Below are positions 1 through 64,000 of a stretch of DNA of 64,000 bases, piece by piece (within the stretch, counting starts at the first letter, position 1; every line of letters starts with the position of its first letter). The notes below the pieces were generated by a model. The model did not search any database. It had not been told where the DNA came from and saw nothing but the letters and a program-made list of their open reading frames with translations. Origin of the DNA: Thalassospira sp. MCCC 1A01148. GTDB taxonomy: Bacteria; Pseudomonadota; Alphaproteobacteria; Rhodospirillales; Thalassospiraceae. The stretch covers positions 1-64,000 of the forward strand of contig NZ_LPVZ01000012.1 in NCBI RefSeq assembly GCF_001613795.1, read 5' to 3'. A program made the position numbers and the translations under genes.

Positions 1-49
1 CCGATGGTACTTTGTCTTAAGGCACGGGAGAGTAGGTCACCGCCGGGCC
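1..49 (+). rRNA. rrf: 5S ribosomal RNA, 3' end only
   Basis: The first ~49 bases match the conserved 3' part of alphaproteobacterial 5S rRNA: a GATGGTAC arm, GGGAGAGTAGGTC, and a CGCCGGGCC end that closes the terminal helix. The 5' part lies outside the window, so this is the tail of an rRNA operon read on the plus strand. It is followed by a strong intrinsic terminator at 92-128. The exact 3' end (48-51) is uncertain by a few bases. Confidence 0.9.
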
Positions 50-91
50 TTCCAAATACAGCATCATATTCCCTATAAACACACGACTTTG

Positions 92-128
92 AAAACCCTC
101 GACCTTAACTGGTCGGGGGTTTTGTCGT
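92..128 (+). terminator. Intrinsic terminator of the rRNA operon
   Basis: A 13-base arm (92-104, AAAACCCTCGACC) pairs with 111-123 (GGTCGGGGGTTTT) across a 6-base loop, with one G-T wobble, and runs into a T-rich tract. It is placed as expected for the end of an rrn operon and should insulate the bufferin-like operon from rRNA transcription. Confidence 0.9.
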
Positions 129-321
129 TTCAGGTTTACATCATCATTGTGCGTTACCACCTCACGGAACGGTTCACGCGGTTGTGAGGAGATGTGGGGA
201 ATGTCTCACGTGTCTTTGACTGCGCGTGTGCGAATGGTGCAGTGACGAAAATACACATCGCGCTTACGGTTAAGTCATCGCTTGGAATTGATGTTCCTAA
301 TTTAACCGAAGGGAAACGACG

Positions 322-621
322 ATGAAAAAAGCAATGGTTTTGGGCGCAGCATTGAGTGCTGCTGTTTCGATGGCTGCAGTCGATCAGGCAGCTGCCGATG
401 GCGCCAAGGAGAAATGTTTTGGTGTGTCGCTGGCTGGTCAGAATGACTGTGCCGCTGGTCCGGGTACAACCTGTGCCGGGACGTCGACTGTCGATTATCA
501 GGGCAATGCCTGGAAACTGGTTCCGGCAGGTACCTGCGAGGATATGAGCTTCACCACGGCGGATGGCCGCGAAGTGACGGGCAGCCTCGAAGAACTTGAT
601 CGTGATCTCCCGCAGGGCTAA
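322..621 (+). CDS. bufA1: Bufferin-type RiPP precursor (DUF2282 family, BufA1-like)
   Basis: A 99-residue secreted peptide precursor. A Sec signal peptide covers about residues 1-25 and ends in an Ala-rich AAA/DG site. The mature part carries four cysteines, C32, C43, C51 and C72, in the family pattern KCxG...AGQNDCAAG...CAGTS...VPAGTC. In characterised bufferins an MNIO enzyme converts some of these cysteines to thiooxazoles and the peptide sequesters copper in the periplasm; that is family knowledge and not shown here. A Gly/Asp/Glu-rich C-terminal tail follows C72. An AAGGGA ribosome-binding site precedes the ATG. The upstream region (129-321) holds a GGAA-N6-TTCC palindrome at 284-297 that could be regulatory. 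The modifying-enzyme genes follow in the order bufB, bufC, DoxX. Confidence 0.85.
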
Positions 622-648
622 CGCCCAAACCTAACTTGCCCCCTCTAT

Positions 649-712
649 GGGCGGTCAGCACCGATCTGCATGTTTGCAAATGTCTCCTCCTGTCCCGATG
701 TGCTGACCGCCC
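649..712 (+). repeat. 13-bp perfect inverted repeat between precursor and maturase genes
   Basis: GGGCGGTCAGCAC (649-661) is perfectly complementary to 700-712, with a 38-base loop that contains a pyrimidine-rich CTCCTCC run. No T-run follows, so it is not a typical intrinsic terminator. It sits in the 127-base gap between bufA1 and bufB. It could be an mRNA processing or stability element that keeps precursor mRNA above maturase mRNA, or an operator; only the repeat itself is seen. Confidence 0.7.
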
Positions 713-748
713 GCCCGAGCTACGACTTACTGTTTGAGGTTGCTTGCC

Positions 749-1627
749 ATGAAAACGCCAACACAGCTTGCTGATCGAAAGCTTCCTGACCAGGCAGGTG
801 TCGGCTTCAAGGCCGAGCACGCGCAAGATGTCTTTGACGCAGCACCGGCTGCGGGCTGGTTTGAGGTGCATCCGGAAAACTACATGGTTGCCGGTGGGCC
901 ACGACTTGCCATGCTCGAAGAGCTTTGTGCCCGGTATCCGGTCTCGATGCATGGGGTCGGGTTGTCGCTTGGCGGCGGGGAGCCGTTAAACAAGAACCAT
1001 CTGGCCGATCTCAAGCGTCTGGTAGACCGGTTCAACCCCGCCATGGTGTCTGAACATATTGCATGGTCCGCGCATGAGGGGCTTTATATGGCCGACCTGC
1101 TGCCAACGCCGATGACGAAAGCTTCGCTTGCGCAGTTGGTGGATGCGATCAATACGGTGCAGGACTTTATTGGCCGCCGGATCCTGATTGAAAACCCGAC
1201 CTCTTACGTGCCGCTGCCACAAAATTCGATCCCCGAGCTTGAGTTTATCAGGGAGGCCGCTGAACAGAGTGGCTGTGGTTTGCTGATTGATGTAAACAAT
1301 GTTTACATTTCGGCCCATAATTTGGGCTTTGATGCCAATGCGTTTATTGATGCGGTGCCCGCTGATCTGGTTGGTGAAATTCATCTGGCCGGGCATGAGC
1401 GTGACGCGAACCCCGTAGATGATGTTCTGATCGATACCCATTCACGTCCGGTGGCCGATCCGGTATGGGACCTGTTTGATCGGCTGATTGCCCGCATCGG
1501 GCGCCGGCCGACGCTGATTGAATGGGATAATGACGTGCCCGGTTGGGATGTGTTGGCGCGTGAGGCAGCCCTTGCTGATCGCCACCTTGAATATGCCGTG
1601 AATGGGCAGCTTGAGGCCGCGTCATGA
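749..1627 (+). CDS. bufB: DUF692 multinuclear iron oxidase (MNIO), BufB-like bufferin maturase
   Basis: A 292-residue DUF692 protein with a TIM-barrel fold. Likely metal and substrate ligands are visible in family order: EVHPENY near residue 40, SMHG, SEHIAW, a LIENPTSY glutamate, LLIDVNNVYISAHN, GEIHLAGHE, DTHSRPV and LIEWDND. MNIO enzymes use a two- or three-iron centre to oxidise cysteine residues of RiPP precursors; here the substrate should be the DUF2282 peptide encoded just upstream. I chose the ATG at 749 with GAGGT ahead of it rather than the in-frame TTG at 734. The stop overlaps the next gene by 4 bases (ATGA), indicating translational coupling. Confidence 0.88.
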   Translation: MKTPTQLADRKLPDQAGVGFKAEHAQDVFDAAPAAGWFEVHPENYMVAGGPRLAMLEELCARYPVSMHGVGLSLGGGEPLNKNHLADLKRLVDRFNPAMVSEHIAWSAHEGLYMADLLPTPMTKASLAQLVDAINTVQDFIGRRILIENPTSYVPLPQNSIPELEFIREAAEQSGCGLLIDVNNVYISAHNLGFDANAFIDAVPADLVGEIHLAGHERDANPVDDVLIDTHSRPVADPVWDLFDRLIARIGRRPTLIEWDNDVPGWDVLAREAALADRHLEYAVNGQLEAAS

Positions 1628-2418
1628 GGGATCTCAGGACATTTTATGACGGCTTTGCCGAAGCGCTGCGTGCACCGGAACCGGACGCGGTGCCGCATAG
1701 TGTTGCCGAAGGTTATGCGCACCGCTTTGCAATTTACCGCAACAATGTTCATCGCGGTCTTTATGACGCGCTGGGCGCTGCTTATCCGACTGTGCGCAAG
1801 CTGGTTGGAGATGGCTTTTTTGACCGCCTTGCACAGGGTTTTGTGCAGACAGAAACATCGCGTGCAGGATCGCTTGCCCTTTACGGCGCAGGCTTTGCCG
1901 ACTTTCTTGAGACCCATTCTGTGCGCGAAAGTCTGCTATACCTGCCAGATGTCGCGCGGCTTGAACGCGCGCGGCTTGAGGCCAGCACAGCTGACGATGC
2001 CGAACCGCTTCTGGCTTCCGACCTTGTCGGGTTTGAGGACCATCTTGAGGGCATGAAGCTGAACGCCCATCCGGCGTGTCGAGTAGTTACATCAGAACAC
2101 CCGGTATTTGCAATCTGGACCGCACAGAACGGAGATGCCAGCGGACAAAGCGGCAAAACCCGCATTGTGCAGCGGCCGGTAACTGTTCTGATTGCGCGAC
2201 CTTTCATGCATGTCGAGATGCATCTTTTAAGCGCCGGGCAGGCTGCATTCTTTGAGGCGGTGACGCGTAACGGGCTTGGCCTTGGGGATGCCTGTGCCAA
2301 AGCACTTCAGGCTGATCCGGATTTTGATGTCATCGCCCGTTTTGCAGAATTTTTGACAATGGGTGCGTTTGACGCCCGCATGGATACCCCGAAAGGAAAC
2401 GGGCATGATGATGAATAA
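1624..2418 (+). CDS. bufC: DUF2063 bufferin-maturation partner (BufC-like)
   Basis: A 264-residue protein whose N-terminal ~95 residues form the DUF2063 domain (YRNNVHRGLYDAL followed by AYPTVRKLVGDGFF). In MNIO clusters this protein acts as the partner that presents the precursor to the DUF692 enzyme; older annotations call it a putative DNA-binding protein. The C-terminal half (after ~110) is a less conserved mixed domain. It overlaps bufB by 4 bases and the following DoxX gene by 14, so the three are co-translated. Confidence 0.85.
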   Translation: MRDLRTFYDGFAEALRAPEPDAVPHSVAEGYAHRFAIYRNNVHRGLYDALGAAYPTVRKLVGDGFFDRLAQGFVQTETSRAGSLALYGAGFADFLETHSVRESLLYLPDVARLERARLEASTADDAEPLLASDLVGFEDHLEGMKLNAHPACRVVTSEHPVFAIWTAQNGDASGQSGKTRIVQRPVTVLIARPFMHVEMHLLSAGQAAFFEAVTRNGLGLGDACAKALQADPDFDVIARFAEFLTMGAFDARMDTPKGNGHDDE

Positions 2419-2947
2419 TGTACATAACGTAATGGGCGGCTTTGCCCGTTTTGAGACGAAAATCGATTCCCTGGCAGGACGGGACTATGTCGGTCTTGGC
2501 GCCCGGGTTCTTTTTGTTGTTGTGTTGCTGCCATACTACTTCAATAGCGCGTTGACCAAAATTGATGGCTTTGGTCTGAGTGCGGGGGCATTTGCCCAGA
2601 TCCTGCCACCAATTGCAGAACAGTATATGTATGATACGTCTGCCATCCCGTTCTTCCCGTGGCACCTGATCGTCTGGGCCGGGACGATTGGCGAGTTTGT
2701 CTTGCCGCTTCTGATCGTTGCTGGCTTGTTTACCCGACTTGCCGCCCTTGGCATGATTGGCTTTGTGATTGTGCAAACCGTGGTTGATGTAGCGTTTCAT
2801 GGCGCGACCCTTGGCATGCTTGCCAACGGTCTGCCGACAGAGCTGATTGATCAGCGCCTGCTTTGGGTTTCGCTTTTGGCTGCTTTGGTGTTTGCCGGCG
2901 GCGGGGTGGTCTCGCTTGATCGGTTGGCGCGTAGGACAGTCGCCTAA
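2405..2947 (+). CDS. DoxX-family membrane protein of the bufferin cluster
   Basis: About 180 residues with four predicted membrane segments (starting with VLFVVVLLPYYF) and the DoxX-like pattern around HLIVWAGTIGEFVLPLLIV. DoxX proteins often accompany DUF2282/DUF692/DUF2063 genes; a quinone-linked redox role has been suggested for the wider family but is unproven here. The start at 2405 is preceded by AAAGGA and yields a compact protein; an in-frame ATG at 2363 would add 14 residues inside bufC. It is the last gene of the cluster, facing the GntR gene on the other strand. Confidence 0.8.
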   Translation: MMMNNVHNVMGGFARFETKIDSLAGRDYVGLGARVLFVVVLLPYYFNSALTKIDGFGLSAGAFAQILPPIAEQYMYDTSAIPFFPWHLIVWAGTIGEFVLPLLIVAGLFTRLAALGMIGFVIVQTVVDVAFHGATLGMLANGLPTELIDQRLLWVSLLAALVFAGGGVVSLDRLARRTVA

Positions 2948-2979
2948 GACCAGCCATAGAGCCGCGCCCTTAGGGGTGA

Positions 2980-3741
2980 TTATTCCCCGACCGCGATGTC
3001 ATTTGAAACGCCGTCAGAGGCCAAATCTTCTGACGGCGTTTTGCCGTCGCCTTCACGCAGGCTTGCCAGATATTCCTGACTGATGTCATGCACGGCCATG
3101 ATGTGCCCGTAAAGGAGCTCTTCGGCGGCCTTGAAGTCACCGCGCAGGATAGCATCAACAATGCCCTGATGTTCGCCATGAGATGCGGCAAGGCGGGGTA
3201 GGCTTGAAAACTGTACCCGGCGAAATGGTGCAACACGACGGCGCACCGAAAAGGTAACATCAACCAGCACGTCGTTATGGGTGCCGCGATAGAGCGTGTT
3301 GTGGAAGGACCGATTCAGGGCCTCATAACCGTCGCTGTCGCCCAGACGGACTGTCTCGGCCAGTTCATGATGGAGCTTTTCAAGCGTATGGCGTTCTCCG
3401 CTGGTCATACGTTTGGCAGCAAGCCGCCCGCATGTCCCTTCCAGCTCTGCCATGCTTTCAAACATTGCCGTGAGGCGTTCGGGCGTTGCCAGTGAAACAT
3501 ATACGCCGCGATTTGGGATTTTTTCGGCAAGTTCAGTTGCCGTAAGCAGCTGAAGGGCTTCGCGAACCGGCGTGCGCGATACGCCAAACCGCTTGGCAAG
3601 AAGCGGTTCTTCAAGTCGGGTGCCGGGCGCCAGTTGCCCGGAAACAATATCATCCTCCAGTGCCTGGCAAAGCTGTGCGGCAATGCCGATCGGTTCTGGT
3701 TGTCCGATTGGGCTGGAAAGTGTTTGGCGGAGCATGGACAT
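2980..3741 (-). CDS. GntR-family regulator with FCD ligand domain
   Basis: About 253 residues. The N-terminal winged helix contains PLLAKRFGVSRTPVREALQL; the C-terminal all-helical FCD domain has the usual His/Asp-rich metal or ligand positions (RSFHNTLYRGTHN, ASHGEHQGIVDAI, YGHIMAVHD). It is divergent from the TRAP operon at 4076 and is presumably its repressor. Two TGTATACA elements in the shared intergenic region (3792 and 4000) are plausible operators. The ATG at 3741 is preferred; the in-frame TTG at 3753 abuts the purine-rich ribosome-binding site. The last ~20 codons contain, antisense, a perfect terminator hairpin (3006-3042). Confidence 0.85.
   Translation of the reverse strand: MSMLRQTLSSPIGQPEPIGIAAQLCQALEDDIVSGQLAPGTRLEEPLLAKRFGVSRTPVREALQLLTATELAEKIPNRGVYVSLATPERLTAMFESMAELEGTCGRLAAKRMTSGERHTLEKLHHELAETVRLGDSDGYEALNRSFHNTLYRGTHNDVLVDVTFSVRRRVAPFRRVQFSSLPRLAASHGEHQGIVDAILRGDFKAAEELLYGHIMAVHDISQEYLASLREGDGKTPSEDLASDGVSNDIAVGE
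3006..3042 (+). terminator. Terminator of the bufferin operon embedded in the gntR 3' end
   Basis: AAACGCCGTCAGA (3006-3018) pairs perfectly with TCTGACGGCGTTT (3029-3041), followed by a short T-run. It lies 60 bases past the DoxX stop on the plus strand but inside the minus-strand GntR coding region, so those codons do double duty. Confidence 0.75.
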
Positions 3742-3791
3742 CTGGCGTTTCAACCCTTCTTGCGAGGTTTTGAGAGGTTAATCCCTCTGAA

Positions 3792-3799
3792 TGTATACA
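3792..3799. promoter_or_regulatory. TGTATACA palindrome, candidate GntR operator (gntR side)
   Basis: A perfect 8-bp palindrome, within ATGTATACAC, 50 bases upstream of the gntR start. The same ATGTATACAC string recurs at 3999-4008 in front of the TRAP operon. FCD-type GntR regulators commonly bind short palindromes of this kind; binding is inferred. Confidence 0.55.
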
Positions 3800-3859
3800 C
3801 CAGGTTAGTGTGGAAAGCCAAGTACGTCCGTACGGTGTAGATGCAGGCTTAAAAATCAT

Positions 3860-3897
3860 GCGTAAAATTGTATAAAAATTATGCATTAAATTTACGC
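3860..3897. repeat. GCGTAAA/TTTACGC inverted repeat in the gntR-TRAP promoter region
   Basis: GCGTAAA (3860-3866) and TTTACGC (3891-3897) form a 7-bp inverted repeat around an AT-rich centre. It lies midway between the two TGTATACA elements, where the divergent promoters are expected. Function unknown. Confidence 0.35.
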
Positions 3898-3997
3898 GCA
3901 TCAAAGAAATGATCAAAAAATGTGCTTTTTGCGAAATGAATGAGTCGCAATAATTCTGTAAGTTGTTGAAAATAAAGGAATGGCATGTGTGTTGCTA

Positions 3998-4011
3998 GAT
4001 GTATACACATC
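3998..4011. promoter_or_regulatory. TGTATACA palindrome, candidate GntR operator (TRAP side)
   Basis: GATGTATACACATC contains the palindrome TGTATACA and also reads as GATGT-N4-ACATC. It lies 65 bases before the TRAP substrate-binding gene and repeats the element on the gntR side, suggesting that one regulator covers both promoters. Confidence 0.55.
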
Positions 4012-4075
4012 GTGAAACTCATTCCGATGAGCTTTCCTCCTAGAAGAAAACGCTATCTCTATCAGGGAGACTTCA

Positions 4076-5194
4076 ATGACAAACATTAAACGACGCGACT
4101 TTCTGACCAAGTCGGCAATCGGCGCTGCGGCAACGGGGGCAGGGGTAATTGCCGCCCCGAACATCGTGCGCGCCCAGGAGACCTTTAACTGGAAAATGAC
4201 CAATGCCTATGGTCCGGGATCACCCTTTTATGTGACGGGTCCGGGTAGCCCCGAAGATTTCTGCAAGCGCGTGACAGAAATGTCCAATGGTCGTCTGAAC
4301 ATTCAGCATTTCGCCGCTGGCGAATTGATCCCGGCCCTTGAGGGTTTTGATGCCGTTCAGGCCGGGACGGTCGAAATGAATGCCGCCAATGCCTATTTCT
4401 GGGCTGGTAAAATCTTTGCCGCGCAATATTTCACGACCGTGCCATTCGGCTTGAATTTCCAGGGCGTGAATGCCTGGTTGTACCATGGCGGCGGGCTTGA
4501 GCTGTGGCATGAGGTTTACAAGCCATATGGTCTTGTGGCTTTCCCGATGGGGAATACTGGTGTTCAGATGACCGGCTGGTTCCGCGAGCCCATTGAAAGC
4601 CTCGATGATTTCAACGGCCTTAAAATGCGTATTCCGGGTCTTGCCGGAAAGGTCTATCAGCAGATCGGTGTTGAAGTGAAACTGCTTCCGGGCGGGGAAA
4701 TCTTCCCGGCACTGGAACGTGGTGTGATTGATGCGGCCGAATTCGTGGGCCCGTATCAGGACCGTCGTCTGGGCCTGCAGAAAGCAGCCAAATACTACTA
4801 CACCACCGGCTGGCATGAGCCGTCCAACGTGACCGAACTTCTGATCAATCAGCAAGCATGGGAAAGCCTTCCGGCGGATCTGCAGGCGATTGTCAAAAAT
4901 GCGGCACAGGCCTGCAACCTTGATAGTCATTCATGGTGTGAAGCCAACAACGCAGCCGCCCTGCGTGATCTGGTCGAGAACTTTGGCGTCACCGCCCAAA
5001 CCCTGCCCGATGATGTCGTCACCAAGCTTAAGGACATTACGGCAGAAACGCTTGAAACCGAAGCGGCCAAAGACCCGATCACCAAGAAGGTCCATGACAG
5101 CTTCATGGCGTTCCGCGACACGCACCGTGAATGGGCTGCAATCAGTGAAAAACCCTATCACGGGATCATTTCCTCGAAAGGCGGGATGAGCTGA
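4076..5194 (+). CDS. TRAP transporter substrate-binding protein, TakP-like
   Basis: A 372-residue periplasmic binding protein. A Tat-type leader (twin Arg in KRRDFLTKSA, cleavage near VRAQ at ~32) is followed by the DctP fold. The layout YFWAGK...TVPFGLNFQG, GNTGVQMTGWFREPI, LKMRIPGLAGKVYQQ and DAAEFVGPY resembles TakP, which binds monocarboxylic 2-oxo acids through a conserved Arg and a cation. The arginine in KMRIPG is the likely carboxylate anchor of the DctP family. It is followed after 1 base by dctQ, then dctM. The substrate is inferred only by resemblance. Confidence 0.85.
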   Translation: MTNIKRRDFLTKSAIGAAATGAGVIAAPNIVRAQETFNWKMTNAYGPGSPFYVTGPGSPEDFCKRVTEMSNGRLNIQHFAAGELIPALEGFDAVQAGTVEMNAANAYFWAGKIFAAQYFTTVPFGLNFQGVNAWLYHGGGLELWHEVYKPYGLVAFPMGNTGVQMTGWFREPIESLDDFNGLKMRIPGLAGKVYQQIGVEVKLLPGGEIFPALERGVIDAAEFVGPYQDRRLGLQKAAKYYYTTGWHEPSNVTELLINQQAWESLPADLQAIVKNAAQACNLDSHSWCEANNAAALRDLVENFGVTAQTLPDDVVTKLKDITAETLETEAAKDPITKKVHDSFMAFRDTHREWAAISEKPYHGIISSKGGMS

Positions 5195-5195
5195 T

Positions 5196-5765
5196 ATGAC
5201 GTCGACCCGTTCTGAACCGTTATTCGACCGCGCCCTTGGTTTTGTTGTCGATGCGGCCGGGTGGGTGGCTGCGCTCAGTGGTCTCGCACTTGTGCTTGTG
5301 GTCGGTGGCAATGTGTTGCTGCGCTATCTGTTTAATTCGGGGAGCGTCGCGATGCAGGAACTTGAATGGCATCTGGTTTCACCAATTGCCCTGATGGGGA
5401 TGGCCTATGGCATGCGTCATGGTGGTCATGTCCGGGTCGATTTTCTTTATGAGCGTCTGGGCCCAAGGGCCCAGGCGATCATTGATGTCTTTTCTGCTGT
5501 GTTGATGGCTATTCTTGGTGCAGCCCTGATCTGGTTTTCGATCCCCTATGTCGAGCAATCCATCATGATGGGCGAAGGATCGCCTGATCCGGGGGGCTTG
5601 CCTTATCGCTTCATACTCAAGGCCTTTATCCCGATTGGTTTTGGTCTGTTGCTGATTCAGGCAATCGCACAGAGCTTGATCAGCTATCGCCAAATTTTCG
5701 CTGAACACAGCGCCCCTGCCTTTGATGCATCGAACGTGGCGAAACAAGTCGGTGCAGGAGACTAA
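5196..5765 (+). CDS. dctQ: TRAP transporter small permease (DctQ)
   Basis: A 189-residue membrane protein with four predicted helices and the DctQ features MQELEWHLV and GMRHGGHVRVDFLYERL. It joins the large subunit DctM and the periplasmic receptor to form a sodium-coupled importer. It begins one base after the stop of the binding-protein gene and is followed by dctM after 6 bases, so the three are one operon. Confidence 0.9.
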   Translation: MTSTRSEPLFDRALGFVVDAAGWVAALSGLALVLVVGGNVLLRYLFNSGSVAMQELEWHLVSPIALMGMAYGMRHGGHVRVDFLYERLGPRAQAIIDVFSAVLMAILGAALIWFSIPYVEQSIMMGEGSPDPGGLPYRFILKAFIPIGFGLLLIQAIAQSLISYRQIFAEHSAPAFDASNVAKQVGAGD

Positions 5766-5771
5766 TCAAAA

Positions 5772-7097
5772 ATGACCGGAAATGAATGGCTGGCCATTGG
5801 CATGGTCGGAGGCTTCTTTGGCTTCCTCGTGCTCGGTGTGCCAGTGGCGATCTCGCTTGCGATTTCGGGATTTGCCTTTGGAATTATGGGGTTTGGTACC
5901 GGCTTGTTTAACTTGCTGCCTGCCCGTGTGTATGGCGTTGTGACCAATTACACGCTGCTTGCATTGCCGCTTTTCATCTTTATGGGGGTGATGCTTGAAA
6001 AGTCGAAACTTGCCGAAGAACTGATCGATGTGATCGGCCACGCCATGGGACGCCTCAAGGGCGGCATGGGGCTTGCCATCGTAATCGTCGGCGTTCTGAT
6101 GGGGGCATCATCGGGCGTTGTTGGGGCGACTGTTGTCACTGTCGGCTTGCTGTCGCTTCAGCCGTTGATCAACCGGGGCTATGACAAGGGGGTTGCCAGT
6201 GGCGTGATTTGCGCATCCGGGACGCTGGGACAAATTATACCGCCCAGTCTGGTTCTGATCTTGCTGGCGGACATTTTGGGGGAATCTGTCGGGACCCTGT
6301 TTGCTGCGGCCATGGTGCCGGGCTTGATCCTTGCGGGGATGCTTGGACTTTATCTGGTGCTGCTTGGTATCTTCAAACCCGAAATGGTGCCCGCGATCCC
6401 CAAGGATGAGCGCGATGCCATGAGCACGCAGCAATTGTTGCTCAAGATTGGCAAGGTCGTTGTGCCGCCGTTGGCCCTTGTCTTTGCGGTGCTTGGCTCG
6501 ATTGTGGGGGGTGTTGCTGCCCCGACCGAAGCGGCATCCATGGGCGCGCTTGGGGCATTGCTTCTTGCGCTGTTTACCGGACGCCTGAATTTCGGTGTGA
6601 TGCGCGATGTGCTGCATGACACTCTGATTACCAGCGCTATGGTATTCTTTATCCTGATTTGCGCACAACCCTTTGGTCTTGCGTTCCGCGGGCTTGGTGG
6701 CGAAGGGCTTGTGCATGCCCTGTTTGACTGGGTGCCAGGCGGGGATATGGGCAATCTTCTGTTCATGATGGCCCTGATCTTTGTCCTGGGCTTCTTCCTT
6801 GAATGGATCGAGATTTCCTATATTGCGCTGCCGATGTTTCTGCCGGTGTTCCAATATAGCGGGATCGACATGGCCTGGCTTGCCATTCTGGTCGCGATGA
6901 ACCTTCAGACCAGTTTCCTGACCCCGCCGTTTGGCTGGGCTTTGTTCTTCCTGAAGGGGGTTGCGCCAAAATCGGTTTCCACAGTTGATATCTATCGCGG
7001 GGTGATTCCGTTTATCGGGATTCAGGCGGTTGCACTGATCTTGTTGTTCATGTTCCCGGGATTGACCAGCTGGTTGCCCGACCTGATTGGTTGGTAG
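5772..7097 (+). CDS. dctM: TRAP transporter large permease (DctM)
   Basis: A 441-residue DctM/ion-transporter-superfamily protein with about 12 membrane segments. Family signatures include GASSGVVGATVVTVGLLSL, GTLGQIIPPSLVLI, AAPTEAASMGA and NLQTSFLTPPFGWALFFLKG. It provides the translocation pathway of the TRAP system encoded at 4076-7097. No fusion to DctQ. A hairpin at 7158-7188 separates it from the hydrolase gene. Confidence 0.9.
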   Translation: MTGNEWLAIGMVGGFFGFLVLGVPVAISLAISGFAFGIMGFGTGLFNLLPARVYGVVTNYTLLALPLFIFMGVMLEKSKLAEELIDVIGHAMGRLKGGMGLAIVIVGVLMGASSGVVGATVVTVGLLSLQPLINRGYDKGVASGVICASGTLGQIIPPSLVLILLADILGESVGTLFAAAMVPGLILAGMLGLYLVLLGIFKPEMVPAIPKDERDAMSTQQLLLKIGKVVVPPLALVFAVLGSIVGGVAAPTEAASMGALGALLLALFTGRLNFGVMRDVLHDTLITSAMVFFILICAQPFGLAFRGLGGEGLVHALFDWVPGGDMGNLLFMMALIFVLGFFLEWIEISYIALPMFLPVFQYSGIDMAWLAILVAMNLQTSFLTPPFGWALFFLKGVAPKSVSTVDIYRGVIPFIGIQAVALILLFMFPGLTSWLPDLIGW

Positions 7098-7157
7098 GGC
7101 AATTCTACGATGTGAAAAGGCGCTGAACGAATTGTAAAAACAGCGCTATGAACAAAC

Positions 7158-7188
7158 CGGGCATGTCGCACAGCACGCGGCATGCCCG
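7158..7188 (+). repeat. mRNA hairpin between TRAP permease and hydrolase genes
   Basis: CGGGCATG (7158-7165) pairs with CATGCCCG (7181-7188) around a 15-base loop. There is no T-run, so read-through into the hydrolase gene is likely; it could tune or process the transcript. Confidence 0.45.
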
Positions 7189-7217
7189 AAAGCATAAGGC
7201 AGGGAGGCCACAGCACT

Positions 7218-8807
7218 ATGTTACGTTCAAGAACCGCCCTCGGGGGCATGGTTACCGCACCCCATCATCTGGCGTCCGAGGCCGGGCGTGACATTCTGCG
7301 CGAAGGTGGCAACGCGGTTGAAGCCATGATTGCCGCGGCTGCGACCATTGCGGTTGTCTATCCGCACATGAACGCGATTGGTGGCGATGGATTTTGGCTG
7401 ATCTCCGCGCCCGGCAAGGACCCGGTTGCCATCCGGGCCTGCGGCGGGGCGGCGGGGCTTGCAACGCCCGGCTTTTATCGCGAACAGGGCAAGGACGCGA
7501 TCCCGGCCCGTGGTCCACTTGCGGCACTGACTGTCGCTGGTGCGATTGGCGGCTGGATCAAGGCGGCAGAGGTTGCTGCATCACTCGGCGGCAAAATCCC
7601 GCACAGTCGCCTGATGGCAGATGCGGTCCATCATGGCAAAGCTGGTGTGCCGGTTACCAAGTCGCAGGTTGCCCTGACCACGACCAAAATGGCGGAATTG
7701 AAAGACTCACCGGGCTATGTTGATACCTATGCCGCCAACGGTATTCCTGCCATTGGCGACGTGTTGAAACAACCGGCCCTTGCCGCAACGCTAGAACATC
7801 TTGGTCGTGTTGGTTTTGATGATTTTTATCGCGGTGATATCGCGCGAACCAATGCCCGCGGGCTTGAAGCGGTCGGAAGCCCGCTTCGCCTTGCCGATTT
7901 TGAGGCCTACGACGCCAAAATCATGACGCCGCTCTCGGTCAAGCTTTCGACCGGTACCGTTTTCAACATGGTCCCGCCGACCCAGGGTGTGGCGTCGCTG
8001 ATGATCCTTGGCCTGTTTGATCGGCTGGGATTGTCCGGTGCGACACTGGACGGGTTTGACCATGTCCACGGATTGATCGAGGCAACCAAGCGCGCTTTCC
8101 TGAAACGTGACGCCCATGTTGGCGATCCGGACCGGATGAGCATTGATCCGATGGCGTTGCTGTCTGATGAGATGCTCGATCATGAGGCAGTCAAGATTGA
8201 TATGAAGACAGCACTTTCTTGGCCGCATGTTGCCAAGCCGGGCGATACGATCTGGATGGGGGCGGTTGACGCCAACGGTGTTGCGGTCAGCTATATCCAA
8301 AGCATCTTCTGGGAGTTCGGATCTGGTGTCGTGGTGCCGGAAACCGGCGTGCTTTGGCAAAACCGCGGCTCAAGCTTCACGTTGCATGATGGCCCCAATC
8401 AGCTTGGACCGGGCCGCTTGCCGTTCCATACGCTTAACCCGGCCTTGGCAAAGCTCAATGACGGATCGGTGCTGACCTATGGCACCATGGGCGGTGAGGG
8501 ACAGCCGCAAACCCAATCGGCGATCTTTACCCGCAATGTGATGTATGGACAGGACCTGCAGGAAGCCGTCACCGCGCCACGCTGGTTGCTGGGCAAAACA
8601 TGGGGCGAAGACACCACAACCCTTAAACTCGAAAGCCGCTTTGACCCGGCCCTGATCGAACAACTGAAAACAGTCGGTCATACGGTCGAAGTCGTTGGCC
8701 CCTATGAAGACATGATGGGCCATGCCGGCGGCATTCGATTGCGTAAGGATGGTGTGATGGAAGGTGCAACCGATCCGCGCGCGGATGGGGCGGTTGCTGC
8801 GTCTTGA
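7218..8807 (+). CDS. Gamma-glutamyltransferase-family Ntn hydrolase, cytoplasmic
   Basis: A 529-residue GGT-fold protein that should self-cleave into two subunits. The new N-terminal nucleophile is predicted to be Thr344 in GDTIWMGAVD, which aligns with the catalytic Thr of classical GGT although the neighbouring TTH motif is not kept. An N-terminal GGNAVEAMIAAA and a late GTMGGEGQPQTQ are family hallmarks. There is no signal peptide, unlike secreted glutathione-degrading GGTs, so it should act on imported substrate. Co-orientation with a TakP-like TRAP importer suggests a small amide; oxamate amidohydrolase HpxW belongs to this family and is one candidate. The ATG at 7218 has an AGGGAGG site 10 bases upstream; an ATG at 7182 is in frame but less likely. 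Confidence 0.8.
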   Translation: MLRSRTALGGMVTAPHHLASEAGRDILREGGNAVEAMIAAAATIAVVYPHMNAIGGDGFWLISAPGKDPVAIRACGGAAGLATPGFYREQGKDAIPARGPLAALTVAGAIGGWIKAAEVAASLGGKIPHSRLMADAVHHGKAGVPVTKSQVALTTTKMAELKDSPGYVDTYAANGIPAIGDVLKQPALAATLEHLGRVGFDDFYRGDIARTNARGLEAVGSPLRLADFEAYDAKIMTPLSVKLSTGTVFNMVPPTQGVASLMILGLFDRLGLSGATLDGFDHVHGLIEATKRAFLKRDAHVGDPDRMSIDPMALLSDEMLDHEAVKIDMKTALSWPHVAKPGDTIWMGAVDANGVAVSYIQSIFWEFGSGVVVPETGVLWQNRGSSFTLHDGPNQLGPGRLPFHTLNPALAKLNDGSVLTYGTMGGEGQPQTQSAIFTRNVMYGQDLQEAVTAPRWLLGKTWGEDTTTLKLESRFDPALIEQLKTVGHTVEVVGPYEDMMGHAGGIRLRKDGVMEGATDPRADGAVAAS

Positions 8808-9046
8808 CGCAAAGGGTGTGCTCTCTATGTGTTGGGCGAAGTGTCTTCGAATGGTATATGCATTTTTTATGATTTTTTGCATAGGGTGAAATGGGCTGAA
8901 ACAGAAGTGGCAGCTCATTGAGTGCTTTTCTCTGATTGAGTAAGGGATTCCTTTGGTAAATTTTTAGTATGGGTTTAGTGTTTGTTTAAATAAAAAACTC
9001 ATTTCCGTGTTAGCAGAGATACATAATGTACTCCGTTGGAGGATCC

Positions 9047-9703
9047 ATGCTTGTATATGTTGCCTACGTATTTTGTGCTGTTTTCGCTCTTTTGAGCATC
9101 TTTTTCTTGTTTAGTAATAGGCAGAATATAAAAAGTTTGAGTTTTTCTGAAAAATCATCAGTGCTTAGCAGTTCTGCTCAAGTTATCTTTATATCACTTG
9201 GTTCTGCAGTAGCACTCTCGTCACTTGATGTTGCTATACTGCAAGGAACACGTGCTCAGCAGTTTCGAACTTCAGAGATTCTCGAGAAATATGATCCGGA
9301 TAAGATGGACGAGAAAATCCGGAAGTACAATGAGTTTATGAGCTTACTGCTCCGGAAGGCATATAGAAATGACCTTGAGCCGTCTGCACGTTTGGAAAAG
9401 GCTACAGAGCTCTTTCAGGCCGGTTTGGTGGAAGATCATGATTGGTTGACGGGGGCGCTGTCTGAGCTGCTTGTTTGTGGCGAAGTTGAGGTGTGTAACT
9501 CAGATAGAATAAAGAAAACAGTTTGTTTTTTAACTGACGACCAAATTCGAAACCTTGTTCGAGAGCCATTATTTAGCATACCGGGTTCGTTAAGTAATTT
9601 CGTCTTCGATTCACGCGAAAATATGGCGCGCCTTCAGCGAGAATCTTGCGGTGTGATTTCTTCTGCAATAGATTACTACGACGAAAAATGGCGCGTGCAA
9701 TAG
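9047..9703 (+). CDS. Hypothetical two-TM protein, AT-rich orphan
   Basis: About 218 residues with two N-terminal hydrophobic segments (roughly 3-23 and 43-63) and a soluble, charged, helical C-terminal region with four cysteines. I recognise no family. The DNA is clearly more AT-rich than its neighbours and codon use differs, which suggests horizontal acquisition. GGAGG lies just before the ATG at 9047; an upstream in-frame ATG at 9026 would add seven residues. The flanks 8808-9046 and 9704-9813 are AT-rich with nothing else recognisable. The protein could be a membrane-anchored sensor or effector, but this is not supported further. Confidence 0.6.
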   Translation: MLVYVAYVFCAVFALLSIFFLFSNRQNIKSLSFSEKSSVLSSSAQVIFISLGSAVALSSLDVAILQGTRAQQFRTSEILEKYDPDKMDEKIRKYNEFMSLLLRKAYRNDLEPSARLEKATELFQAGLVEDHDWLTGALSELLVCGEVEVCNSDRIKKTVCFLTDDQIRNLVREPLFSIPGSLSNFVFDSRENMARLQRESCGVISSAIDYYDEKWRVQ

Positions 9704-9813
9704 GTTCCACGGTAGTTATTTGTCCAAGTGATTTCTATTTCTTCTGGCTTCAATGAATCTTGCTTGTTATCAGTTTGTTTAGGCGAGGCTTAGTTTTACG
9801 AATGTGATCTGGT

Positions 9814-10863
9814 TTAAGTAATCTCCCACTCAATAACGTGGTGATACGTCTCGCCGGGTTTGAGCCACGGGCCTGGGAAGTCCGGGTTATTTGGGCTGTT
9901 GGGGTAGGTTTGCGGTTCAAGGGCGATGCCGCCCGATGTGTGAAGCGGCACGCCGTTTTCGGTTTTCATTGCATCATTGAAATGCTGCGCGAGATAGAAT
10001 TGCAGACCGGCCTCGGTCGAAAACAGGTTGATCGACCGCTTGCTTGTTGGATCTGACAGGGTGGCGATCTGGCGCAGCTCGCCGCGGGGGCCGGTCAGGC
10101 AGAAATTGTGATCAAAGCCTTGGGACGCCTGCGGCAGCATATCGGAAATCCGCGCCGGGCTGCGGAAGTCATAACCCGTCCCCGTAACATCGCGGATTTC
10201 GCCCGTCGGGATCAGTTTGTCATCCACCGGAAGCCATTGATTGGCGTTGATTTTCAAGACGTGATCGCCGGCCGTCTTATCAAACGTGCCCGACAGGTTC
10301 CAATAGGCGTGGCTTGTCATGTTGACCGGGCAGGGCTGATCGCAGGTGGCGGTAATTTCAAGCCGCAGACGATTATCCGCAACCAGTGAATAGGTCGCAG
10401 ATGCGCTCAGATTTCCCGGATATCCCTGGTCGCCATCGGGCGAGGTCAGCTTAAACGTAACACTGCGCTCTGTTTGATCGGAAATGGTCCACAGCCGCCT
10501 GTCAAAGCCATCCGGTCCGCCATGCAGGTGGTGTTCGCCTTCATTGGCGGCAAGCTGAACAACGTCGCCGTTTTCATCCCTGTAGCGCGACTTTTCGATG
10601 CGATTGGCATAACGCCCGCACACCGCGCCGATATAGCTATCCTGATCAAGATAGGCGGCGTCATCGATCAGGTTGACCGCGATATTGGTTTCGTGTCCGT
10701 CCTTTGGATCACGCAAATATAGCCCGCAAAGGCGCGCGCCAAGTGCAGAAACCAATACGCGAATCTGAGAGCTCTCTAATGCCGCGCGGGGGGCATTTTC
10801 GCCCTTTTGAAGTGTGTTAGTATGGGGTTTTGCCATGTATGGTATCGCGATGGTTTGTGACAT
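9814..10863 (-). CDS. galM: Aldose 1-epimerase (mutarotase)
   Basis: A 349-residue GalM-family beta-sandwich enzyme that interconverts alpha and beta anomers of aldoses. Visible motifs: GRYANRI, HHLHGGPDGFDRRLW (catalytic-region His), NMTSHAYWNLSG (second His) and IALEPQTYPNSPN, whose Glu is the usual base. It is divergent from the sugar ABC importer at 11026 and probably feeds the same sugar into an oxidative pathway. About 30 N-terminal residues precede the family core, so a shorter start (ATG at 10836) is possible. Confidence 0.88.
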   Translation of the reverse strand: MSQTIAIPYMAKPHTNTLQKGENAPRAALESSQIRVLVSALGARLCGLYLRDPKDGHETNIAVNLIDDAAYLDQDSYIGAVCGRYANRIEKSRYRDENGDVVQLAANEGEHHLHGGPDGFDRRLWTISDQTERSVTFKLTSPDGDQGYPGNLSASATYSLVADNRLRLEITATCDQPCPVNMTSHAYWNLSGTFDKTAGDHVLKINANQWLPVDDKLIPTGEIRDVTGTGYDFRSPARISDMLPQASQGFDHNFCLTGPRGELRQIATLSDPTSKRSINLFSTEAGLQFYLAQHFNDAMKTENGVPLHTSGGIALEPQTYPNSPNNPDFPGPWLKPGETYHHVIEWEIT

Positions 10864-10945
10864 TCGATTCTTGCCAACATATTGATTTTTATTGGTTTGG
10901 CCAAGTTTAAATGTCGCCGGGCGCGATCACACGAAAGGATTAGGC

Positions 10946-10990
10946 ACTATATGGTTGAGAGCAAAGAAATCATATTGTAATACTATATGG
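10946..10990. promoter_or_regulatory. Direct repeat ACTATATGG ahead of the sugar ABC operon
   Basis: ACTATATGG occurs at 10946-10954 and again at 10982-10990, exactly 36 bases apart, in the galM-ABC intergenic region and just upstream of the ribosome-binding site. This may be an operator pair for the linked GntR regulator. The spacing and sequence are seen; the role is inferred. Confidence 0.4.
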
Positions 10991-11025
10991 CTTTTAAGCA
11001 ATAAACCACTCTTAGGGAGGAAATC

Positions 11026-11976
11026 GTGGTGAATTTTAAGAAGCTCGCAGTTTCAACTGCAGCGCTGGGTGTTGCTCTTGGTCTATCAGTAGCCGCACAG
11101 GCCGAAATGATGATCGGCTTCTCGCAGATTGGTTCTGAAAGTGGCTGGCGGACATCCGAAACCGCGTCGATTAAAGCCGAAGCAGAACGTCGTGGTATTG
11201 ATCTGAAATTCTCTGATGCACAGCAGAAGCAGGAAAACCAGATCAAGGCCGTCCGTTCGTTCATCGCACAGGGTGTCGATGGCATTCTTCTGGCCCCGGT
11301 GGTTGAAACCGGTTGGGACCAGGTTCTGAAAGAAGCCAAAGACGCTGGTATTCCGGTTGTTCTTGTTGACCGTGGTGTTGATGCCGACAAAGACCTGTAT
11401 CTGACCAAGGTCGCATCGGACTTCGTAGTTGAAGGTGCCTTGGCCGCGGCTTGGCTGGCAGCAGAAACCAATGGCGTTTGTGACGTTGTTGAACTGCAGG
11501 GTACTGTTGGTTCGTCCGCTGCGAATGACCGTAAAGAAGGTTTTGAGTCGGTTGTCTCGAACTTCCCGGCCATCAATATCATCCGTTCGCAGTCCGGTGA
11601 CTTCACCCGTTCCGGCGGTAAGGAAGTTATGGAAAGCTTCCTGAAAGCCGAAAACGGTGGTGCCAACATCTGTGCTGTTTACGCGCACAATGATGACATG
11701 GCTCTGGGTGCCGTTCAGGCCATCAAGGAAGCCGGTCTTAATCCGGGTGATGACATGCTGATCGTATCGATCGATGCCGTGCCCGATATCTTCAAGGCGA
11801 TGGCCGAAGGCGATACCAACGCAACCATCGAACTGAACCCGCATCTTGGCGGCCCGTCCTTTGACGCGATCAAGGCGGCAATGAACGGCGAAGAAGTTCC
11901 GAAATGGATCAAGGCAAATGGCCCGCTCTATCTGCCAGATACCGCCGCGGAAGAATACAAAATGCGCAGCAAATAA
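11026..11976 (+). CDS. ytfQ: Sugar ABC transporter substrate-binding protein, YtfQ-like
   Basis: A 316-residue periplasmic binding protein of the peripla_BP_4 type. A signal peptide ends near AAQAE (residue 27); the mature start MMIGFSQIGSESGWR and the motifs FSDAQQKQENQIKAVRSF and VVLVDRGVD are typical of YtfQ, the E. coli galactofuranose-binding protein. The likely ligand is therefore a furanose or pentose sugar, but galactose or arabinose cannot be told apart from sequence alone. Start is GTG with AGGGAGG upstream. It heads a four-gene operon and is separated from the ATPase gene by a GC-rich hairpin. Confidence 0.85.
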   Translation: MVNFKKLAVSTAALGVALGLSVAAQAEMMIGFSQIGSESGWRTSETASIKAEAERRGIDLKFSDAQQKQENQIKAVRSFIAQGVDGILLAPVVETGWDQVLKEAKDAGIPVVLVDRGVDADKDLYLTKVASDFVVEGALAAAWLAAETNGVCDVVELQGTVGSSAANDRKEGFESVVSNFPAINIIRSQSGDFTRSGGKEVMESFLKAENGGANICAVYAHNDDMALGAVQAIKEAGLNPGDDMLIVSIDAVPDIFKAMAEGDTNATIELNPHLGGPSFDAIKAAMNGEEVPKWIKANGPLYLPDTAAEEYKMRSK

Positions 11977-11986
11977 CATCTGATCC

Positions 11987-12012
11987 TTCCGGCGGGCTTT
12001 TGTCCGCCGGAA
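11987..12012 (+). repeat. GC-rich hairpin after the binding-protein gene
   Basis: TTCCGGCGG (11987-11995) pairs with CCGCCGGAA (12004-12012) around an 8-base loop, with no T-run after it. Hairpins at this place in sugar ABC operons commonly protect the binding-protein mRNA so that it exceeds the membrane components; that role is inferred. Confidence 0.55.
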
Positions 12013-12122
12013 AGACCGGATTGCTACTCATTGCATCGGACGTGCTCCGGCGAATGCCGGGGTGCGTCCGACTGTATCCGCGACAGGATATCTAAAAAGA
12101 GTGACTGGGAGAGGGGCAGGAT

Positions 12123-13619
12123 ATGTCAAACACAGTGCTTTCAGTGCGCGGTGCGGGGAAGTTCTTTCCCGGCGTCAAGGCGCTGGAGGATGTTGATTTC
12201 GACCTTGAACGCGGCGAAATTCACGCCCTTCTGGGCGAAAACGGGGCCGGCAAATCGACCCTGATTAAAGTGATTACCGGTGTGCATCCCCGAGATGCCG
12301 GTAAGGTACTGCTTGAAGGGCAGGAAATTCATCCACAGCATCCGGGCGATGCCCAGGGTTTGGGTATTTCGACCGTTTATCAGGAAGTCAATCTGGTCCC
12401 GACGCTGTCGGTGGCCGAAAACCTGATGCTGGAACGTCAAACGCGCAAGTTTGGCCTGATTTCATGGAAAAAAACCGAGGCGGACGCCAAGGCCGCGCTT
12501 GAAACGCTTGGTCTTGATATTGATGTAAACCGACCGCTTGGCTCCTATTCAGTGGCCATTCAGCAGTTGGTTGCGATTGCGCGTGCCGTCGCACTTGATG
12601 CCAAGATGCTTATTCTTGATGAGCCGACAGCATCCCTTGATGGCGAAGAAATTCAGACGCTGTTTCGTATTATGCGCGAACTGCGCGACAAGGGGTTGGG
12701 GATTGTCTTCGTTACCCACTTCCTTGATCAGGTTTATGCGGTCACAGACCGGATTACGGTGCTGCGTAACGGGCGACTGGTCGGAACCTTTGTGACCAAG
12801 GAACTAGCCCAGATTGACTTGATCAATCACATGCTGGGTCGTGAACTGGCCGAAGTCAGTGCCCATCGGCATCTGGACGAGGGCAGCTATGATGGCCCGA
12901 AACGTCAAATCCAGATCAAGAACCTTGGCAAGAAGCGTGTGCTTGAACCGGTTTCACTTGATCTGAACGCCGGTGAGATTGTCGGCTTGGCCGGGCTTTT
13001 GGGATCGGGCCGGACGGAGCTTTCCGAGCTGGTGTTCGGGACCCAGAGAGCCGATAGCGGGCTTGTGTTCCTTGATGGGGAACCGGTCATGCTGCGTTCT
13101 CCGCGTCATGCGATCCGGTCGGGCTTTGGTCTGTGTCCTGAAGATCGCAAACAGGACGGCATTGTTGCCGAACTGAGTGTGCGCGAGAACATCGTGCTTG
13201 CCCTTCAGGGGCGGCGTGGTTGGCTGCGTCCGATCCCGCGCGCCGAGCAACAGAAATTTGCCGATGACATGATCAAGGCATTGGGCATCGCCACGCCAGA
13301 CAGTGAAAAACCGGTCGGGCAACTGAGTGGCGGCAACCAGCAAAAGGTCATTCTGGCGCGCTGGCTGGTCTCCAAGCCGATCTTGCTCATTCTTGATGAA
13401 CCGACGCGCGGCATCGATGTCGGTGCCCATGCCGATATCATCAAGCTGATCAAGGAGCTTTGTGACGAGGGGCTGGCCTTGCTGGTGGCTTCTTCGGAGC
13501 TTGAGGAAATCGTTGCCTTCGCTGACCGGGTTGCCGTGATGCGTGACCGCGAAAAGGTTTCGGAACTTGTCGGTGCCGAAATCACGCAAGACAAGATCAT
13601 CGAGGCGATTGCGCGATGA
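12123..13619 (+). CDS. ytfR: Sugar ABC transporter ATP-binding protein, YtfR-like
   Basis: A 498-residue double-ATPase protein of the RbsA/MglA type. The first domain has Walker A GENGAGKST, a degenerate signature YSVAIQQLVAIARA and Walker B MLILDEPTASLD. The second has a divergent Walker A (GLLGSGRTE), signature LSGGNQQK and Walker B LLILDEPTRGID. The catalytic asymmetry is normal for the family. It overlaps the next gene by 4 bases. Gene order matches E. coli ytfQ-ytfR-ytfT-yjfF. Confidence 0.9.
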   Translation: MSNTVLSVRGAGKFFPGVKALEDVDFDLERGEIHALLGENGAGKSTLIKVITGVHPRDAGKVLLEGQEIHPQHPGDAQGLGISTVYQEVNLVPTLSVAENLMLERQTRKFGLISWKKTEADAKAALETLGLDIDVNRPLGSYSVAIQQLVAIARAVALDAKMLILDEPTASLDGEEIQTLFRIMRELRDKGLGIVFVTHFLDQVYAVTDRITVLRNGRLVGTFVTKELAQIDLINHMLGRELAEVSAHRHLDEGSYDGPKRQIQIKNLGKKRVLEPVSLDLNAGEIVGLAGLLGSGRTELSELVFGTQRADSGLVFLDGEPVMLRSPRHAIRSGFGLCPEDRKQDGIVAELSVRENIVLALQGRRGWLRPIPRAEQQKFADDMIKALGIATPDSEKPVGQLSGGNQQKVILARWLVSKPILLILDEPTRGIDVGAHADIIKLIKELCDEGLALLVASSELEEIVAFADRVAVMRDREKVSELVGAEITQDKIIEAIAR

Positions 13620-14680
13620 CCAGCTTGCAAGAGAAAAAGAAATTACGGGAAAGCAGCACCATGTCTGCATCTTCTTTGATAAGTCGGCCGTGGTTCGGTC
13701 CGGTAGCGGCACTTGTTCTGATTGTGCTGGGGATCGGGGTGATTTCGCCCGACTTCTTTAGTATCCGAATTGTTGACGGGCACCTTTATGGATCGCTGGT
13801 CGACGTGGTTCACCGTGGCGCGTCAACAGCACTTGTGGCTGTTGGTATGGCGATTGTCATCGGGACGCGCGGGATTGACCTTTCAGTGGGGTCGATCATT
13901 GCCATTTCCGGGGCGGTCATGGCGGTTTTGATCCGCGACACCGATTTGCATCCGGCAGTGATTATTCTGGCCGCACTTGGCGCCGGGGTGTTGTGTGGAT
14001 TGTGGAACGGGGTACTTGTTGCGTTCCTTGATATTCAGCCGATCATTGCCACCCTGATCCTGATGGTCGCCGGGCGCGGTATCGCCCAGATGATCACCGG
14101 GGGGCAGATCGTGACCTTCCATGGCGAATTTTTCGAGGCCATTGGCAGCGGCTATTTGCTTGGCATTCCATGGCGCGTGATTATTGCGGCTGCGGTGATT
14201 GCCGCGATCTATTTCATCATGCGCAAGACGGCCCTTGGCCTGTTTGTTGAGTCGGTTGGTGGCAACGCACGCGCCAGCCGGGTTGCGGGCATTGATGCAC
14301 GCGGCATCAAGCTGATGGCCTATGCGGCTTCTGGCCTGTGTTCGGCCTTTGCCGGGATCATTATCGCTGCTGATATTCGCGGCGCGGATGCCAACAACGC
14401 GGGGCTCTGGCTTGAACTTGATGCCATTCTGGCGGTCGTGATTGGCGGCGCGTCGTTGATGGGGGGACGCTTCTTTATCGGGATGACCGTTATTGGCGTT
14501 CTGATCATTCAGGCGCTGACCACCGGCATTCTGTTGTCGGGTCTTCCATCGCAATACACCCTGATCGTTAAGGCGGCTGTAGTGATGGTTGTTCTTCTTG
14601 TACAGGCGCCAAAGTCCCGTGAACTGGTCGGGCAGGCGATGGAACGGATGAAGCGGGGGAAATCCGATGAAAATCAATGA
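13616..14680 (+). CDS. ytfT: Sugar ABC transporter permease, YtfT-like
   Basis: A 354-residue BPD_transp_2 permease with eight to ten helices and the signature GTRGIDLSVGSIIAISG. It pairs with the second permease at 14667 to form a heterodimeric channel, as in the YtfT/YjfF system. The start overlapping ytfR (13616) is given; ATG 13661 is also possible and would remove 15 polar residues. It overlaps yjfF by 14 bases. Confidence 0.88.
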   Translation: MTSLQEKKKLRESSTMSASSLISRPWFGPVAALVLIVLGIGVISPDFFSIRIVDGHLYGSLVDVVHRGASTALVAVGMAIVIGTRGIDLSVGSIIAISGAVMAVLIRDTDLHPAVIILAALGAGVLCGLWNGVLVAFLDIQPIIATLILMVAGRGIAQMITGGQIVTFHGEFFEAIGSGYLLGIPWRVIIAAAVIAAIYFIMRKTALGLFVESVGGNARASRVAGIDARGIKLMAYAASGLCSAFAGIIIAADIRGADANNAGLWLELDAILAVVIGGASLMGGRFFIGMTVIGVLIIQALTTGILLSGLPSQYTLIVKAAVVMVVLLVQAPKSRELVGQAMERMKRGKSDENQ

Positions 14681-15644
14681 ACGTTTTTACCCGATCCTGG
14701 CCACCATCGCCGTTCTGGTGTTGTTGTATGGATACGGGATAATTGAACATCGCGCCTTTTCCGACACCTATGTTCTGGGCGCGCTTTTGACGGACAATGC
14801 CTTTTTGATCATTACTGCTGTTGGCATGACCTTTGTCATTCTGTCTGGCGGCATTGATCTTTCGGTTGGCTCGATGATTGCCTTTATCGGGGTGCTGATG
14901 GCCGAACTTGTTGCAGGTTTTGGCATGCATCCCGTTACAGCAGCATTGATTTCCCTTGTTGTCGGTGCTGGTTTCGGGGCGTTTATGGGCGTGATGATCG
15001 CCAAGTTCGATATTCAGCCCTTCATCATCACCCTGGCTGGCATGTTCTTTCTGCGCGGGATGTGCTTCCTGATCAATCTGGATTCCGTTCCAATTGACCA
15101 TCCGTTTGTCTCCGCCTTTAGCGGTTTCAAGGTGCCCTTGCCGGGCCGCGGTTGGTTGACAGCATCGGCTCTTTTGATGCTGGCGACCGTGATTGGCGGG
15201 GTCATCATTGCCCATTACACGCGGTTTGGCCGCAATGTGTATGCGATCGGCGGTGATCGTCACTCTGCAGAACTGCTTGGTATCCCGGTGCATAGCACCA
15301 TTATCCGGGTTTATACCCTGTCGGGCTTCTTCAGTGCGCTGTCGGGTGTGGTTTTTGCCTTCTACACGGCATCTGCCTATCCGCTGGCAGCCGTTGGGGT
15401 CGAACTTGATGCCATTGCCGCTGTGGTGATCGGTGGCACGCTTCTGACCGGGGGCATGGGCTTTGTTCTGGGGACGTTCTTTGGCGGGATCATCATGGGC
15501 GTGATCCAGACACTGATCGCCTTTGACGGGTCGCTTAACAGCTGGTGGACCAAGATCATGATTGGTGCATTGCTGTTTGGCTTTATCGTCTTGCAGCGCC
15601 TGATTACCCGGTCCTTCTCGGGGATGCGGGCTGGTACGACATGA
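14667..15644 (+). CDS. yjfF: Sugar ABC transporter permease, YjfF-like
   Basis: A 325-residue BPD_transp_2 permease with the family signature LSGGIDLSVGSMIAF and conserved GRNVYAIGGDRHSAELLGI. It is the second channel subunit of the importer and the last gene of the operon, followed by a strong terminator at 15672-15702. Confidence 0.88.
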   Translation: MKINERFYPILATIAVLVLLYGYGIIEHRAFSDTYVLGALLTDNAFLIITAVGMTFVILSGGIDLSVGSMIAFIGVLMAELVAGFGMHPVTAALISLVVGAGFGAFMGVMIAKFDIQPFIITLAGMFFLRGMCFLINLDSVPIDHPFVSAFSGFKVPLPGRGWLTASALLMLATVIGGVIIAHYTRFGRNVYAIGGDRHSAELLGIPVHSTIIRVYTLSGFFSALSGVVFAFYTASAYPLAAVGVELDAIAAVVIGGTLLTGGMGFVLGTFFGGIIMGVIQTLIAFDGSLNSWWTKIMIGALLFGFIVLQRLITRSFSGMRAGTT

Positions 15645-15671
15645 CGTCAGTGACTGACGCCTGATTTATCG

Positions 15672-15702
15672 CAAGGGCGGCCGATTTGGTCGCCCTTGTT
15701 TT
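15672..15702 (+). terminator. Intrinsic terminator of the sugar ABC operon
   Basis: AAGGGCGGCC pairs with GGTCGCCCTT (one G-T wobble) around a GATTT loop and is followed by GTTTT. It sits 28 bases past the yjfF stop. Confidence 0.85.
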
Positions 15703-15771
15703 ATGATGCGTGGAAACCTGAATCTGGTGACGGTCTTGCCTTCGTCACCAAGTCATCCCTTTGGAAACGAG

Positions 15772-15795
15772 AAAACCGGCCAAAGGGCCGGTTTT
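15772..15795 (-). terminator. Terminator of the gntR gene (probably bidirectional)
   Basis: AAAACCGGCC (15772-15781) is perfectly complementary to GGCCGGTTTT (15786-15795) with a 4-base loop. It lies 36 bases beyond the 3' end of the minus-strand GntR gene and has U-runs in either direction. Confidence 0.75.
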
Positions 15796-15830
15796 GCGTA
15801 TTATCTTGGTATGTGTTTGGACCAATGGCG

Positions 15831-16580
15831 TTACAGGCCGATCTGGTCCCAGTCATGTTCAACCGACATGCCCAATTGATGGCGAAGCTGACGCATGGTC
15901 CGGCGCAGCAATCTATGCATGGTCGAGCGGGCTTCTTCAGGGTCGCGGTGACTGATGGCGGCAAAAACAGCCTGATGATCGGGCAGTGATTGCACATGGG
16001 GGGCAGGGCCACCGGATGACAGGCGGAACGACCCGATCAGGGCTGTTTCAATCAGCATGCCAAACGATTTCATGAAGTCATTACCCGATGCGTTCAGGAT
16101 ATTCTGATGGAAATCCAGATCGGTCAAATAGACGGCCTCGGTGCCCGGCTCGGCATTTTCCATCGAATCATAGGCATCGCCAATGGCCTTGATTTCATCG
16201 GGTGTTGCCCGTACAGCAGCCATGGCTGCTGTGTTGGGTTCAATGATCAGGCGGGTTTCAAACAACGCATACAGGAACGCCGGGTCCGGATCGGGGAAGT
16301 GCCATGACAGCACATCGGGATCAAGCAGGTTCCAGCTTGACCGTGGCTTAACGCGCGTCCCTGTTTTGGGGCGCGATTCAATAAGCCCCTTGGCCGACAG
16401 GATCTTGATTGCCTCACGAAGGGCTGTGCGCGATACGTCAAGGGATTCACTTAATGCCGCCTCTGTCGGCAGGACATCGCCAGGCACCAGCTTGCCCGAA
16501 ACAATGCGTGCACCAAGATCATGTGCAACAATGCTGTGCAGGCTGCGTTTGGCGTAAGTTCTCGACATGGTGGACGACAT
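15831..16580 (-). CDS. GntR-family regulator with FCD domain, sugar module
   Basis: About 249 residues: a winged helix with AALSESLDVSRTALREAIK followed by an FCD domain (LDFHQNILNASGNDF, DHQAVFAAISHRD and HRLLRRTMRQL carrying ligand-sphere His/Asp residues). Placed between the sugar importer and the dehydrogenase/GguC genes, it is the likely local regulator, probably responding to a sugar acid. The ATG at 16580 has a GGAGGG site; an in-frame start at 16622 is less likely. A 17-bp AT-rich palindrome lies 62 bases upstream. Confidence 0.85.
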   Translation of the reverse strand: MSSTMSRTYAKRSLHSIVAHDLGARIVSGKLVPGDVLPTEAALSESLDVSRTALREAIKILSAKGLIESRPKTGTRVKPRSSWNLLDPDVLSWHFPDPDPAFLYALFETRLIIEPNTAAMAAVRATPDEIKAIGDAYDSMENAEPGTEAVYLTDLDFHQNILNASGNDFMKSFGMLIETALIGSFRLSSGGPAPHVQSLPDHQAVFAAISHRDPEEARSTMHRLLRRTMRQLRHQLGMSVEHDWDQIGL

Positions 16581-16641
16581 ATATTCCCTCCGGCGTGGCC
16601 CTGAATGGAAAGCGAAAGGCAAGAAGGCCCGCTTTGCAATT

Positions 16642-16658
16642 ATTCATATAATATGAAT
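16642..16658. promoter_or_regulatory. 17-bp palindrome upstream of gntR, candidate operator
   Basis: ATTCATAT-A-ATATGAAT is a perfect 8-bp inverted repeat around one central base, between gntR and the dehydrogenase gene and nearer to gntR. It is likely an autoregulatory GntR site. Confidence 0.5.
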
Positions 16659-16820
16659 TAATTTTCAGAGCAACTTATCTGGCACCCGCAAGGGCTTGTG
16701 CTGCAAAGCATATAATTATTTCGGAGATACCGGTACAGGGGTAATTATGTATTTTCGTATGTCATGAACTTATAAACAAAGTTTGCCCTGACCGAAAGGA
16801 AAGAGTTGGTGGTTTGACGC

Positions 16821-16850
16821 TTGACAGGCCCGGATATCCTGATCATTAAT
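16821..16850 (+). promoter_or_regulatory. Candidate sigma-70 promoter for the dehydrogenase-gguC operon
   Basis: A perfect -35 TTGACA (16821-16826) and, after 18 bases, ATTAAT (16845-16850) as a 4/6 -10 match. It points at the short leader ORF and the dehydrogenase gene. No other good -35 is seen in this gap. Confidence 0.45.
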
Positions 16851-16896
16851 GTTATTGTATGAAGAATAAAAAACAAGATTTTCAGGAGGAAGCATC

Positions 16897-16932
16897 ATGA
16901 CGCCGTGCGAGGGAACGCGCCCGGCCCTTTAA
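16897..16932 (+). CDS. Possible 11-codon leader ORF
   Basis: ATG to TAA encodes MTPCEGTRPAL. AGGAGG lies seven bases before the ATG, a better site than that of the downstream dehydrogenase gene, and the ORF begins roughly 40 bases after the candidate promoter. The downstream TGAGA/TCTCA stem and T-run could form an attenuator. No run of regulatory codons is present, so a leader-peptide role is speculative. Confidence 0.3.
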   Translation: MTPCEGTRPAL

Positions 16933-17119
16933 GTGGGGCTGGATTGCATCGGCAGGGATGAGAAACAGCTGATCTCAGATTTCTTTTTTCTGCTGCGCCG
17001 CACATTTGGCAATGGATGAACTTTCTGTCAGTTTTGTCGTGAAATCATGACCGGCGCGTAAGGGAGTCTTGCGCGCGGCACCGAAGAACAGAAACCACAT
17101 GACGGGAGATGAAACGATC

Positions 17120-17893
17120 ATGTCTGATCGCATGCCGACACATTACACAAGCCTTGAAGACAAATCGGTATTCATCACCGGTGGTGCGTCGGGCATTGGC
17201 GAGGCGATTGTAACCGCCTTTGTTGAACAGGGCGCAAAAGTTGCCTTTGTTGACATCATGGAAGATGCAGGCAACGCACTTGTTGAAAAGCTTTCCAAGG
17301 ATGCGCGCAACGCGCCGCTCTTCATCAAATGTGACCTGACCGATATTCCTGCCCTGCAGGCCGCAGTGGCCAAGGCCGCAGAAGTGAACGGTCCGATCAC
17401 CGGCCTCATGAACAATGCGGCGAACGATACCCGTCATAAATGGCAGGATGTTACCCCGGAATACTGGGATGAACGCCAGGCGATCAATATTCGCCCGTCC
17501 TTCTTTGCCATTCAGGCGGTGGCGCCGATGATGCAAAAAGCCGGTGGCGGCGCGATCATCAATTTCGGATCGGTCAGCTGGATGATGGGGCAGGGCGGCA
17601 TGCCGGGCTATACCACGGCAAAGGCGGCAACCCATGGCCTGACACGTGGCATGGCGCGCGACCTTGGCAAGGATCATATCCGCGTCAACACCCTTGTGCC
17701 CGGTTGGGTCATGACCCAGCGCCAACTTGACCTGTGGGTCGATGAAGCTGCCGAACGCGAAATCGACCAGCGTCAGTGCCTTAAAAACAAGGTCCTGCCG
17801 GACGATATCGCCCGCATGGCGCTGTTTTTGATTTCTGATGAAGCCCGCATGGTTACTGCGCAGAACTTCATCGTTGACGGTGGTTGGGTCTGA
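17120..17893 (+). CDS. Short-chain dehydrogenase/reductase, probable sugar dehydrogenase
   Basis: A 257-residue classical SDR. Coenzyme motif TGGASGIGEA, structural NNAA, catalytic Ser in NFGSVSW, and YTTAKAA as the YxxxK pair. The C-terminus NFIVDGGWV is typical. Located with GguC, an aldose epimerase and a furanose/pentose-type importer, it probably oxidises the imported aldose (galactose or arabinose) or a related sugar acid with NAD(P). The start at 17120 gives the normal SDR length, though GGAG is somewhat distant; ATG 17099 is in frame. Confidence 0.85.
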   Translation: MSDRMPTHYTSLEDKSVFITGGASGIGEAIVTAFVEQGAKVAFVDIMEDAGNALVEKLSKDARNAPLFIKCDLTDIPALQAAVAKAAEVNGPITGLMNNAANDTRHKWQDVTPEYWDERQAINIRPSFFAIQAVAPMMQKAGGGAIINFGSVSWMMGQGGMPGYTTAKAATHGLTRGMARDLGKDHIRVNTLVPGWVMTQRQLDLWVDEAAEREIDQRQCLKNKVLPDDIARMALFLISDEARMVTAQNFIVDGGWV

Positions 17894-17952
17894 TCCGCAC
17901 CAGCAAAAAGACAACTCTTAGCAACTAACCCAGACCTTTCAGGACAGAATTA

Positions 17953-18942
17953 ATGAGACTGGTTCAATTCAAAGATACGGCTGGCGCGCAGCATGTCGCC
18001 GTGGTCGAAGACGAAAACACCCTGATCCCGCTCAAGGGTGTTTCCACTACCCGTGAACTTGCGACCATCGCGCTCGCCAAGGGCATGACGATGATCGAGA
18101 AAGCCAAGTTGCGTATGGGCGACACCACCGTCGACTATAACGAAGTTGCTCGTGATGGCCGCCTTTTGCCGCCGGTTACCCATGTTGATCCGGCGCATTT
18201 TCTTGTGACCGGCACCGGCCTTACCCATCTTGGATCGGCATCGGCGCGTGCGAACATGCACAAGGCTGATAACAAGGACGCCAACGAAACCGATTCCATG
18301 AAAATGTTCCGCATGGGTGTCGAGGGCGGCAAGCCCAAGGCTGGCGAACACGGTGTACAGCCGGAATGGTTCTATAAGGGTGATGGTTCCATCGTTGCCA
18401 ATCCGGGTGCCGATATTCCAAGCCCGTCCTTCGCCCTTGATGGCAGTGAAGAACCGGAAATTGCTGCGGTTTATGTCATTGACCATGATGGTACCCCGGT
18501 GCGCATCGGCTTTGCCATCGGGAACGAGTTTTCCGACCATGTGATGGAGCGCCAGAACTACCTGTATCTTGCGCACTCGAAGCTGCGTCATTGCTCTATG
18601 GGGCCTGAATTGCTGCTTGGTGATTTGCCAAGCCATGTCGAGGGCACTTCGCGCCTGTATCGCGATGGCGAGGTGATCTGGGAAAAGCAGTTCGTCAGCG
18701 GCGAAGACAATATGTCGCACTCGCTTGCCAACCTTGAATATCACCACTTCAAATATGACCTGTTCCGCCGTCCGGGCGATGTGCATGCGCATTTCTTCGG
18801 GACCGCGACGCTCAGCTTTGCTGATGGCGTGACCACGCAGGATGGTGATGAGTTCGAAATTGAATCGCCGCTATTTGGCCGTCCAATTCGCAACCGCTTG
18901 ATGCAGCAGGCCGAACGCCCGCTCAACATCAAGGCGATCTGA
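17953..18942 (+). CDS. gguC: GguC/AraD1-family fumarylacetoacetase-fold protein
   Basis: A 329-residue FAH-fold protein resembling GguC, encoded next to the ChvE-GguAB sugar transporter in agrobacteria, and the AraD1 family of sugar-acid catabolism. Visible features: TGTGLTHLGSASARANMHK, the EEPEIAAVYVID acidic metal-binding stretch, and GFAIGNEFSDHVMER. A role on a 2-keto-3-deoxy sugar acid fits the neighbouring dehydrogenase and transporter but is inferred. It lies 59 bases after the SDR gene and ends at a strong terminator. Confidence 0.82.
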   Translation: MRLVQFKDTAGAQHVAVVEDENTLIPLKGVSTTRELATIALAKGMTMIEKAKLRMGDTTVDYNEVARDGRLLPPVTHVDPAHFLVTGTGLTHLGSASARANMHKADNKDANETDSMKMFRMGVEGGKPKAGEHGVQPEWFYKGDGSIVANPGADIPSPSFALDGSEEPEIAAVYVIDHDGTPVRIGFAIGNEFSDHVMERQNYLYLAHSKLRHCSMGPELLLGDLPSHVEGTSRLYRDGEVIWEKQFVSGEDNMSHSLANLEYHHFKYDLFRRPGDVHAHFFGTATLSFADGVTTQDGDEFEIESPLFGRPIRNRLMQQAERPLNIKAI

Positions 18943-19004
18943 GGTCTCTCTGAGACTCCCAAGGGCTAAAAACCCTGTCTACCTCCAAAACGACACGACT
19001 GCAG

Positions 19005-19031
19005 CCGGCCCAGAGATGGGCCGGTTTTTTT
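19005..19031 (+). terminator. Intrinsic terminator after gguC
   Basis: CCGGCCC (19005-19011) pairs with GGGCCGG (19018-19024) with an AGAGAT loop and seven T residues. Confidence 0.9.
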
Positions 19032-19046
19032 ATGCGGCGGACATTC

Positions 19047-19082
19047 AAAAAAATAAGGACAGCAGGGAGATCTGCTGTCCTT
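19047..19082 (-). terminator. Intrinsic terminator of the MFS gene
   Basis: AAGGACAGCAG (19055-19065) pairs with CTGCTGTCCTT (19072-19082). On the minus strand the stem is followed by a T-rich run (the A-run 19047-19053 read in complement). It lies about 34 bases past the MFS stop. Confidence 0.85.
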
Positions 19083-19115
19083 GGTATGTTGTGTGGTGAC
19101 GGCACGATAGGGGTG

Positions 19116-20333
19116 TTATGTCTGTTCGCTCACAATCGGGGCAGGGCGAAGTGCAATGGTCACAATAACCGATGCAACAACAAGCACGGTGCCACCCACG
19201 CCAAACACGCCAAGCGATCCGACGAAATCAAACAGAAGCCCGCCGATCACAGCACCGCTGGCAATCGCGGTCTGGAAACCGGCTACGACAAGGCCGCCGC
19301 CACTTTCGGCTTCGTCCGGGACGGTGCGTGTAATCCAGGTTGACCATGCGACGGGCACACCACCGAATGCAGCACCCCAGATCGCGACAAGGACGATGGT
19401 CGGGTTAAACGCACCATTGATCATCACCATGCCAAGGGTGGCGAGCCCCATGACAAGCGGCATCAGTGCGATGGTCATGCGCAGTGATTTTGCGATCAGC
19501 GCGCCTGCCAGATGGGTGCCCACAAAATTGGCAATCCCGAAGCCCAGCAACACGCCCGAAACGCCTGCCGTTGCCACGCCTGTGATGTTTTCAAGGAATG
19601 GGCGGACATAGGTAAATAGCGTAAAGTGACCGGTGATAATGATCACCAGCGAAAACAGGCCAAATTTCATGCCCGGACGATTGATTAGATCAATCAGGGT
19701 GCGAAGGGATGCGCGCCCGCGCGGTGGCAGCGATGGCAAGGTCATGAATTGCACGATAAAGGTGATTACACCAATACCGGCTGCGAGCATGAAGACGGCA
19801 CGCCAGCTGATAATATCACCAAGGAAGCTGCCAAGCGGTGCGGCAAAAACGGTCGCGGCCGAAACGCCGCTAAACATGATAGCAAGGGCACGCGGAACGC
19901 TTTTCTCCGGGACAAGGCGCATGATGGTGGCAGCCGACATGGTCCAGAAGCCGCCCAGGCCAATGCCAAGGAGCACGCGACCGGCCAAGAGCAACGCGAA
20001 GTTTTCAGCCGTCGCCACCATAATGCTCGAGATCACCAGCAAGACCGAGAAGCTCAGCAGCACATTGCGGCGGTCAAACCGGCGGGTGACGGTTGCAATC
20101 AGAAGACTTGTGATCAGGGCAAGGATGGCGGTGGCCGAGACGGCCTGACCAGCCAGCCCTTCGGTGACATTCAGTTCGTTTGCCATTGGGGTGAGCAGGC
20201 TGACCGGTAGAAACTCGGCGGTTACGAGCCCGAACACCCCGAGCGTCATGGAAATCACAGCGGCCCACGCAGCAGGTGCAGGCTTGGCTGTTTGATCCGT
20301 TGCGGATGTGGGGCGGGATTGCGGTTCACTCAT
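19116..20333 (-). CDS. MFS exporter, NepI-like (DHA1 family)
   Basis: A 405-residue, 12-helix major-facilitator protein. It closely follows E. coli NepI, a purine ribonucleoside exporter: VTAEFLPVSLLTPMANEL, VTEGLAGQAV, GGFWTMSAATIMRLVP and VPVAWSTWITR are all shared features. The substrate here may be purine nucleosides, or may be unrelated. The start at 20333 has an AAAGGA site; an upstream in-frame start at 20372 is unlikely. It is divergent from an AraC regulator, with an inverted repeat between them. Confidence 0.82.
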   Translation of the reverse strand: MSEPQSRPTSATDQTAKPAPAAWAAVISMTLGVFGLVTAEFLPVSLLTPMANELNVTEGLAGQAVSATAILALITSLLIATVTRRFDRRNVLLSFSVLLVISSIMVATAENFALLLAGRVLLGIGLGGFWTMSAATIMRLVPEKSVPRALAIMFSGVSAATVFAAPLGSFLGDIISWRAVFMLAAGIGVITFIVQFMTLPSLPPRGRASLRTLIDLINRPGMKFGLFSLVIIITGHFTLFTYVRPFLENITGVATAGVSGVLLGFGIANFVGTHLAGALIAKSLRMTIALMPLVMGLATLGMVMINGAFNPTIVLVAIWGAAFGGVPVAWSTWITRTVPDEAESGGGLVVAGFQTAIASGAVIGGLLFDFVGSLGVFGVGGTVLVVASVIVTIALRPAPIVSEQT

Positions 20334-20387
20334 GGAAAAGTCCTTTGAGTTGATGTTTTGCTTTGCACCCAAAATAGTCTGGACCCG

Positions 20388-20435
20388 TCGGACGATCTAT
20401 GACAGGCTGTCCGTATTAATTGATCAATCGTCCGA
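20388..20435. promoter_or_regulatory. Inverted repeat TCGGACGAT/ATCGTCCGA between MFS and AraC genes
   Basis: TCGGACGAT (20388-20396) and ATCGTCCGA (20427-20435) are perfectly complementary, with centres 39 bases apart (about four helical turns), in the divergent promoter region. This is a good candidate for AraC-regulator half-sites that allow looping. Confidence 0.5.
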
Positions 20436-20440
20436 AAATC

Positions 20441-21457
20441 ATGTCACCCACACCCAATATCGACCTCAACAGCCCATCTGATCAGATCGAAGGCCAGTTC
20501 AATGCATCCGGTCACGACATGGTCAGTGAACTTCTTTCAGGTGTCCGTCTACGCGGGCTTGATTACCGCCGGATCGAAATTTCCGCCCCCTATGGCCTGC
20601 GCTTTGGCGAGGATCAGGAAGAAAACCGCGCCTGGTTTCATTTCATCGGTCTGGGCACGGTACATCTGCGAACCAAAAGCGGTGCTGTCCATGTTTTGGG
20701 CTGTGGTGATGCGGTGTTGTTGCCCTGTGCAGGCATTCATGACCTTTACAGTGAAGATGGCGTGGCCCTTCGCAGTGTGGATGATTTTCAAAAGGCACGG
20801 CTTTGTGATGCCGCATCCGAAATCCGGGCCTGTGAGGCCGATGTTTGTCGGTCCAAGGATAATCTGATTTTCAGTTGTGCGATGGAGTTTGATCTGGGCT
20901 GGTTGCATCCTTTGGCCCACCTCAAGCCTGAAGTCATGCATATCGAAACCGTGCCGGATCATGATCCGCAGATCCCGGCGATACTCGATGTTATGACATC
21001 AGAACTTCGTGCAAAGCGTCCGGGATATGGCGTTATTCTGACACGGCTTGCCGATGTAGTGGCCGCGGCAATATTGCGGCGCTGGGTTGAGGCAGGCTGT
21101 GATGTGTGCGGTTGGGTCGAAGCTGTTCGTGATCCCAAGCTGGCGCGTGTTCTGGCAGCCCTTCACAAGGAGCCGGGGCGGAACTGGTCAGTTGCGGATA
21201 TGGCGTCCGAAATGGGTGTATCGCGATCAGTCTTTGCCGAGCGGTTTGTCGCCTTGACCAAGGCAACCCCACAGCAATATCTGACCAATCTGCGCATGCG
21301 TCTGGCCAGCCAGTGGATCAGTCGCGAGAAGCTGCCATTGGACGAGGTTGCTGATCGACTTGGCTATGCCTCGGTTGCTGCATTTAGCCGTGCGTTCAAG
21401 CGCACCACGGGCAAATCCCCCGGTGCAATTCGGCATATAGATTACGCATCACCATAA
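20441..21457 (+). CDS. AraC-family regulator with AraC-binding-like cupin
   Basis: A 338-residue regulator. The N-terminal ~190 residues form a cupin-like sensor (AWFHFIGLGTVHL, GDAVLLPCAGIHDLY); the C-terminal ~100 residues hold two helix-turn-helices (VADMASEMGVSRSVFAERF and LDEVADRLGYASVAAFSRAF). It resembles AraC regulators paired with MFS exporters. The start at 20441 is the first ATG; no clear Shine-Dalgarno is present, consistent with a leaderless or weak transcript. Its last 16 bases overlap the convergent IclR gene. Confidence 0.85.
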   Translation: MSPTPNIDLNSPSDQIEGQFNASGHDMVSELLSGVRLRGLDYRRIEISAPYGLRFGEDQEENRAWFHFIGLGTVHLRTKSGAVHVLGCGDAVLLPCAGIHDLYSEDGVALRSVDDFQKARLCDAASEIRACEADVCRSKDNLIFSCAMEFDLGWLHPLAHLKPEVMHIETVPDHDPQIPAILDVMTSELRAKRPGYGVILTRLADVVAAAILRRWVEAGCDVCGWVEAVRDPKLARVLAALHKEPGRNWSVADMASEMGVSRSVFAERFVALTKATPQQYLTNLRMRLASQWISREKLPLDEVADRLGYASVAAFSRAFKRTTGKSPGAIRHIDYASP

Positions 21458-22203
21458 ATGACATTCCGGGCGCTTTTTGCTGCCGCGTTCAGCGCGGCCA
21501 AAACCCTGCTGTGATTCTGATCAAGGATTGCAGGCGATGCACCAAAGACGGAAAAGGCAGAGATCATCTTGCCGTGCGTCGTGGTGATCGGAACGGCGAT
21601 GGCATAGATGTCATGTTCGCGTTCGCCATTGTTGGTGGCAAAGCCCTGATTGCGGATGGTGGCGAGTTCTGATTTCAGTGTATCGATATCGGTGATGGTG
21701 TGATCGGTCATGCCGGTCAGGCTGGCATTCTTGAAATAGCGATCCTGATCCTCTGTGTTCATATATGCCAGCCACAACTTGCCATGTGCCGTGCAAAAGG
21801 CATCAAGGCGCGATCCAATCCGGATATCGACATAAAGCGGCCGGTCTGGCAGGGCCTTGGCAATGCAGACCGCCATGTCGCGATCAAATTCTGTCGCCAT
21901 GCAGGCTTCACCTGTTTCGCGTGCCAGCTGATCAAGGATCGGCTGCAGGATGGTCGGCAGACTGCCATCATGCAAAACGCGATCCCCCAGATCCGCAAAT
22001 ATGTATCCCAGCCTGAAAACCCCGCGCGACGTTGCCCGTAACGCCCCGGCATGTACCAGCGTGTGCAAGAACCGGTGCGCGGTGATCATGTTGATGCCTA
22101 GCGCATCGGCCGTTTCCTTGGCGGTCAGTTCGCTTTTCCCGGCGGCAAACAGATCAAGGATCTTGAACGCCTTTAGTACGGAACCATTGAGTTGACTGGT
22201 CAT
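21442..22203 (-). CDS. IclR-family transcriptional regulator
   Basis: About 253 residues: a winged helix with TAKETADALGINMITAHRF, and a C-terminal IclR effector domain (GEACMATEFDRDMAVCIA, AFCTAHGKLWLAYM, IYAIAVPI). It is divergent from the ThDP enzyme gene, which it presumably controls. ATG 22203 is given; an in-frame GTG at 22221 is possible, since GGAG falls between the two. Convergent overlap of 16 bases with araC. Confidence 0.85.
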   Translation of the reverse strand: MTSQLNGSVLKAFKILDLFAAGKSELTAKETADALGINMITAHRFLHTLVHAGALRATSRGVFRLGYIFADLGDRVLHDGSLPTILQPILDQLARETGEACMATEFDRDMAVCIAKALPDRPLYVDIRIGSRLDAFCTAHGKLWLAYMNTEDQDRYFKNASLTGMTDHTITDIDTLKSELATIRNQGFATNNGEREHDIYAIAVPITTTHGKMISAFSVFGASPAILDQNHSRVLAALNAAAKSARNVIYGDA

Positions 22204-22338
22204 CGGATGGTTTTGCTCCACGCAAACAAAAAGAGGGCTGCCGTCCTGTCTTGACGGGCAGCGGATTTCAGTAATAAACTATATTATAAATCATATTTCA
22301 ATTATAGAAATATTAAGCGAAAAAGCAAGAGGCGTCTG

Positions 22339-24066
22339 ATGAAAAGCGACAAGCAGGAAAAACCCGGTCAAATCACCCTGACCGCCGGTGGGGCGGTTCT
22401 GGCCCGCATGAAGGCCATCGGGATTGACTACATCTTTGCCAATTCCGGGACCGACTTCCCGCCGATCATCGAAGGCCTGGCCGAGGCGGCGGCAAAGGAT
22501 ATCAGCCTGCCGCACGCGCTGATCATGCCGCATGAAAATGCGGCGATGGGCATGGCGCATGGTTACTACCTTGCGACCGGCAAGACACAGGCCGTAATGG
22601 CACACACCAACGTCGGGCTTGCGAACTGTGCGATTGGCGCGATCAATGCCGCGACCGAACATGTCCCGGTCGTTCTGATGTCGGGCCGCACCCCGGTGAT
22701 GGAAAAGGGACGACTGGGTGCGCGCACGGTGCCGATTGGCTGGGGCCAGGAAATGCGCGATCAGGCCGCACTCGTGCGTGAAAGCACGAAATGGGAGTAT
22801 GAGCTTAAATTCCCCGAACAGGTGCCGGATGTCGTCGACCGTGCCTATGCGATTGCATCATCGGTGCCCAAGGGCCCGACCTATGTCAGCCTGCCGCGTG
22901 AAGTTCTGTGCGAACCGTGCCCGGGTGACCAGATTGACGGGCCTTTGCGTATGCAGCCGGTTCCTGTCGCGCCACCGCAAGCATCGGTTGAGGCGGCCGC
23001 AGACATTCTGGCCAATGCCACGAACCCGATGATCATTGCCCAGCGTGGTACGGGCACGGCGGAAGCCTTTGGCCGCTTTGGCGATCTGGTTGATCAGTGG
23101 GGCATTCCGGTCGTGCAGTACTGGGCGATCCAGCTTGCGATTGGGACAGAACATCCAATGTTTGCCGGAATGGATCCGGCGCCCTGGCTTAAGGATGCCG
23201 ATGCGGTGGTGGTGATCGATTGCCTTGCCCCCTGGTCGCCCGATATCCATGATTTGCGCGCTGACTGCAAAGTCATTCAGATTGGCCAGAACCCGCTTTA
23301 TTCGCGCTTTCCGGGGCGGAATTTTGCCGCCGATATCTCGCTTGTTGGTGAAGCCGGTGACGTGATCATGATGCTGGCAGATGCCATGGATCGCCGCCAC
23401 GAAGACCATAAATCGGTTTGTGCAGATCGCCGAGACAAAGTCGCAGAGACCAACGCCGAAACCCGCAAAAATGCGCTTGCAATGGCAGATGCCGGCGCGG
23501 TGGATCCGATGTCCAAGGCCTATGTGTCACGCTGTCTGTCCGATGCGATTGCCGGGCGCTCTGCCACGGTATTTTCCGAGCTGGGCTGTCCGCTGGAGCC
23601 GCTTTCGCTTTCAGAACACAGCAGCTGGTATCAGGAACCCCATTCCGGCGGGCTTGGCTGGTCTTTCCCGGCATCGATGGGCTATCAGTTGGCGGATAAG
23701 GACAAGCTGGTCGTCGCCACCATGGGGGATGGATCCTATATGTTTGCCAACCCGACGGCCTGCCATCAGATTGCCGAGGCACTTGAGCTTCCGATCCTGA
23801 TCCTTGTTCTGAATAACAATGAATGGGGGGCCGTGCGCCAGTCGGTGACGGGCATGTACCCGGATGGCTTTGCTGCCAAAACCAATGAGATGCCGCTGAC
23901 TGCGCTGAAACCCAGCCCCGACTTCACCAAGGTCGCGGAGGCCAGCCGCGCCTGGGTCGCCAAGGCCAAACGTGCCGAAGATTTGCCCGGTATCCTGCGC
24001 GATGCCATCAAGCATATCGACACCAACCGCACCCATGCTTTGGTTGAGGTGACGATTGCGCCATAG
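22339..24066 (+). CDS. Thiamine-diphosphate-dependent enzyme, acetolactate synthase/decarboxylase-like
   Basis: A 575-residue protein with the three-domain ThDP fold. N-terminal PYR domain with a conserved Glu in MPHENAAMGMAHG; C-terminal PP domain with the GDGS...NNNEW ThDP motif near residue 465. It belongs to the broad benzoylformate decarboxylase / acetolactate synthase large-subunit-like group often labelled thiamine pyrophosphate-requiring enzyme; the substrate cannot be assigned. There is no small regulatory subunit nearby, which argues against anabolic acetolactate synthase. Divergent IclR control suggests catabolism of a carboxylic acid. Confidence 0.8.
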   Translation: MKSDKQEKPGQITLTAGGAVLARMKAIGIDYIFANSGTDFPPIIEGLAEAAAKDISLPHALIMPHENAAMGMAHGYYLATGKTQAVMAHTNVGLANCAIGAINAATEHVPVVLMSGRTPVMEKGRLGARTVPIGWGQEMRDQAALVRESTKWEYELKFPEQVPDVVDRAYAIASSVPKGPTYVSLPREVLCEPCPGDQIDGPLRMQPVPVAPPQASVEAAADILANATNPMIIAQRGTGTAEAFGRFGDLVDQWGIPVVQYWAIQLAIGTEHPMFAGMDPAPWLKDADAVVVIDCLAPWSPDIHDLRADCKVIQIGQNPLYSRFPGRNFAADISLVGEAGDVIMMLADAMDRRHEDHKSVCADRRDKVAETNAETRKNALAMADAGAVDPMSKAYVSRCLSDAIAGRSATVFSELGCPLEPLSLSEHSSWYQEPHSGGLGWSFPASMGYQLADKDKLVVATMGDGSYMFANPTACHQIAEALELPILILVLNNNEWGAVRQSVTGMYPDGFAAKTNEMPLTALKPSPDFTKVAEASRAWVAKAKRAEDLPGILRDAIKHIDTNRTHALVEVTIAP

Positions 24067-24091
24067 TAAGCGGGGCCGCAAAGGATTTCTT

Positions 24092-24122
24092 GCAAGGGTG
24101 TCGAGATAATCGATGCCCTTGC
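24092..24122 (+). terminator. Hairpin after the ThDP gene, probable terminator
   Basis: GCAAGGG and CCCTTGC form the outer stem with an inner TCGA/TCGA stem (24092-24122). Only a weak AT tract follows. Confidence 0.5.
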
Positions 24123-24192
24123 TAATTGAATGATATCAGTGCTCTTCTATCGATTGGATGCGTATATGCTATGTCAATAACAGGGGGGCATT

Positions 24193-24666
24193 GTGAAGTA
24201 CTCGTCGCTAAGAAGGTATGTCGCCTTTTATAAGCTGAAAGTCGTCAAGTATGGTGGAGCCAGTTTAATATTATGGCCGATAATCGCTGGTTATCTTGAT
24301 TATAACGATGTGATGCGGTCGACGGATTGGCTGAATTGTAGTGTCGCCACTATCCTTGGTTTGTTTGGTTTATTTGGTCCGCATCGCAGCCTGGTAACTT
24401 GTCGCATCACTCGCAAGCCAACTAAAAGCGGATGGCGGCGGCGCTCGCATCCGAAATGGCATTTGTTTTGGATGCATTGGTTGGGGCCATTCTTTCTAAT
24501 GGCCTACTTCCTTACTGAGGACCCGTCCCATAGTTCTATCCTTCCAACATATACCTTCTGTGCCGTAACCGGTTTTTTTGTACCATTAATAGTTTGGCGG
24601 CCTCTAATCCTGCGGTTGCTTTTTGGTTTCGATAGGCGGACGCAAGTTTTTGGGTTTCTAAAATAG
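24193..24666 (+). CDS. Hypothetical small membrane protein
   Basis: 157 residues with three or four hydrophobic stretches (near 22-32, 51-63, 94-106 and 118-135) and a basic loop (RKPTKSGWRRRSH). GTG start with AGGGGGG upstream. No family recognised; base composition is more AT-rich than its neighbours. The 24667-24881 gap downstream is AT-rich and shows nothing else. Confidence 0.5.
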   Translation: MKYSSLRRYVAFYKLKVVKYGGASLILWPIIAGYLDYNDVMRSTDWLNCSVATILGLFGLFGPHRSLVTCRITRKPTKSGWRRRSHPKWHLFWMHWLGPFFLMAYFLTEDPSHSSILPTYTFCAVTGFFVPLIVWRPLILRLLFGFDRRTQVFGFLK

Positions 24667-24881
24667 GCTATTATGCACAGAGTATTATTTTCCTTAGATG
24701 GCATGTCGTTCTTCAAACTTCATACTCGTTAATAAAAAATCCAAGTTTTCAACGTTTTAGTTGATTGTGTGATGTAGATTTGCGCAGTTTTCCATCACAA
24801 TAAAATGCCTGCTTGCATCACAGGCAAATTCATTATTTCATTGGTCTAATTATTTGAATTGCCTGCCCGGAAGGAACCAGT

Positions 24882-26696
24882 ATGGATCGTGTTGTCGGAA
24901 CCTCGGGGCGTATTGCGTTTGCCAGCGCGATGCGCAACCTGCTTGCGGATGTGTATCCGGGCCACGACCACGCAGAACTGGTGCGCCGCGTGTTCGAGGT
25001 TTTGGGCTTGCCGATTGAGGGTGAAGGGCCGGAGCCCTGCGAGGAATACCTGCGCAAGTGGGATCAGCGCGACGCGTTTCTGATCACCTATGGCGACAGC
25101 ATTCAGCAGGACGGCAAGAAGGGCCTGCAAAGCCTTGGTGAATTTCATCGCAAATGGCTGAAAGACTGGCTGACGGGCATTCATATTCTGCCGTTTCATC
25201 CCTTTACGTCGGATGATGGTTTTTCAGTCAGTGATTTTGATATGCTGCGTCCGGAACTGGGCGACTGGAGTGATGTCGAGGATCTGGCAAAGCATGGCAC
25301 TGTCATGGCCGATCTGGTTGCCAACCATATTTCCGCATCCCATCCATGGTATCAGCAATTTCTGGCCGGGGAGAAGCCCGGTGTCGATTACATCAAAACC
25401 GCAAGTCTTGCCGATGACCTGTCCGATGTTGTGCGCCCGCGCAGTCACGAATTGCTTAATCATGTCGTGACCAAGGACGGCGAAAAGCAGGTCTGGTGTA
25501 CGTTTAGCTATGATCAGGTTGATCTGGATTACGGCAATCCGGATGTGTTTTTCGAGATGCTCAAGGTCGTGCTTAATTACCTTAAGCACGGTGTGCGGGT
25601 GGTGCGCCTCGATGCGATTGGCTTTATCTGGAAGGAAGTCGGTACCACTTCCATCAACCTTGAACAGACGCACAAACTGATCAAGGCGATGCGACTGGCG
25701 TGTAATGCCGTGCATCCTGATGTGTTGTTCATTACCGAAACCAACCTGCCATTGCTCGAAAACCTGTCCTATTTCGGCAATCAGGACGAAGCGCATCTGA
25801 TTTATAATTTCTCGCTGCCGCCGGTGATTATTCATGCGCTTCTCAGTGGCCGGTCTGACTATATCCGCAAATGCATCATGGCGATGCCACCGGCCCCGGC
25901 GGGATGTACCTTCTTTAACTTCACTGCAAGTCATGACGGTATTGGATTGCGTCCGGCGGAAAACCTGATCCCTGATGCCGATATTGATGGGCTTAAGGAA
26001 CATGCCGTCAAGATGGGCGGGCAGGTCAGTTATCGGGCGCTTAAGGGCGGTGGGCAGAAGCCTTATGAGTTGAATGTCACGCTGTTTAGCATGCTGGCTG
26101 AAAACTTCGCGGGCGAGGCCACCATGGGCCTTGAGCGCTTTGTCATGAGCCAGGCGATAGCCATGTCGCTCGAAGGCATTCCGGCGATTTATATTCAGAC
26201 GATCCTTTCGACCGAAAACGATCAAAAGGCCTATGAGGAAACCGGTATTCCAAGGCGCCTGAACCGGAAAATCTGGAAGCTTGATGATGCAGAGGAAACG
26301 CTGTCTCGTGAGGGTGTTGCGCGCTCTGCCTTTGATCAGTTGCGAGAACTCATGTCGATCCGTCAGGGGCAGCCGGCTTTCCACCCGAACGCAACGCAAT
26401 ATACGCTTAACCTTGGGCCGGACCTTTTGGGTGTGTGGCGCCAATCGCATCTGAATGAGCAAAGCATATTCTGCGTCTTTAACCTGACCGAACACCCGCA
26501 GGATCTTGATCTTTCAAAGATCAATCTGATCATGACCGAAGGCTGGCAGGACCTGATCACGCAACAAGTGATCGAAGATTATGACGGCGTGATGAAACTG
26601 GCCCCGTACCAGATTGTGTGGATTTCCAATCTTGATGGCCGCAATCGCACAGAAAGTCGCCTGCTGCAACGCTATCGGGATGCGATGCCGGTTTAA
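24882..26696 (+). CDS. GH13_18 sugar phosphorylase, probable glucosylglycerate phosphorylase
   Basis: A 604-residue alpha-amylase-superfamily phosphorylase. Catalytic sites are visible: nucleophile Asp in VRLDAIGF, acid/base Glu in FITETNLP, and FTASHDGIGLRP for the transition-state His-Asp. Subfamily 18 holds sucrose, sucrose-6-phosphate, glucosylglycerol and glucosylglycerate phosphorylases. With gpgS and gpgP 3 kb downstream, glucosylglycerate plus phosphate to glucose-1-phosphate plus D-glycerate is the best guess. An AAGGA site precedes the ATG. Sucrose phosphorylase is the main alternative. Confidence 0.78.
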   Translation: MDRVVGTSGRIAFASAMRNLLADVYPGHDHAELVRRVFEVLGLPIEGEGPEPCEEYLRKWDQRDAFLITYGDSIQQDGKKGLQSLGEFHRKWLKDWLTGIHILPFHPFTSDDGFSVSDFDMLRPELGDWSDVEDLAKHGTVMADLVANHISASHPWYQQFLAGEKPGVDYIKTASLADDLSDVVRPRSHELLNHVVTKDGEKQVWCTFSYDQVDLDYGNPDVFFEMLKVVLNYLKHGVRVVRLDAIGFIWKEVGTTSINLEQTHKLIKAMRLACNAVHPDVLFITETNLPLLENLSYFGNQDEAHLIYNFSLPPVIIHALLSGRSDYIRKCIMAMPPAPAGCTFFNFTASHDGIGLRPAENLIPDADIDGLKEHAVKMGGQVSYRALKGGGQKPYELNVTLFSMLAENFAGEATMGLERFVMSQAIAMSLEGIPAIYIQTILSTENDQKAYEETGIPRRLNRKIWKLDDAEETLSREGVARSAFDQLRELMSIRQGQPAFHPNATQYTLNLGPDLLGVWRQSHLNEQSIFCVFNLTEHPQDLDLSKINLIMTEGWQDLITQQVIEDYDGVMKLAPYQIVWISNLDGRNRTESRLLQRYRDAMPV

Positions 26697-26878
26697 GGTC
26701 TATTATCGGTTGTTTGTTGGTTGCTTCATTAAATCTTCAGGTTGCAGTCTGAACTGTCCTGTTTTATTGCTTGTTACGTGAGGGGTATCTTAGCTCTTAT
26801 GAGCTGCGCATTACCCATGCAGATGTTTTTTGTGATTGGCATTCTTTAAAACCCAGTGCGTTCTGATCGGAGCGAGGT

Positions 26879-27964
26879 ATGCGTTTTACGTTCGGTGTTC
26901 TTGCTTCGCTGCTGATTTTATCGGGGTGTCAAACCTCTGGTGGGCGTACCCAAACCGGGTTCTCAGAATTACGGGAAACACAGTACAGAGTACTCATTAA
27001 CGCCTTGGATGAAGTCTGCGTGGATAACATTGGCAATGCAGATGCAATTGACAAAGCAGCCCGTGCGTTAGCGATCGATAAACCGAAAACGAAAGAAAGC
27101 CAAATTGGCTTTAGAGAGGTTACCGCGACAATCTATCCCATTGGCGCGGGCGGAGGTTTTGCTGGTGTACTTGCGCAGAAAGAAGGTGAGAGCTGCGCGG
27201 TCATCACGAAGCAATCGGTCGAGTTCCGCAAAAGCATTGGCGATGCTTTTGGTCTGGAAATGGAAGATATGGGAACGTCTTTCGATTTCGGCGAAGTGCT
27301 GGATTTGCAATATGGATTTAGCGAAATCCATCGCCTTCCGGTTAAACAATACAAGATAATTACGGACAAAGGTCAGTTACTTGATGTCGTCGAGTTTATG
27401 ACCCCAAACGCATTCCGCGAAGAAAGTTCAATATTTGGAATGGTGTCCGGCGCCCTTGCAAAGCGCAGGGCCAACCCCGACGAAACAGCCAGCGATATAT
27501 TTTCAGCGGTACTAGATGAAGTTTGTTTGCCTCATGCCGGTAACGTAGACGCCATCAGAAGAGAAGCAGAACAGGTAGCGGGTTCGACTGGTGTTCAGTT
27601 TGATCGCCCTGAAGACAAGCTTTTTGCCGATGCGCTTCAAATGTATGTGCTGACTGCAGAGCCCGATGGTTCGGGAACGTTTATCGGTGTGTCGTCGGAT
27701 GGCGGTCTCTGTGGATATTGGGCTGTTGATGCGAAACAGGCGAATTTTGACGTCTTTCGGTCGCATGATTTGATGCAAGTCGATTCTGAGATTCTTGACG
27801 ATGGCTTGGTTGAACTTGGTTTTAGCCCGGACGAGAATGTCGCGGTGCTTCAAATCGCACTGCAACGCGAAGGCAAGCAGATTTATAGTGTCTTGGTCAT
27901 AGATCGAGCATCCTATTCTGGAATGAATTTCCATGATCTTCCCGTGTTGCCGTGGGCGCTTTGA
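26879..27964 (+). CDS. Lipoprotein with two tandem copies of an uncharacterised domain
   Basis: 361 residues beginning with a lipoprotein signal (LLILSGC, lipidated Cys17). Two repeats are visible: LDEVCVDNIGNADAI near residue 43 and LDEVCLPHAGNVDAI near residue 212, each followed by a long beta-rich stretch, a G-rich turn (GGGFAGV or GSGTFIGV) and a late Cys. The paired cysteines suggest one disulphide per repeat in the periplasm. I do not recognise the family. Clear ribosome-binding site GGAGCGAGG. Confidence 0.7.
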   Translation: MRFTFGVLASLLILSGCQTSGGRTQTGFSELRETQYRVLINALDEVCVDNIGNADAIDKAARALAIDKPKTKESQIGFREVTATIYPIGAGGGFAGVLAQKEGESCAVITKQSVEFRKSIGDAFGLEMEDMGTSFDFGEVLDLQYGFSEIHRLPVKQYKIITDKGQLLDVVEFMTPNAFREESSIFGMVSGALAKRRANPDETASDIFSAVLDEVCLPHAGNVDAIRREAEQVAGSTGVQFDRPEDKLFADALQMYVLTAEPDGSGTFIGVSSDGGLCGYWAVDAKQANFDVFRSHDLMQVDSEILDDGLVELGFSPDENVAVLQIALQREGKQIYSVLVIDRASYSGMNFHDLPVLPWAL

Positions 27965-28121
27965 TCCAAAACGGGGCGACAGCTTTTTTTACTGCTTACA
28001 GTGCTGCTTTAAATCATTAAATTGTAACGCGTATTTGGTGTACGGGAAGGCTATTGCGCACTGCTGTCTGTTTCCTGTATTCGTGGATTCAAGGACAGAA
28101 GATCAAGGGGCATGACGCGCA

Positions 28122-28595
28122 ATGGCTTATGCGCAGGAAGTACGGATTCCACACTTGCCCGATGATACCGATCACCGTGTTCGGGCATATGTAGAAATTT
28201 GGTGGGATGCGGCGCGCAACGGGCAAGTTCCCAGCCGCAAGCGATTGCACACAGACGTCTTGTCGCAGTGGATCGACGATATCAGCATCTATGAGTACTT
28301 GCCGGAAAAGCGTGATTTCATCATTCGTATTGATGCCCCCAATATCATTGCGGCAAGCGGTGAATGTTATCTGGGGTGCTCTCCGCGCCAGATTGATCTG
28401 GATTTCGGGACGACAGTCTATCCGACTCTTCTTGAAGTGATTGCTTCCGGGAAGCCCGCCTTTCACCGGGTGGGGCTTGAACGCACAACCTGGGAAGAGT
28501 GGCTGCGTATCATGCTGCCCGTGCAGACATCGGATCGGTCAGGAAAGGTTATCCAGCAGGTCTTTGTCAGCCACTTTCTATGCAACAGAAAATAG
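28122..28595 (+). CDS. PAS_5-type domain protein (copy 1)
   Basis: A 157-residue single-domain protein of the PAS_5 type common in Rhodospirillales. Characteristic layout: WWDAARNGQVPSR, DISIYEYLPEKRDFIIRID, a glycine-containing turn, then IMLPVQ near the end. No output domain is attached, so it may act as a cofactor- or ligand-binding signalling module. It has a paralogue 160 bases downstream. Confidence 0.7.
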   Translation: MAYAQEVRIPHLPDDTDHRVRAYVEIWWDAARNGQVPSRKRLHTDVLSQWIDDISIYEYLPEKRDFIIRIDAPNIIAASGECYLGCSPRQIDLDFGTTVYPTLLEVIASGKPAFHRVGLERTTWEEWLRIMLPVQTSDRSGKVIQQVFVSHFLCNRK

Positions 28596-28754
28596 CCGCC
28601 ATACATGACGGAAAGCTTGTTTAGCGCTTTGCTCTCCCCACGTGAATAGTAGGCATTGGTTTGGGAGGATGGCAGCTGGTGACTGAGGATTCTGATATCG
28701 CATCGGATTTTCATCAAACCTCTGCATGCCATCTGACAGAAGGTGTGGGAAGTC

Positions 28755-29240
28755 ATGATCAAGCTGGGCGGTGACAGGGAAATGGAAATTCCGCAGGAGT
28801 TTCTGGATGATGACGCTCCGCCGGATGCGCATACCCTGTTGGATTTCTGGAGCGCACATGCCAAGAACGGTCAAATTCCAACGCGCGAGGAATTTCGCCC
28901 GGACACACTAGAGCCCTGGATTGGCAACATCTGCATTTATGAGTACGTCCCGCAAAAGGACGATTTTCTTATATTGCTTGAAGGGGAGAATGTTGTTGCC
29001 CTTACCGGCGAGAACTGGCGCGGCGCATTCGCCCGTGAAGTCGATTGTCGTTATTCTTCGGGTTTGCATTCAGCAATGACGACAGTGCGCCTGAGCACAA
29101 AGCCCCAGATCCACCAATTGCGGATATTTCAAAAGGAATGGCAAAAAGCCATACGTCTTCTATTGCCGGTTTTGTTGCAAAAACCCGACAAGGAAGATGC
29201 GTTGCAAATCTTCCTTGCCATTTTTCCCATCGACGACTAG
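28755..29240 (+). CDS. PAS_5-type domain protein (copy 2)
   Basis: About 161 residues, paralogous to the upstream gene: FWSAHAKNGQIPTR, NICIYEYVPQKDDFLILLE and LLLPVLL align in order. It is much diverged, so the duplication is old. The start is uncertain among GTG 28743, ATG 28755 and ATG 28782. Convergent with gpgS, 14 bases apart. Confidence 0.68.
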   Translation: MIKLGGDREMEIPQEFLDDDAPPDAHTLLDFWSAHAKNGQIPTREEFRPDTLEPWIGNICIYEYVPQKDDFLILLEGENVVALTGENWRGAFAREVDCRYSSGLHSAMTTVRLSTKPQIHQLRIFQKEWQKAIRLLLPVLLQKPDKEDALQIFLAIFPIDD

Positions 29241-29254
29241 GCGCAGCTTTGCCC

Positions 29255-30487
29255 TTACTCCTTGCCGATCCCCATGTCATGAAGATCATCTTCAACGGCA
29301 CTGGACAGCTGTTCGAAGATGTCGCCGACGGCACTTTCAACACGCTGCCAGCTTGGGATAAACGGGCTTTCCAGCGGATTTTCCAGATAGTGCTGACCAG
29401 CACTGATGATTACTTCAGACAGTACTTCAACGCAGTTTTCTTCTTCGTCGCGATTGATCTTGAGCCCGTTAAACAGGGCATCAGCACGATATTGTTCAAT
29501 CAGGTCGAGTGCCGCACGATAATAGGTCGCCTTGAGCGTACGGAAGGTTTCCGGCGTAAAGACTGTGCCCTGAGTGGCCAGTTTGCGGAACAGGGATTTG
29601 GCAATGTCGCTTGCCATGCGCGACAGACCGTCATCCTTTTGCGCCGGATCGAATTCACGATGCTTGTGATCATAGATGTCGGCAATATCGACTTGGGCAA
29701 GCCTGTGAACTGTGTGATTGCGGTACATTTCAGACAGCATCGAAACCTCAAGGCCCCAGTCGGATGCCACACGCAGGCCATAGGCGACATCGGTGCGGAT
29801 CGCCATTTCGCCAGACAATGCGTAGCGGAAGCAATCCAGGTAATTCAGAAAGTCTGTTTTGCCGACAACCTGTTTAAGCGCGCGGATCAGCGGTGTTACG
29901 AACAGGCGGCAAACGCGACCTTTAAGCGTGCCATTGGCAACACGTGCGTAGTAGCCCTTGGCAAAGGCGAAATTGAATGCCGGGTTGGCAATGGGATACA
30001 TCAGCTTGGCGGGAAGGTCCGGCGTATAGGTCGCGATATCACAATCATGGATGCCAATGACCGAACTGCGCCCGGATGCCAGCGTATATCCAAGGCAGTA
30101 CCAGACATTCCGACCTTTGCCGGGTTCATAACGTGCAAGATTGTTTTCAGCCAGACGTTCATGAACATTGCGCAGGCGTGGGCCATCATTCCACAGAATG
30201 CGAACATGTTGCGGCAGATCCTTGAAGAATTCGCGGGCATGCAGGTATTGCTGCGCATCGGCGCGATCAAGGCCCACGACAATCTGATCGATGTAGGTTG
30301 CCTGTTTAAGGCCCTCGACGATTGTGGTCATGGCGGGGGTTTCGAGTTCGGAATACAGGCATGGCAGGATCAGGGTCTGGCGACGCTGGCGGGCGAACGC
30401 GCTCATCTCATAGGCGAGTTCTTCCGGGTTTCGGTCAAGAATGCGATGAAGGGTTGTGATCGGGCCGCCCTGATGAAAATCAGCCAT
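29255..30487 (-). CDS. gpgS: Glucosyl-3-phosphoglycerate synthase
   Basis: A 410-residue GT-A glycosyltransferase with the metal-binding DxD in IHDCDIATYTPD, a nucleotide-sugar-binding N-terminus (LILPCLYSELETPAM) and the acceptor-region stretch SGEMAIRTDVA...SDWGLEVSML. GpgS joins glucose from an NDP-glucose to 3-phosphoglycerate. It overlaps gpgP by 8 bases (gpgP upstream), so product and phosphatase are co-made. Mannosyl-3-phosphoglycerate synthase is the alternative; the length and the partner phosphatase do not fully separate the two. Confidence 0.8.
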   Translation of the reverse strand: MADFHQGGPITTLHRILDRNPEELAYEMSAFARQRRQTLILPCLYSELETPAMTTIVEGLKQATYIDQIVVGLDRADAQQYLHAREFFKDLPQHVRILWNDGPRLRNVHERLAENNLARYEPGKGRNVWYCLGYTLASGRSSVIGIHDCDIATYTPDLPAKLMYPIANPAFNFAFAKGYYARVANGTLKGRVCRLFVTPLIRALKQVVGKTDFLNYLDCFRYALSGEMAIRTDVAYGLRVASDWGLEVSMLSEMYRNHTVHRLAQVDIADIYDHKHREFDPAQKDDGLSRMASDIAKSLFRKLATQGTVFTPETFRTLKATYYRAALDLIEQYRADALFNGLKINRDEEENCVEVLSEVIISAGQHYLENPLESPFIPSWQRVESAVGDIFEQLSSAVEDDLHDMGIGKE

Positions 30488-31316
30488 GAAGTACCTCGCT
30501 GTTTTTATTGGTATTGGTATCGGTTATCTGATCCAGAATCTCGTTCACCGCCTCATTCCACCCTGCGGGACCCGGTTGGGGCGCAATGCGCAAATTGGGG
30601 TGTTCGAGTAGCGGTAGCGTGTGTTTGCCGTGTTTGGACGGAATTTGAACGGCGTAGTCAGCCTCGGCCAGCATCGGGATGTCGTTTGGCGAATCTCCCA
30701 GTGCAATTGTCGTAAAACGCTGCCGGGACGCATCTTCAAGCCAGGTGACGGTCAGGCGTTCGACCATGCGCCGCATCGCCTGTCCCTTGCTCGACGGACC
30801 ACACAATGTATGAAACCGCCCGCCCTTGACCAATCTCAGGTCCGCTTTTTCAGCAATCTCCCGTGCAAGGGCAATATCCTTGGCCGCAGGTTGCCAGATC
30901 AGTGGGTCCGAACAATGGCGCTGACCCGCACGGATCGCATCTTCAAGCGGCAGGCCCGTTTCTGTTGCGATGATTTCTGGGCTGACGGTCCGGAAACTGT
31001 CGAGCGGAACTGTTACGGCAGTCCTGATTGCTTCGCGGGTATGGTCAACCGTTTCGGTTGCCGGGCCATATTGTTCGACATTGCCATTTAACGCGATAAC
31101 GCCGCCATTTTCGCCGATCAGGCCGTCAAACAGGCATGACGTCTTGTTGATGTGTTCAAGTTCGGCCAGCGTTTTCGAAGATACTGCGATCAAGGGTATG
31201 GAAAGCTGTTTCAAACGATCCAGTGCCGGGCGGGCGTCGCTCCAGCTGTAGGTGTCATGATCAAGCAGGGTGCCGTCAAGATCGGTAAAAATGGCGATGG
31301 CGCGGCTCTGAGGCAT
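30480..31316 (-). CDS. gpgP: Glucosyl/mannosyl-3-phosphoglycerate phosphatase (HAD family)
   Basis: A 278-residue HAD phosphatase of the MPGP/YedP type. Motif I FTDLDGTLLD, motif II VSSKT, a cap with GENGGVIAL, motif III Lys in VKGGRFHTL and motif IV ALGDSPNDIPML. It removes the phosphate of glucosyl- or mannosyl-3-phosphoglycerate to give the compatible solute. First gene of a two-gene operon with gpgS. Confidence 0.83.
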   Translation of the reverse strand: MPQSRAIAIFTDLDGTLLDHDTYSWSDARPALDRLKQLSIPLIAVSSKTLAELEHINKTSCLFDGLIGENGGVIALNGNVEQYGPATETVDHTREAIRTAVTVPLDSFRTVSPEIIATETGLPLEDAIRAGQRHCSDPLIWQPAAKDIALAREIAEKADLRLVKGGRFHTLCGPSSKGQAMRRMVERLTVTWLEDASRQRFTTIALGDSPNDIPMLAEADYAVQIPSKHGKHTLPLLEHPNLRIAPQPGPAGWNEAVNEILDQITDTNTNKNSEVLHG

Positions 31317-31605
31317 CTTCCCGTTCTGTCGCGGTTTTCAACGGTTTTGCGGCCATTGAATTGTGACCAACGCATAACCTTAGCACAGCGAATTGGATGG
31401 ATCGACAGTTGAAAGGATGAAATTTTGATCACATCCGGTCAATGATCAAAAATCGTGCGGTCAGGGGCGCGCGGGTGATTGGCGTATTTCGGCTTTAAAC
31501 CCAAAATGCAATGAACCATATAAACCAAGAAGTGGCTGGCGCGACGATGGTCAGTCCAAACCGATGTGTGACCTGGTCACGCGTCACATGGTGTCAGGGA
31601 CATTG

Positions 31606-32514
31606 ATGACGACAAAGTGGGTTGGTGCTCGTTGGCGGTTTTTCGCTGGGATGCTGTTTTGTGCGGCTATTTGGTTTGCGCCGTATTCCCTGCTTGCCCA
31701 GGAAAACAATGCGGGCGGGCGCGAAGCCGGGTTTGAGATCCAGTTTGTCATTGGCGAATGGCCACCAATGTTGACGGAAACCATGCCAGGTTTTGGCAAG
31801 CATTCCGAACGTGTGCGTCAGATTTTCGCCGAGATGGGGTATCGCGTCAAATTTGTGTTTTTGTCCTGGCAGCGCGCGTTCGAGTTAACGCGTCGCGGCG
31901 ATTACGTTGCCACTTTCTCGTGGCTGTCCAGTAAGGATCGGATGGCGCAATTTCATATTCCAACCCAACCGATCGCCCATGCAAAACAGGTCGGGTTCTA
32001 CAAGAAATCCCGCTTTCCCGATGGTTTGGAGGTCAATGGCTTTGATGACCTGCTTACCCTCGGTATCCGGCCGATTGGCGTTTCGAGTTACTGGTACGAA
32101 GAAGAATTCGCCAAACGCAATATAGATGCGGAAATAGCGGCCAACACGGAATCAGCATGGCGTTTTCTGGACGCAGAACGGGCCGACATCCTGTTTGAAG
32201 AAGAAGAAGTCGGTTGGCTGGATATGGCCAACTTTCTGGGTGAAGAGGTCGTCGACGCGTTTGGTACCACCGAACCCCTGACCACGGACGATATGTTTAT
32301 CCTGTTTTCGCGAAATCATCCGCATGGCGAACGACTGTCACAAGAATTCGATGCTTTCATGCTGACAGACCGCGGACAGGAATTCTGTCAGAAATGGGCC
32401 ATCTGTGTTCGAGATGCAGGCAATCTTCGTACACCTGACCTAAAGGATGTCCCCAAGATGCAAACGCCCAGTGCAGATGCCGCGACATCGCAAGGTGCGC
32501 AAGGCACAAACTGA
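31606..32514 (+). CDS. Periplasmic solute-binding-like protein (SBP_bac_3 type), orphan
   Basis: About 302 residues with a signal peptide (WRFFAGMLFCAAIWF, cleaved near LLAQE) and a family-3 solute-binding fold: FVIGEWPPMLTETM, FSWLSSKDRMAQFHIPTQPI, WRFLDAERADILFE. No ABC permease or ATPase adjoins it, and the C-terminal ~35 residues are a low-complexity tail. Such orphans may feed a distant transporter or act as sensors. ATG 31606 has an AGGGA site; upstream ATGs at 31564 and 31588 are in frame. The 31317-31605 gap before it shows nothing else. Confidence 0.7.
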   Translation: MTTKWVGARWRFFAGMLFCAAIWFAPYSLLAQENNAGGREAGFEIQFVIGEWPPMLTETMPGFGKHSERVRQIFAEMGYRVKFVFLSWQRAFELTRRGDYVATFSWLSSKDRMAQFHIPTQPIAHAKQVGFYKKSRFPDGLEVNGFDDLLTLGIRPIGVSSYWYEEEFAKRNIDAEIAANTESAWRFLDAERADILFEEEEVGWLDMANFLGEEVVDAFGTTEPLTTDDMFILFSRNHPHGERLSQEFDAFMLTDRGQEFCQKWAICVRDAGNLRTPDLKDVPKMQTPSADAATSQGAQGTN

Positions 32515-32582
32515 TCGCTTGGGCGGCTTTATGCAGAACCGAACAATGATCGAACTATAACCAACGCTAAATACATGTTCGA

Positions 32583-32611
32583 TTTGTCCAATCATTATCC
32601 CGGTTTGTCCA
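32583..32611. promoter_or_regulatory. TTTGTCCA direct repeat upstream of pobA
   Basis: TTTGTCCA occurs at 32583-32590 and 32604-32611, 21 bases apart (two helical turns), about 105-130 bases before pobA. AraC-type activators such as PobR bind paired direct repeats with this spacing; a PobR-like gene lies at 51930-52880. Confidence 0.55.
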
Positions 32612-32648
32612 TTCAGTGCAAGCGGTAACGGGCGTATTGTTTCCGCAA

Positions 32649-32667
32649 TGGAACGGTTCTTGTTCCA
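32649..32667. promoter_or_regulatory. TGGAAC-N7-GTTCCA inverted repeat upstream of pobA
   Basis: A perfect 6-bp inverted repeat with a 7-base spacer, 46 bases before the pobA start, close to where the promoter or transcript start should be. Confidence 0.4.
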
Positions 32668-32694
32668 ATTCAAAAACAGAACGAAAAACCGTGA

Positions 32695-33879
<1,185 letters not shown>

Positions 33880-33954
33880 TCGGCGTGACGGGGATACCCA
33901 CCCCCGACGGAGAAGTCCCGCTCTCCAATTCCGCCCAGAAATCCGACAGGTTAT

Positions 33955-33991
33955 GAAACGGTCCGCAGCCCACGCGGGCCGTTTCTTTTTT
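33955..33991 (+). terminator. Intrinsic terminator after pobA
   Basis: GAAACGG and CCGTTTC close a GC-rich stem (33955-33985), followed by six T residues. Confidence 0.85.
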
Positions 33992-34110
33992 GGTCTTTTG
34001 CGACCCGATTTCTGATCATGCCAGGAAATCATCACATTTTCTGCGGGAACCATTAGCCATGTCAGCACGTTACCTGTGTGTTGCTGTTTTCAATATAATA
34101 GGAGAAAACC

Positions 34111-34404
34111 ATGGCGACCAAGACCGAGACGACTGCTGATACTGCAAAGCTTCAGGCTGATGTTGATGCACTGCGCAGTGATCTGGCCGAAATCACCAAA
34201 ACCTTGAAAACCATGGGTGGTGACGCGGCAGAAACCAAAACGCAGGCTGCAGCAGAACGCATTCGTGAAGTAACCGGTCAGGCCCGTGATCAGTTTGATC
34301 ATGCGCGTGGTGTGGCCGTGGATCAGGTCCGTGATAACCCGCTGGCATCCGTTGCCGTTACCTTTGGCGTTGGCCTGCTTATTGGTCGTCTGCTGCAGAA
34401 ATGA
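34111..34404 (+). CDS. DUF883/ElaB-YqjD-family protein
   Basis: 97 residues: a charged, amphipathic helical region (LQADVDALRSDLAEITKTL...) and a C-terminal hydrophobic segment (LASVAVTFGVGLLIGRLL) ending in basic residues. Family members (ElaB, YqjD) are tail-anchored inner-membrane proteins that can bind ribosomes in stationary phase. The stop overlaps the next gene by 4 bases. Confidence 0.8.
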   Translation: MATKTETTADTAKLQADVDALRSDLAEITKTLKTMGGDAAETKTQAAAERIREVTGQARDQFDHARGVAVDQVRDNPLASVAVTFGVGLLIGRLLQK

Positions 34405-34892
34405 TCAATCAGCTGACCGATATATTCGTCGATCAGGCAAAGGCCGCAGCCCGAAAGGGGGCGGCTTTTGCTGCGATTGCGGTCGTTATGCTGGTCGGGG
34501 CGGGGTTTCTGCTCGCCGCGATCTATATGGCGATTGCCGCGTCCTTTGGCCCGATTGCTGCGGCCATGGCGATTGGCGGTACGCTGATGACGCTGGGGCT
34601 GGTGGCACTTGCCGTGATGTCACAACGTGATCCCGGCGATGCCGTCGATCAGATATCAAGTGAAGAACATGCCGCGAAGGCCCGCAAGTCAGAAGATGAC
34701 ATGCTGTTTGACCTGTTGGTGCATTCGGCCATGACCGGCTATGCCACCGGGCAGGGTAACAAACCGCGCATGCAATCGGGATTTGATCAGATGATTACCG
34801 ATCTTGGCGAACTGGGCATTTTTGATCCGCCAAAAGGACGGATGGAAACCCGGCAGACAGACCATGAAACGGAAACAAAAAAGGCGGGATAG
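34401..34892 (+). CDS. Phage-holin-III-like / YqjE-type membrane protein
   Basis: 163 residues with two adjacent membrane helices (about 22-42 and 46-68), then a long polar C-terminal tail. In many proteobacteria a holin-superfamily-III YqjE protein follows a DUF883 gene, as here with a 4-base overlap. Despite the holin name, this is a stress-envelope pair and not prophage. The stop codon lies within the downstream terminator stem. Confidence 0.65.
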   Translation: MINQLTDIFVDQAKAAARKGAAFAAIAVVMLVGAGFLLAAIYMAIAASFGPIAAAMAIGGTLMTLGLVALAVMSQRDPGDAVDQISSEEHAAKARKSEDDMLFDLLVHSAMTGYATGQGNKPRMQSGFDQMITDLGELGIFDPPKGRMETRQTDHETETKKAG

Positions 34893-34913
34893 CAAACGCG
34901 TCCCGCCTTTTTT
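34877..34913. terminator. Bidirectional terminator between the holin-like gene and hpt
   Basis: AAAAAAGGCGGGA (34877-34889) is perfectly complementary to TCCCGCCTTTTTT (34901-34913). A- and T-runs on both sides serve both convergent genes. It overlaps the last codons of the plus-strand gene. Confidence 0.88.
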
Positions 34914-34933
34914 GTATTCTGATATTGCCCGGC

Positions 34934-35470
34934 CTATTCGCCGTGGAAATGAACCGTGCCGATAAAGGGAAGGTTGCGGTTGTTTTGGGCATAGTCGATG
35001 CCGTAACCGACAACAAACTCATCAGGAATATCGAAGCCGCAGAAATCAATCGGGATTTCAACTTCGCGGCGCGACGGCTTGTTCAACAGCGTGCAGATTT
35101 CCAGACGGTTCGGGTCGCGGGTCTTCAACAAGCGAACCACTTCCGACAGGGTATAGCCGGTATCGATAATGTCTTCGACCAGAACGACATCCTTGCCGCG
35201 GATCTGACCATCAAGGTCCTTGACGATGCGCACATTGCGCGAACTTTCCGTGGAATCGCCATAGCTTGACGCAACCATGAAATCGACCTCGACCGGAACG
35301 GTCAGTTTGCGCACCAGATCGGCGATGAATACGAAGGAGCCGCGCAGCAGGCCGACAACAATCAGCTTTTCGGTGTCCTTGAAGCTTTCATTGATCTCGG
35401 CGGCGAGCGCATCGATCTTGGTGGCAATCTCGTCCGCCGTTATCAGCGGCTTGACATCATAATCGGCCAT
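34934..35470 (-). CDS. hpt: Hypoxanthine phosphoribosyltransferase
   Basis: 178 residues of the type I phosphoribosyltransferase fold, with the PRPP-binding motif [14 protein letters not shown] and the N-terminal [13 protein letters not shown] loop. It salvages hypoxanthine and guanine to nucleotides. ATG 35470 (AGGACC upstream) gives the usual family length; the in-frame ATG at 35518 adds 16 unusual residues and is unlikely. Confidence 0.93.
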
Positions 35471-35694
35471 AAATTCCGGTCCTGAAGCGTTATGGGATGA
35501 TGTTTCGCTTGCTAGCACAAGCTGGTCACGATGACCAGCCTGTGAATGGTAACAGAAGTATAATCCCGTAGGTCAAACACCGCGCAATCGCGCATTCCGC
35601 GAGACAGTTTTTAACGACTACACGCATAGGTGTAATGTGCTGTCTTGTCAGGTGTTATTGGGGCAGGGGGTAGTAATGGCCGGTTGGTCGGTTT

Positions 35695-36438
35695 TCAAGC
35701 CGCCTTGAAAATCACTGGTGTGTCGCCTTCGTGCCACTGGTCATATTTGGTCATGGCGCGTTCAAAAAGCTCGGCGGTCAGGAAATCATCAAGCCAGCGC
35801 TGCACATGGACGAACGGCATGGCGTCAAACGCCTCTTTGTCGGTATTGGCAAACTGGCGAATGAAGGGGGCAATGGCGAAATCAGCCAAGGCCGGGCGCG
35901 ACCCGAACAGATATTTGCCAACCGCAAGACGGCCATCAAGACGGTTAAGGATCTTTTCCGCATCCCGGCGATGTTCGAGTGGGTCTACGTCTTCATACCG
36001 GTTGGGATATTTATAGCGGTCAAGGTGATGCTTGAACGGGCCATCATTTTGGGAAATCAGGGCCAGCATGTCGTCAAGCGTACCGCTTTCGGGTGTCAGC
36101 CATTCAAGCGGGTCATTTTCAGCAAGCGCCCAGACCATGATTTCAAGGCTTTCATCGATCACGGTGCCATCGGGCAGGACCAGAACCGGGACGGTTGCCT
36201 TTGGTGATACGTCGATCATGCTTTGCGGTTTGTCGCGCAAAACGACTTCGCGCAATTCGACATCAATGTCGGCGGCTAAAAGCGCCATACGCGCACGCAT
36301 GGCATATGGGCAGCGCCGAAAGCTGTAAAGGATGGGTCGGGATTGCGCAGCGTCGTCCGTTTTGGCCTTCGCGGGTGGAAGGTCTTCAGGTGTGGGAGAC
36401 GCAGTTTGGGACTTGGTTTTAAGCTCAATCTCGGACAT
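35695..36438 (-). CDS. Glutathione S-transferase-family protein
   Basis: 247 residues. A thioredoxin-fold N-terminal domain begins near residue 35 with LYSFRRCPYAMRARMAL (CPYA active-site-like motif) and VPVLVLPDGTVIDESLEIM for glutathione contacts; the C-terminal helical domain holds SRPALADFAIAPFIRQFA. About 34 N-terminal residues are a low-complexity extension. The Cys motif suggests omega- or lambda-like thiol-transferase chemistry. Single gene. Confidence 0.82.
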   Translation of the reverse strand: MSEIELKTKSQTASPTPEDLPPAKAKTDDAAQSRPILYSFRRCPYAMRARMALLAADIDVELREVVLRDKPQSMIDVSPKATVPVLVLPDGTVIDESLEIMVWALAENDPLEWLTPESGTLDDMLALISQNDGPFKHHLDRYKYPNRYEDVDPLEHRRDAEKILNRLDGRLAVGKYLFGSRPALADFAIAPFIRQFANTDKEAFDAMPFVHVQRWLDDFLTAELFERAMTKYDQWHEGDTPVIFKAA

Positions 36439-36715
36439 ATATTCGGATTAAACGGTACATGGCCCGAATGCAATAGACATTCTGATGACGGCACAAATGC
36501 ACGGCCATTTGGCCGGTTGTCGGAAATGACGGAAAAATTGGCAGATTTTGCGACTTTTTTGGCCCTGTGGGCTTGATTTCACTGCCCGGTTTGTGGAAGG
36601 ACAGTGCACCAGATTTCAAAACAGGTGCAGGAAAGAGGGCAGACGCCAAAGCGCGCATGCGATATCCTGTGATCCTGCAGATAACAGCCGTTGGAAAGAA
36701 CAAGGGGCAAGTCCT

Positions 36716-36934
36716 ATGACACCGTCAGAGATCGCACGCGTCGAAGATTACCTGCGTCGCACATTTGAAAACCCGAAAATCGCCGTTGATGTGCCCAAGA
36801 AAAAAGGTCACCCGGTTGAAATGCGCGTTGGCGACGAGTTCGTCGGTGTAGTGCATCGTGACGAAGATGAAGGCGAAGTCAGCTACTCGCTGAACCTTGT
36901 CATCCTTGAAGAAGATCTGCCGCCGGCAAAATGA
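36716..36934 (+). CDS. DUF3126-family protein
   Basis: A 72-residue alphaproteobacterial protein of unknown function: IARVEDYLRRTF, then KKGHPVEMRVGDEFVGVVHRD and an acidic beta hairpin ending LNLVILEEDLPP. The start at 36716 follows AAGGGGC; longer in-frame starts reach back to 36548 and are not credible. Confidence 0.85.
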   Translation: MTPSEIARVEDYLRRTFENPKIAVDVPKKKGHPVEMRVGDEFVGVVHRDEDEGEVSYSLNLVILEEDLPPAK

Positions 36935-36955
36935 TCGTTGATCGGATCGATTTTG

Positions 36956-36990
36956 AAACGCCCCGTGCCTTTGCTGGCCGGGGCGTTTTG
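36956..36990. terminator. Bidirectional terminator between DUF3126 and thioredoxin genes
   Basis: AAACGCCCCG (36956-36965) pairs with CGGGGCGTTT (36979-36988), followed by a T-run; convergent genes flank it within 6-22 bases. Confidence 0.85.
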
Positions 36991-36995
36991 TATTG

Positions 36996-37226
36996 TTAGG
37001 CCAGCATCTGGCGAATTTCGTCGGGGGTGGCGACTTTGCCTTCGACCAGGATGTCATCATCGGCCATCAATGCCGGGGTGCGCATAATTCCCGCATCAAT
37101 AATCTGGTTGGTGTCGGTGACCTTTTCGATTTCGTAGTCAAGATCAAGCGCCTGTGCGGCGGCTTCGGCGTTTTTTGCCAACGCCTGGCATTTTGCACAA
37201 CCACTCCCATAAATGCTGAGTTTCAT
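36996..37226 (-). CDS. Small thioredoxin-family redox protein (CxxC)
   Basis: 76 residues, the minimal thioredoxin fold of the MTH895/TM0996 type. Active site GSGCAKC near residue 10, cis-Pro in MRTPAL, and a C-terminal helix TPDEIRQML. Such proteins are often encoded beside COG0701 permeases, as here, and may pass electrons or metal(loid)s to them. GGAG precedes the ATG by seven bases; a long in-frame extension to 37316 is rejected. Confidence 0.85.
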   Translation of the reverse strand: MKLSIYGSGCAKCQALAKNAEAAAQALDLDYEIEKVTDTNQIIDAGIMRTPALMADDDILVEGKVATPDEIRQMLA

Positions 37227-37242
37227 CTTCGATCTCCTGTGA

Positions 37243-38571
37243 TCAGAACGATTGAATATTGCCATAGACAAAGCCGGAAATCGTCGCCATGACGACGACA
37301 AGCGCACAGTAAACAAGCGTTTTCTGCGTGCCGATCACGGTGCGAATAACCAGCATGTTGGGCAGCGATAACGCAGGCCCCGCCAGAAGCAGGGCCAAGG
37401 CCGGGCCCTTTCCCATGCCAGCCCCCATCAGGGCTTGGACAATTGGAATTTCGGTCAATGTTGAAAAATACATGAACGCGCCCAGAACCGATGCCAGCGC
37501 GGTCGAGCTTAGCGAATTGTCCCCGACTGCCGCCTGCACCCAGTCATTGGGGATCAGGCCTTCATGCCCCGGTCGGCCCAGCAACAGCCCGGCAATGAAC
37601 ACCCCCATGACCAGAAGCGGCAAAATCTGTTTGGTAAAATCCCAGCTTTGATCAACCCATTCGCGGTCCTGATTGCGGGTAAGTGCGATCATCATCAACC
37701 CGACCACACCAATGACAAAGGCCAGTTGCGGGTGGTCGGGAAAGACCAAAGCGGCAAGGATCACAACGGCTGCAAGCCCCGCGACCTGTTTGACCGACCA
37801 GTTCCACTGCCATATCAAAAGCCCGCTAAAGCCTGCAGCCAGAAGGCCGGTCGTGATCCATTTAAAGTCGTAAACCGCCATCCAGACCGGGCTGTCAGGC
37901 ACCGCGGCCCAGTTGGCAAACACCAGAATGCCGATCATCAGGCCAAAAAAGGCAATGGTGATTGAAAGCGGTTTGCCATCATCATCCGGGCCAAAGCCGC
38001 GTTTGGATTTCTGGGCGCGATCATGTTCCTCGTGACGATAGATCAGATGCATGATCAATCCGATGACAATCGCAAAGACGATCGCACCGATCCCGCGCGC
38101 AAGGCCAATCTCGGCCCCCAATACCTTGGCCGTGACGACAATCGCGATGACATTGATCGCGGGCCCTGAATACAGAAACGCTATCGCCGGACCAAGCCCT
38201 GCACCACGTTTGTAAATTCCGCCAAACAGCGGCAATACCGTGCAGGAACACACCGCAAGCAACGTGCCCGAGACTGATGCCACGCCAAGTGCGACCGGGC
38301 GCGAAGCATCCGGTCCCAGATAACGCATGACAGAGCCCTGACTGATATATACCGCCATAGCCCCGGCAATCACAAAGGCCGGAAGCAGGCACAGAATGAC
38401 GTGTTCGCGGGCATACCAATTGGTCAGATAGACGGCCTCAAGCACGGCATTATCAAGCCGCCCCGTGCCAGCCGGGATGAAATAGATCGCAAGGAAGCCA
38501 AGGGCGATGGCGGCAAACAGCCGGCCTTCACGCGGGTTTTCCCGGTAAAGTGCGATCAGGCGGTGCAACAT
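37243..38571 (-). CDS. COG0701/ArsP-type permease
   Basis: 442 residues with about ten membrane helices. The family signature VCSCTVLPLFGGIYKRGAGLG and YSGPAINVIAIV are present in the first half, and PALALLLAGPALSLPNM is its repeat in the second. Relatives export organoarsenicals or transport other metal(loid)s; the two cysteines in CSC are likely substrate contacts. It is followed after 16 bases by the mini-thioredoxin gene. No ArsR regulator is nearby. ATG 38571 has GGAGG eight bases upstream. Confidence 0.82.
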   Translation of the reverse strand: MLHRLIALYRENPREGRLFAAIALGFLAIYFIPAGTGRLDNAVLEAVYLTNWYAREHVILCLLPAFVIAGAMAVYISQGSVMRYLGPDASRPVALGVASVSGTLLAVCSCTVLPLFGGIYKRGAGLGPAIAFLYSGPAINVIAIVVTAKVLGAEIGLARGIGAIVFAIVIGLIMHLIYRHEEHDRAQKSKRGFGPDDDGKPLSITIAFFGLMIGILVFANWAAVPDSPVWMAVYDFKWITTGLLAAGFSGLLIWQWNWSVKQVAGLAAVVILAALVFPDHPQLAFVIGVVGLMMIALTRNQDREWVDQSWDFTKQILPLLVMGVFIAGLLLGRPGHEGLIPNDWVQAAVGDNSLSSTALASVLGAFMYFSTLTEIPIVQALMGAGMGKGPALALLLAGPALSLPNMLVIRTVIGTQKTLVYCALVVVMATISGFVYGNIQSF

Positions 38572-38974
38572 CCGACGGCCTCCAAATGACCAAGACAGGA
38601 ATTTCTGTTTGTAATCTATCCAGATTGTCGGGCGATTACCTTGATACATCGCAATGTTGTGCGCTGCAGCGACGCGGGACATGCGTTCCTGCCATTTTCA
38701 GCGCTGCAAGGATGCGGACAAAGGCCCCGGGGCAACTTTCGAAAGGCGGTTTTGGATCAATCGTCGCAAATCTTCTGAGCACAAGAGGAAGTTTAGGGGC
38801 GGCAGTCCAGTTCGTTTGACAGTCGTGCGAACACACTCCTACCGTTTTGATTGCACGGCGCGGGTTTAAAGCGCGCGGTGGGTTCAGTTCGGGCGGCAGC
38901 GCGGCACAAGATCGCATGGACCCGGACATCAACAACAATCCTGACACTCCAAATCAGGGAAGAGGAAACAGAAT
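38572..38974. other. 403-base divergent promoter region (permease / fdhA)
   Basis: No ORF with coding character is seen. A TTGACA element at 38816-38821, followed 18 bases later by TACCGT, may be the fdhA promoter, leaving a leader of about 120 bases. No repeat or riboswitch-like fold was recognised. A GAGGAAA Shine-Dalgarno precedes fdhA. Confidence 0.4.
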
Positions 38975-40171
38975 ATGAGCAGTCCATCAAATCGTGGCGT
39001 TGTATTCAAAGGTCCGGGAAAAGTCGCAATTGAAAACATCGCGTTTCCGGAATTGGCGCTGGGCAATCGCAAATGCGACCATGGCGTCATCCTGAAAGTT
39101 ATCACCACCAATATCTGTGGCAGTGACCAGCACATGGTGCGTGGCCGCACGACGGCGCCCGAGGGTCTGGTTCTTGGCCATGAAATCACCGGCGTGATCG
39201 TCGAGGCCGGCCGTGATGTCGAGTTCCTTAATGTCGGTGACGTTTGTTCTGTGCCGTTCAACATTGCCTGCGGGCGTTGCCGCAATTGTAAATCCGGCCT
39301 GACCGGCATTTGCCTGAATGTAAACCCGGCGCGTCCGGGGGCTGCTTATGGCTATGTCGATATGGGCGGCTGGGTCGGCGGACAGGCCGAATATGTCATG
39401 GTGCCCTATGCCGATTTCAATCTTTTGAAATTCCCGGACTCAGATCAGGCGATGGAGAAAATCCGCGACCTGACGCTTCTGTCTGACATCTTCCCGACCG
39501 GCTTCCATGGCTGTGTCACGGCGGGTGTTGGTCCGGGCAGCACGGTTTATATCGCCGGTGCCGGTCCGGTTGGCCTTGCGGCGGCAGCATCGGCGCACCT
39601 TCTGGGTGCGGCCTGCGTGATTGTCGGTGACATGATTGATGATCGCCTTGAACAGGCACGCAGCTTTGGCTGTGAAACCATTGATCTTAAAAAAGACATG
39701 CCGATGGAAGACCAGCTTGAAGCCATCCTTGGCGAACGCGAAGTTGATTGCTTTGTCGATTGCGTGGGCTTTGAGGCCCATGGCTGTGGCTGCAACCACA
39801 ATCACGAAGCGCCGGCAACGGTTCTGAACTCTGCCATGCAGGTCACCCGCGCAGGTGGCTCTATCGGTATTCCGGGCCTTTACGTGACCGAGGATCCCGG
39901 TGCAGTCGATGATGCCGCCAAGGTGGGCGCACTTAGCATGCGCTTTGGCCTGGGCTGGGCGAAATCCCATTCGTTCCACACCGGTCAGTGCCCGGTAATG
40001 AAGTATCACCGCAACCTGATGCAGGCGATCCTGTTTGAAAAGATCGATATCGCCAAGGCGGTCAATGTCCAGATGATCAATCTGGATCAGGCCCCGAAAG
40101 GCTATGCCGACTTCGATGGCGGGGCTGCGAAGAAATTCGTCATCGACCCGCATGGCAGTGTCGCTGCGTAG
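38975..40171 (+). CDS. fdhA: Formaldehyde dehydrogenase, glutathione-independent
   Basis: A 398-residue zinc alcohol-dehydrogenase-family enzyme of the Pseudomonas putida FdhA type. Catalytic zinc region NICGSDQHMVRGR and LGHEITGVIVEAG, structural zinc CGRCRNCKSGLTGIC, and NAD-binding AGAGPVGLAAAASAHLLG. It oxidises formaldehyde to formate with tightly bound NAD. The insertion GCGCNHNHEAP near residue 270 is typical of this subgroup. Single gene with its own terminator. Confidence 0.92.
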   Translation: MSSPSNRGVVFKGPGKVAIENIAFPELALGNRKCDHGVILKVITTNICGSDQHMVRGRTTAPEGLVLGHEITGVIVEAGRDVEFLNVGDVCSVPFNIACGRCRNCKSGLTGICLNVNPARPGAAYGYVDMGGWVGGQAEYVMVPYADFNLLKFPDSDQAMEKIRDLTLLSDIFPTGFHGCVTAGVGPGSTVYIAGAGPVGLAAAASAHLLGAACVIVGDMIDDRLEQARSFGCETIDLKKDMPMEDQLEAILGEREVDCFVDCVGFEAHGCGCNHNHEAPATVLNSAMQVTRAGGSIGIPGLYVTEDPGAVDDAAKVGALSMRFGLGWAKSHSFHTGQCPVMKYHRNLMQAILFEKIDIAKAVNVQMINLDQAPKGYADFDGGAAKKFVIDPHGSVAA

Positions 40172-40198
40172 ACCGGCAGTCGCCGACTGAAACAATCA

Positions 40199-40229
40199 AC
40201 GCCCCGGTCATCCTGGCCGGGGTGTTTTG
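40199..40229 (+). terminator. Intrinsic terminator after fdhA
   Basis: ACGCCCCGG pairs with CCGGGGTGT (G-T wobble) and is followed by TTTT; it begins 28 bases past the stop codon. Confidence 0.85.
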
Positions 40230-40338
40230 CATTCCGGTGGGGCGGTTCAAAACGTACGTCTGGAAACAAATGTGTCCGCAGGACGTTGAAGTGAACGTGC
40301 ACAAGGCATGCGAAGACACATTTTTTCAGGGGTAACCC

Positions 40339-40998
40339 ATGGGATCATGGATCGAGCAACACGCCACCCTGCTTCAGGTAGGCGTTAGCATCGCGACATT
40401 GATGATCTGGATTTTCTATGCGCAATTGCTGTTTCAGAGCTACCGCCGTGTGCGACGCCCGAAAATCGTCATCAACCAGATGCTGGGCAGTTCAGACAAG
40501 GCGCGCTTTTTGATCAGTAATATGAGTCAGGAAGCCATACATATCGACAAGGTGCTTGTCTGTGTTGGCGAAGGCCAGCACCAGATATGTGAACAGGTCA
40601 CCGACGCAGACCCGGAACAGTTTGTCAAAGAACGTGATCCGAACCAGTCGCCGCTTTCTGCCAGACTGGAAGAGGTGACATTGCAGGGGCCGCTTGAACC
40701 GGGCGGCTGTATCGAGCTTGGCGCGCTTCAAAATCTTCTTGGGCGCATTGAACGGCGTTCGCAGCTATCCCGTGACGCCCAGAATGATCAGCAAGACAGT
40801 CTGTCACGCAGCGACCAACAACGGATCGAAATCATGGTGATCGGTGTCTATAGCTCCGAAAAAGGGGTGATTGGCGCAAGTCGGGCCTTTGTGTGTGAGC
40901 AGGATGGCAACCTGCACCCCGAAGCGGTTCAGACAACCCAGCATGCCGGATTTTTCGAACGCCGCCGCATGGCGCGCCTGCACGCGCAATATGTCTGA
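40339..40998 (+). CDS. Hypothetical membrane-anchored protein
   Basis: 219 residues: a single N-terminal membrane helix (about 13-33, VGVSIATLMIWIFYAQLLF), then a basic stop-transfer (RRVRRP) and a cytoplasmic beta-rich domain (KARFLISNMSQEAIHIDKVLV) interrupted by a polar, Gln/Ser-rich linker around 140-160. No family recognised. AGGGGTAA precedes the ATG. It stands alone between two terminators. Confidence 0.65.
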   Translation: MGSWIEQHATLLQVGVSIATLMIWIFYAQLLFQSYRRVRRPKIVINQMLGSSDKARFLISNMSQEAIHIDKVLVCVGEGQHQICEQVTDADPEQFVKERDPNQSPLSARLEEVTLQGPLEPGGCIELGALQNLLGRIERRSQLSRDAQNDQQDSLSRSDQQRIEIMVIGVYSSEKGVIGASRAFVCEQDGNLHPEAVQTTQHAGFFERRRMARLHAQYV

Positions 40999-41016
40999 TC
41001 ATCCCCAAACATAAAC

Positions 41017-41036
41017 GGACCCCGTTAAAGGGGCCC
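41017..41036 (-). terminator. Weak terminator after the SIP gene
   Basis: GGACCCC (41017-41023) pairs with GGGGCCC (41030-41036) with one mismatch. On the minus strand the stem is followed by a T-rich stretch (GTTTATGTTT). It is about 30 bases past the gene end. Confidence 0.4.
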
Positions 41037-41066
41037 GATAGATGGATTTTATTGGAGGTACAGCAA

Positions 41067-41861
41067 TCAGGCCGCCTTTTTGGCGTCCTCGGACTTGATG
41101 ACCTTGTGGGTGTCCTCATTCATGCCAAGTTTCCAATAGCTTGAAATATAAAGATCATCCTTGCCAAGGCCGCGGTCCTCGCGGAAGTAGCTGCGCAACG
41201 CCCGCATGGATGTAAATTCGCACGCCGCCCAGACAGAAAGCCGACCGCCTTCATGCCATGGCAGGCGCTTGACCACATCGCTTAGAACTGTGTTCCGTTC
41301 ACCCGGGCGCGGATTGATCACCCATTCAATCGTGATGTTGTCAGGCTTTTTCAAATCCTGCATGTCGGCCTCTGACCGGACTTCGATCACGGCATAGCCG
41401 CGCGCGTCATCGGGCAGGGTTTCCAGATTGACCGATACGGCGGGCAGGGCCGTCATATCACCAACAATCAGGAACCAGTCCGCCGTCGGATCAACAAGCT
41501 TTTTCGGGCCGGGGCCACCGATGGTGATCACATCACCCGGCTGGCAATTGACCGCCCAGTTCGAGGCTGGGCCACCATGATCATGGTCGTTATCGCCATC
41601 ATCACCGGCACCATGCATTACGAAATCAATATCGATCTCGCGGCCATGGTCGGTCATGCGGTCATGACGTACCGTATAGGTCCGGCGTAACACGCGGCCT
41701 TTGTCATCACCCTCGATCGGAAACATCAGTTTGACATATGCACTTTCCTGATCATTCGGAAAGTCCTTCATGCCGTCACCGCCAAGGGTGACGCGCAGCA
41801 TATTGGGGGTGACGTAGCCCTTTTTGATCACGGTCAGATCGCGTGGGGAAGGTTTGCTCAT
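41067..41861 (-). CDS. Siderophore-interacting protein (FAD-binding ferric reductase)
   Basis: 264 residues of the SIP/ViuB family. FAD-binding RRTYTVRHD in the N-terminal barrel, GPGPKKLVDPTADWFLIVGD at the domain joint, and the C-terminal SSYWKLGMNEDTHK typical of the family. It reduces ferric siderophores in the cytoplasm using NAD(P)H. A His/Asp-rich insertion (near DDGDNDHDHGGP) is unusual and could bind metal. It overlaps marR by 4 bases, so the two are co-regulated. Confidence 0.88.
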   Translation of the reverse strand: MSKPSPRDLTVIKKGYVTPNMLRVTLGGDGMKDFPNDQESAYVKLMFPIEGDDKGRVLRRTYTVRHDRMTDHGREIDIDFVMHGAGDDGDNDHDHGGPASNWAVNCQPGDVITIGGPGPKKLVDPTADWFLIVGDMTALPAVSVNLETLPDDARGYAVIEVRSEADMQDLKKPDNITIEWVINPRPGERNTVLSDVVKRLPWHEGGRLSVWAACEFTSMRALRSYFREDRGLGKDDLYISSYWKLGMNEDTHKVIKSEDAKKAA

Positions 41862-42355
41862 TTGTTCGCTCCTTGGTCTTCGGGGGTGTTACCCGCAAAG
41901 TCCAGTTTCTTGCATTTGTGGGTTTCCAGATTGTCAGACATCAGATTGGCGATCTCGACAAAATCATGGATCTGCTGTGGCGTAAGACCGCGCGTCATTT
42001 TGGATCTGACTTCTTTTTCAACAGCGCGGAAATCTTCCATTTTCGCACTGCCAGCGGCCGTCAAATGCAGGGTTTGGCTCCGTCGATCTTCGGGGTGCGG
42101 GCGGCGTTCAATCAGCCCGTCATTTTCAAGTTCTTTCAAAAGGCGCGTGATCCGGCCTTTGTCCTGACCGGATTTCTCGGCCATTTGCTGGGCGGTGATG
42201 CCGGGGATGCGGACGATCCATTTCATCACCCGCTTGTGCGAGATCGGCATCGGCATGTCGGCTGCCTGCATCGCATGCATCAAACGCCGTTTATAGGCAT
42301 GCACAAGACGATGCAGGGTTTCACCCGGGACGTGGACCTGATCTTCGTCGGTCAT
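41858..42355 (-). CDS. MarR-family regulator
   Basis: 165 residues with the winged helix TAQQMAEKSGQDKGRITRLL and the wing RRPHPEDRRSQTLHLTAAG. It is the middle gene of an MFS-marR-sip operon, typical for regulators of efflux or siderophore systems. Two TGGTTGA-type palindromes upstream of the MFS gene (43881 and 43907) are probable operators. Confidence 0.85.
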   Translation of the reverse strand: MTDEDQVHVPGETLHRLVHAYKRRLMHAMQAADMPMPISHKRVMKWIVRIPGITAQQMAEKSGQDKGRITRLLKELENDGLIERRPHPEDRRSQTLHLTAAGSAKMEDFRAVEKEVRSKMTRGLTPQQIHDFVEIANLMSDNLETHKCKKLDFAGNTPEDQGANK

Positions 42356-42371
42356 GGCTTTTATTTCATCC

Positions 42372-43793
42372 TTATACGTTTGACGCGATCAAGCCGGTGC
42401 GAAGGGCATGGCGACGGCCTTCGCAGATCAGCGCTGATAGCAGGGCCGATCCACTGGCCACCAACATGATGGTCTGCAGATCAAACATGCCGCTGGTCCC
42501 AATCAGGATTGCCGCAAGTGCCGCACCAATTGATTGACCGGTCAGGCGCGCGGTGGACAGCAATCCGCTGGCACCACCCGAACGATCCCGCGGCGCACTG
42601 GTCAGCATCAGGCGGTTGTTGGGGGCCTGAAACAGCCCAAAGCCCGCACCGCACAGCGCAAGGGTGGCAACGATTGCGCCGTACCCGTCGGAACCTGCCG
42701 CCAGCGTTATGCCATAAAGCCCGGCGGCAAACAGACCCATGCCAATGCCGGTCAGACGCACCGGGGAATAACTGTCGGCCAGTTTCCCGGCAAGCGGGGC
42801 GACAATGGCCGCTGCCAATGGCCATGGTGTCATCAATAATCCCGTCATGGTCGCGCTATAGCCCAGCACATCGTGGAAATAGAACGGCATGGTGACGAAC
42901 GCAATCATCATGGCGCAAAAACCTGCGACAGATGATGCGATTGAACAGGCAAAGACCGGCAACCGCAATAAATCAAGCGGCAGCATCGGGCGCGGGCGTG
43001 ACAATTGACGGCGCACCAGAAACACCCCGGCAATCAGGGATGTGGCAAATTGCGCCGCAATCAAAAGCGGGTCGCTTTCAATCCCGACATTGCCAAGGGC
43101 CGCAACCAGCCCGCCAAAGGTCAAAACGTTCAGGATCGCACTGATATAGTCAAACCGTGCACGACTTGGCGCATTAAAGGGCAGGCTAAAGAACCCGATG
43201 ACAATGGCCAGCGCCGAGATCGGCAGATTGATCAAAAACAGCCAGTGCCAGCTTCCAACGGCCAGAATGGCCGATGCAATCGTTGGTCCGGCGGCGGCGG
43301 AAACGGAAACCGTCATGGCAATCCAGCCAATCGCCTGCCCAAGTTTGGCTTGCGGAAAGACATGGCGCATGATCGCGGCATTGATGCTCATGATCGCAGC
43401 CGCCCCCAACCCTTGCAACACACGCGCAGCGGTCAAAAGCTCGATCGTCGGAGCCATGGCACATAGGGCCGATGCCACGCCAAATAATGCAATACCGCAC
43501 AGATTGACCTTGCGAAACCCGATCGCCTCGCCAAGGGCCGAGAGCGGCAGTAGTGCCACAACAATGGCAAGCTGATAGGCCGTTACCACCCAAATCGCGT
43601 GCGCGGGCGTTACCCCCTGGTCGTTGGCAATGGTCGGCAGGGCAACATTCACGATCGTGCCGTCCAGCACGGCCATCATGATGGTCAATAGAATGGCTGC
43701 CGTCGCAAACATGTTACGCGGGGCGGGCAGGCCATCGGGATAGATCCGGGGGGAAATACGTAAAACACGTGGCATGGGGCAGGGTGCTTTCAT
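42372..43793 (-). CDS. MFS exporter, DHA2 (14-TM, EmrB/QacA-type)
   Basis: About 473 residues with 14 predicted helices. Motif D1-like LDGTIVNVALPTI in helix 1, WVVTAYQLAIVVALLPLSALGEAIGFRKVN (motif A region), and motif C-like GWIAMTVSVSAAAGPTIASA. It could export a siderophore or a drug, given the co-transcribed MarR and siderophore-interacting protein. The start is uncertain: 43829, 43793 and 43775 are all in frame and none has a strong ribosome-binding site. Confidence 0.82.
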   Translation of the reverse strand: MKAPCPMPRVLRISPRIYPDGLPAPRNMFATAAILLTIMMAVLDGTIVNVALPTIANDQGVTPAHAIWVVTAYQLAIVVALLPLSALGEAIGFRKVNLCGIALFGVASALCAMAPTIELLTAARVLQGLGAAAIMSINAAIMRHVFPQAKLGQAIGWIAMTVSVSAAAGPTIASAILAVGSWHWLFLINLPISALAIVIGFFSLPFNAPSRARFDYISAILNVLTFGGLVAALGNVGIESDPLLIAAQFATSLIAGVFLVRRQLSRPRPMLPLDLLRLPVFACSIASSVAGFCAMMIAFVTMPFYFHDVLGYSATMTGLLMTPWPLAAAIVAPLAGKLADSYSPVRLTGIGMGLFAAGLYGITLAAGSDGYGAIVATLALCGAGFGLFQAPNNRLMLTSAPRDRSGGASGLLSTARLTGQSIGAALAAILIGTSGMFDLQTIMLVASGSALLSALICEGRRHALRTGLIASNV

Positions 43794-43880
43794 CGGTGGT
43801 GCGAAGGGGCCAAGTAACCGGCAGGTCATTGCGTCGGAAAAGCGTGGGGCGCTTATCGGGTCCTAGCGCAAGTCCCTAAA

Positions 43881-43899
43881 TGGTTGACTTAATCAACTA
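43881..43899. promoter_or_regulatory. Palindrome TGGTTGA-N5-TCAACTA, candidate MarR operator 1
   Basis: TGGTTGACTTAATCAACTA is a near-perfect palindrome 88 bases upstream of the MFS start, with its centre 27 bases from a second site of the same type. Confidence 0.65.
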
Positions 43900-43906
43900 C
43901 ATGAGG

Positions 43907-43927
43907 ATGGTTGATATTGTCAACCAT
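43907..43927. promoter_or_regulatory. Palindrome ATGGTTGA-N5-TCAACCAT, candidate MarR operator 2
   Basis: A 21-base window with perfect 8-bp arms around five bases. It shares the TGGTTGA arm with the first site; two tandem copies suggest cooperative MarR binding controlling the minus-strand operon. Confidence 0.7.
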
Positions 43928-44091
43928 AAAGTTGCGAATTAGTCGCAAAAGAACGTATTTGCGTCAGCTAAGTGGTTTTACTTGCTAACCTTTCGGGTGA
44001 TTGAATGTGCCCGCAATGTGGGTATGGTTAAGTCAAATATAAATAAAACTGTCCTTGGGGGAGCTGATAACAGCTTATGGGGACGACGGAA

Positions 44092-45297
44092 ATGCCCAGA
44101 CAGGCATGGAAAACAAGTGCATGCGCCGTATCGCTGTGTGCGTTACTCGCCGCGTGTAGTGCACAGGAACAAGCGGACAAGCTTTATTCAGAGCGTACCG
44201 TCAGGTTCCACAAAATCTTTGTCGATGAATATGATGTCATTGGGGAACATCGCGTCTTTGACATCCTGCGCAAGACGGATACGGACCAGACACAGGCGTT
44301 GGACCTTGATCTGGGCGTTCTTGGGCGAAGGATTGCCGAGGGTGGCGACGGCAATGACCGTATTCAGGCAGGTTCGCAGGAAAAAGTCATCATCTTTGGC
44401 GGGCCTGGCGATGACGAATTGATCGGCAGCCGCGAAAGTGACCTTCTGGTCGGCGAGGACGGCAAGGATACGCTCCGTTCCGGGGCCGGGCAGGATTATC
44501 TGATTATTGACGAGTTCGATGACTTTGATGGCGGGCCGGATACTGATCGGGCGATTTATGCTGGGACAGCTGATCTTGATCTGAATATTTCGGACCATAA
44601 CGTCGAAATCTTCAATTCCGGCGCGGGCGACGACTTTATTCACACTGATCTTGAGCGCGAGGCCGCGATTGATGGTGGCCCCGGAACAGATCGCCTTTAT
44701 GGCGGTTGGGGAAAGGACTGGTTGCTTGGCGGAAGGGGCCGCGATTTCCTCGATGGCGGGTATGGTGATGATACCTATCTGTATCGGTACGGAGACGGGC
44801 GCGACACCATTACTGATTTCTCGTTTAACCGCCGGACAGACAAGCTTTATGACGTTTATTCGGATGGCTCCCGCCGGAACTATCGCGAAAAGGTTGTGCG
44901 CATCAAAGAACACGCCGGACGGGATCGCATCCTGTTTGGCAAGGGTGTCGCGCCGCGCGATGTGATCATCCGGTTTGACGGCCCTGATTTGTTGGTTGGA
45001 CTCAGGGATGCGAAACATCCCGGCGCTGAAATTTCCGAACTTTCCGATCAAATCAGATTGTCAAACTGGACTGACAATTGTGATCAGATCGAGTTCTTTG
45101 AATTCCAGTCCGGTGCCACCGTTGATCTTGTCCGTCTGGTTGAGGTTTATGACATCACAGGGCGCGACGACGTGTTTGATTTCGGCAAGATGACGTCGTT
45201 TGATGCCTATGGCTATGACAAGACATCTGAATTGCCGGCCTGCGACCCGCGTGAAGAAACAATCAGCATTCGCGAAGTCGACCCGCCATCTGATTGA
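44092..45297 (+). CDS. RTX (hemolysin-type calcium-binding) repeat lipoprotein
   Basis: About 401 residues. The N-terminus is a lipoprotein signal (CALLAAC, Cys22), followed from ~95 by degenerate and canonical GGxGxDxxx nonapeptides (GGDGNDRIQ, GGPGDDELIG, GSGAGDD-like turns, GGWGKDWLL, GGRGRDFLD, GGYGDDTYL) and a GDGRDTITD end typical of RTX domains. Calcium is expected to fold the repeats. RTX proteins usually leave by type I secretion; a lipid anchor is unusual, and no TolC or ABC exporter is near. ATG 44092 is preferred over 44077. Confidence 0.78.
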   Translation: MPRQAWKTSACAVSLCALLAACSAQEQADKLYSERTVRFHKIFVDEYDVIGEHRVFDILRKTDTDQTQALDLDLGVLGRRIAEGGDGNDRIQAGSQEKVIIFGGPGDDELIGSRESDLLVGEDGKDTLRSGAGQDYLIIDEFDDFDGGPDTDRAIYAGTADLDLNISDHNVEIFNSGAGDDFIHTDLEREAAIDGGPGTDRLYGGWGKDWLLGGRGRDFLDGGYGDDTYLYRYGDGRDTITDFSFNRRTDKLYDVYSDGSRRNYREKVVRIKEHAGRDRILFGKGVAPRDVIIRFDGPDLLVGLRDAKHPGAEISELSDQIRLSNWTDNCDQIEFFEFQSGATVDLVRLVEVYDITGRDDVFDFGKMTSFDAYGYDKTSELPACDPREETISIREVDPPSD

Positions 45298-45318
45298 AAG
45301 GCGCGTTGATCAGAGGAC

Positions 45319-45990
45319 CTATTTCACCCGGTACACATCATAGAAAATGTGTTTCTTGTCGGCGAAATCTTCGTGATTGGGCAGGTAGGGCATGGGCTCT
45401 GAATGGGAAATCAGTTCCCACTTCCGGGCCTTGGTGGTGGCCTGAATGGCCTTGGTGAAGGCATCATCATAAAGATCGGTGCGCTGGGTAAAGCAGACAA
45501 TTCCCCCGCGCTTCACAACCCGGCAGAACTCGGAAAACAGCTGCTTGATCTCACGCACATAGGTCAGTGTGCCAATGCATTGAACGGCGGCAAAGCCATT
45601 GTCGCCAAAGGCCAGTGTCTTGTTCATATCACGCTTTTTAAGATGGCGATAAACGCCCTTGGCCTCTGCCGCCTGCAGGGATTCCAGCGACAAATCAATG
45701 CCGGTAATGTCCGTATATCCGGTCTTTGAAAGCTCCAAACCCGTTAACCCGGTGCCACATCCGGCATCCAGAACGGGTGCGTCAAACGGCACCCCGTGCT
45801 CAACCATGATGGCCGCCGCCCGCTTGGGCGCATCATAGCCCATCTTGGGCAAATCCGCATCATAGCTTTCAGCCCACTTGTCGTAATAGGCGGCAAGGGC
45901 GTCCGGCCCGGCGTCTGTCATCCGCGTCAAATCAGATGCGCTGTCGGAAATATCCGTGCCTTTGGAATTGCCATCGCTGGCACCCGTCAT
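45319..45990 (-). CDS. Class I SAM-dependent methyltransferase
   Basis: 223 residues with motif I VLDAGCGTGLTGLEL, acidic motif II region ITGIDLSLESLQ, and the post-motif GFAAVQCIGTLTYV. The layout (DALAAYYDKWAESYDADL at the start) is of the small-molecule methyltransferase type. The substrate is unknown. It faces the RTX gene convergently. Confidence 0.82.
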   Translation of the reverse strand: MTGASDGNSKGTDISDSASDLTRMTDAGPDALAAYYDKWAESYDADLPKMGYDAPKRAAAIMVEHGVPFDAPVLDAGCGTGLTGLELSKTGYTDITGIDLSLESLQAAEAKGVYRHLKKRDMNKTLAFGDNGFAAVQCIGTLTYVREIKQLFSEFCRVVKRGGIVCFTQRTDLYDDAFTKAIQATTKARKWELISHSEPMPYLPNHEDFADKKHIFYDVYRVK

Positions 45991-46104
45991 GGCTCACCTC
46001 ACTGTTTTTGTTCTTGGATTTTTTAAATCTTGGAGGTGCGTATTAAGGCACAACCGCTATCGTAAGGCAAATTTGGGATCTGCGATTTCAGTGGAGGTTA
46101 TAAG

Positions 46105-47172
46105 TTGATAGTTCCGTCGATGCTCGAAATAATTGGAAAAAGCGCAATTTATGGTAGTTTTGTGAAGGTGGGAATTTTCTCTAAATATGCTGTGAAAGAT
46201 CCTTCGATGTGGGATAAAAATGGGTATCTTGCCAAATTTAAGCGATATTGGGCGAGGGCGAACTCCAGTAGTAGACAGGCAATTGAGTTCCGCCTTTATC
46301 TCTCATTTTGTAGCGAGTTTTTGGTGCGCGCAGCTTTGGTTCATAAGTCGCCTGTGTTGAATGCAAGCGTTGACGAGGCAAGCCTCAGGTTTGGCGGTGG
46401 CATACCTGGCGCAGGCAATGAACGTTCTGTAAAGTTTGAAACCGCCATAGCTCGTTTGAAGCTTTTGGTACCTAACCTAAACGACGAAGAGCATAAGGCT
46501 TTGGTAGCCGTTTCAGCATTTCGGAACACCGAGTTGCACAGTGACAAAGATGGTTTCTTGGGAGACCAACTGGAGACCATTAAACCCAGCATCCTATCCG
46601 CATTTGTGAAAATCTCAGAATTTATGGATGAAAACCTTGAGGACATTCTTGGCAAACGAGAAGCTGATCAAGCTCGTGAAATATCAAAGCAGATCAGTAT
46701 CAAAAAGAAGCGCAGAACGGTTGATCTGATTAAGATCGAGAAAGAGAGATTTTTCTCACAGTCACAAGAGGAAATTGATAAGGCGCGAGGTGAAGCTGAG
46801 TTCCAGTTCGAGTATATGATTTCCACTAAGGGGCAGCATGTATGGGTCGACAAGTGTCCTGCATGCTCAAGCCGAGCGCTTATCTATGGGCACCCGATAG
46901 GTCATGGTGAGCCTTTTTTGAGAAACGAAGAAGTGGTCCAAGAGGTGCGGGTTCAGCCAGATGGGTTAAATTGCAGGTGCTGTAACTTGAAGCTTAAAGG
47001 CCTTGATGAAATGATCGCCGCTAATTTTAAGCATGAATACACACATATTGACGCTCTCGATCCATTAGAATTCCATGGAATAGATCCGATGGAGCACGTA
47101 GATATCGATAAGATAATTCAGGATTATGAAGAGGATCGTGAAGCTCAGTATTTAAGTTGGCGCGATCTATAA
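46105..47172 (+). CDS. AT-rich orphan with HEPN-like motif and zinc ribbon
   Basis: 355 residues. The N-terminal half is all-helical with an RxxxxH motif (R140-N141...H145 in FRNTELHS), the signature of HEPN-superfamily RNases, preceded by a long helix (IEFRLYLSFCSEFLVRAAL). A basic coiled linker (ISIKKKRRT, about 197-205) leads to a zinc-ribbon-like C-terminal part with CPAC (251-254) and CRCC (290-293). The TTG start has GGAGG seven bases upstream, a clearer site than for ATG 46120. The DNA is AT-rich, unlike both neighbours, implying transfer. Nuclease or defence activity is inference; it could instead be a DUF4145-like nucleic-acid-binding protein. No antitoxin partner is seen. Confidence 0.65.
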   Translation: MIVPSMLEIIGKSAIYGSFVKVGIFSKYAVKDPSMWDKNGYLAKFKRYWARANSSSRQAIEFRLYLSFCSEFLVRAALVHKSPVLNASVDEASLRFGGGIPGAGNERSVKFETAIARLKLLVPNLNDEEHKALVAVSAFRNTELHSDKDGFLGDQLETIKPSILSAFVKISEFMDENLEDILGKREADQAREISKQISIKKKRRTVDLIKIEKERFFSQSQEEIDKARGEAEFQFEYMISTKGQHVWVDKCPACSSRALIYGHPIGHGEPFLRNEEVVQEVRVQPDGLNCRCCNLKLKGLDEMIAANFKHEYTHIDALDPLEFHGIDPMEHVDIDKIIQDYEEDREAQYLSWRDL

Positions 47173-48378
47173 ACACCCGCTCAAAAAACACCCACTCAAC
47201 AAATACCCACCCGTCGGGGCTTCCCAATCGACCATTTCGCCGAGGCAGTAGGTGCCGGGGCGGTTGATGAGTTGGAAATTGTCATCCAGTTCTTCCCATG
47301 CGACACCGCCTGCGGTGCTGATGGCCTCGTCGATTGGACGGGGCTTTTTGATGTGAAGCGTGAGGTTCTTGATGGCGGTGGCGAGTGCGGTTGGGTCGTT
47401 CAGGGTTTCGCGCGGGGTGACTTCGAAAATGAGGGCTGTTTTGGTGGCATCAAGGCCGAGTGTTTTGCGCAGGTGGTTGCCCATCGAGTTTTTGCCGCGT
47501 GGCTTTGACAGGCGCTTGGTGACGTCATCAAGGTTGCGGTCAGGGGACAGGTCGAGTGTCAGCGTACCAACACCGGTTTCAAGCCATTGATCGCGGAGCG
47601 TTGCCGAGATGGCATAGACCGCACTGCCTTCGATGCCGGTTTTGGAAATGACGAACTCGCCGCGCACCGTCTGGTCGCCACATGTGAGTGTCACGGCCTT
47701 CACCGGGGAGCCTGCGCATTTGTCGATCAGATGGTCGGTCCAATTGATCTCAAAGCCGCAATTGGCCGGTTTGAACGGATTGCACTTGATCCCGGCATTG
47801 GTAAGGATTTCCATCCATTTGCCGTCTGAGCCCAATCGTTTCCAACTGCCGCCGCCAAGGGCCAGAATGGTGATGTCGGCGGTGGCGGTAACTTCGCCAT
47901 CGGGCGTTCTGAAAACAGCCTGATCGGCGTCGTTCCAGCCGGTCCAGTAATGGCGATAATGGATGGTGCAGCCCAAACCATCAAGTCGGCGGAGCCAAGC
48001 GCGCAAAAGTGGGCTTGCCTTCATCGCGGTCGGAAACACCCGGCCTGACGAGCCGACAAAGGTTTCAACACCCAAGCCTTCACACCATTCGCGGATTTGA
48101 TTGGGCCCGAATTTGCGCAAATGCGGTTCAAGCCGGGCGCGCGATGTGCCATAGCGGGTCAGGAAGGTTTCAAGATCTTCGCTGTGCGTGATGTTAAGCC
48201 CCGATTTCCCCGCCATGAGCAACTTGCGCCCGGCACTTGGCATGCCCTCAAAAATCGTTACGGCATAGCCATCACCGGCCAGCCGTTCGGCCGCCATCAG
48301 GCCTGCCGGACCGGCCCCGATCACCATCGCGGTTTTGCCATTTTGGGCGGGTTTTGAGGCGGGCGTTTTGGTGGGCAT
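47167..48378 (-). CDS. TIGR03862-type flavoprotein (BaiN/HI0933 family)
   Basis: 403 residues. FAD-binding VIGAGPAGLMAAERL at the N-terminus, GRKLLMAGKSGLNITHSE typical of the family, ALGGGSWKRLGSDGKW, and late GGVAWEELDDNFQLI. The C-terminal FAD-closing segment begins normally with DWEAPTGGYLL but ends abruptly with SGCFLSGCL, where a 15-base tandem duplication occurs (47170-47199). It overlaps the 3' end of the AT-rich orphan by 6 bases. It is probably functional, but the altered tail is unusual. Confidence 0.82.
   Translation of the reverse strand: MPTKTPASKPAQNGKTAMVIGAGPAGLMAAERLAGDGYAVTIFEGMPSAGRKLLMAGKSGLNITHSEDLETFLTRYGTSRARLEPHLRKFGPNQIREWCEGLGVETFVGSSGRVFPTAMKASPLLRAWLRRLDGLGCTIHYRHYWTGWNDADQAVFRTPDGEVTATADITILALGGGSWKRLGSDGKWMEILTNAGIKCNPFKPANCGFEINWTDHLIDKCAGSPVKAVTLTCGDQTVRGEFVISKTGIEGSAVYAISATLRDQWLETGVGTLTLDLSPDRNLDDVTKRLSKPRGKNSMGNHLRKTLGLDATKTALIFEVTPRETLNDPTALATAIKNLTLHIKKPRPIDEAISTAGGVAWEELDDNFQLINRPGTYCLGEMVDWEAPTGGYLLSGCFLSGCL
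47170..47199 (-). repeat. 15-base tandem duplication at the flavoprotein C-terminus
   Basis: Two adjacent 15-base units encode LSGCF then LSGCL (minus strand) and differ at two positions. They abut the stop codon and the end of the AT-rich orphan gene, marking a likely rearrangement junction. Confidence 0.6.
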
Positions 48379-48657
48379 GATCGGCCTTGTAAATTTGGGG
48401 CGATTGAGGGCAACAACGCGGTTTTAGCGACTTTGGCAGTGCATGGCAATTTGTGCAAAGGGCCGCGCGGTGAATAGGCATCACGGCCCATAGGTTCCAC
48501 CATCAGGCGAAAGATCATTTCGTGCTGTTTGCCTGTCTGGGGCAAAAGCCGCCAATTTGCATTCAATATACGCTAAACATTGGCAATTCGCTGACAATTC
48601 GGCTACCAGATTGAAGAACAGATAATTGATTCAAAAAGAAGACCCTGAGGAGGAAAC

Positions 48658-49719
48658 ATGCGTTCTTATGATCTGGTGAGCGGAGCCAAGAAGGCTGCGC
48701 GCCGTTCGGTACTGGCGGTCGCAGTTGGTGCGGCTGTTCTTGGTGCTGGCGTTGCCCATGCGGCAGAGAAAATCAACATTGCCGCCCTGACATTCGTGTC
48801 AAGCTCGCCGCTGTTTATTGCCAAGGAAAAGGGATATTTCGAGGCCGAAGGGCTTGATGCGGATATTACCTTTTTCCGTTCGGCACAGCCGGTTGCGGTG
48901 GCAATTGCCGCCGGGGATGCCGACTTTGGCGTGACGGCCTTTACGGGCGGTTTCTTTAACCTTGCGGGCAAGGGTGCGCTTAAGGTGATCGGGGCGCAGC
49001 TTCATGAAGATGTCGACTATGACGGTTCGGCAATTCTTGCATCGAACAAGGCCTATGAGGCCGGTTTGACGTCGGTGGACAAGCTTGGCGGGCACAGCTT
49101 TGCGCTGTCGCAGGTTGGCTCATCTTTCCACTACATGATCGGCAATGTTGCCGAGAAGGCCGGTGTTGATATTGAAAGCATGGAGCTTAAGCCGCTTCAG
49201 TCGGTGCCCAACATGATCGGTGCGCTCAAAAGCGGACAGGTTGACAGCATGATCATTGTCCCGCACATCGCCAAGCCGCTGCACAACGCGGGTGCTGCGC
49301 ATATCATCGGCTGGGTCAAGGATTACGTGCCCTATCAGGTTGGTGGCCTGTTTACCTCGACCGCGAATGTCGAAGAACGCCGCGGTGTGGTCGAAAAATT
49401 CGTGCGCGCCTATCAGAAGGGCGTGGCCGATTACCGTGCGGCCCTGCTGGCGACCGATGGTGATGGCAATCTTGTGAAGTCCGATACCACCGACGAGATT
49501 CTCGAGATCGTGCACAAATATGTCTACAGCGATCAGCCCGCCGAGAAGGCCTATCCGAAAATTCGTAATGGCGCGATGTTCATTACCGAGGAAGGCAAGC
49601 TTGATGTCGAAGACGTCAAGGCGCAGGTGAAATGGTATCAGGAACGCGGTTATGTTTCTGACAGCGCCAACCCGGATGACTTCATCGATACCAGCTTCAT
49701 TGCGCCGCTTGGCCAGTAA
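48658..49719 (+). CDS. NitT/TauT-type ABC transporter substrate-binding protein
   Basis: A 353-residue periplasmic protein with a signal peptide (VGAAVLGAGVAHAAE, cleaved near 36) and the NMT1/THI5-like fold: SPLFIAKEKGYFEAEGLD, AIAAGDADFGVTAFTGGF, LKSGQVDSMIIVPHIA. This group binds sulfonates, nitrate, pyrimidine or thiamine precursors and other small organics; the ligand cannot be named. GAGGAGG precedes the ATG. The 48379-48657 leader shows a TTGGCA at 48580 but no riboswitch fold. A terminator-like hairpin separates it from the ATPase gene. Confidence 0.82.
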   Translation: MRSYDLVSGAKKAARRSVLAVAVGAAVLGAGVAHAAEKINIAALTFVSSSPLFIAKEKGYFEAEGLDADITFFRSAQPVAVAIAAGDADFGVTAFTGGFFNLAGKGALKVIGAQLHEDVDYDGSAILASNKAYEAGLTSVDKLGGHSFALSQVGSSFHYMIGNVAEKAGVDIESMELKPLQSVPNMIGALKSGQVDSMIIVPHIAKPLHNAGAAHIIGWVKDYVPYQVGGLFTSTANVEERRGVVEKFVRAYQKGVADYRAALLATDGDGNLVKSDTTDEILEIVHKYVYSDQPAEKAYPKIRNGAMFITEEGKLDVEDVKAQVKWYQERGYVSDSANPDDFIDTSFIAPLGQ

Positions 49720-49736
49720 ACTGTTGTGATATCCGA

Positions 49737-49776
49737 CCGGGCCGAAAGATTGCTTTTCGGCCCGGTTTGCTTTTTT
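49737..49776 (+). terminator. Strong hairpin with T-run between binding-protein and ATPase genes
   Basis: CCGGGCCGAAA (49737-49747) is perfectly complementary to TTTCGGCCCGG (49755-49765), followed by TTTGCTTTTTT. It lies inside the operon, so it is probably a partial terminator that favours expression of the binding protein over the membrane components. Confidence 0.8.
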
Positions 49777-49798
49777 GTTGATTAGTAAAGAGAGCGCC

Positions 49799-50572
49799 AT
49801 GCGCCTTCATATCAAAAATGTCAGCCACCGATATGATCAGCTCGAGGTATTGCGCGACATTGATTTTGGCATCGAACCGGGCGAGGTCGTGGCTCTGATC
49901 GGCCCATCGGGATGTGGCAAATCGACATTGCTGTCGATCATTGGTGGCCTGCTTGCGCCAAGTGACGGCGAAGTACTGATGTGTGATCAGGCCACGCCGG
50001 AAGGGTGTCTGAATCCGCTGACCTATGTGTTTCAGGATTTTGCACTTTTGCCCTGGCGCACGGTGGCGGGCAATATCAGCCTTGTGCTCGAAGATCACCC
50101 GCTGTCCAAGGCCGAGCGCGAGGAACGTATTGCCGAGGTGCTGGCGCAAACCAATCTGTCGGATTTTGCCAATGCCTATCCCAAGCAGCTTTCAGGCGGC
50201 ATGAAACAGCGTGTGGGCATTGCGCGTGCGCTTGCGGTACGTCCGGCCGTGCTTTTGATGGATGAACCGTTATCGGCCCTTGATGCCCAGACACGTATTT
50301 TGCTTCTGGAGGAGTTTGCCGATCTGTTTGCCCGCACGGGTATGACGGCGGTTTATGTGACCCATAACCTTAACGAGGCCGTGCGACTGGCCCATAAGGT
50401 CGTGGCGTTGCGCCGTCGTCCAGGCACGATCAAGGAAGTCCATACGATTGATGTGCCGATCCAAAACCGTCAGGAAGGCATGCCCGAATTGATCGCCCAT
50501 GAGCAGGCCCTTTGGGACCTGATCCGTGACGAGGCGATTGCCGCAGACAAGGAGCTTGAAAATGTCGCGTGA
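49799..50572 (+). CDS. NitT/TauT-type ABC transporter ATP-binding protein
   Basis: 257 residues. Walker A GPSGCGKSTLL, Q-loop FQDFALLPWRTV, signature LSGGMKQRVGIARAL, Walker B LLMDEPLSALD and H-loop VYVTHNLNEAV. It energises the importer together with the permease encoded 11 bases inside its 3' end. ATG 49799 is preferred to 49775, which lies at the foot of the terminator hairpin. Confidence 0.9.
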   Translation: MRLHIKNVSHRYDQLEVLRDIDFGIEPGEVVALIGPSGCGKSTLLSIIGGLLAPSDGEVLMCDQATPEGCLNPLTYVFQDFALLPWRTVAGNISLVLEDHPLSKAEREERIAEVLAQTNLSDFANAYPKQLSGGMKQRVGIARALAVRPAVLLMDEPLSALDAQTRILLLEEFADLFARTGMTAVYVTHNLNEAVRLAHKVVALRRRPGTIKEVHTIDVPIQNRQEGMPELIAHEQALWDLIRDEAIAADKELENVA

Positions 50573-51395
50573 TATTGATCAGGCCACGACGGGATCAAGC
50601 GCACCATCGAGTTCAGCAACCAAAGTCCGTTTTCGTGCTACCGGCTTTAACCCCAAGGCCAATCCGGTTGCCGCATGGGGCAGCTTCATTGCCGTGATCG
50701 CGCTTTGGCAACTAGGATCGAGTAGCGGCGTAATTTCCGAACTCGCGATGCCAAGCCCGGTTGCGGTTACCAAGGCGCTTTGGCAATTGCTTGTATCGGG
50801 TGATCTGTGGCGGCATCTTGGGGCGTCGCTTCAGCGGCTTGTGGGCGGCTGGATCATGGGAACTGTGGCCGGATTGGTCGTTGGTTTTCTGGTCGGCATG
50901 TTTACATGGGCGCGCTCGCCCGGTGTGGCCCTGGTTTCGGCCCTGTTTCCGATCCCGAAAATCGCATTGTTGCCGCTTTTCATCATCTGGTTTGGTATCG
51001 GGGAACCTTCCAAATTCGCCACCATTGCCTTTGGCGTGTTTTTCCCGACCGTGATCAACACATTTGGCGGCGTGGATAATGTGCAGCGCAATCTGATCCG
51101 CATGGGTCAAAGCTTTGACATGCCGATGGTATCGATCATTCGCAAAATTATCCTGCCCGGTGCGCTTCCGACCATCCTGTCGGGCTTTCGCATTTCGTCG
51201 TCTATTGCGATCATCTTGCTGATTGCTGCTGAAATGATCGGTGCGCAATATGGCATCGGGGCTTTGATTTTGGCAGCCGGGAACCTGTATCAGACCGATC
51301 AGTTGATTGCCGGTGTGGTGGTCTTGTCACTGATGGGGCTGTGTGTTTCGTGGTTGCTTGGGCGACTTGATCGCTGGCTTCTGGCGTGGCGTTAG
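50562..51395 (+). CDS. NitT/TauT-type ABC transporter permease
   Basis: 277 residues with about six helices, the SsuC/TauC pattern LGASLQRLVGGWIMGTVAGL, and the EAA-like loop SFDMPMVSIIRKIILPGALP before ILSGFRISSSIAIILLIAAEM. The polar N-terminal ~30 residues are variable. GGAG lies seven bases upstream of ATG 50562, inside the ATPase gene. Confidence 0.88.
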   Translation: MSRDIDQATTGSSAPSSSATKVRFRATGFNPKANPVAAWGSFIAVIALWQLGSSSGVISELAMPSPVAVTKALWQLLVSGDLWRHLGASLQRLVGGWIMGTVAGLVVGFLVGMFTWARSPGVALVSALFPIPKIALLPLFIIWFGIGEPSKFATIAFGVFFPTVINTFGGVDNVQRNLIRMGQSFDMPMVSIIRKIILPGALPTILSGFRISSSIAIILLIAAEMIGAQYGIGALILAAGNLYQTDQLIAGVVVLSLMGLCVSWLLGRLDRWLLAWR

Positions 51396-51444
51396 AGACC
51401 GAGCAAAATTCCGATTTGGTTCGGCTCTCAAGGATGGAATTCAG

Positions 51445-51933
51445 ATGACTGGTTACTGGGAAGTTCCCGCACCCGACGAACTGCCACGCATCGTTGCGAT
51501 GATGGAAGATGTGCAGTTTTACGACGCAATTGCCCGCGTGCCCGATGAACAGTTGAACGCGGCACTGGCCGGATCAAAGGACACGGCACTTTGGGTGTTT
51601 CGCGTTGATCAGAAGGCGGTGGCCTATGTCTATATGACCGAGATGGCGACACGCCTGCCCAAGGTCGATGAGTTTGGCGTGTTTGAACGCGGAAAGGGCT
51701 TTGGCAAGGCGGCCTTATCAAGCCTTGCTGCCAAAATTGCCGAAACGCCTGATTATGAAAAGCTGTGGCTGAATGTTGTCGATGGCAATGACAACGCGCT
51801 TAATCTGTATCGCAAGGTCGGGTTTGGCGAGGAAAAGTTCATTGCCAAGGGCTGGAAAACGCGGTCTGGCCGGGTGGTGGATCAGGTGCGTATGTGGCTG
51901 ACGCTTGATACGGTGCGGGGCTTGGCACCTTAA
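51445..51933 (+). CDS. GNAT-family N-acetyltransferase
   Basis: 162 residues. The acetyl-CoA loop GVFERGKGFGKAALSSLAAKI (an RGxGxGKA-type variant) and LWLNVVDGNDNALNLYRKVGF with the GNAT motif B Tyr are clear. The substrate is unknown. ATG 51445 has AAGGA upstream; an in-frame extension overlaps the permease gene. Its stop TAA shares three of four bases (TTAA, 51930-51933) with the convergent AraC gene's stop. Confidence 0.83.
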   Translation: MTGYWEVPAPDELPRIVAMMEDVQFYDAIARVPDEQLNAALAGSKDTALWVFRVDQKAVAYVYMTEMATRLPKVDEFGVFERGKGFGKAALSSLAAKIAETPDYEKLWLNVVDGNDNALNLYRKVGFGEEKFIAKGWKTRSGRVVDQVRMWLTLDTVRGLAP

Positions 51934-52880
51934 CGCTGATCAGTTCGGAACCGGGCCGGGGATACCCCGGCCTTTTTGGTAAAGAAGCGCGAAAAATATC
52001 CGGCATCGCGAAAGCCCAGTTCATCGGCGATCTGTTGAATGGCGATGTCGGTATAGATCAGGGTCCGTTTGGCTTCCAGCATCAGGCGGTTTTGCACCAC
52101 CTCGCTTGCGGTCATGCCATAAATGTCCTTGGCAATGCGGTTAAGCTGGGTGGTGGTGACGCCAATTTCGCGGGCATAGAATTCAAGCGATTTGTGCTGC
52201 TTGTAAAAGGTTTCGACCAGCGTCTGAAACTTGCGGAATTTTTCGGTCTTTTGTTCCTGGCGCGACAGGCGCGCGGACTGATCCTGCGGCACGGTGCGCC
52301 CGATGCCAAGCAACAGCAAACCCAGAATATGACGAAGGGCAAACAGCCGTCCGGTATTGTGGCTGTAATATTCCGTGACCAATTGCGAAATCAAAAAGTC
52401 GGCCGGGCTGTTGACATCGCCAGAAGATGACCGCGTATCAACGCAGATCGCCTGATCCAGCCGAGCGAGAAGTTTTGGCGCGGGGCTGAGAATTTCCTGC
52501 AGGTGATAGTCGGTCAGTGAAATCACCCAGCCATCAATATCATCACTGAATTTAAAGCCATGCACGGTGCCGGGCGGCACTGTGATCAACTGGCCTGCCT
52601 GCATGGTCAGATGTTGGTCATCAAAGCTGATTTCCGCCTGTCCACGGGTGATGTAAAGCAGCTGAAACAGGTTGGTATGGCGATGTGGCTTGATGTGCAG
52701 ATCGTGCAGGCGCGATCGTTCGGGAATGCTTTCAAGGTGGAAGAATTCCGGCTCCGTGACCGGTTGCGGGTCGGATGCGCCGTTGGTGTTGGTGTCCAGA
52801 TCATAGCCATTGCGCGCGGGGGGGCTCGTTGCCGCATCGCGTTCGCCATAAAGCTTATAGATCGGGATCTTGTTGCGCAT
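51930..52880 (-). CDS. AraC-family regulator, PobR-like
   Basis: 316 residues. An N-terminal IPIYKLYGE start and a cupin sensor with HRHTNLFQLLYITRG and TVPPGTVHGFKF, as in AraC-type PobR activators of 4-hydroxybenzoate hydroxylase. The C-terminal HTH region has ARELGVTTTQLNRIAKDI-type helices (AREIGVTTTQLNRIAKD) and IQQIADELGFRDAGYFSRFF. It lies next to the TRAP genes in the aromatic cluster, yet pobA is 18 kb away; paired TTTGTCCA repeats ahead of pobA are candidate targets. An N-terminal extension to 52988 is rejected. Confidence 0.78.
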   Translation of the reverse strand: MRNKIPIYKLYGERDAATSPPARNGYDLDTNTNGASDPQPVTEPEFFHLESIPERSRLHDLHIKPHRHTNLFQLLYITRGQAEISFDDQHLTMQAGQLITVPPGTVHGFKFSDDIDGWVISLTDYHLQEILSPAPKLLARLDQAICVDTRSSSGDVNSPADFLISQLVTEYYSHNTGRLFALRHILGLLLLGIGRTVPQDQSARLSRQEQKTEKFRKFQTLVETFYKQHKSLEFYAREIGVTTTQLNRIAKDIYGMTASEVVQNRLMLEAKRTLIYTDIAIQQIADELGFRDAGYFSRFFTKKAGVSPARFRTDQR

Positions 52881-52953
52881 CGGTGTTTTGTTCTGCGGTG
52901 GATTTAAGGAATTTCGTTGGGGCAGTTTAGACTGTTTTCCGTCCAACAAAAAG

Positions 52954-52984
52954 AAAAGCCCGCCACAAGAAGGGGCGGGCTTTT
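52954..52984 (-). terminator. Terminator of the second TRAP operon
   Basis: AAAAGCCCGCC (52954-52964) is perfectly complementary to GGCGGGCTTTT (52974-52984). On the minus strand it ends in a T-run 20 bases past the dctM stop and separates the TRAP genes from the AraC gene. Confidence 0.88.
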
Positions 52985-53003
52985 GCAAGACATTTGATCG
53001 TCG

Positions 53004-54395
53004 CTAATTGCCAAGGATTGTTGGCACAAACAACGTTAATATCGGCGCAAAGATCAGTAACAGAATACGGACGATCTCGGCGCTAAAGAATGGCATCACA
53101 CCGCGGAAGGTCTGGCTCATCGGCACACCCTTGGCGAGTGCATTGATGATAAACACATTCAATCCCACCGGTGGTGTAATCAGCCCCAGTTCCACGACAA
53201 TGAGCGCCAGGATACCAAACCAGATTTTAAGATCCTCGGTCCCCATGCCATAGGCCGCGGTGGCCGCCGTCGCCCAGTCGCCGCCATTGATGTCAACAAG
53301 GGCCGGCCAGAAGAACGGGATCACCACCACGATCATCGACAGGCTTTCCATGAAGCATCCCAGCAGGATCAGGGCAAGCAGCATCAACACCATAACAAGC
53401 CACGGATCAAAGCCACTGGTGGCGGCGGCTTCGGCCATATATGCCGGAAGGTTGGCGCGGCTAAAGAAGCCCTTGAGGATTTCCGCACCCAGAAGGATGA
53501 AGAAGATCATCGAGGATGTAATCGCCGTATCCTTAAGCGACTGACGCAACCCTTTCCAGGTCAGCCCGCCTTTGCCGCGAATGCGCATGTAGGCGCCGTA
53601 AACCAGAATGGCGAACACGCCCACGCCGGCCGCAGGTGTCGGCGTAAACAGACCCGCACCAAGACCGAGAATGATCGATCCAAAGATCACCATCACCGGG
53701 ATCAGGCGCAGAAGGGCTTCCTTGCGTTCCGCCGCTGGCATCGGTTCGGGTTTCGGGGCCAGTGAAGGGTTCAGGCGAACCTGAATGGCAATCACCGCCA
53801 TAAAGAACAGAACCGCAATCAGACCCGGAATGATGGCCGCCTGAAACATCTGAATAATAGATGCCTCTACCGTCACGGCATAAATCACAAGCGCGACCGA
53901 TGGCGGGATCAGAATGCCAAGCGTCCCGCCCGCAGCCAACGTTCCGGTTGCCAGACGGGGCGAATATTTCAGACGGTCAAGTTCGGGCAGGGCAACCTTG
54001 CCCATGGTTGATGCAGTGGCAAGGGATGATCCGCACACCGCACCAAAACCGGCGCACGCCCCGATGGCTGCCATGGCAACACCGCCACGGAAGCGCCCCA
54101 GCAAGGCATTGACACCCTGAAACAGATCGCGTGACAGGTTGGCCTGACTTGCAAGATAGCCCATCAGAACAAACAGCGGTACGACCGAAAGTTCATAGTT
54201 CGAGACAATCCCGTAAAGCAAGGATTTGAACTGCTGCAGATAGGGGTCAAAGCGCAGGAACGGGAAAAACAGGCTGAGCACATAGTTGCCGCCAATGCCG
54301 ACACCCACCATGGCAAGGCCAACCGGAACCCGCAGCGCAAGAATAACAAAGAGAAGGGCAAGGCCACCAAGGCCGATCAATTCACGTTCAGACAT
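53004..54395 (-). CDS. dctM: TRAP transporter large permease (DctM), aromatic cluster
   Basis: 463 residues with about 12 helices. DctM landmarks: FGAVCGSSLATASTMGKVALPEL, TLAAGGTLGILIPPSVALVIYA, AAGVGVFAILVYGAY and LGLITPPVGLNVFIINALAKG. ATG 54395 has a GAGAGAGAGG site and overlaps dctQ by 8 bases; the longer ORF reaching 54527 is rejected because it runs through dctQ. Confidence 0.9.
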   Translation of the reverse strand: MSERELIGLGGLALLFVILALRVPVGLAMVGVGIGGNYVLSLFFPFLRFDPYLQQFKSLLYGIVSNYELSVVPLFVLMGYLASQANLSRDLFQGVNALLGRFRGGVAMAAIGACAGFGAVCGSSLATASTMGKVALPELDRLKYSPRLATGTLAAGGTLGILIPPSVALVIYAVTVEASIIQMFQAAIIPGLIAVLFFMAVIAIQVRLNPSLAPKPEPMPAAERKEALLRLIPVMVIFGSIILGLGAGLFTPTPAAGVGVFAILVYGAYMRIRGKGGLTWKGLRQSLKDTAITSSMIFFILLGAEILKGFFSRANLPAYMAEAAATSGFDPWLVMVLMLLALILLGCFMESLSMIVVVIPFFWPALVDINGGDWATAATAAYGMGTEDLKIWFGILALIVVELGLITPPVGLNVFIINALAKGVPMSQTFRGVMPFFSAEIVRILLLIFAPILTLFVPTILGN

Positions 54396-54885
54396 CGGCC
54401 TCTCTCTCGAAAATCTGGTTTCCGGCAATTGCGGCCCACAGGAACATCGCAATGATGCCCGGCACGTAGAACGGCCAGATCGGCCAGCCCAAAATTGCGG
54501 AAAGGGTATTGTCGCTGCGCACTTCAATCAGGCCATGGACCATCATGTAACCAAGGAACAGTGCGAGCGCGGTCATCAGAATGGCAGACAGGGTATCGAC
54601 AACGCGCGCGAACCAGTCGGGAAACATCTTGATGAATACGTCAACCGCGACATGCCCGCGATGTGCCTGACAATAAGGGAAAAACATCAACGCCGCCGAA
54701 CTGACGATCATGCTGACAAAGTCCTCATAGCCGATGATGGCCGGGACGTTGGCATCAAATAGCCGGGCGATCTTGTCGAGGCCAAAGGCCGTCACATTGA
54801 CAATCGTGACAATCGAGATCAGCAGGGCAAGCATGCCACCGGCAACGGCAAGCCACGAAGCGGCCTTGTAAAGCACGTTTTTCAT
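54388..54885 (-). CDS. dctQ: TRAP transporter small permease (DctQ), aromatic cluster
   Basis: 165 residues with four helices and DctQ-like GYEDFVSMIVSSAALMFFPY and QAHRGHVAVDVFI. It lies between the receptor (83 bases upstream) and dctM (8-base overlap). An N-terminal extension to 54918 is possible. Confidence 0.87.
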   Translation of the reverse strand: MKNVLYKAASWLAVAGGMLALLISIVTIVNVTAFGLDKIARLFDANVPAIIGYEDFVSMIVSSAALMFFPYCQAHRGHVAVDVFIKMFPDWFARVVDTLSAILMTALALFLGYMMVHGLIEVRSDNTLSAILGWPIWPFYVPGIIAMFLWAAIAGNQIFEREADV

Positions 54886-54968
54886 ATCTCTAACATTCTT
54901 GCGGGAAAACAGGGTCACATATCAGCATGATACGTGACCCCACAAGATTTACCAGCAACGTCGCAATG

Positions 54969-56000
54969 TTACTTGGTGTGGGCCTGAACGGCTGCCTTTG
55001 CATCTTCGACAAGTTTCGCGCCATCAATGCCGTTTGACGTGGATTCTTCAATCCAGCGATCAATAACGGATGCGGCCGCATCATCGAAGGTTGCCTTTTC
55101 AGCAGCGGTCAGCTGAACAACCTGGCCCTTGCCTTCGTTGACCATACGCTTGCCGACTTCTTCAACGCCGTTAAAGACGTCGCCGATCTGGGCAGCAAAA
55201 TCACGGCCAGAGTTACGGTCGATGATTTCCTTGAGATCGTCTGGCAGGCTCTCGTAACGGTCCTTGTTCATGGCGAACAGGAAGGTCGAGGTGCCAAAGC
55301 GCGAATTAACGCCTTCGCCTTCAACAGAATAGGAAATCATTTCAGCCAGTTTCAGCGGCGGTACAACTTCGAACGGTACCAGGCCACCATCAACCACGCC
55401 CAGCGACATGGCCTGCGGCAGGGCCGGAACCGGCATGCCAACGGGCTCAGCGCCCCAGGCTTCGATCACCCAGGAACCGGTACGGGTCGGGGTACGCAGT
55501 TTCAGACCTTTGACGTCATCAACGGTGCGGACTTCCTTTTCCGTCAGGTGAATGGCCTGACCGGCATGCACATGAACCGCAAGCGGATGAATGTCGGTAA
55601 GGTCTTCGGCGTACTGGTCTTTCAGGTCCCACATCGCAAGGTTGGTTGCGCGTGCGTCGCCCAGATGAACACCCGGAAGCTCAAAGACTTCAAGACGCGG
55701 GAACACGCCCGGGGTATAGCCCGGAAGGGTCCAGACGATATCGGCCACGCCATCACGGACCTGACGATACAGTTCCGGCGGGTTGCCGCCCAGCGACATG
55801 GACGGGAAGATTTCAAACTTGATGCGGCCGTTTGATTCTTCTTCGATTTTCTGCGCCCACGGTTCAATCATCTTCGACTGGGCCGGTGCTTTCGGGCCCA
55901 GGAAATGGTGGACGGTCAGGGTAACTTCCTGTGCGTGTGCGCCAAACGACACCATGGTCGCGACAGCAGCACCGGCAAGCAATTTGGTGATCTGTTTCAT
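54969..56000 (-). CDS. dctP: TRAP transporter substrate-binding protein (DctP), aromatic cluster
   Basis: 343 residues. Sec signal peptide (AAVATMVSFGAHAQ, cleaved near 23), then VTLTVHHFLGPKAPAQSKMI, PPELYRQVRDGVADIVWTLPGY and GLKLRTPTRTGSWVIEAWGA, whose Arg is the expected carboxylate anchor. The genes lie between a PobR-like regulator and pcaQ, so 4-hydroxybenzoate, protocatechuate or another aromatic acid is a reasonable ligand; this is inference from context. Excellent AAAGGAGG site. A long palindrome at 56195-56232 lies in its promoter region. Confidence 0.85.
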   Translation of the reverse strand: MKQITKLLAGAAVATMVSFGAHAQEVTLTVHHFLGPKAPAQSKMIEPWAQKIEEESNGRIKFEIFPSMSLGGNPPELYRQVRDGVADIVWTLPGYTPGVFPRLEVFELPGVHLGDARATNLAMWDLKDQYAEDLTDIHPLAVHVHAGQAIHLTEKEVRTVDDVKGLKLRTPTRTGSWVIEAWGAEPVGMPVPALPQAMSLGVVDGGLVPFEVVPPLKLAEMISYSVEGEGVNSRFGTSTFLFAMNKDRYESLPDDLKEIIDRNSGRDFAAQIGDVFNGVEEVGKRMVNEGKGQVVQLTAAEKATFDDAAASVIDRWIEESTSNGIDGAKLVEDAKAAVQAHTK

Positions 56001-56194
56001 TCTCTTCCTCCTTTGAACGTCTTGTCGCGTCCATTGCGCTGACAAACGTTTCAGCCACGATGCGCATCTAGCGTGCGAAGTTTTCCAAGAGTTCTTTTTC
56101 TTGTTATTGATTTTGTTGTTTTTATTGATCGCATGATCTGCGTCTGGTGCACGTCAGTCATGCCGAATTGCCTGCAATCTAATCTGTGCGCGAT

Positions 56195-56232
56195 GGTTAT
56201 GTATAATGATATGTAAGCACATATCCATAACC
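56195..56232. promoter_or_regulatory. Nested palindrome upstream of the TRAP operon, candidate PcaQ site
   Basis: GGTTATG (56195-56201) and CATAACC (56226-56232) are perfect inverse complements, with an inner ATATGT/ACATAT pair at 56209-56224. CATAACC recurs at 57271-57277 in the pcaQ-pcaD region. ATAACC is a half-site known for PcaQ in rhizobia, so a shared regulator is plausible. Confidence 0.5.
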
Positions 56233-56238
56233 AAATGA

Positions 56239-57180
56239 TTATGCTTTTGACTCGGCCTGAGAGCTGTGATGACGCGCTGCTTCTTCGCGTACGGCATTAA
56301 TCAGCATTTCGACCGGCGGCGAAACCGGCGAGTCAATTCGGGTCGTCAGGCCAACGGGACCAAAGGTGTCGCTGGTGTCAATCGGCAGTTCGACAAGATG
56401 ACCTTCGGCAATATCGGATGCAACAGCCCCGTTCGAGATGATCCAGATCGCATCTGTTTCACGAGTAAAGGCGCGTCCGAAAGATGTCGAAACGGTTTCG
56501 ATACGGTCGGGCAGGGCACCAATACCATGTGCAATCAGCATCTTGTCGACAGTGGGGTGAATAATCGCCTGTTTGGGCGGCACCAGTACGGTGAATTCGC
56601 GGATGCGCGTAATGTCCGGGTTCTTGTCCGCCATCAGGGGATGGCCCGGCCGTGCGACCAGTGAAATATGTTCTGAATACAGATGTATAAACGACAGGCC
56701 CGACATCTGATCGGGTTCGGCCAGTCGTCCAACGACCAGATCAAGCTCACCCACACGCAACTGTCCCATCAACATCACGTTCGGTCCCGCCACAACCTTG
56801 ACCGTGGTATCGGGGCTAAGTGTCTTGAAGTGGCGAATGGCGTTGGGCATGACACTTGCGGCAACCGTGGGCAGAACCCCCAGATTGATTGAAAGCCCGC
56901 CCTGCATGCGCACCTGACTGATGCTGTCCACACCCTGTCGCAGGGCCGTGACGCTGGCCCCGGCATAGCGCAAAAAGACCTTGCCGAAATCGGTCAGGGT
57001 AACGCCGCGTTTTGATCGATCAAACAATCGCGCGTCCAGATGTTCTTCAAGTTCACGGATTGTTTTGGAAACGGCGGGCTGCGTGATGGACAGCGTATCA
57101 GCCGCCTTCACGACACTGCGTTGGCGCGCGACCTCCAGAAAGCAGGTCAAATGGCGGAATTTAATACGTTGATCTAGCAT
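56239..57180 (-). CDS. pcaQ: LysR-family regulator PcaQ
   Basis: 313 residues with a helix-turn-helix (SVVKAADTLSITQPAVSKTI) and a LysR effector domain (LGVLPTVAASVMPNAI, GELDLVVGRLAEP). It is divergent from pcaD and orthologous in place and length to PcaQ, the carboxymuconate-responsive activator of pcaDCHGB in Agrobacterium and Sinorhizobium. The intergenic region holds a 22-base inverted repeat (57227-57248). Confidence 0.88.
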   Translation of the reverse strand: MLDQRIKFRHLTCFLEVARQRSVVKAADTLSITQPAVSKTIRELEEHLDARLFDRSKRGVTLTDFGKVFLRYAGASVTALRQGVDSISQVRMQGGLSINLGVLPTVAASVMPNAIRHFKTLSPDTTVKVVAGPNVMLMGQLRVGELDLVVGRLAEPDQMSGLSFIHLYSEHISLVARPGHPLMADKNPDITRIREFTVLVPPKQAIIHPTVDKMLIAHGIGALPDRIETVSTSFGRAFTRETDAIWIISNGAVASDIAEGHLVELPIDTSDTFGPVGLTTRIDSPVSPPVEMLINAVREEAARHHSSQAESKA

Positions 57181-57226
57181 GCGGCCCTACATATCAGCAG
57201 TTTAGAATGCGCTTATGGGTGACTTA

Positions 57227-57248
57227 TGCATAATTATATAGTTATGCA
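57227..57248. promoter_or_regulatory. TGCATAA-N8-TTATGCA inverted repeat in the pcaQ-pcaD region
   Basis: A perfect 7-bp inverted repeat with an 8-base spacer, 46 bases from pcaQ and 77 bases from pcaD. LysR regulators typically use such interrupted palindromes; CATAACC at 57271 may add a second half-site. Confidence 0.55.
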
Positions 57249-57324
57249 AATTACGCAATTCCTCATTTTACATAACCAAAACCATCTGCGAATGTCGGGT
57301 TAAACAAGCAGGGTGGAAATGATA

Positions 57325-58125
57325 ATGAGTCTGCAAGTCGCCCCGGTTAACGGGACACATATTCATTATAGCCAGTCGGGCCCGAAAAACGGCCCTGTGC
57401 TGGTCTTTGCAAATTCTCTGGGGACGGATCTTCGCATCTGGGATGATGTCGTTGATGCGCTTTCCTCCACGTTCAACATCGTGACCTACGACAAACGCGG
57501 GCATGGCCTGTCGGGGATTGGTGATGCGCCCTATGACGTCGCGCTGCATGCCAATGATCTGATCGGGTTGCTTGATTACCTTGGCATTGATCAGGTGATC
57601 ATTTGCGGCCTGTCGGTCGGGGGACTGATTGCCCAGAAAGTCACCGAACTTGTGCCCGGCCGTGTGCGTGGCCTGATCCTGTGCGATACGGCGTCCAAGC
57701 TTGGCGATTATGACAGCTGGAACACCCGGATCGAGGCCATCAAGGCTGACGGGATTGCGTCCATGGGCGATGCGATCATGGAACGCTGGCTGTCGCCGAC
57801 TTTCCGCACGGAACGTGCTCTGGAAACCGCGATGTATCGCGACATGCTGGTGCGCACCACGGTCGAAGGTTACGTCGGTACCTGCGTTGCACTGCGCGAT
57901 GGTGACCTGCGAGAGGCAGCGGCGAAAATTGCTGTGCCGACCTTGTGTATCTGTGGATCGGAAGATCTGGCGACGCCGCCCGATGTCGTGCGCGCCATGG
58001 CAGCCGCGATCCCCGGTGCCGAATTTGAATTGATTGACGGGGTTGGGCATCTGCCATGCATCGAAACCCCGGAATTGCTGACCCGGTTGATCGACCGATT
58101 TACCAAGGAGAAGAATCTTGTCTGA
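57325..58125 (+). CDS. pcaD: 3-oxoadipate enol-lactonase
   Basis: 266 residues, an alpha/beta hydrolase: oxyanion region VFANSLGTDLRIWDDV, nucleophile Ser in CGLSVGGLIAQ, Asp in CGSEDLATPP and His in DGVGHLPCIE. It hydrolyses 3-oxoadipate enol-lactone to 3-oxoadipate. First gene of the pca operon under PcaQ. GGTGGA lies eight bases before ATG 57325; ATG 57319 is also possible. It overlaps pcaC by 8 bases. Confidence 0.93.
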   Translation: MSLQVAPVNGTHIHYSQSGPKNGPVLVFANSLGTDLRIWDDVVDALSSTFNIVTYDKRGHGLSGIGDAPYDVALHANDLIGLLDYLGIDQVIICGLSVGGLIAQKVTELVPGRVRGLILCDTASKLGDYDSWNTRIEAIKADGIASMGDAIMERWLSPTFRTERALETAMYRDMLVRTTVEGYVGTCVALRDGDLREAAAKIAVPTLCICGSEDLATPPDVVRAMAAAIPGAEFELIDGVGHLPCIETPELLTRLIDRFTKEKNLV

Positions 58126-58510
58126 GAGCCGGTATGACGTTGGCATGAAAACCCGCCGTTCCGTTCTGGGCGATGCACATGTGGATCGCGCCTCCAAGAA
58201 TATCACGGAAATTGACGAGGGTTTTCAGCGCTATATCACCGAAAATGTCTGGAACGGTGTCTGGACAAGCGACGCCTTCACCAAGCGTGAACGTTCCATC
58301 GTGACCATCGCACTGCTTGCGGGGCTGGGCCACGAAGAAGAACTCGCCATGCATATCCGGGCGACCTTGAATACCGGGGCAACACGCGATGATATCCGTG
58401 AAACCCTGATGCATGTTGCGGTTTATGCCGGCGTTCCCGCCGCCAACACGGCCTTTCGCATTGCCAAGCAAACCTATGCCGAGATCGACGCGGCATCCAA
58501 GGGAGAGTAA
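58118..58510 (+). CDS. pcaC: 4-carboxymuconolactone decarboxylase
   Basis: 130 residues of the AhpD/CMD fold. The family region ERSIVTIALLAGLGHEEEL and RATLNTGATRDDIRETLMH are clear; HVAVYAGVPAANTAF follows. It decarboxylates 4-carboxymuconolactone to the enol-lactone that PcaD hydrolyses. The start is TTG with AAGGAG upstream, overlapping the pcaD stop. Confidence 0.93.
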   Translation: MSESRYDVGMKTRRSVLGDAHVDRASKNITEIDEGFQRYITENVWNGVWTSDAFTKRERSIVTIALLAGLGHEEELAMHIRATLNTGATRDDIRETLMHVAVYAGVPAANTAFRIAKQTYAEIDAASKGE

Positions 58511-58515
58511 GCCAA

Positions 58516-59217
58516 ATGTCCACCTTCAAACCGCGTGACTGGGGATCGCATGCCCCCTATATCGCCCCCGGTTACAAATCGACCCTGTTGCGTGGTCCGA
58601 CCCAGGCACCGCTTGCCATCAAGTCGGGGCTGACAGAGGGTACTGGTCCGCGCTTTGCGCCTGCCTCTGTGCGTGAGCTTGATTTCGATCTGACCAAAAA
58701 CGGCGTTGTAAATGGCGAGCCGCTTGGCGAACGCATTGTCGTGCATGGTCGGGTGATGGATACCGATGGTCGCCCGCAGCCCAACACGCTTGTTGAAATC
58801 TGGCAGGCGAATGCCGCTGGTCGCTATGTGCACAAGGTTGATCAGCATGATGCGCCGCTGGACCCGAACTTCCGCGGGTCAGGTCGTTGCTTTACCGACG
58901 ATCAGGGCAATTACAAATTCTATACCATCAAGCCGGGTGCCTATCCGTGGGGCAACCACTTCAATGCCTGGCGTCCGAACCATATCCACATTTCGCTGTT
59001 TGGGCCGGGCTTTGCCACCCGTCTTGTCACCCAGATGTATTTCCCGGGTGATCCGCTGCTTGATCTTGATCCGATTTTCCTTGGCACCGAGGACGCGCAA
59101 GCCCGTGAACGCCTGATTGCCAAATTCTCGATCGACAAGACCGAGGAGGGCTTCGCACTGGGTTACCAGTTCGACATTGTCCTGCGTGGACGCAACGGCA
59201 CCCCGATGGAGAATTAA
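58516..59217 (+). CDS. pcaH: Protocatechuate 3,4-dioxygenase, beta subunit
   Basis: 233 residues, the iron-binding subunit. Intradiol dioxygenase landmarks: VHGRVMDTDGRPQPNTLVEI, a ligand-region Tyr in AAGRYVHK, GAYPWGN, and NAWRPNHIHISLFG, which carries Tyr/His ligands or their neighbours. With PcaG it opens protocatechuate between C3 and C4. It follows pcaC after 5 bases and is 3 bases before pcaG. Confidence 0.95.
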   Translation: MSTFKPRDWGSHAPYIAPGYKSTLLRGPTQAPLAIKSGLTEGTGPRFAPASVRELDFDLTKNGVVNGEPLGERIVVHGRVMDTDGRPQPNTLVEIWQANAAGRYVHKVDQHDAPLDPNFRGSGRCFTDDQGNYKFYTIKPGAYPWGNHFNAWRPNHIHISLFGPGFATRLVTQMYFPGDPLLDLDPIFLGTEDAQARERLIAKFSIDKTEEGFALGYQFDIVLRGRNGTPMEN

Positions 59218-59220
59218 GTC

Positions 59221-59808
59221 ATGGCTTATGGTGAAACCCCCTCACAGACGGTTGGCCCGTATTTCGCCTATGGCTTGACCGCAGGCCAGTACGCATACGA
59301 CTTCACCGACATCGCCGATCCGACCATTGCCGGTCCGGATGCGGCCGGTGAGCATATCCGTATTATCGGTACCGTCTTTGATGGCGACGGCAACCCGGTT
59401 AACGATGCCATGATCGAAATCTGGCAGGCCGATGCCGATGGTAACTACAATGAAAACCCGATTGATGTGTCCGAGACCGGCTTCCGGGGGCTCGGCCGTT
59501 GCGGCACGGGCACGGATGCCAAGCTGCGCTTCTGGTTTGATACGGTAAAGCCCGGTGTTGTCAAAGATGCCGAGGCGCCGTTTGTCAACGTGACCGTCTT
59601 TATGCGCGGCATGCTGGTTCATGCCTTTACCCGTTTCTATTTCGACGATGAAGCTGAACGGAATGCAAAAGACCCTGTCTTGCAGTCAGTACCGGCGGAC
59701 CGTCGCGACACCTTGATTGCCAAGCGTGTCGATACCCCGACGGGGATTGAATACCGGATCGATATTCACATGCAGGGGGACGCGGAAACCGTGTTCTTCG
59801 ACGTGTAA
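59221..59808 (+). CDS. pcaG: Protocatechuate 3,4-dioxygenase, alpha subunit
   Basis: 195 residues. The intradiol-dioxygenase beta fold starts with TPSQTVGPYFAYGL, then GTVFDGDGNPVNDAMIEIWQ and VTVFMRGMLVHAFTRFYF. The alpha subunit lacks the iron ligands, consistent with no HIH motif here. It ends before a 130-base gap that contains a long hairpin. Confidence 0.95.
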   Translation: MAYGETPSQTVGPYFAYGLTAGQYAYDFTDIADPTIAGPDAAGEHIRIIGTVFDGDGNPVNDAMIEIWQADADGNYNENPIDVSETGFRGLGRCGTGTDAKLRFWFDTVKPGVVKDAEAPFVNVTVFMRGMLVHAFTRFYFDDEAERNAKDPVLQSVPADRRDTLIAKRVDTPTGIEYRIDIHMQGDAETVFFDV

Positions 59809-59820
59809 GTCGATCTGGCC

Positions 59821-59869
59821 CGATGGCTGCGTCCGCTGCTTTGGGGAAAGCCGGCGGTCGCAGCCATCG
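59821..59869 (+). repeat. Long hairpin between pcaG and pcaI
   Basis: CGATGGCTGCG (59821-59831) pairs perfectly with CGCAGCCATCG (59859-59869), and the inner CCGC...GCTTT pairs with AAAGC...GCGG around a GGGG loop, giving about 20 base pairs. No T-run follows. A second small hairpin (GGGGT-GAAT-ACCCC, 59885-59898) lies downstream. It likely acts as an mRNA processing or stability boundary. Confidence 0.7.
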
Positions 59870-59939
59870 ACCTGAATTTCCTTTGGGGTGAATACCCCGC
59901 ATCTGTAATGTTCTGGATTGATACCACAGGAGTTTTGCC

Positions 59940-60794
59940 GTGGTTGCACGTTTCATGTCGCTTAAAGAGGCGGTCGCATCCTGCGTCAAGGATGGCGACA
60001 CCATTTCGATGGAAGGCTTCACCCATCTGATCCCGCATGCTGCCGGACACGAAATCATTCGTCAGGGCATCAAGGATCTGACCCTGATCCGTATGACCCC
60101 CGACATGATCTATGATCAGCTGATCGGTGCGGGTTGTGCCAAAAAACTGATCTTTTCATGGGGTGGTAACCCCGGTGTCGGCTCGTTGCACCGTCTGCGC
60201 GACGCCTATGAAAAGAGCTGGCCGACCAAGCTTGAGATCGAAGAACACAGCCACGCCGCCATGGCCAACGCCTATGACGCCGGTGCGGCTGGCCTGCCTT
60301 GTGCGGTGTTCAAGGGCTATCGCGGGGCGGAACTGCCGCGCGTGAACCCGAACATCAAGTTCATTGAATGCCCGTTCACCGGTGAAAGCCTGGCAGCCGT
60401 TCCGGCAATCCGCCCGGACGTCACAGTGGTGCATGCCCAGAAAGCCAACAAAAAGGGCGATATCCTGTTTGAAGGTATTGTCGGCGTTCAGAAAGAAGCC
60501 GTTCTGGCCGCAAAAAAATCCATCATCACGGTTGAAGAGATCGTTGATGATTTCGGCGATATCTCGCCCAATGCCGTCATGCTGCCGAACTGGGCGGTGA
60601 CCGCGATTGTTGAAGTTCCGGGCGGGGCGCATCCGTCCTATGCCCAAGGGTACTACAAGCGCGACAACGCGTTCTACAAGGCTTGGGATCCGATTGCGCG
60701 TGATCGCGAAGCGTTCCAGGCCTGGCTTGAAGAGCATGTCATTAATGGCGGTCCCGAAGATTTCGCGGCCAAGCGTGAAGCAAACAAAGGCTAA
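59940..60794 (+). CDS. pcaI: 3-oxoadipate CoA-transferase, alpha subunit (CatI-type)
   Basis: 284 residues, longer than SCOT-like PcaI (about 230) and closer in length to CatI of Pseudomonas knackmussii and glutaconate CoA-transferase A. CoA-transferase family I stretch DGDTISMEGFTHLIP and GGNPGVGSLHRLRDA are visible. It moves CoA from succinyl-CoA to 3-oxoadipate with PcaJ. GTG start with AGGAG seven bases upstream. Confidence 0.88.
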   Translation: MVARFMSLKEAVASCVKDGDTISMEGFTHLIPHAAGHEIIRQGIKDLTLIRMTPDMIYDQLIGAGCAKKLIFSWGGNPGVGSLHRLRDAYEKSWPTKLEIEEHSHAAMANAYDAGAAGLPCAVFKGYRGAELPRVNPNIKFIECPFTGESLAAVPAIRPDVTVVHAQKANKKGDILFEGIVGVQKEAVLAAKKSIITVEEIVDDFGDISPNAVMLPNWAVTAIVEVPGGAHPSYAQGYYKRDNAFYKAWDPIARDREAFQAWLEEHVINGGPEDFAAKREANKG

Positions 60795-60808
60795 GCGGAG
60801 GAAAAATC

Positions 60809-61582
60809 ATGGTTGAATATACCCCGACTGAAATGATGACGGTGTCCGCTGCACGCGCGCTTAAAAACGACGATGTGTGCTTTGTTGGTATCGGGATGCC
60901 TTCGGCTGCGTGCAACCTTGCGCGCCTGACCCACGCGCCGGACATTACCCTTATTTATGAAAGCGGCACGATTGGCACCAAACCGGACGTCCTGCCGCTG
61001 TCGATCGGTGACGGCGAGCTGTGCGAAACCGCTGTGAACACGGTCGCCGTCCCGGAAATGTTCCGCTACTGGCTTCAGGGCGGCAAGATTTCGGTTGGCT
61101 TCCTTGGTGCGGCCCAGCTTGACAAGTATGGCAACATCAACACCACCGTGATCGGTGATTACGACAACCCCAAAGTCCGTCTGCCGGGCGGCGGTGGTGC
61201 ACCGGAAATCGCGACCAGTTGTGGTGAAGTCTTTTTGGTGATGAAGCAAAGCAAACGTGGTTTTGTTGAAAAAATCGATTTCGTAACTTCCCTTGGTCAT
61301 GGCAAGGGCGGTGATGATCGCGCATCTTATGGTGTTGATACCAAAGGCCCGTCGCGCCTGATCACGGATCTTTGCATCATGGAACCGCATCCGGTGGGCA
61401 AGCAATTCGTTGTGACGTCGATCCATCCGGGCGTAACCCGTGAAGAAATCATCGAAAATACCGGTTGGGATGTTGAGTTCGCAGACGAAGTCGCCGAAAC
61501 TGCGATCCCGTCCGAGAAAGAATTGCAGGTTCTGCGTGAACTGCATGCTCGTACCGCCAAGGCCCATGGGGACCAGCAGTAA
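60809..61582 (+). CDS. pcaJ: 3-oxoadipate CoA-transferase, beta subunit (CatJ-type)
   Basis: 257 residues, the size of CatJ. The catalytic glutamate is expected in IYESGTIG, the position used in glutaconate CoA-transferase B; the GGGGAPEIA glycine loop and LGHGKGGDDR stretch are present. It follows pcaI by 14 bases with GGAGG upstream. Confidence 0.88.
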   Translation: MVEYTPTEMMTVSAARALKNDDVCFVGIGMPSAACNLARLTHAPDITLIYESGTIGTKPDVLPLSIGDGELCETAVNTVAVPEMFRYWLQGGKISVGFLGAAQLDKYGNINTTVIGDYDNPKVRLPGGGGAPEIATSCGEVFLVMKQSKRGFVEKIDFVTSLGHGKGGDDRASYGVDTKGPSRLITDLCIMEPHPVGKQFVVTSIHPGVTREEIIENTGWDVEFADEVAETAIPSEKELQVLRELHARTAKAHGDQQ

Positions 61583-61605
61583 GAGCAATAAAAAGGATCT
61601 TAGAA

Positions 61606-62811
61606 ATGGCTGACGCATATATTTGCGATTACATCCGTACCCCGATTGGCCGCTTTGGCGGCAGCCTGTCGCAGGTGCGTGCGGATGATCTGGGCGCTGT
61701 GCCGCTCAAGGCGCTGATGGATCGCAATCCTGATCTTGATTTCGCTGCTGTTGACGACATCGTCTTTGGCTGTGCCAACCAGGCTGGTGAAGACAACCGC
61801 AACGTTGCGCGCATGTCGTCGCTTCTGGCCGGTTTGCCGGAAACAGTGACCGGAACCACGGTCAACCGTCTGTGCGGTTCGGGCATGGATGCGATCATTA
61901 TGGCCGCGCGCGCGATCAAATCGGGTGAAGCCGATCTGATGATTGCCGGCGGCGTTGAAAGCATGTCGCGTGCCCCGTTTGTCATGCCAAAGGCGACGTC
62001 GGCGTTTTCGCGCAATGCGGAAATCTATGACACCACCATTGGCTGGCGCTTCGTGAACCCGGTGATGAAGAAACAGTACGGTGTGGATTCCATGCCCGAA
62101 ACCGGTGAAAACGTTGCCGAGGATTTCAACATCTCGCGCGAAGATCAGGATGCCTTTGCGGCCCGTTCGCAGGACAAGGCGGTTGCCGCACAGGAAAATG
62201 GCAATCTGGCCGCGGAAATCACACCTGTGACCATTCCGCAGCGTAAAGGCGATGCCATTATTGTGGACAAGGATGAACATCCGCGTCCGGGCACCACGGC
62301 CGAAAAGCTTGCCAAATTGCCGACCCCGTTCCGCGAAGGCGGTTCGGTTACGGCCGGTAACGCATCGGGTGTCAATGACGGGGCTGCAGCGCTCATCGTT
62401 GCATCGGAAGCCGCTGTTAAAAAATACGGCCTGACCCCGATTGCACGGGTTGTTGGTGGTGCGACCGCCGGTGTTGCACCGCGTATCATGGGCTTTGGCC
62501 CGGCCCCGGCGTCGAAAAAACTTCTCGCACGCCTTGGCTGGTCGACAGAGCAGCTTGACGTGATCGAACTGAACGAAGCCTTTGCATCCCAGGGGCTGGC
62601 GACGCTTCGTGACCTTGGTATCGCCGATGACGATGCACGCGTAAACCCGAATGGTGGCGCGATTGCCCTTGGCCATCCGCTTGGTATGTCGGGTGCACGC
62701 ATTGCCGGCACTGCAGCCCTGCAGATGAAACGCACAGGTGGCAAGCGAGCGCTGGCGACCATGTGCATTGGTGTTGGTCAGGGCATCGCGATTGCGCTTG
62801 AAGCTGTTTAA
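61606..62811 (+). CDS. pcaF: 3-oxoadipyl-CoA thiolase
   Basis: 401 residues of the type II thiolase family. Nucleophile Cys in NRLCGSGMDAI near residue 90, NPNGGAIALGHPLGMSGAR with the catalytic His, and the second Cys in ATMCIGVGQG. It cleaves 3-oxoadipyl-CoA to succinyl-CoA and acetyl-CoA. It is followed by a terminator, so pcaB may be transcribed apart. Confidence 0.95.
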   Translation: MADAYICDYIRTPIGRFGGSLSQVRADDLGAVPLKALMDRNPDLDFAAVDDIVFGCANQAGEDNRNVARMSSLLAGLPETVTGTTVNRLCGSGMDAIIMAARAIKSGEADLMIAGGVESMSRAPFVMPKATSAFSRNAEIYDTTIGWRFVNPVMKKQYGVDSMPETGENVAEDFNISREDQDAFAARSQDKAVAAQENGNLAAEITPVTIPQRKGDAIIVDKDEHPRPGTTAEKLAKLPTPFREGGSVTAGNASGVNDGAAALIVASEAAVKKYGLTPIARVVGGATAGVAPRIMGFGPAPASKKLLARLGWSTEQLDVIELNEAFASQGLATLRDLGIADDDARVNPNGGAIALGHPLGMSGARIAGTAALQMKRTGGKRALATMCIGVGQGIAIALEAV

Positions 62812-62841
62812 GGCCGATAGCTGATTGATCTTGAAAAAGGT

Positions 62842-62878
62842 GCCCCTGTGCCGGTTGTCGGGCAGGGGCTTCTTTTTG
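62842..62878 (+). terminator. Terminator between pcaF and pcaB
   Basis: GCCCCTG (62842-62848) pairs with CAGGGGC (62863-62869) with a 14-base loop, followed by TTCTTTTT. Read-through is possible. Confidence 0.75.
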
Positions 62879-62906
62879 CGTTATTGACCAATATAGTTGC
62901 TGGCGC

Positions 62907-62918
62907 GACACTAGTGTC
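62907..62918. promoter_or_regulatory. 12-bp palindrome GACACTAGTGTC ahead of pcaB
   Basis: A perfect 12-base palindrome between the pcaF terminator and pcaB, 18 bases downstream of a TTGACC element (62884-62889). It could overlap a pcaB promoter or act as an operator. Confidence 0.35.
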
Positions 62919-62962
62919 TATCGACTTGATTTCACACCTGTTTGAATGGTGGATGATACCTG

Positions 62963-64000
62963 ATGAGCGTTTCGCCCTTTGACTCTGCCTTGCTGGGGGA
63001 TCTGTTTTCCGATCCGGAAATTGCCGCACTGTTTGACGACTGTGCGCAGATTGCATCCATGCTGCTATTTGAATCGGCCCTTGCCGCGGCCGAGGCGCGG
63101 GCAGGTCTGATCCCCCAACAAAGTGCGGTTCGCATTGCTGATGTGTGCCGCGACTTCGAACCAGATCCGGCAACGCTTGCGGGACCAACGGCGCGCGCCG
63201 GTGTGCCGGTCCCGGCATTGATCAAGGCGTTGAAGGCGGAAATTGGCGGCGAAGACGCACGATACGTTCATTTCGGTGCCACCAGCCAGGACGTGGTTGA
63301 TACGGCACTTGTTTTGCAGCTGCGCGATGCGATTGCGATTATTCGCCGCCGTATTCGCAAACTGGCCAAGGCGCTTTCAGCGCATGCCGATACCCACCGC
63401 AAAACGGTGATGATTGGCCGAACACGATCCCAACAGGCTGTGCCCACCACGTTTGGCTTGAAGGCTGCCGGATGGTTGGCACCACTTGTGCGGATTGATC
63501 ACCGGATTGAAAGCCTGTCATCGGACTTGTTGCGCATTTCGTTTGGCGGGGCTGCAGGCACGTTGGCCTCCATCGGGGTCAAGGCTGCAGACGTCGAAAG
63601 CAACCTTTCCGAAGAACTTGATCTTCCGCTTGCAGATATGCCCTGGCATGCCCAGCGTGACGTTCTTGTTGATTTCGCAAGTCAGTTAACGGCGTTAACC
63701 GGCGCGCTAGGCAAGATGGGGCAGGACTTGGTTCTGCTGGCACAGTCCGAAATTGCTGAAGTGCAGCCAGGCAAGGGCGGCGGGTCATCGACCATGCCGC
63801 ATAAATCCAACCCCGTGCAGGCGGAAATGCTGGTGACATTTGCGCGGTTCAATGCCGGGCAGCTTGGCACTTTTGCCCAGTCGCAAATCCACGAACATGA
63901 ACGAAGCGGGGCAAGCTGGCTTCTGGAATGGTTGACCTTGCCGCAGATCATTACCGCTACCGGGGCGGCCCTTGCACAGGCGGTGGATATGGTGCCTGAC
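62963..64000 (+). CDS. pcaB: 3-carboxy-cis,cis-muconate cycloisomerase, N-terminal 346 codons
   Basis: The gene runs off the window, so only the first 346 residues are present. It belongs to the fumarase/aspartase superfamily: ARYVHFGATSQDVVDTAL (early His/Thr site), GRTRSQQAVPTTFGLKAAGW, and the superfamily signature GGSSTMPHKSNPVQAEML near residue 272. It closes the ring of 3-carboxymuconate to 4-carboxymuconolactone, the step before PcaC. Start ATG 62963 has GGTGG upstream. The usual length is about 350-450 residues. Confidence 0.93.
   Translation, partial: MSVSPFDSALLGDLFSDPEIAALFDDCAQIASMLLFESALAAAEARAGLIPQQSAVRIADVCRDFEPDPATLAGPTARAGVPVPALIKALKAEIGGEDARYVHFGATSQDVVDTALVLQLRDAIAIIRRRIRKLAKALSAHADTHRKTVMIGRTRSQQAVPTTFGLKAAGWLAPLVRIDHRIESLSSDLLRISFGGAAGTLASIGVKAADVESNLSEELDLPLADMPWHAQRDVLVDFASQLTALTGALGKMGQDLVLLAQSEIAEVQPGKGGGSSTMPHKSNPVQAEMLVTFARFNAGQLGTFAQSQIHEHERSGASWLLEWLTLPQIITATGAALAQAVDMVPD

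Follow-up and report, generated by a model that had tools for sequence, protein, structure and literature searches.

A probable Buf1-type bufferin operon of a Thalassospira-like bacterium, with a predicted stable hairpin between its precursor and maturase genes

Introduction

Bufferins of the Buf1 kind carry four conserved cysteines, of which the inner pair is modified and the outer pair forms a disulphide, and thousands of them have been compiled (PMC12452194, section 14 and, for the cysteine pattern, a figure legend). Copper induces the DUF2282, DUF692 and DoxX genes of Caulobacter through SigF, as described in passages of PMC8224329. Here we analyze a window of 64,000 nucleotides from the start of a 564-kb contig (NZ_LPVZ01000012.1) in the 4.31-Mb genome of Thalassospira sp. 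MCCC 1A01148; a cluster of four genes of this kind lies near its beginning. We conclude that this cluster is very probably a bufferin operon of the Buf1 type (a thiooxazole 'captophorin') from a Thalassospira-like bacterium, encoding a modified peptide that would sequester copper. As one more Buf1 bufferin the cluster is ordinary; the one lead that it offers beyond this is a predicted hairpin in the gap between bufA and bufB.

Results

The cluster has the gene content and order of bufferin operons

The cluster consists of bufA, bufB, bufC and doxX (Table 1). A preliminary description of this DNA had given the gene content and order as DUF2282-MNIO-DUF2063-DoxX; its coordinates are correct and all four Pfam scores lie far above chance. 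bufB has an alternative in-frame TTG at 734 and overlaps bufC in an ATGA, and the doxX start overlaps the bufC end. All four frames are open and conserved among relatives, and the genome holds one copy each of MNIO and DUF2282. Downstream of doxX lie a GntR/FCD regulator on the opposite strand and a DctP-type solute-binding protein. The BufA cysteines named earlier (C32, C43, C51 and C72) stand at those positions in the translation and are invariant in 12 aligned BufA sequences, the window's included. Judged by eye, the BufA N-terminus looks like a signal peptide, with a Lys-Lys start, a hydrophobic stretch and an AxA-like end.

Table 1. Features of the cluster and its upstream region (window positions)
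Feature	Position	Strand	Description
5S rRNA 3' end, cut by contig start	1-48	+	48 nt, 100% identical to positions 68-115 of the 5S gene in locus L061
Terminator-like hairpin after rRNA operon	85-126	+	-24.3 kcal/mol, z -4.24, 0/200 shuffles as stable
Conserved block, promoter/operator candidate	216-246	+	many letters invariant in 22 genus genomes with DUF2282
Possible leader hairpin before bufA start	262-313 (approximate limits)	+	z -2.29, 7/200 shuffles as stable
bufA	322-621	+	Buf1 precursor, 99 aa; DUF2282, PF10048 89.6 bits, cut-off 22.4
Intercistronic hairpin	649-712	+	perfect 13-bp arms 649-661, 700-712
bufB	749-1627	+	MNIO maturase; MbnB_TglH_ChrH 333.4 bits, cut-off 25
bufC	1624-2418	+	DUF2063 partner; PF09836 76.4 bits, cut-off 27.2
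doxX	about 2405-2947	+	DoxX-family membrane protein; PF07681 34.5 bits, cut-off 23.6

DUF2282 is present in 22 of 29 genomes of the genus and in 105 of 297 genomes sampled across the order. The MNIO is found in 23 of the 29, the additional genome (G026) holding a piece of the cluster that is interrupted by a contig end and lacks DUF2282. Every one of the 22 genus loci keeps the order bufA-bufB-bufC-doxX, either in full or up to the point where the fetched stretch ends. Of 504 named matches, the best 80 have bufA immediately 5' of bufB in 78 cases, bufC nearby in 78 and doxX nearby in 66.

BufB and BufC group with bufferin maturases and MNIO partners

BufB scores 367.8 bits against the NCBIfam model NF050167 MNIO_BufB ("MNIO family bufferin maturase"; cut-off 310). 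It stays below the other NCBIfam equivalog cut-offs, with 56.3 of 325 bits for MbnB (TIGR04159), 231.4 of 360 for HvfB, 37.9 of 600 for ChrH and 87 of 400 for ApyH, and thus reaches no equivalog cut-off of the methanobactin, oxazolin, chryseobasin or aminopyruvatide MNIO systems. BufC and DoxX likewise fall below the NCBIfam cut-offs of HvfC (43.3 against 142) and HvfX (24.6 against 80), as would be expected if these models are tuned to oxazolin clusters, and BufA matched no NCBIfam model. Residues invariant across 14 aligned BufBs include H68, H103, E148, D181, N183, H212, D229, H231, E258 and D260, several of which we take to be MNIO metal ligands, with likely ligand and catalytic roles. In a tree of 81 BufBs and four second-copy MNIOs, in which the bootstrap had not settled, the window's copy lies inside a 13-row Thalassospira clade (support 100/99) and the four second copies form a separate group (100/100). 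The nearest named relatives among the best 80 of 504 matches are also Thalassospira. The equivalog score and the tree together place this DUF692 protein with DUF2282-linked maturases and not among non-bufferin members of its family.

One second MNIO cluster, at 5340-10313 of locus L079 (genome G016), encodes heme-binding FMP-type, ferritin-like, divergent MNIO and DUF2063 proteins. Its MNIO is also above the BufB cut-off (350 bits), and the ferritin-like protein, 691 aa long with a Cys-rich C-terminal segment, is a possible protein substrate. Neither 'Ferritin' nor 'VioB' appears in PMC12452194, as far as its main text goes.

The AlphaFold2 model of BufC (pLDDT 86.5, built from 15 sequences) has a predicted RRE-like C-terminal domain of strands and helices. 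Its best solved matches in Foldseek were 8hi7_A (E 1.8e-6), 8hci_A (1.9e-6) and 3dee (NGO1945, 4.5e-5), the next following at 0.54, and TM-scores by query length were moderate at 0.53-0.55. In the TglHI holoenzyme structures 8hi7 and 8hci we take chain A to be TglI, since 8hci has its MNIO as chain D, and the match of BufC to TglI is a loose one (TM 0.55, rmsd 8.4). Since the TglHI partner chain and NGO1945 are named as MNIO partners (PMC12452194, section 18), the fold of BufC, as modelled, would be that of known MNIO partners. Sequence profiles of BufA and BufC matched no solved structure.

The BufB cut-off passed, the modelled BufC fold, the grouping of BufB with Thalassospira and the gene order together support assigning the cluster to Buf1, an already known kind of which it would be one further member. 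The match to bufferins proposed earlier is thereby borne out in its sequence-level features, the signal peptide by eye.

The tail, the rRNA neighbor and the missing ECF genes are shared with relatives or vary in the genus

The preliminary description had suggested that this copy is unusual in its tail, its rRNA position and its missing ECF genes; each of these turned out to be common in relatives or variable within the genus. The Gly/Asp/Glu-rich BufA tail after the last cysteine is present as described and is not special to the window's copy. It measures 27 residues in 12 of 12 Thalassospira-clade rows and 25-28 residues, with a similar pattern, in the nine nearest others (L138-L146), which rules it out as an oddity; Caulobacter rows with the tail listed have 16 residues.

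The position directly behind an rRNA operon is credible, given the 5S end in the window and a complete 23S-5S in the corresponding position of a two-contig genome (G008), and the operon itself is not fully visible, as the window begins at contig base 1 and retains only the last 48 nt of the 5S. Rfam gave no match on window positions 1-6000, the 5S piece being too short for it. In 9 of 22 genus loci a 5S ends 227-284 bp 5' of bufA, and two further contigs end at about that point. Three genus loci have a 5S match 1.3-3.8 kb from bufA, in genome G004 a 40-nt piece only, and eight have none within the 1,962-4,500 bp available upstream. The piece in G004 (locus L060), about 1.5 kb 5' of bufA, is identical to the 5S 3' end; no rRNA gene exceeds the Rfam threshold in that stretch, and the piece is perhaps a remnant left by a rearrangement that involved an rRNA operon. 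In the hairpin that follows the 5S end in the window, an A-tract pairs with a T-tract at the stem base; it is absent from the list of a consensus terminator scan. Read-through from the rRNA operon is not favored as a driver of bufA, with a predicted terminator in between and 8 of 22 loci showing no 5S in the upstream stretch available.

The earlier report of no ECF or anti-sigma genes alongside holds for the first 14 kb of the window, searched with one query each and with the upstream side cut by the contig end. NrsF was found nowhere in the genome, and none above the cut-off was found in 25 of 29 genus genomes, the window's included. Elsewhere, of the 80 named clusters that score best among 504 matches, 24 have both an ECF and an NrsF nearby and the other 56 showed neither, and an ECF lies near 11 of 40 hand-chosen order loci with none found at 29; these counts rest on one query each within 4.5 kb (named loci) or within the fetched stretch, and several stretches end at contig ends. 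The window falls in a 22-row tree clade whose support is not strong (86/88) and whose other 21 loci showed no ECF or NrsF, 10 of them having less than 4 kb upstream. ECF and NrsF accompany a part of the Buf1 clusters and do not define them.

A genus-specific block and a possible leader hairpin precede bufA

The block upstream of bufA is kept in the 22 genus loci together with a TA at 265-266. Its 31-mer has one site in its own genome when up to 3 mismatches are allowed. A search of 19 of the 22 genus loci for its core pattern gave a single site in each of 18; a simpler core was found in none of 13 non-genus bufA upstream regions tested (of 68 named). In one reading, a sigma70-like promoter would have its -35 at 242-247, a 17 bp spacer and its -10 at 265-270, the remainder of the block being an operator; the list of a consensus promoter scan has no promoter at 242-270. 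A shorter form of the block has 10 genome sites against 3 in the reversed control, all except that of bufA at 3 mismatches, and we therefore claim no regulon defined by it. Elsewhere on the contig, at 139815-140189, lies a CueR-family regulator scoring above its curated cut-off.

The leader hairpin was assessed in an alignment (A2) of 17 of the 22 leaders, those of G010, G011, G014, G019 and G021 being left aside. Its paired-cell share, covariation score and number of cells changed on both sides exceed 500 of 500 shuffles; for pairs changed on both sides, 13 of 500 shuffles scored at least as high, and for further pair types 127 of 500 did. Sliding by -1 gives the same counts of both-side changes, and RNAalifold predicts no consensus structure. 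A possible, if weak, reading is that the hairpin hides the bufA ribosome site. If the -10 at 265-270 is correct, the 5' arm of this hairpin is not transcribed.

Stable folds are over-represented in the gap between bufA and bufB

The window gap between bufA and bufB (622-748) folds with z -3.76, and none of 200 shuffles was as stable. We surveyed this gap in 130 loci, in which alignment identified 126 bufA-bufB pairs (22 in the genus and 104 others; none in L113, L119, L166 and L168). The gap is at least 35 nt long in 78 of the 126 pairs and shorter in the other 48, all of which belong to the 104 non-genus clusters. With gene starts called by simple rules and a threshold chosen after the window hairpin was first seen, z was -2 or lower in 49 of the 78 longer gaps, made up of 17 of the 22 genus gaps and 32 of the 56 others. 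The control consisted of gaps of 35-220 nt between other same-strand genes of these loci, likewise called by simple rules; 38 of 178 reached this value (8 of 25 in the genus alone). The gap rows are not independent, L088 and L187 apparently representing the same contig (55,321 bases); with one gap per similar group, 38 of 65 were stable (Fisher p 7.7e-8 against the control). Stable folds are thus over-represented in the bufA-bufB gap. Five genus loci lie above z -2, two without a stem (L066, L075) and three with a stem that is not extreme (L005, L063, L072).

A T-rich tail follows only 7 of the 49 stable gap hairpins and is missing from that of the window, so that most of them, the window's included, are not plain intrinsic terminators by sequence. 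As a dispersed repeat the window hairpin was rejected for its own genome, where its single match is itself; the 10-base core of its arms has 30 genome sites, of which two belong to the hairpin itself, and the reversed control has 5. In Caulobacter loci L172, L178 and L196 the gap holds very strong hairpins (z about -5 to -8), and some hairpins of Caulobacter bufA-bufB gaps may be dispersed palindromes. The words 'hairpin', 'stem-loop' and 'terminator' are absent from the main text of the papers on bufferin and captophorin clusters that were searched, a set outside which the original bufferin paper lies, and a literature search on related terms gave no report of a gap hairpin by title or abstract among the matches listed.

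Discussion

By analogy with published work, including that on Caulobacter (PMC12452194; PMC12668002), BufA would be made as a precursor with a Sec-type signal, which BufC would bind and present to BufB. BufB would act as an iron enzyme, oxidizing the central C43 and C51 to 5-thiooxazoles, and C32 and C72 would form a disulphide. The modified BufA would then be exported by Sec to the periplasm and sequester excess copper, with DoxX as a putative accessory membrane protein.

An alternative to the copper role in this scheme is a bufferin-type cluster that serves mainly another metal, or redox or sulphur stress. It is suggested by 'gig' operons, which gold induces, and by MerC fusions; section 21 of PMC12452194 brings up further metals as well as further stresses in the case of DoxX, and the regulation here is unlike the copper-tied SigF/NrsF control of Caulobacter. 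We nevertheless consider this reading unlikely, because the BufA core and BufB fall within the family of Caulobacter vibrioides Buf1, its studied member and a chelator of both Cu(I) and Cu(II) (PMC12452194, section 21). That BufB makes another product, oxazolone/thioamide for instance, or acts at residues other than C43 and C51, appears quite improbable: MNIO product structures have been disputed and revised (PMC12668002), but passages of that paper argue that PME1-dependent MNIOs install 5-thiooxazole broadly, and the equivalog score and tree put BufB with DUF2282-linked BufBs. A degenerate or silent cluster, retained through its rRNA linkage, would fit the 5S that adjoins 9 of 22 genus loci and the 7 of 29 genus genomes without DUF2282 (one of them, G026, cut by a contig end), but hardly deserves credence given four open frames conserved in relatives and an upstream block that is still kept in the 13 of 22 loci where no 5S was seen within 300 bp of bufA.

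For the copper-sequestering bufferin that we prefer, the missing NrsF and the genus-specific upstream block mean that regulation must differ from that in Caulobacter, and induction by copper is here a possibility. The gap hairpin may help to yield more precursor than enzyme. Joining both points, we tentatively propose, as a reading that is plausible yet somewhat short of probable, that a hairpin in DUF2282 operons, either kept or repeatedly arisen with unrelated sequence, would decouple precursor levels from enzyme levels, and that the Thalassospira operon would be under a genus-specific operator replacing SigF/NrsF, with copper or another metal acting through a regulator that has so far had no connection with bufferins. 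The hairpin offers a simple, testable idea for an excess of peptide over enzyme, and Thalassospira would be a genus in which to study how bufferins are controlled where SigF/NrsF is missing.

Comparison with known systems

Microcin C likewise has a hairpin between the precursor-peptide and modifying-enzyme genes, the mccA-mccB terminator (described in a passage of PMC6495379), whereas the window hairpin has no T-rich tail. Methanobactin MbnB/MbnC shares the MNIO superfamily with BufB, which scores far under the MbnB cut-off, and the window differs from it by a precursor with a putative signal peptide and by a DUF2063 partner. The captophorins, a proposed class of bufferins, oxazolin, fontiphorin, bulbicupramide and gonophorin, share the MNIO and the DUF2063-type (PME1) partner with the window, whose precursor is of the DUF2282 kind and does not consist of EGKCG repeats (passages of PMC12668002). 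In C. vibrioides OR37 (L159), whose gene is not necessarily the orthologue of the studied Caulobacter gene, BufA, in a row cut near its end, is 55% and BufB 53% identical to that of the window. The BufA tail after the last cysteine has 16 aa there against 27 in the window, an ECF/NrsF pair adjoins the cluster whereas the window's genome has no NrsF, and the Thalassospira upstream block was not found 5' of bufA. With Buf1 of C. vibrioides the window's operon shares the four-cysteine pattern, the MNIO, the DUF2063 partner, DoxX and the gene order.
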